From an uncultured Eubacteriales bacterium (GTDB taxonomy: Bacteria > Bacillota_A > Clostridia > Saccharofermentanales > Saccharofermentanaceae): a DNA stretch of 15,306 nt. The notes beneath the pieces are model-generated. The model made no database searches. It saw only the letters and a list, made by a program, of their open reading frames with translations, and was not told where the DNA came from. The DNA lies in the NCBI GenBank assembly GCA_900313405.1, contig OMQY01000167.1, positions 1 to 15,306 of the forward strand, written 5' to 3'. Made by a program: the position numbers and the translations under genes. Positions 1 through 15,306 of this stretch are shown piece by piece; position 1 is the stretch's first letter, and every line of letters starts with the position of its first letter.

Positions 1-624
1 AGGATCCCTGGATTGAATCAGGTACAGGTTAATGCAGAGGCCGGAATGACATTCGCAAGCGGCCTCAGATCCATCCTCCGTCAGGACCCTGATATCATCC
101 TGGTCGGTGAGATCCGTGACGGTGAGACTGCCGAGATCGCTATGAGAGCAGCTATCACGGGACACTTGGTTTTCAGTACGATCCATACCAACGATGCGGT
201 ATCTTCCATCAACCGTCTTATCGATATGGGTCTCGAGCCTTACATGGTATCCTCCGCTCTTGTCGGCGTTGTATCCCAGCGTCTTGTACGTCGTATCTGC
301 ACAAGCTGCAGAGTTGCATATGAACCCGAAGAATACGAGATCGAGAAGCTGCATCTTGAACCCGGTCAGAAGCTTTACCGCGGTGAGGGATGTACAGACT
401 GTAACGGTTCCGGTTATAAGGGGCGTATTGCCATCCATGAGATCGTTGTTATGACCAAGGGCATCAAGATGCTCCTTGAGAAGAGAGCTTCAGAGGAAGA
501 GATGAGACAGCTCGCTGTCAAGGAAGGCACACAGATGCTTGCCGACTCTGCCGCTGCCCTCGTTCTCGAAGGTATATCGACCATCGATGAGATGAACAGA
601 GTAGCATATTCAATTGACGGTTAA
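1..624 (+). CDS. pilB: Type IV pilus extension ATPase PilB, C-terminal part (5' end off window)
   Basis: This is the C-terminal 207 residues of a GspE/PilB secretion ATPase, the cytoplasmic motor that powers pilus extension through PilC. The frame is open from base 1, so the gene begins upstream; an in-frame TTG at 13 is not a real start. Visible motifs are the Walker B region ([12 protein letters not shown], about nt 88-123), the following [14 protein letters not shown] segment with its conserved histidines, and a tetracysteine zinc site (CTSC at nt 298-309 and CTDC at nt 391-402, followed by GYKGR). The tetracysteine marks PilB/GspE and is absent from PilT. The Walker A loop and N-terminal domains lie outside the window. 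The stop is followed after 17 bases by pilT, which has its own RBS, so the two motors are co-transcribed. The family call is firm; pilus rather than type II secretion is inferred from the PilT and pilin neighbours. Confidence 0.95.
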
Positions 625-641
625 ACAAGGAGGTTATATAA

Positions 642-1757
642 GTGGAAGAATTCAGCTTGACGATGGAGGCGATACTGACTGAGGCAGTCAGAAGAGGTGC
701 TTCTGACACGCACATCACAGTCGGTCTGCCCCCGATGATCCGTATCAGTGGTGAACTTATGCCGCTGAGCGGACAGATCTTGACTCCCGCAGATACAGAA
801 TTCCTGTGCAAGTCAATGATCGACAAGTCCAGACAGCAGTACTTGAATGAGAGGGGCGAGATAGATTTCTCGTACGTTGTCGCGGGCTACAGCCGTTTCA
901 GATGTAACATCTTTAAGCAGCGCGGCTCTTTTGCTCTTGCAGCCAGAACGATCACTAACGAGATCCCTACCTGTGAGAAACTCGGTCTGCCTATGGTATT
1001 CAAGGAATTTGCCATGAAGCCTCGTGGTCTTATCCTTGTTACCGGTCCTACGGGTTCCGGTAAGTCTACGACACTGGCTGCCATGGTCGGACACATCAAC
1101 AGTGTTAAGAAGTGTCATATCCTTACTCTCGAGGAGCCTATCGAGTATCTCCATGAGCATGGTGAGGCTATGATCAACCAGAGAGAGATCCACGAGGATA
1201 CACTTTCCTTCGCTAATGCTCTCCGTGCCGCTCTCCGTGAGGATCCTGATGTTATCCTCGTAGGTGAGATGCGTGACCTTGATACTATCAGTACCGCTAT
1301 CACCGCTGCTGAGACGGGACACCTTGTTATGTCGACACTGCATACATCCAGCGCATCTGATACGGTCAACCGTATCATCGACGTTTTCCCTCCTCATCAG
1401 CAGGATCAGATCAGAGTTCAGCTCGGCTCCATTCTCGTAGCCGTTATCTGTCAGACTCTGGTTCCTAAGATCGCCGGAGGCAGATGTGCCGCATTCGAGA
1501 TCATGATCGCTAATGATGCTATCAGGAACAATATCCGTGAGGGTAAGACATACCAGATCGACAGCGCTCTTGCAACAAGCCTCCAGGTTGGAATGTGTCC
1601 TCTGGACTTCTATCTCGCAGAGCTTGTTAAGCGTAAGATCATCTCCAGAGAGACGGCTCTTGCAAGATGCCGCTTCCCGGATGATCTCAAGAGATACATC
1701 AACAACGTTGGCGGACCTGCCAACAGTCCTCTCTTCGGAGATCTGGATTTCCAGTAA
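642..1757 (+). CDS. pilT: Type IV pilus retraction ATPase PilT
   Basis: A 371-residue hexameric retraction ATPase that disassembles pili and drives twitching or DNA-uptake-like pulling. The start is GTG, chosen because AAGGAGG (627-633) lies 8 bases upstream. An N-terminal PAS-like/ASD region (about 1-110) precedes the RecA-like core: Walker A GPTGSGKST at 135-143, Asp box around 163-170, Walker B DPDVILVGEMRD at 201-212, and the His box HLVMSTLHT at 227-235. AIRNNIREGK (293-302) corresponds to the PilT-specific AIRNLIRE retraction motif. No tetracysteine zinc site is present, separating it from PilB. The later segment GMCPLDFYL (317-325) departs from the usual GMQTMD-type sequence. It sits between pilB and pilC in one operon. 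A retraction motor implies dynamic pili rather than a pseudopilus. Confidence 0.96.
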   Translation: MEEFSLTMEAILTEAVRRGASDTHITVGLPPMIRISGELMPLSGQILTPADTEFLCKSMIDKSRQQYLNERGEIDFSYVVAGYSRFRCNIFKQRGSFALAARTITNEIPTCEKLGLPMVFKEFAMKPRGLILVTGPTGSGKSTTLAAMVGHINSVKKCHILTLEEPIEYLHEHGEAMINQREIHEDTLSFANALRAALREDPDVILVGEMRDLDTISTAITAAETGHLVMSTLHTSSASDTVNRIIDVFPPHQQDQIRVQLGSILVAVICQTLVPKIAGGRCAAFEIMIANDAIRNNIREGKTYQIDSALATSLQVGMCPLDFYLAELVKRKIISRETALARCRFPDDLKRYINNVGGPANSPLFGDLDFQ

Positions 1758-1783
1758 AATACTAAATAGGAGGGAATAGCGAT

Positions 1784-2992
1784 ATGCCTAATTTCAGATA
1801 TCAGGTTATCGACAGCGCAGGCAAGAAGTCTGAGGGCGTACTTGATGCCGGCAGCATAGCTGAGGCAACACGTAAGCTCAAAGGCGACGGTAAGTTTGTA
1901 TTGTCGGTTGAACTTGATAAGGGCCCCGGTCTCTTAAATATGGAAATCGGCAGCAAGAAGCTGAATACGAAGGAACTTGTTCTTATCTCCAGACAGCTTT
2001 CTGCTCTGCTTTCAGCCGGTATTACCATCATCAGATCCCTTGATATGCTTTATCAGCAGGTTGATTCAAAGCGTGCCAAGAAGGTTGTCGGTGATATTTA
2101 TGAGTCCATTCAGTCGGGCCGCACACTGTCGGACGCCTTCAAGGACCAGAAGGATGCTCTGCCTGCCATCATGATCAGTATGGTCTCTGCAGGTGAGGAA
2201 TCCGGTCGTCTTGACGAGGTTATGGGCCGACTTGCCGAACACTTCCAGAAGCAGTCAAAGTTGAAGAACAAGATCTCTTCTGCGATGGTCTACCCGAAGA
2301 TCCTCTTCTTCCTGACTATCGCGATCACGGTTGGTCTTCTTACATTCCTGGTTCCCGGTATCGCTCAGACGATCAAGGACCTTGGCGGAGATCTTCCTAC
2401 GCTTACTAAGGTTGTTATGGCAATATCCGATTCACTGGTTAAATTCTGGTACGTTTATGCGATTGTCGTTGCAGGTCTCGTATTCGGATTTAAGACCTGG
2501 AAGAAGTCCGAGAAAGGACATTACGCCTGGGATAACCTTATGATCAAGATGCCGGTAGTCGGTAAAGCAACTAAGATGAACGCCGCAGCTATGTTCTGCA
2601 GAACGATATCCACACTCCTTAAGTCCGGTATCTCGGTACTCACTGCCGTTGAGATCACTGCTGCTTCTCTTGATAATGTAGTTCTCGAGAAGAAGCTGGC
2701 TGATGCGAGAGTTGAGATTCGTAAAGGTACACAGTTGTCCAAGTCCATCAAGAACATCACTGAGTTCCCTCCTATGATCTACGCTATGGTAGCTATCGGT
2801 GAGGAGTCAGGTACTCTTGATACTATCCTTGATAAAGCCGCTGACTTCTTCGAGGATGAGGCGGACGCAGCTACGACAAAGATGACAGCAGCTCTTGAGC
2901 CTATCATGCTCATCCTGATGGCTATCCTCGTCGGTACAACTGTTGGTGCTATTGCAATGCCTATCTTCACAATGGCACAGTTCGTCGGATAA
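1784..2992 (+). CDS. pilC: Type IV pilus inner-membrane platform protein PilC
   Basis: A 402-residue polytopic membrane protein of the GspF/PilC family, the platform on which PilB and PilT act. ATG is preceded by AGGAGGG at 1768-1774, with 9 bases between. The N-terminal about 55 residues form the small soluble domain typical of full-length PilC. Two homologous GspF domains follow, each carrying the signature GEESGxLD (137-144 and 339-346). Transmembrane segments are visible near 170-195, 221-237 and 373-395, the usual three-helix layout. The length matches the family (about 400). It lies 26 bases after pilT and 27 before pilM, in the same operon, and shows no sign of damage. Confidence 0.96.
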   Translation: MPNFRYQVIDSAGKKSEGVLDAGSIAEATRKLKGDGKFVLSVELDKGPGLLNMEIGSKKLNTKELVLISRQLSALLSAGITIIRSLDMLYQQVDSKRAKKVVGDIYESIQSGRTLSDAFKDQKDALPAIMISMVSAGEESGRLDEVMGRLAEHFQKQSKLKNKISSAMVYPKILFFLTIAITVGLLTFLVPGIAQTIKDLGGDLPTLTKVVMAISDSLVKFWYVYAIVVAGLVFGFKTWKKSEKGHYAWDNLMIKMPVVGKATKMNAAAMFCRTISTLLKSGISVLTAVEITAASLDNVVLEKKLADARVEIRKGTQLSKSIKNITEFPPMIYAMVAIGEESGTLDTILDKAADFFEDEADAATTKMTAALEPIMLILMAILVGTTVGAIAMPIFTMAQFVG

Positions 2993-3019
2993 AGACACTT
3001 AATCGAAAGGAGACTATAA

Positions 3020-4138
3020 ATGGATTTATCATCATTCGGAAAAGGTTCAATGGATCTGGTAATCGACACATCCAGTTCTGACTTGAAGCTTGCTGTCGGC
3101 GGCTATAACCGCAAGACAGGAACCATAACACTTGAGAAGGTCGGTATCGTTCCTCTCGAGGCAGAGACAATTGAAGACGGTGCCATATCCGATGCATTCG
3201 GTATCATCATGGCTATGAAGCACGCTCTTGCAAGACTCGACATCAGACAGAAGAATATCATCATCACTACAGAGGGTTCCTTCGTTCATACGAGAGACCT
3301 TGAGCTCCCTAAGGTAAAGGGTGAGCAGCTGAAGGATATGGTTAAGTACGAAGTCATGGGTCAGGGTAATAACAGAGATATGGTTATTGACTACCTTGTA
3401 TACGGCAAGACAGTCGATGAAGAGACAAATGCCGAGAAGATCAAGGTAAGAGCTACGGCTGTTCCTGCCGATACGGTTACTGAGTACCGTGAGTTCATCA
3501 AGAACATGGATATGACTCCTGTTGCACTGGACGTTAATCCTAATGCCATCAGGAAGCTCTTCAATTCCGGTATCATTAACGGAAACATCAATATTGCTCA
3601 GTCGACACTGCTCCTCATCGAGCTCGGCGACAAGACAACTACAGTTACTGTTCTCGATAAGGGCTTCCCGCTCCTGTCCAGAAGACTGCAGTTCGGTCAC
3701 GGCAATATCCGTCAGGTTGCAGAGTCTGTTAAGAAGATGCAGGGCGGCGGAGACAATCAGTCTTCTCTGGCAAGACGTCTTAACATCACAAAGAGTGATT
3801 CTGACAGCTCCGTACCTGTAGAAGATATCGATGTATGGCACGAGACAGTAGCGGAGAACCCTTCGCTTCAGAGTGCTGTTAACGCATACTTCAAGAACCT
3901 TGTTGATGCTGTATCACGTACGGCTCAGTTCTCCATAAGCAAGTTCCGTATCGACAATATCGGTACATGCCTGCTCTACGGATCCGGTGCCGGCTACAAG
4001 AAGATCGACAAAGAGCTTTCTCGCCAGCTTGCAACACAGGTTGAGGTACTGAACACATTAAGCACTGTTCAGGGACCTAAGAATTTTGAGCTTCCTCAGT
4101 TCATCAACTGCTGCGGCGCTCTTATTCGTGAAGAGTAA
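3020..4138 (+). CDS. pilM: PilM-like actin-fold pilus assembly protein
   Basis: A 372-residue cytoplasmic protein with the FtsA/PilM actin-like ATPase fold. PilM normally forms a ring under the membrane and links the motor ATPases to PilN. Visible elements are phosphate-1-like DLVIDTSSSDLKLAV (12-26), a middle SHS2-like domain including ELPKVKGEQLKDMVKYEV, phosphate-2-like LIELGDKTTTVTVL (199-212), and an adenosine-type turn LLYGSGAG (318-325). The start at 3020 follows AAAGGAGA (3005-3012) by 7 bases. An alternative ATG at residue 11 (nt 3050) would still keep the fold but has a poorer RBS. The Gly/Ser/Asp-rich linker around 240-268 is probably a flexible loop. Order pilM-pilN-pilO matches other type IV pilus operons, which supports the call. 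Confidence 0.88.
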   Translation: MDLSSFGKGSMDLVIDTSSSDLKLAVGGYNRKTGTITLEKVGIVPLEAETIEDGAISDAFGIIMAMKHALARLDIRQKNIIITTEGSFVHTRDLELPKVKGEQLKDMVKYEVMGQGNNRDMVIDYLVYGKTVDEETNAEKIKVRATAVPADTVTEYREFIKNMDMTPVALDVNPNAIRKLFNSGIINGNINIAQSTLLLIELGDKTTTVTVLDKGFPLLSRRLQFGHGNIRQVAESVKKMQGGGDNQSSLARRLNITKSDSDSSVPVEDIDVWHETVAENPSLQSAVNAYFKNLVDAVSRTAQFSISKFRIDNIGTCLLYGSGAGYKKIDKELSRQLATQVEVLNTLSTVQGPKNFELPQFINCCGALIREE

Positions 4139-4152
4139 GGAGGGGTAAGGAA

Positions 4153-5082
4153 ATGCCAGTTTTCGGTTCCAAAAAGGATTTTTCCAAGAAAGACATGAAC
4201 TTCTTTTCCGAGTTCACGGAAAAGGCAGCCAAGATGGCAAGAATGTTCGCCTATGTTGCGATCGCCGTTGCAGCTGTAGTTCTGGTTATGGTAGCTTTGA
4301 TCGCCTTTGCTGCTATCCAGAATCAGATGGTCAAGAATGATATCAAGGATATCAAGAAGGATCTCCAGGGCGAGGAGTACAACAATCTCGAAGCAGAGTA
4401 TGCCGAGCTTCAGAATGAGATCTCTGAGAAGACTCAGTACCTGTACGCTTTGGGTGAGATGAGAAATACAGTTGACGAAGTAAACCCTGCAAAGGTTGAG
4501 ATCGCTAACCTCATCAAGGCTAACATCCCTAATGATGCATATGTTTCAAGCTATATCGTTAACGGTGCATCCGTAACGATCACGGGTGAGACATTTAATT
4601 ACTACAATGCAGCCGAGTTCGTAAACCTCCTGCAGAAGTCCAACCTGTTCACAAGTGTTACACAGCTTTCCGTTGATCACTATAATCTTGAGAATGCTGT
4701 TGACGAGACTACAGGATACGTTAACCTGATCGATACTTACTACACATTCTCGATCCAGGCTACACTCACATCCGACATCCATGTTACAGTTAAGAGATAC
4801 CTCGAGGGTGATGCTATTACGGCTATCGGTGTAACTGAGATCGGTGATGCTGAGAATAACGGCTATTACCTGATCCCGGGTGAGGGATATTCCTTCGATA
4901 CTATCAAGACAGCTACACAGGGTTCCGAGACATATGAACTCTCTTATGTACTTATTGATGGTGTACGCGTGAGCGATGAGGACTTCCAGACCATCCTCGA
5001 CAACGATGCTATCACCGGTACTGCAAGCTCAGATACCAACATCGAACTCTATTACAAGAAGACAGACGGAGGTGAATCATAA
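4153..5082 (+). CDS. pilN: PilN-like bitopic pilus alignment protein with extra C-terminal domain
   Basis: A 309-residue membrane protein. A short cytoplasmic N-terminus (1-32, with MNFFSEF at 15-21 perhaps replacing the classical PilN INLLP PilM-binding motif) leads to one transmembrane helix (about 34-57), a heptad-like coiled coil (about 58-100), and a ferredoxin-like PilN domain (about 110-207). Residues 208-303 add a separate beta-rich segment (from HVTVKRYLEG to NIELYYKK) that looks like a MucBP or similar surface-protein repeat. Typical PilN is about 180-220 residues, so this domain is an addition. AAGGAGGGG (4137-4145) overlaps the pilM stop and supports the start. The gene overlaps the next by one base (TAATG). 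PilN identity rests on topology plus gene order more than on sequence similarity. Confidence 0.78.
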   Translation: MPVFGSKKDFSKKDMNFFSEFTEKAAKMARMFAYVAIAVAAVVLVMVALIAFAAIQNQMVKNDIKDIKKDLQGEEYNNLEAEYAELQNEISEKTQYLYALGEMRNTVDEVNPAKVEIANLIKANIPNDAYVSSYIVNGASVTITGETFNYYNAAEFVNLLQKSNLFTSVTQLSVDHYNLENAVDETTGYVNLIDTYYTFSIQATLTSDIHVTVKRYLEGDAITAIGVTEIGDAENNGYYLIPGEGYSFDTIKTATQGSETYELSYVLIDGVRVSDEDFQTILDNDAITGTASSDTNIELYYKKTDGGES

Positions 5083-6182
5083 TGGGTAATTTATCTAACA
5101 GAGAAAGATTCCTGATGATCGCCATAGTACTTATTATTGCGATCTTTGCACTTCAGATGTTCGTTCTCAATCCTCTGAAGGATAAGCAGTCCGAACTGAT
5201 CGATGAGAAGAATGAGCTTGAAGATCAGCAGGCATATCTCGACCAGATGATCGAGAAGAACGAGCAGAACAGACAGCAGCTTGAGATCCTTAACGGACAG
5301 ATCAAGGATATCGAGACTTCATTCATCGCTCAGCTCAATTCTGAGGCGCTCGAGCAGTACATCATGAAGATCTTTGAGGACAACAACTGCCCTTATCTCG
5401 TAGCAGCAGGTGTATCCGATGTAAATCAGCCTTCCGTTATCCTGCCTGACGGCACAGTATCTCCTAACATCCTGAAGGTTAAGAGAGTATCAGTCACATA
5501 CTCTACAACAGACGGATTCCTCGTACCTAAGTTCAATCTCACAGATCCTAACTCTGTTGAGCAGTTCAGAGAGTGGTGGGGAAGAGTACAGGAAGGAATC
5601 GAGTCTTCCGTTTCAAGTCAGGAGAATGCAGGCCGTGGCAATGCTAATACAGAGTCCGCTTCGCTCTATACACCTATCTTCGGTGAGCCTGACAATGCAC
5701 AGCTGATCGGTTATGACGGATTTATCGCTTCTCTGACTCAGATCGAGAAGCTCGATCCTCAGGCTATCAAGATCAATTCCATCAATGTAGAGGACAAGGT
5801 CGGTTATCTCACAATGACAGCTGAGATCGATTTCTATTCTGCTCAGCTCGTTAACCGTGTATCCGATCCGGATCTCGACAAGCCTTATATCACATTTAAC
5901 GGTAATACACCTACACATAATGTTGGTCTTATCGGCTTGCCTCTGTATCCTGTTACAAATGAGAACAGCGGCTGGTATGGAATCCTGCCTGTTACTGAGG
6001 ACGTTCAGGCTTCTGAGAGACCGTTCGCTACATATTACTCCAGCTCGATCCTCAAGTGGCTGCTTGATACTTATGATCTTGGCACTGTCCTTGGTCTGCA
6101 GTATTCAGATTCCGGTAATATCAACGAAGACGGTGACGTCCCTGCAGGTAATGAAGAGCCTGCAGAGGTTCCGGAGGATTAA
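5082..6182 (+). CDS. pilO: PilO-like bitopic pilus alignment protein, enlarged
   Basis: A 366-residue protein with one N-terminal transmembrane helix (about 8-29), a long coiled coil (about 31-80) and an outer domain. This is the topology of PilO, which pairs with PilN on the outer face of the membrane. The coiled-coil and the NSINVEDKVGYLTMTAEIDFY segment (232-252) fit the ferredoxin-like PilO core. A Ser/Asn-rich insertion (about 172-195) and an extended C-terminal region ending in an acidic, Pro/Gly-rich tail (about 343-366) make it much longer than the usual about 200 residues. The start ATG shares its A with the pilN stop (TAATG), and GGAGGTG (5068-5074) lies inside pilN, so translation is probably coupled. 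It is the last gene of the assembly operon. The PilO call is supported mainly by position and topology. Confidence 0.72.
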   Translation: MGNLSNRERFLMIAIVLIIAIFALQMFVLNPLKDKQSELIDEKNELEDQQAYLDQMIEKNEQNRQQLEILNGQIKDIETSFIAQLNSEALEQYIMKIFEDNNCPYLVAAGVSDVNQPSVILPDGTVSPNILKVKRVSVTYSTTDGFLVPKFNLTDPNSVEQFREWWGRVQEGIESSVSSQENAGRGNANTESASLYTPIFGEPDNAQLIGYDGFIASLTQIEKLDPQAIKINSINVEDKVGYLTMTAEIDFYSAQLVNRVSDPDLDKPYITFNGNTPTHNVGLIGLPLYPVTNENSGWYGILPVTEDVQASERPFATYYSSSILKWLLDTYDLGTVLGLQYSDSGNINEDGDVPAGNEEPAEVPED

Positions 6183-6190
6183 TGGGAAAA

Positions 6191-6228
6191 CCCTCTCCAG
6201 GCGGCCGATCGGCTCCTGGAATAAGGGG
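6191..6228 (+). other. GC-rich hairpin at the end of the pil assembly operon
   Basis: Nine bases after the pilO stop, CCAGG (6197-6201) pairs with CCTGG (6215-6219) around the perfect 10-base palindrome GCCGATCGGC (6204-6213). An outer CCCT/AGGG pair (6191-6194 with 6224-6227) may extend the stem. There is no T-tract behind it, so it is not a canonical intrinsic terminator. It could mark the 3' end of the operon mRNA, slow decay, act as a partial terminator, or be a protein-binding palindrome. Confidence 0.5.
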
Positions 6229-6240
6229 GATCCGTTCACA

Positions 6241-6313
6241 TTTTGAACGATTTACAATAAATTGTGAAAAAATGTGAAGAAATTTTGAAAAAGGTATTGC
6301 ACAATTCTGAAAA
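6241..6313 (+). promoter_or_regulatory. Phased A-tract / UP-like region upstream of pilin 1 promoter
   Basis: TGAA elements start at 6244, 6265, 6275, 6286 and 6308, which are steps of 21, 10, 11 and 22 bases, so they fall on one face of the helix. A-tracts follow them at about 6267-6272, 6280-6282, 6288-6292 and 6310-6313. This arrangement predicts intrinsic DNA curvature and an UP-element effect on the adjacent promoter. GTTCA-N5-TGAAC (6234-6248) is an inverted repeat at its left edge. The 10-mer AAAATGTGAA occurs at 6269-6278 and, inverted, at 6235-6244. Confidence 0.45.
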
Positions 6314-6324
6314 GGTGTTATACT
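6297..6324 (+). promoter_or_regulatory. Sigma-A-type promoter of pilin 1
   Basis: TTGCAC (6297-6302) and TATACT (6319-6324) are separated by 16 bases. The predicted transcript starts near 6331, leaving a leader of about 34 bases that contains the strong RBS GGAGG just before the pilin ATG. A dedicated promoter after a 3'-end hairpin suggests the pilin is made at a higher level than the assembly proteins. Confidence 0.7.
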
Positions 6325-6364
6325 TAAGCTACAAACTTAAAAAATCTATAGGAGGATTTTTACA

Positions 6365-6565
6365 ATGAAGAAGATTCAGAAGTCCAAGAAGGGTTTTACA
6401 CTTATTGAGATGGTACTCGTTATCGCTATCATCGTTATCCTTGCTGCAGTTCTCGTTATGAACATCGGTACATACCTCAACAAGGCTAAGAGTGCTACAT
6501 CTTCCGTTGATTCTCACAATGATGCTATCACAGAGCTCGTTAACGAGATCGATGCTAACACATAA
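6365..6565 (+). CDS. Very small type IV pilin (pilin 1)
   Basis: A 66-residue prepilin. Leader MKKIQKSKKG (10 residues, basic) is followed by the cleavage site G|FTLIEM and the hydrophobic N-terminal helix. Glu is at mature position 5, as required for filament assembly, and Tyr at 27. The mature protein is only about 56 residues, essentially just the long N-terminal helix with a short Ser/Asp-rich end, whereas ordinary pilins are 120-160. GGAGG precedes the ATG. The reading frame closes with two stops (TAATAA) and a strong terminator follows almost at once, so this looks like a complete gene and not a truncation. Its own promoter and terminator make it monocistronic, suggesting it is an abundant, perhaps major, subunit. 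No pilA symbol is given because which subunit is major cannot be told from sequence. Confidence 0.9.
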   Translation: MKKIQKSKKGFTLIEMVLVIAIIVILAAVLVMNIGTYLNKAKSATSSVDSHNDAITELVNEIDANT

Positions 6566-6580
6566 TAAGTGCTAACTTCA

Positions 6581-6618
6581 AAAAGGAGAGTGGGAGGGTT
6601 TCCTCCCACTCTTTTTTT
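6581..6618 (+). terminator. Rho-independent terminator after pilin 1
   Basis: The perfect 11-bp stem AGAGTGGGAGG (6587-6597) / CCTCCCACTCT (6602-6612) has a 4-base GTTT loop and is followed by seven Ts, with a second T-run at 6622-6628. Upstream As at 6581-6584 can pair with the T-tract. It separates pilin 1 transcription from the next pilin. Confidence 0.95.
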
Positions 6619-6628
6619 GTCTTTTTTT

Positions 6629-6655
6629 ACTCCGGCCGGACGGCTGATCGGGAGT
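6629..6655. repeat. GC-rich palindromic element before pilin 2 promoter
   Basis: Contains the perfect 10-base palindrome TCCGGCCGGA (6631-6640) and outer arms ACTCC (6629-6633) / GGAGT (6651-6655). CGGCTGATCGG (6641-6651) resembles CGGCCGATCGG (6202-6212) in the hairpin before the pilin 1 promoter. Both sit just upstream of AT-rich promoter DNA. Function is unknown; it may be an operator or part of a duplicated pilin cassette. Confidence 0.35.
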
Positions 6656-6683
6656 TCTCAGAATTTTTGTACAAATTTTAAAC

Positions 6684-6728
6684 AAAATGTGAATTTGTCA
6701 TTGAAATTTCCGTGAATCCCTGTATAAT
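6684..6728 (+). promoter_or_regulatory. Sigma-A-type promoter of pilin 2 with upstream AAAATGTGAA element
   Basis: TTGAAA (6701-6706) and the consensus TATAAT (6723-6728) have a 16-base spacer, the same as at pilin 1. AAAATGTGAA (6684-6693) is identical to the 10-mer at 6269-6278 upstream of pilin 1. The predicted start near 6735 gives a leader of about 48 bases. This promoter probably drives pilin 2 and the two prepilins after it, ending at the terminator at 8252-8280. Confidence 0.75.
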
Positions 6729-6782
6729 GATAATAGTAATAAAGGGTACGTGTAAGTATGTGTGCTTACTTGGAGGTATTCA

Positions 6783-6998
6783 ATGCGTAAGATCAACAAG
6801 ACAAAGAAGGGTTTTACATTGATCGAGATGGTAATGGTTATCGCTATTATCATTCTGCTTGCTAGCGTAGTTACTTTCAATGCAGTAGAGATCTATAACG
6901 GTTCCAAGTCCGGTCAGTCGGACGTTGAACAGTCACAGAATAAGATGACACAAGGCATCCAGGCAAGTGAGCAGATGCTTGCAGATCATAATTTCTAA
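6783..6998 (+). CDS. Very small type IV pilin (pilin 2)
   Basis: A 71-residue prepilin with leader MRKINKTKKG, cleavage G|FTLIEM, Glu5, and a mature length of about 61. The start at 6783 is chosen because GGAGG (6772-6776) is 6 bases upstream and because it gives a 10-residue basic leader like that of pilin 1. A GTG at 6762 in frame would add seven residues without an RBS. It shares KKGFTLIEMV and VIAII with pilin 1, but its tail is Gln/Ser-rich (KSGQSDVEQSQNK) rather than Asp/Asn-rich. Mature aromatics are Phe1, Phe22, Tyr28 and a C-terminal Phe61. It is the first gene of a three-gene unit, 13 bases before the next prepilin. It is a paralogue of pilin 1; roles as major or alternative subunit are unknown. 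Confidence 0.9.
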   Translation: MRKINKTKKGFTLIEMVMVIAIIILLASVVTFNAVEIYNGSKSGQSDVEQSQNKMTQGIQASEQMLADHNF

Positions 6999-7011
6999 GT
7001 AGGAGGGAAGT

Positions 7012-7599
7012 ATGAAGAGAATTCTTAAGCGTTCTTCCAAGAAGGGTTTTACATTGCTTGAGGTAATGCTGGCTGTTGCTATCCTGGCTATCGCTTCGAC
7101 AATGATCATGAATGGATTCATTGCAACAATGGGTTATTCAACGAACACCTCGATCTATTCAAGAGTAGGTAATACAAACTACGAGAAGACTATTACTAAG
7201 ATCGCCACATATTCCAATCTTTCAGTTGCTGACAGATACAGTGATGCATCTGCCAACGCTATCAGGAGCAGCGGCGGAACGACGACGACAATGGACTATG
7301 CAGCAAGCCCTGCTAATGTTCCTGATATGACTGTCTATCAGTGGAGAGAGACAACAGGTGCCTCCGACTACGGTGCCTACAATGCAGCAGCCACATACGG
7401 ATACGGTGAGAGCATGACATATGCCGATAACAGAACGACATTCTTCTATGCTCCGAGCAGTGACCTTTTCTACTGCACAGCTTGCCATCACTATGGCTAC
7501 ATCAATCTTTACAGACATGCCGGTTCTACAGCTTACTACTGCAGATATCAGTTTGATGATGGAACGTATTGCAACCATAAGGTTCGTGACTATAACTGA
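7012..7599 (+). CDS. Type IV prepilin-like protein with C-terminal zinc-ribbon-like cysteines
   Basis: A 195-residue prepilin-like protein. Leader MKRILKRSSKKG ends in G12|FTLLEVM with Glu at mature position 5, followed by the hydrophobic helix (about 14-35). The outer domain is Tyr/Ser/Thr/Ala-rich. Near the C-terminus are four cysteines, C155-x2-C158-x18-C177-x9-C187, together with His159, His160 and His189, resembling a zinc ribbon or two disulfides. AGGAGGG (7001-7007) precedes the ATG by 4 bases. Being larger and downstream of two small pilins, it is probably a minor pilin that initiates or caps the fibre, by analogy with minor pilins elsewhere. No close family is recognised beyond the N-terminal methylation motif. 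Confidence 0.87.
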   Translation: MKRILKRSSKKGFTLLEVMLAVAILAIASTMIMNGFIATMGYSTNTSIYSRVGNTNYEKTITKIATYSNLSVADRYSDASANAIRSSGGTTTTMDYAASPANVPDMTVYQWRETTGASDYGAYNAAATYGYGESMTYADNRTTFFYAPSSDLFYCTACHHYGYINLYRHAGSTAYYCRYQFDDGTYCNHKVRDYN

Positions 7600-7623
7600 T
7601 GAAAGGACAGCGGAGAGTTTATT

Positions 7624-8226
7624 ATGAGATGTGTATCTAAGCGTAAAAACAAAAGAGCATTTACTCTCGTAGAGCTTATGCTCGCGATTGCAATAATAGC
7701 GCTCATCAGCAGCCTGTTCTTGTCATTGATGATCGCGATCAAGGATTCTTACTACAGAGTCTATAATGCAAATGATTCAACAGACTATGCTCAGCTCTAT
7801 GCTCAGGCTCTCGAGAATATGGTTCTCAGAGATACCCAGAGGAATATTGCAGCAGGCACAACTGTCACATATATGATCGAACCTTCCGAGTCGACATTTA
7901 TGGTTAACGGTACAGCTGCATTTACACTTGAGCAGATGAGGAATAACAGCGGCGATGTTAAATGGAACATCTACCTCGATAAGGATGAGACTTACTTTGA
8001 CGAGTCTTCCGGACTGTTCCATTACAGATTCGTATTTGTAGACGGTTATAACTACGAGTATGGTAATCCCGGTACTGTTCAGCTTGTATATGAAGGCACT
8101 TTCTGGATCCCTCATTTCAACGGCGGTTCATTCGATATCCAGACCAACGGAAGTACAACTGCTCACTATAACGACGGAACGGCATATCCTATAACAAATG
8201 CCAAGATCGTTTATACAGCAGCCTGA
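7624..8226 (+). CDS. Type IV prepilin-like protein with Ala at the cleavage site
   Basis: A 200-residue prepilin-like protein starting MRCVSKRKNKRA|FTLVELM. The residue before the predicted cut is Ala12 rather than Gly; the Glu at mature position 5 and the hydrophobic helix (about 14-38) are intact. The remainder is a soluble domain with beta-rich character (TFMVNGTAAFTLEQM, FRFVFVDG-like strands), consistent with a minor pilin or GspJ-type pseudopilin. CGGAGAG (7611-7617) lies 6 bases before the ATG, and the gene follows the preceding prepilin by 24 bases. It is the last gene before a strong terminator. The -1 Ala is tolerated by some prepilin peptidases, so processing is likely but unproven. 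Confidence 0.86.
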   Translation: MRCVSKRKNKRAFTLVELMLAIAIIALISSLFLSLMIAIKDSYYRVYNANDSTDYAQLYAQALENMVLRDTQRNIAAGTTVTYMIEPSESTFMVNGTAAFTLEQMRNNSGDVKWNIYLDKDETYFDESSGLFHYRFVFVDGYNYEYGNPGTVQLVYEGTFWIPHFNGGSFDIQTNGSTTAHYNDGTAYPITNAKIVYTAA

Positions 8227-8251
8227 TCCTAAGGCAAAATGAAGACTTATT

Positions 8252-8280
8252 ACTCGGGAGCGAATGCTCCCGAGTTTTTT
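8252..8280 (+). terminator. Rho-independent terminator ending the pilin operon
   Basis: A perfect 10-bp stem ACTCGGGAGC (8252-8261) / GCTCCCGAGT (8266-8275), loop GAAT, then a run of six Ts. It lies 25 bases after the last prepilin stop and separates the pilus locus from the next operon. Confidence 0.95.
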
Positions 8281-8293
8281 ATTGTTATATATG

Positions 8294-8302
8294 TGTTAAA
8301 AT
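8294..8302 (+). promoter_or_regulatory. Extended -10 promoter for the 8336-11697 operon
   Basis: TGT followed by TAAAAT (8297-8302) forms a TGn extended -10. No good -35 is seen; the position 16-17 bases upstream falls in the terminator T-tract. A start near 8309 leaves a short leader containing AAGGAG (8321-8326). Confidence 0.45.
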
Positions 8303-8335
8303 GTGGACTAGACATAAGTAAAGGAGATAAGGATC

Positions 8336-9103
8336 TTGGAGAAGAGACAGCGTGCTGTAGAACTTGATTTCTTAAGAGGGATCGCTATCTTGTCCATGCT
8401 GTTTATACATTTCTCCTGGGATGTGAGATACGAGTTCGGTAAGAATGCCTTCGCGTATCTGTCCGGCAAAGCTTATATTGTTTTCGTTCACCCGATCGTA
8501 TTGGTGCTCTTTATTGGAGTGTCAGGCATCTGCTGTACCTTTTCGAGGAATAATATCCGGCGCGGGCTGAAGATGCTTGCCGTTGCAACGGCATTCACGA
8601 TCGGTTCATATATCGTTCAGGAGATCACCGGGATCGAATCACTCATCCTATTTAACGTTCTTCACCTTATCACTTTTGGTATCTTTATCTATTCTCTGGT
8701 CCTTTTTATCGAGAGACGGCTGAGTATCAGTCCGGAGCTTACAAACATGCTCATGGGTATGAGCGGCTTATGCATAATGATGATCGGACGGTATATCAAG
8801 CTTTTCGATCACTGTACGGATAATATGCTGTTCCTGCCGATAGGGTTCTCAATACAGGGGATGCCGACAATGGCGGATTATCTGCCGATATTCCCGTGGC
8901 TCGGCATATTCTTTGTCGGTGCCGCCATAGGAAGGGCGTCATATTCTGACAAAAAGTCGAAGCTTCCGGACAGACCGGAGGCGGTCAGGAAGATCGCATC
9001 GCCGATCGAGTTTCTGGGAAGGCATGCGCTTGTGATCTATATTGTTCATCAACCGATCATTTACGGACTGCTGGCGCTCATTTTCAAGGTGACGGGCAAC
9101 TGA
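8336..9103 (+). CDS. Heparan-alpha-glucosaminide N-acetyltransferase-like membrane protein (DUF1624)
   Basis: A 255-residue polytopic membrane protein. The start is TTG, chosen because AAGGAG (8321-8326) is 9 bases upstream and the family motif begins right after it. The N-terminal LDFLRGIAILSMLFIHFSWD (residues 10-29) with Arg14-Gly15 and His25 is the hallmark of the HGSNAT catalytic-type acyltransferase family (DUF1624), related to acyltransferase-3 proteins. About seven transmembrane segments are apparent, including ones near 45-66, 74-92, 97-120, 130-152 and 225-250. Bacterial members are presumed to transfer acyl groups to sugars or envelope glycans, but the substrate here is unknown. 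The stop is followed one base later by the next gene's ATG, so the pair is probably translationally coupled. Use of ATA, CGG and other less common codons is higher than in the pil genes. Confidence 0.83.
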   Translation: MEKRQRAVELDFLRGIAILSMLFIHFSWDVRYEFGKNAFAYLSGKAYIVFVHPIVLVLFIGVSGICCTFSRNNIRRGLKMLAVATAFTIGSYIVQEITGIESLILFNVLHLITFGIFIYSLVLFIERRLSISPELTNMLMGMSGLCIMMIGRYIKLFDHCTDNMLFLPIGFSIQGMPTMADYLPIFPWLGIFFVGAAIGRASYSDKKSKLPDRPEAVRKIASPIEFLGRHALVIYIVHQPIIYGLLALIFKVTGN

Positions 9104-9104
9104 T

Positions 9105-10304
9105 ATGAGACAGACCTATAAACAGAGCCTGAGATCCTACGTAAGAGAACATATTAAAAGGATCATCTTTATTATCCTGGCAGCTGCTCTACTGGGGATA
9201 GTAACCTACTGGCCGCAGAGGGCGATCACGGGCATGTCGGCGGATTTTTACTGCGCGAAGATCTTTCCTGTGGTAGCCTTCGCCTTTAATTCGTTCAGTA
9301 ACTTCTGGATGGTATCCGTCTCGGAGAATCTGCTGGTGGTGATCGCGATAATGGCAGTTATCCTTACAGTATGGTTTATATTCAGCTTTATCCGTCTGAT
9401 GCTGACGGGAAAGAAGCAGAGGGAATACCTGACATCAGTCCTTAAGACAGTCTCATGGCTTCTCGTGGTCGCTATCGTTCTGATGACTGTTTATCAACTG
9501 ATGCACGGGATCAACTACAACAGGACGTCCGTTGAGGAGAAGCTCGATCTCGAGGAGTGTACTGACTATCAGGATTATGTCGATACTCTTAACTGGGCCT
9601 ATGCCGGAATGCTGTCTGCCAGGTCGAAGCTCGGTGAGGATTATCTCGGAGTAGCTCATATGAATACGAGCTTCGAGAAATGTGTTTACGATGCCAATGG
9701 GACAGTTAATGCCGTATCCGATACCTACGGACTGGATATGAGTCCTAACTATATCAGAGCCAAGGCCGTGTCTTTAAGCAACCTCTGGAGCTATACCGAT
9801 ATTACCGGGGTTTATTCCGTGTTGCTCGGCGAAGCGAATGTTAATACAGATTATCTCGATATACTTGAATTCCCGATAACACTCTGTCATGAGATCAGCC
9901 ATGCCAAAGGTTATGCACGTGAATATGACTGCAACATGATCGCGGTCCTGTCTTGTATCTCGTCAACAAGGCCCGACTTCAGATATGCAGGATACTTTTA
10001 TATATTCATCCATCTTTATTCGGATGTCGCTCAATATGCTGAAGCTCTCGGAATGGAATTCTACGATTATCTTGGCGACAGCAGATTCGCTGCCGTAAGA
10101 AGAGACATGAGGGCACAGGATGACTACGAGGCTTCTCTGGAGGAGGGATTCATCCCTGATCTTATAAGCCGTTTCTCGGAAGATGCCAATAACGCTTTTC
10201 TGGAGGCTAACGGCCAGGAAGGCGGAACATATACTTATCATATCCACACTAATTTCTATGTAGACTTCTTCCATAAGTACATAAGGACGGAAGACGATGC
10301 TTGA
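9105..10304 (+). CDS. DUF3810 membrane protein with HEISH metallopeptidase motif
   Basis: A 399-residue protein with three transmembrane helices near 20-37, 72-98 and 113-132 and a large domain after them, probably extracytoplasmic. HEISHAKGYAREYDCN contains HExxH (His262-Glu263-Ile-Ser-His266) plus Glu273 seven residues later, a gluzincin-like zinc site as described for DUF3810. This suggests a membrane-bound metallopeptidase, although no substrate or proven activity is known to me for the family. It begins one base after the upstream stop and overlaps hemZ by 8 bases, placing all three in one transcript. The RBS is weak (AAGGTG at 9086-9091 is 13 bases away), consistent with translational coupling. 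Confidence 0.83.
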   Translation: MRQTYKQSLRSYVREHIKRIIFIILAAALLGIVTYWPQRAITGMSADFYCAKIFPVVAFAFNSFSNFWMVSVSENLLVVIAIMAVILTVWFIFSFIRLMLTGKKQREYLTSVLKTVSWLLVVAIVLMTVYQLMHGINYNRTSVEEKLDLEECTDYQDYVDTLNWAYAGMLSARSKLGEDYLGVAHMNTSFEKCVYDANGTVNAVSDTYGLDMSPNYIRAKAVSLSNLWSYTDITGVYSVLLGEANVNTDYLDILEFPITLCHEISHAKGYAREYDCNMIAVLSCISSTRPDFRYAGYFYIFIHLYSDVAQYAEALGMEFYDYLGDSRFAAVRRDMRAQDDYEASLEEGFIPDLISRFSEDANNAFLEANGQEGGTYTYHIHTNFYVDFFHKYIRTEDDA

Positions 10305-11697
10305 GGTAATACTTAGGGGACATGATAACTATTACGGTATCAGTGATGTTCTGAGACTCTTTTACGACGGGATAAGTGAAGACCGGGCAAATAACCGTGT
10401 AGTCTGCTTAGAGGCTGATGATCTGACGATCATGAGTATTGTTGACGGGGACAGTGTCATTGCGTCTTGTGATGATAAAGAGATAAGAGCCGTTGCCGGA
10501 GACATACCCGTCAAGCGGGAGGTGAAAAGAACTCTCTACAGATTACTCGTCGATATTACGTCACGCAGTTTCCCATGGGGATGTCTTACCGGGATCAGAC
10601 CTACCCTTGTTGCAGGTGAGGTCGGACAGGCAGAGAAGATGGCTCAAATGTACCTGGTCCGTCCTGATAAGGCGGAACTGGCCGTGAAGACATATATGGA
10701 AGAGCAGCGGATACTGGATACCGTCCCGAAGGAGTCACTCTGCATCTATATCGGAGTTCCTTTTTGTCCTTCGCGCTGCGAATACTGCTCATTTGTCTCG
10801 AGTGATATAAGTCACCATATGGGACTTCTCGCAGAATATGAGCAGGCACTCATCAAGGAGATCTCACTCGTGGCACCGGCCGTCACATCCAAAGTATCTG
10901 CCGTTTACATGGGCGGTGGGACTCCGACTGTCTTCGATGATGAGGCGATGGAACGGATTCTTTATAAGATCAGGGATCTGATCGCCATGGACTCTGATAC
11001 GGAATTTACCGTAGAAGCAGGAAGACCGGATACCATCACGAAGAGAAAGCTGACAGCTATGCGCAAAGCAGGTGTTAACAGGCTTTGCATTAATCCGCAG
11101 ACTATGTCAGATGAGACACTGGCGAGGCTCAACAGACGACACACATCGTCTGATACCGTCAGAACGTATCATATGGCGCGCGAAACGGGATTTGACATAA
11201 TCAATATGGATCTTATCGCCGGGCTCAAGTACGAGCCGTCTGAGAGACTCCTGGAGTCGCTCGATGCGGTCATGGATCTTGACCCTGCCAATATAACTGT
11301 CCATACGCTCTATAAGAAGAGGAGAGCATCTATGGATAAAGCTGATGTGCTGGACAGGACCGGTTCGAGAGGGGATATCGATACCGTGCTCACGAAGGCT
11401 TACAGTCTCCTTGAAGGCAGAGGATACGGTCCTTACTATATGTACAGGCAGAAAGATACAGGACACGGACTGGAGAATGTCGGATTTGCAAAACCGGGGA
11501 CCGGATGCAGATATAATGTGGCGATGATGAGCGACAGACGCGATGTTCTCTCGTTCGGAGCCGGTGCGATGAGCAAGAGGACATTCGAAGGCGGCCGGCT
11601 CGAGAGATGCCCGAGCATCAAGGACGTGATCGGGTATATTAAGAGTGTTGAAGAGGTTGCTGATAAAAAGAAGCGATTTTTCGATATAATAGTATAG
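10297..11697 (+). CDS. hemZ: HemZ-type radical SAM coproporphyrinogen III dehydrogenase-like protein
   Basis: A 466-residue radical SAM enzyme. The cluster motif C157-PSR-C161-EY-C164 lies in the GVPFCPSRCEYCSF segment, and YMGGGTPT (around 204-211) is the SAM-contacting glycine motif. The N-terminal about 145 residues contain SFPWGCLTGIRPT (91-103), characteristic of HemZ and absent from HemN and HemW. HemZ is annotated as oxygen-independent coproporphyrinogen III oxidase (decarboxylation of two propionates to vinyl groups), but the biochemical role in heme-poor anaerobes is not settled. The start overlaps the upstream gene by 8 bases, with AAGGACGG (10283-10290) as RBS. No truncation is seen. 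Heme context is lacking nearby, so a non-heme role is possible. Confidence 0.9.
   Translation: MLEVILRGHDNYYGISDVLRLFYDGISEDRANNRVVCLEADDLTIMSIVDGDSVIASCDDKEIRAVAGDIPVKREVKRTLYRLLVDITSRSFPWGCLTGIRPTLVAGEVGQAEKMAQMYLVRPDKAELAVKTYMEEQRILDTVPKESLCIYIGVPFCPSRCEYCSFVSSDISHHMGLLAEYEQALIKEISLVAPAVTSKVSAVYMGGGTPTVFDDEAMERILYKIRDLIAMDSDTEFTVEAGRPDTITKRKLTAMRKAGVNRLCINPQTMSDETLARLNRRHTSSDTVRTYHMARETGFDIINMDLIAGLKYEPSERLLESLDAVMDLDPANITVHTLYKKRRASMDKADVLDRTGSRGDIDTVLTKAYSLLEGRGYGPYYMYRQKDTGHGLENVGFAKPGTGCRYNVAMMSDRRDVLSFGAGAMSKRTFEGGRLERCPSIKDVIGYIKSVEEVADKKKRFFDIIV
11685..11690 (+). promoter_or_regulatory. Candidate -10 box before the small zinc-ribbon gene
   Basis: A consensus TATAAT overlaps the last codons of hemZ, 40 bases before the next ATG. 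The nearest TTGCTG (11657-11662) is 22 bases away, too far for a normal -35. The 11730 gene may therefore have its own weak promoter or simply be read through from hemZ. Confidence 0.25.
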
Positions 11698-11729
11698 AAT
11701 AGATTGAGATCTGAAAAGGAAGCAAGAGT

Positions 11730-11978
11730 ATGAAGTGTCCAAGATGTGGTCTGGAGAACGGAGACAGAACGGTATGCAGTAAATGCGGCCACTTTATGTA
11801 TCGTCCGGTCGACCAGAACCGCAAAAAGATGACAAAGGCCGAGCGGGCCAGGGAAGATGCCAAGATAATGTGGAAGAACATCGCGAAGGTCCTCCGCATA
11901 GTATGGATGGTCATCGTAATGGTCGTATTGAGCTTCCTGATGATAGCTGTTTTGACTTATTTCTTTAACGGAGCCTGA
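11730..11978 (+). CDS. Small zinc-ribbon membrane protein, function unknown
   Basis: An 82-residue protein. It starts with a rubredoxin-like zinc ribbon, C3-x2-C6-x9-C16-x2-C19, followed by a basic, charged linker (29-50) and a single C-terminal transmembrane helix (about 56-78). Such ribbon-plus-helix proteins are common in Clostridia and lack a known role. AAAAGGAAG upstream serves as RBS. It lies 32 bases after hemZ, so co-transcription is possible, and its stop codon is embedded in the left arm of the terminator that follows. The ribbon is predicted to face the cytoplasm given the basic linker before the helix. Confidence 0.8.
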   Translation: MKCPRCGLENGDRTVCSKCGHFMYRPVDQNRKKMTKAERAREDAKIMWKNIAKVLRIVWMVIVMVVLSFLMIAVLTYFFNGA

Positions 11979-12010
11979 CATCTGATCAGGCTCTTTGTCT
12001 GTTTATTCAC
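11971..12010 (+). terminator. Intrinsic terminator overlapping the end of the small zinc-ribbon gene
   Basis: The 8-bp stem GAGCCTGA (11971-11978) / TCAGGCTC (11986-11993) has a 7-base loop, followed by a broken T-rich stretch (TTTGTCTGTTTATT). The left arm contains the TGA stop codon. The imperfect T-tract suggests moderate strength. Confidence 0.7.
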
Positions 12011-12019
12011 TCGATAATG

Positions 12020-12028
12020 TGATAAAAT
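12020..12028 (+). promoter_or_regulatory. Extended -10 promoter of the HD-GYP gene
   Basis: TGA followed by TAAAAT (12023-12028) is a TGn extended -10; no clear -35 is seen. The expected start point, about 7 bases beyond the box, falls at or next to the A of the ATG at 12036, which would make the transcript leaderless. Confidence 0.45.
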
Positions 12029-12035
12029 ATATTTT

Positions 12036-14243
12036 ATGAATAAGATGATGAACACCGGCGTTACCGGGCGTAAGCCTAAGTATCTCACGATCCTTGCGGT
12101 GATCATTTGCGGGGTCGCCGTTAATTTACTCGGCTCATTTATCGCTGAACAACTTGATATAAAACTGTTCCTTGATTCTATCGGTACCGTTATTGCCTCT
12201 ATCTTAGGCGGCGCACTGCCGGGTATCTGTGTCGGACTGATAACGAATTTCTCAAAAAGTTATAGTGACCCCACTTCGCTTTTCTATGCAACTTTGAATG
12301 TTCTGATAGCCGTTTGCTCGTCCGGGTTTGCCAGAAGAGGGATGCTGAAACGCTTCCGCGGGTATGCAGTACTTATTTTCCCGCTGGCATTTATCGGCGG
12401 CTTCGTAGGATCGATCCTCACATGGTTCCTGTACGGGTTCTCTGAGGAGAGCCTCGCGATCCCGTTTATCAGGGATATGTATGAGGACGGTAAGATCAGT
12501 TCCTTCAGGGCACAGCTCGCGACGGATACGATCATAGATCTGTATGATAAGGCGATCACGATCGTAATAGCATATGTTGTCATCAGACTGTTGTCGGATG
12601 AGATCAAGAATAAACTGTACTTTGCCGGATGGTGTCAGACACCGTTGTCATCTGAAGTGCTCAAGATGTTCCGTTCGCGTAAGTGCAGAGAGGTGTCGTT
12701 AAGAGGGAAGCTTATCCTCCTGATCACGGTATCGCTTTCTGTCGTAGCGGCACTGTCCATAGGGATCAGTTCGCTGCTCTTCAAGGATATAAACCGTAAC
12801 AATCACGAGAGTATCGCAGAGAATACAGCTGCGTTGGCTTCTAAGATCATAGATCCCGACATGGTCGACGATTATATCGAAGAAGGAAGAAGTGCTCCCG
12901 GTTATGACGAGATCGAGAGAATGCTCTATGATCTCAGGGACAGTAACGAAGGGGTTGAGTATATCTATATCTACAGGATCGATGAGGAAGGCTGTCATGT
13001 AGTCTTTGATCTTGACGGAATCGGAGATGATGAAGAGAAAGCAGATCCTCCGGGATTACTGGTTCCGTATGACGATTCGATAGCCGATCATCTGGAAGAG
13101 TTCCTTAAAGGGGAGAACGTCGACTCACAGATCACGGATGATGAATACGGCTGGCTCATGACCGTGTATGAACCGGTCTATAACGATAAGGGTGAATGTC
13201 TGTGCTATGTCTGTGTTGATATCGATATGACTGAGATAAAGGCCGACAGTTATCAGTTTATCGCCAAGCAGGTATCACTGTTCCTCGGGTTCTTCATCCT
13301 TATGTTGGAGACGGGTCTCTGGCTCGTCGAGTATCACATTATCCTGCCGGTCAACAGTATGGCATATTCGGCTGACAGATTTGCTTATAACGATGAAGGC
13401 GCGATCGAAGATAATGTCAGTCGGATAAGAAGGCTTAATATCCAGACCGGAGATGAGATAGAGAATCTTTATCAGGCGTTCACCAAGACTACAGAGGATA
13501 CGGTCAAGTATATGAGCGATATCCGGGCCAAGAACGAGACGATAACCAGGATGCAGAACGGTCTGATCATCGTTCTTGCCGATATTGTTGAGAGCCGTGA
13601 CAAGTCGACGGGAAACCATATCAAAATGACGGCAGCATATGTTGATATCATTCTCCGCAGGATGAAGGAAAAAGGTCTTTATCCCGATATCCTGACAGAG
13701 GATTATATCCTTGATGTTGTTCACTCCGCTCCTTTGCATGATATCGGAAAGATCCAGGTGCCTGATGCGGTGCTCAATAAGCCCGGGAAGCTGACTGATG
13801 AAGAATACGAACAGATGAAGCAGCACACAACTGCCGGTGCCATGATCATCGAACAGGCCATGACAAAGGTGTCAAGCACTGAAGGATATCTGATAGAGGC
13901 CAGGAATCTGGCGCTGTGCCATCATGAGAAATGGGACGGTACGGGTTATCCGGCCGGGCTTAAGGGAGAGCAGATCCCGCTGTCAGCGCGTGTTATGGCA
14001 GTGGCGGATGTTTTCGATGCATTGACAGCTAAGCGTGTATATAAGCCGTCCATGCCGATCGAGAAAGTAATGGAAATAATACGCGAGGGTTCAGGTACGC
14101 ACTTTGACCCGGATGTAGTCGCAGCCTTTGAGGAGTCGATCGACAGGGTAAAAGCGGCCTTGGAAGGCGAAGAAGACGTATCGATGGTATGGGGACAGAA
14201 GCGTTTCGAAGAAGACGGCACTGATACAAAGACAGATGCCTGA
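12036..14243 (+). CDS. Multidomain membrane HD-GYP protein, likely c-di-GMP phosphodiesterase
   Basis: A 735-residue sensor protein. Residues about 15-190 form a five-helix membrane domain containing LFLDSIGTVIASILGGALPG, which resembles ECF-transporter substrate-binding (S) components. A helix at 223-248, a Cache-like extracytoplasmic domain (about 250-405) and a further helix (411-433) follow. A HAMP-like linker leads to an HD-GYP domain (about 505-710): R521/H528, H568-D569-I-G-K and HHEKWDGTGYP (629-639), so the metal-binding and GYP residues are intact. HD-GYP enzymes hydrolyse cyclic di-GMP, but here the activity is inferred. No Shine-Dalgarno is visible before the ATG, and other Met codons at residues 4 and 5 are no better. 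It is flanked by a terminator and by convergent genes, so is monocistronic. A link to the pili 4 kb upstream is plausible but not shown. Confidence 0.9.
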   Translation: MNKMMNTGVTGRKPKYLTILAVIICGVAVNLLGSFIAEQLDIKLFLDSIGTVIASILGGALPGICVGLITNFSKSYSDPTSLFYATLNVLIAVCSSGFARRGMLKRFRGYAVLIFPLAFIGGFVGSILTWFLYGFSEESLAIPFIRDMYEDGKISSFRAQLATDTIIDLYDKAITIVIAYVVIRLLSDEIKNKLYFAGWCQTPLSSEVLKMFRSRKCREVSLRGKLILLITVSLSVVAALSIGISSLLFKDINRNNHESIAENTAALASKIIDPDMVDDYIEEGRSAPGYDEIERMLYDLRDSNEGVEYIYIYRIDEEGCHVVFDLDGIGDDEEKADPPGLLVPYDDSIADHLEEFLKGENVDSQITDDEYGWLMTVYEPVYNDKGECLCYVCVDIDMTEIKADSYQFIAKQVSLFLGFFILMLETGLWLVEYHIILPVNSMAYSADRFAYNDEGAIEDNVSRIRRLNIQTGDEIENLYQAFTKTTEDTVKYMSDIRAKNETITRMQNGLIIVLADIVESRDKSTGNHIKMTAAYVDIILRRMKEKGLYPDILTEDYILDVVHSAPLHDIGKIQVPDAVLNKPGKLTDEEYEQMKQHTTAGAMIIEQAMTKVSSTEGYLIEARNLALCHHEKWDGTGYPAGLKGEQIPLSARVMAVADVFDALTAKRVYKPSMPIEKVMEIIREGSGTHFDPDVVAAFEESIDRVKAALEGEEDVSMVWGQKRFEEDGTDTKTDA

Positions 14244-14282
14244 TCGTGATAAAGGCCCGTGTTCAGTGTCTTTGTAACACTG
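14225..14282. repeat. Inverted repeats between convergent genes
   Basis: TACAAAGACA (14225-14234, inside the HD-GYP coding end) is the exact inverse of TGTCTTTGTA (14267-14276), a 10-bp arm with a 32-base loop. A nested CAGTGT (14264-14269) / ACACTG (14277-14282) hairpin overlaps the right arm. The two could be alternative structures serving as a weak bidirectional terminator. T-tracts are poor on both strands, so confidence is low. Confidence 0.35.
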
Positions 14283-14292
14283 TTAAAGGGGG

Positions 14293-14898
14293 TCAGTTCT
14301 TCTCAGGAAGATCAATGATCTTATATCCGCAGGCGTTTACGATGCGGGTACCGGACGGATGCTCGTACTCTGACTTGACCCGGCCGTAATTCGTATGGAC
14401 ATGCCCGTGGAGCATATAGGAGGGTTTATACCTGGTCATGACCTTGTTGAAGATATCATAGCCTCTGTGAGGAAGATCAGTCAGGTCGCCGTATCCTTTG
14501 GCAGGTGCATGTGTTACCAGGACATCGATACCGCCCGACAGGATGGCCTTAGGAGTAAGCTTAAGGACTCTGGCGGCCATCTCCTTCTCTGTGAACATAT
14601 TGACGGATCTGTTGTTATATCTCATGCAACCGCCCAGTCCCATGAAACGGTAGCCCTTATACTTATATATACGGTCTTCGATGCAGACAGCCCCAAGCGG
14701 AGGATTCTTGATGAGTTCGTCATCGTGATTGCCCCTTATATAGAGCATGGGAACGTTGACCATCGTCATAAGGTAGTCCATGTAATCGGCTCTGAGATCT
14801 CCGCAGGCAACGATCAGTTCGACGCCCGCTGTGCGCTCTTTCTTGAAGTGGTTATAGAGGAGATTATCCTCCACATCTGCTACGGCCAGGATCTTCAT
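14293..14898 (-). CDS. Calcineurin-like metallophosphoesterase
   Basis: A 201-residue metal-dependent phosphoesterase. Motifs in order are ADVEDN (Asp8), CGDL (Gly33-Asp34), GNHD (56-59), TH (His130) and HGHVH (164-168), which together form the dinuclear metal site. Motif I reads D-x-E (Asp8, Glu10) instead of the common D-x-H. The family hydrolyses phosphomonoesters or diesters; the substrate is unknown. Its ATG overlaps the stop of the upstream BMP-family gene by four bases (ATGA), so translation is probably coupled, and there is only a distant GGAG. Expression is on the strand opposite to all other genes except that partner. Confidence 0.88.
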   Translation of the reverse strand: MKILAVADVEDNLLYNHFKKERTAGVELIVACGDLRADYMDYLMTMVNVPMLYIRGNHDDELIKNPPLGAVCIEDRIYKYKGYRFMGLGGCMRYNNRSVNMFTEKEMAARVLKLTPKAILSGGIDVLVTHAPAKGYGDLTDLPHRGYDIFNKVMTRYKPSYMLHGHVHTNYGRVKSEYEHPSGTRIVNACGYKIIDLPEKN

Positions 14899-15306
14899 GC
14901 TTTGGATGTATCTCCATTGACAATAAGCGGGATGCCGTTTGCTTTGACCGTCTTCTGAGCAGTCTCCGTCAGCTCATCGAAAGTAGGTATCGTTCCGACT
15001 ATATTATCGTTGAGCCAGTCCATATTTATGATCTCTTCATTAGTGAGCCTGGGGCTTAAGGCGGGCTTGATAATACCGTCCGTGCTCCTCAGTTCCCCGT
15101 CGAAAGGATTCCCGACATCGGCAATGAGTGCCTTACGTGCAGCGGCGACCATCTTCTGCGTGCTGTACGGGATGATGTCGCACTGATAGATATCGATAAC
15201 GCCTGATGTCATTCCCCACCAGTAATTGATCGCCTTGTCCTTGGTATCGTCTGTCTCGGAATCCCAGGCGTCATTCAAGACCTTACGGACTATGAGCTCA
15301 TAATAC
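14895..15306 (-). CDS. BMP-family ABC transporter substrate-binding protein, C-terminal part (5' end off window)
   Basis: The last 136 residues of a protein whose frame stays open to the right edge; a TTG at 15278 is internal, since YYELIVRKV reads in frame before it. The segment INYWWGMTSGVIDIYQCDIIP, then PFDGELRSTDGIIKP and EEIINMDWLNDNIVG, matches the C-terminal lobe of Clostridia-type basic membrane protein (BMP/PnrA-like) domains that bind nucleosides or related ligands. Whether it is a secreted lipoprotein or a regulator carrying a BMP domain cannot be told, because the N-terminus is missing. It is translationally coupled to the metallophosphoesterase. Confidence 0.75.
   Translation of the reverse strand, partial: YYELIVRKVLNDAWDSETDDTKDKAINYWWGMTSGVIDIYQCDIIPYSTQKMVAAARKALIADVGNPFDGELRSTDGIIKPALSPRLTNEEIINMDWLNDNIVGTIPTFDELTETAQKTVKANGIPLIVNGDTSKA

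Follow-up and report, generated by a model that had tools for sequence, protein, structure and literature searches.

A survey of 1,955 type IVa (T4a) major pilins reports lengths of 42–297 residues with a mean of 141 ± 25 (PMC11046646), and pilins as short as the two considered here are therefore on record, far below that mean; truncated pilins are described in several genera, Streptococcus included (PMC5174107). A described counterpart is PilA-N (61 aa) of Geobacter sulfurreducens, likewise a short T4a pilin consisting of helix α1 only, with Phe1, Glu5 and Tyr27, and the best PDB sequence match for both short pilins of our locus. According to PMC5059446, PilA-N carries Gly14 and Pro22, both of which are replaced in the first of our short pilins (pilin 1); pilin 1 also has fewer aromatic residues, and the genomes of its relatives gave no secretin match (0/8). 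Headless filaments of bare helices have been described by cryo-EM for Tad/Flp (type IVc) pili, for example that of Caulobacter with a mature pilin of 45 aa (PMC11067988); the Tad system is described as driven by a single bifunctional ATPase, CpaF (PMC12019362), in contrast to the separate PilB and PilT, with PilC and PilMNO, encountered here. The T4a pilus of Streptococcus sanguinis (PilE1/PilE2, with the modular minor pilins PilB and PilC) is reported to have major pilins that carry a head and in which part of α1 is melted (PMC10628169), whereas the major pilin proposed below is headless; modular pilins are also treated in PMC8179133 and PMC9934059. Ruminococcus albus and R. flavefaciens are likewise gut Clostridia with type IV pili, which in R. 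albus have been linked to cellulose adhesion (PMC6916266, PMC3672088); the R. flavefaciens pilin is described as a 14-kDa protein, about twice the size of pilin 1. A search of open-licence PMC literature by title and abstract found no paper on the pilin family described in the following.

The pilus operon and its four prepilins

The window, i.e. the whole stretch of 15,306 nt that was analyzed, carries on its plus strand the end of pilB followed by pilT, pilC, pilM, pilN, a pilO-like gene and then four prepilin genes, together one type IV pilus operon with the following features:

1..624, plus strand: 3' part of pilB (extension ATPase); partial protein, TIGR02533 273.6 bits, TIGR02538 247.8 bits
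642..1757, plus strand: pilT, retraction ATPase; TIGR01420 462 bits, cut-off 319.1
1784..2992, plus strand: pilC, platform protein; PF00482 203.7 bits, cut-off 25.2
3020..4138, plus strand: pilM; PF11104 61.8 bits, cut-off 27
4153..5082, plus strand: pilN; PF05137 34.8 bits, cut-off 22.8
5082..6182, plus strand: pilO-like gene, by position; weak T2SSM match of 19.1 bits, below the cut-off of 27.8
6297..6324, plus strand: possible promoter of pilin 1, TTGCAC-16-TATACT, found by eye and absent from the promoter-scan output
6350..6355, plus strand: ribosome-binding site AGGAGG of pilin 1, from the sequence
6365..6565, plus strand: pilin 1, candidate headless major pilin, mature 56 aa; N_methyl 33.5 bits, single helix in the AF2 model, codon adaptation index (CAI) 0.877
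6581..6618, plus strand: intrinsic terminator 3' of pilin 1; 17 pairs and a T run
6701..6728, plus strand: promoter-like site for the pilin 2-3-4 unit, TTGAAA-16-TATAAT; 11/12 bases agree with the consensus
6783..6998, plus strand: pilin 2, short putative minor pilin, mature 61 aa, terminal Phe; N_methyl 29.2 bits
7012..7599, plus strand: pilin 3, putative minor pilin in the GspI/PilV position, 195 aa; N_methyl 32.7 bits, GspI 20.2 bits, below the cut-off of 44.35
7624..8226, plus strand: pilin 4, putative minor pilin in the GspJ/PilW position, 200 aa
8252..8275, plus strand: intrinsic terminator 3' of pilin 4; 10 pairs and a T run

The pilB scores fall under the whole-protein cut-offs of TIGR02533 and TIGR02538 because the gene is truncated in the window; a full-length pilB is present in the closest relative locus, L016 (genome G001), whose PilC is 95% identical to that of the window. 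Chance alone would give 6.3 promoter-like sites in the promoter scan, which returned 8; the site at 6701..6728 is therefore weak evidence when taken alone. All four prepilins pass the Pfam N_methyl cut-off of 21.2 bits, which for pilins 1 and 2 (33.5 and 29.2 bits) bears out the sequence-only reading of two complete short prepilins at this locus. Mature lengths of pilins 1–4 are 56, 61, 183 and 188 residues; pilins 3 (7012–7599) and 4 (7624–8226) belong to the same prepilin cluster, outside the span 6365..6998 that holds the two short ones. Residue −1 is Gly in pilin 3 and Ala in pilin 4 of the window, and Glu5 was found in 73/73 pilin 1 and 67/67 pilin 2 sequences.

Features of the T4a class are present in the form of a PilT-type ATPase and of PilB/C/M/N/O genes clustered with the prepilins (PilO by position and a sub-threshold T2SSM match). 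The prepilin peptidase is encoded outside the window: each of 8/8 relatives' genomes has one A24_N match, and in L016 the gene is divergent and directly upstream of pilB. Several database relatives of pilin 1 carry the annotation 'type II secretion system protein', and the gene order of pilins 2-3-4 resembles what we take to be the minor pilin order GspH-I-J, as would be expected if the machine formed only a short pseudopilus for secretion or DNA uptake and no surface pilus. We consider this very improbable, since PilT is present (462 versus 319.1 bits) and a secretin (PF00263) was found in 0/8 relatives' genomes (control, 6/14), which together argue that there is no diderm type II system. As to other pilin classes, assignment of pilin 1 to the Com pilins was rejected on the scores for ComGC (25.4 versus 75), ComGE (30.7 versus 49) and ComGD (24.5 versus 70), and that to the Flp-type pilins on an Flp1_like match of 19.8 bits, below the cut-off of 33.5; a Tad/Flp pilus, with its single bifunctional CpaF/TadA-type motor and no PilT, was likewise set aside, PilT being encoded in the operon.

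Rfam at the gathering threshold gave no c-di-GMP riboswitch or other known RNA before the pilins in the window. Downstream of the pilus genes (12036–14243) lies the gene for a membrane protein that contains an HD_5 (HD-GYP-like) domain and could be a c-di-GMP phosphodiesterase. We also noticed by eye that AAATGTGAA lies inside A+T-rich stretches upstream of pilins 1 and 2 (window ~6267–6279 and 6684–6693), possibly as a regulatory element common to both.

Conservation and expression signals of pilin 1

The pilin 1 precursor comprises 66 aa with a 10-aa leader ending in KKG, and its reading frame closes with the tandem stops TAA TAA. For comparison, 81 sequences were assembled (the window and 80 loci), 74 of which, window included, contain a complete pilin 1 gene; among the other seven, L005, L047, L056, L072 and L075 stop before the gene, L062 stops inside it, and L011 stops at 12731, about where pilin 1 would start, with no prepilin seen. 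Pilin 1 was selected by its N-terminal motif and a mature length below 100, pilin 2 as the last prepilin below 100 that precedes the first above 140. Codon, terminator and dN/dS counts refer to these filter sets (n = 73 and n = 67), to which L023 was added for a total of 74 pilin 1 loci, and L023, L017 and L036 for a total of 70 pilin 2 loci; alignments A1 and A2 hold 53/73 and 48/67 sequences, respectively. A prepilin listing with no length limit revealed a long first prepilin in none of these loci.

Mature pilin 1 measures 52–66 residues in 74/74 loci with a complete gene. The earlier reading had held that the protein is no frameshift remnant, pointing to the tandem stops and the intrinsic terminator right after them (by our scan, a terminator-like stem of 17 pairs and a T run), and had named beforehand a longer continuous ORF in relatives as the finding that would speak against it; such an ORF was found in 0/74 loci, and a frameshift or truncation artefact is ruled out by the recurrence of the short ORF in 74/74 syntenic loci with a complete gene. 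At E ≤ 0.001, 904 database proteins proved to be related to pilin 1, and the best 120 of these 904 have 65–70 aa, except one of 96 aa that carries an N-terminal extension. The N-terminal half is nearly fixed (residues 1–25, median dN/dS 0.145), the tail more variable (residues 26–52, median 0.50, and less than 1 for 95% of the 1408 pairs compared); by this measure, the tail is under purifying selection. Tyr27 occurs in 72/73 and His41 in 70/73 loci.

Codon usage sets pilin 1 apart from the other prepilins. Its CAI of 0.877 in the window exceeds that of all 19 ribosomal-protein genes of the sister genome (0.67–0.82) from which the weights were derived, compared with 0.681, 0.659 and 0.589 for pilins 2, 3 and 4, although the likewise high values of pilO, pilN and pilM in the window (0.69–0.75) count against exclusivity of this bias. 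Relative to synonymous recoding with local codon usage, z was 5.3 (window) and 3.9 (L016) for pilin 1, versus 1.9/−0.9 for pilin 2, 3.1/−0.1 for pilin 3 and 0.4/−0.8 for pilin 4. Across the loci, for the more distant of which weights from one sister genome are a limitation, the CAI of pilin 1 surpassed that of pilin 2 in 67/67 and those of pilins 3 and 4 in 67/67 cases, with medians of 0.788 (pilin 1), 0.466 (pilin 2) and 0.542 (pilins 3/4). A terminator-like hairpin follows pilin 1 in 72/73 loci (1.4 expected from mononucleotide shuffles) and pilin 2 in 4/67, and the gap between pilins 2 and 3 has a median of 14 nt (range 1–685). Codon bias and terminator pattern together suggest that pilin 1 is transcribed separately and strongly and that pilins 2-3-4 share one weaker unit; by this gene arrangement, pilin 2 belongs to one operon with the larger pilins 3 and 4.

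The inventory of G001 points in the same direction. This genome encodes one PilB, one PilT, one prepilin peptidase and one further T2SSE-family ATPase, which is probably of the Tad type; its six N_methyl proteins are the four operon pilins and two proteins encoded elsewhere, L081 (66 residues) and L082 (218 residues), and a conventional pilin of 120–160 aa was not detected among these six. Given a single PilB, a single PilT and the lack of a detected conventional pilin, the major subunit of the pilus is most likely pilin 1. One element of the sequence-only reading did not survive, namely that the two short pilins are like subunits: our analysis points to pilin 1 as the abundant major pilin and to pilin 2 as a minor pilin beside two normal-sized minor pilins.

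Solitary paralogues of pilin 1 were seen outside the operon at L081:5940-6140(-), L086:5668-5874 and L088:5759-6022, of which the G001 copy (L081) has low codon bias (CAI 0.398). Extra short prepilins inside the cluster (L039:12668-14081, L042:11454-13099, L021:7433-8374) suggest a duplicated major pilin. A second PilB is encoded in 5/8 relatives' genomes (G002, G004–G007). The single second-PilB locus that was read, L085, contains a type IV system with a conventional 149-aa pilin in which Pro22 is present, a 2780-aa prepilin-type protein (L085:4056-12398) and a gene for a prepilin peptidase; G002, G004 and G005 likewise contain long frames with a prepilin motif.

Records of the other loci bear the names Saccharofermentans, Mageeibacillus, Ruminococcaceae, Oscillospiraceae, Clostridiaceae or unplaced Clostridiales/Clostridia, many with sample names that refer to ruminant gut or horse faeces. 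Some of the records with the locus, among them Ruminococcaceae bacterium AB4001 (L030) and YAD3003 (L052), bear no metagenome-assembly label and may therefore be isolates. In 59 genomes related to that of L016 (the latter included), the pilin 1 profile matched 42 at E ≤ 0.001, and 33/59 at E ≤ 1e-25 with nearly the whole model covered. Near the top of this list, G020 and G031 gave weak matches (E ~1e-13 and ~1e-12) in frames of 148–265 aa, so that some relatives may be without the short pilin.

The predicted pilin 1 helix, its possible partners and the putative minor pilins

The AF2 single-chain model of pilin 1 is one helix spanning precursor residues 13–65 (pLDDT 90.8, pTM 0.50), and with 56 mature residues there is no globular head after α1. 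Foldseek returned no matches for this model, which is unsurprising for a single isolated helix. For the N. meningitidis pilus, α1 is described as melted in the stretch bounded by two helix breakers, Gly14 and Pro22, and type IVb pilins as having no Pro22 but glycines at 11, 14 and 19 (PMC5059446); PMC10628169 regards partial melting of α1 as likely universal in Bacteria. In pilin 1, Gly14 and Pro22 each occur in 0/73 loci: residue 14 is Val in 67/73, and residue 22 is mostly Leu, Met or Phe, never Pro. Residues 1–22 contain neither Gly nor Pro in 72/74 loci, the exceptions being L040, whose pilin 1 carries an internal deletion, and L055 (Gly22), and the same holds for 119/119 parsed relatives from the best 120 of 904. 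Melting of α1 as in T4a pili is therefore not expected, and the pilin 1 helix should stay unbroken in the filament.

A bare helix raises the question of a partner. In Geobacter, whose short pilins are the best solved relatives of pilins 1 and 2 (9egp, E = 4.6e-12 and 7e-11; also 7tgg and 2m7g/6vk9), the major pilin is composed of PilA-N (61 aa) and PilA-C (104 aa) (PMC11046646), and pilin 1 might accordingly be the stick of a split pilin whose secreted, PilA-C-type head protein is encoded elsewhere in the genome. The Geobacter partner gene, however, is described as adjacent (PMC5174107), whereas the gap between pilins 1 and 2 is below 312 nt in 63/70 loci, leaving no room for a 104-aa gene; of the seven larger gaps, those of L021, L039 and L042 hold short prepilins and the other four span 313–327 nt, and neither of the gaps flanking pilin 1 in the window contains a secreted-head-like ORF. 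We consider a split pilin unlikely on these grounds, with the proviso that a distant partner protein or a glycan coat may exist.

Likeness to Geobacter also brings up the conductivity claimed for its pili, for which the similar length of pilin 1 and the presence of Tyr27 in 72/73 loci could be cited. The sequence-only reading had cautioned against such an assumption because of the low aromatic content, and rightly so: Phe1 and Tyr27 are the only aromatic residues of pilin 1 in the window, and mature pilin 1 has two aromatics in 34/73 and three in 15/73 loci (two or three in 49/73), compared with six reported for the Geobacter pilin (PMC5059446). We give conductive pili practically no credence.

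Pilin 2 (ATG at 6783, stop codon ending at 6998, GGAGG upstream) has 71 aa including a 10-aa leader, and its aromatics in the window are Phe1, Phe22, Tyr28 and Phe61. Residues 1–22 contain no Pro, and Gly in 46/70 loci, a count that includes L050 with a wrongly cut sequence. Residue 61 is Phe or Tyr in 69/70 loci, and residues 26–60 show 23% identity on average. A profile search for a wider sample scored 7995 candidates and found 4745, with pilin 1 relatives intermixed in the best 120 of 4745; of the 105 proteins P0121–P0225, six of them from another search, 104 were parsed, 29 being pilin 1-like and 75 not. Among these 75 listed proteins, 49 have Phe/Tyr61, which is the C-terminal residue in 38 of the 49; most of the remaining 26 are variants of pilin 1 or unrelated pilins.

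A larger prepilin comes next in 69/81 sequences examined. At the end of window pilin 3 there is a zinc-ribbon-like stretch with four cysteines, which is not a trait of the family, CxxC past residue 60 being present in 19/69 loci only. For pilin 4, Foldseek gave nothing significant, and a second look with VIA returned a pseudopilus chain and PilB; when profiles of pilins 3 and 4 were searched against the PDB, the matches were confined to N-terminal helix regions. In L004 and L008, pilin 4 is extended to 391 aa (L004:6424-7596) and 403 aa (L008:13806-15014) through a linker of low complexity plus one additional domain, and pilin 2 is extended, too. Stand-alone prepilins at L082:5545-6198, L089:5419-6261 and L090:5122-5940(-) consist of a short helix, a linker rich in Pro/Thr (as in L082) or Gly/Asn, and a C-terminal module; those of L082 and L089 are preceded by similar genes. 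These may be linker-tethered binding modules on the pilus, but Pfam detected no carbohydrate-binding family above cut-off in L082, L089, L090 or the pilin 4 proteins of L004 and L008, so that a binding role is a guess.

Such larger prepilins could also be read as part of the shaft, with pilin 1 as filler and heads contributed at regular positions by pilins 3 and 4 or by the linker-bearing pilins encoded elsewhere. The larger prepilin following in 69/81 sequences and the prepilins with linker and C-terminal module in relatives would fit a mixed filament of this kind, which we nevertheless judge improbable, more so than the split pilin, as the codon bias of pilins 2–4 lies below that of pilin 1 in 67/67 loci and the linker pilin of G001 has a CAI of 0.444.

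A proposed headless T4a-type pilus and what it would mean

The genes, the pilin lengths, their conservation, the codon bias, the terminator and the predicted helix of pilin 1 were observed in this work, and in our opinion what underlies them is probably a headless T4a-type pilus whose tip complex includes a short adaptor pilin; its assembly, the tip position and the docking role of residue 61 are what we infer beyond that. Pilin 1 would be the major subunit of a monoderm T4a-type pilus, the subunit being helix α1 alone. Prepilin peptidase would cleave pilin 1 after Gly10, and PilB, PilC and PilMNO would polymerize the 56-residue helices into a thin filament that is held together by the hydrophobic α1 core and the Phe1/Glu5 contact and that PilT could retract. 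Pilins 2, 3 and 4 would form a low-copy initiation or tip complex, in which pilin 2, by length little more than a helix, with its fixed 61 residues and terminal Phe/Tyr, may connect the shaft, which has no heads, with pilins 3 and 4, which do; any binding functions would reside on the minor pilins rather than on the shaft. The fuller version of this model is more tentative and, as we see it, has slightly less than an even chance of being right: a retractable T4a-type pilus of bare unbroken helices, its major subunit lacking both a head and a partner protein to supply one and its α1 not melting on assembly, with the 61-residue helix as a fixed-length tip adaptor. Such a pilus would be a headless filament of the Tad kind arrived at a second time, independently, with a T4a machine.

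What appears to be new is a conserved family of short pilins that comes with a T4a machine, has no adjacent partner and no helix breakers, and for which sequence evidence suggests a role as main subunit. Models of T4a assembly, as described, assume a globular head, and in the 'clamping' model of 2023 the platform grips the helix just below the head (PMC10191384); the Tad structure, which is later than the claim of universal melting, is reported to be helical (PMC11067988). A T4a major pilin with neither head nor helix breakers would thus make the ideas of clamping and universal melting directly testable. Certain gut Clostridia seem to make their type IV pilus with a headless, bare-helix major subunit, which is unusual for this pilus class.
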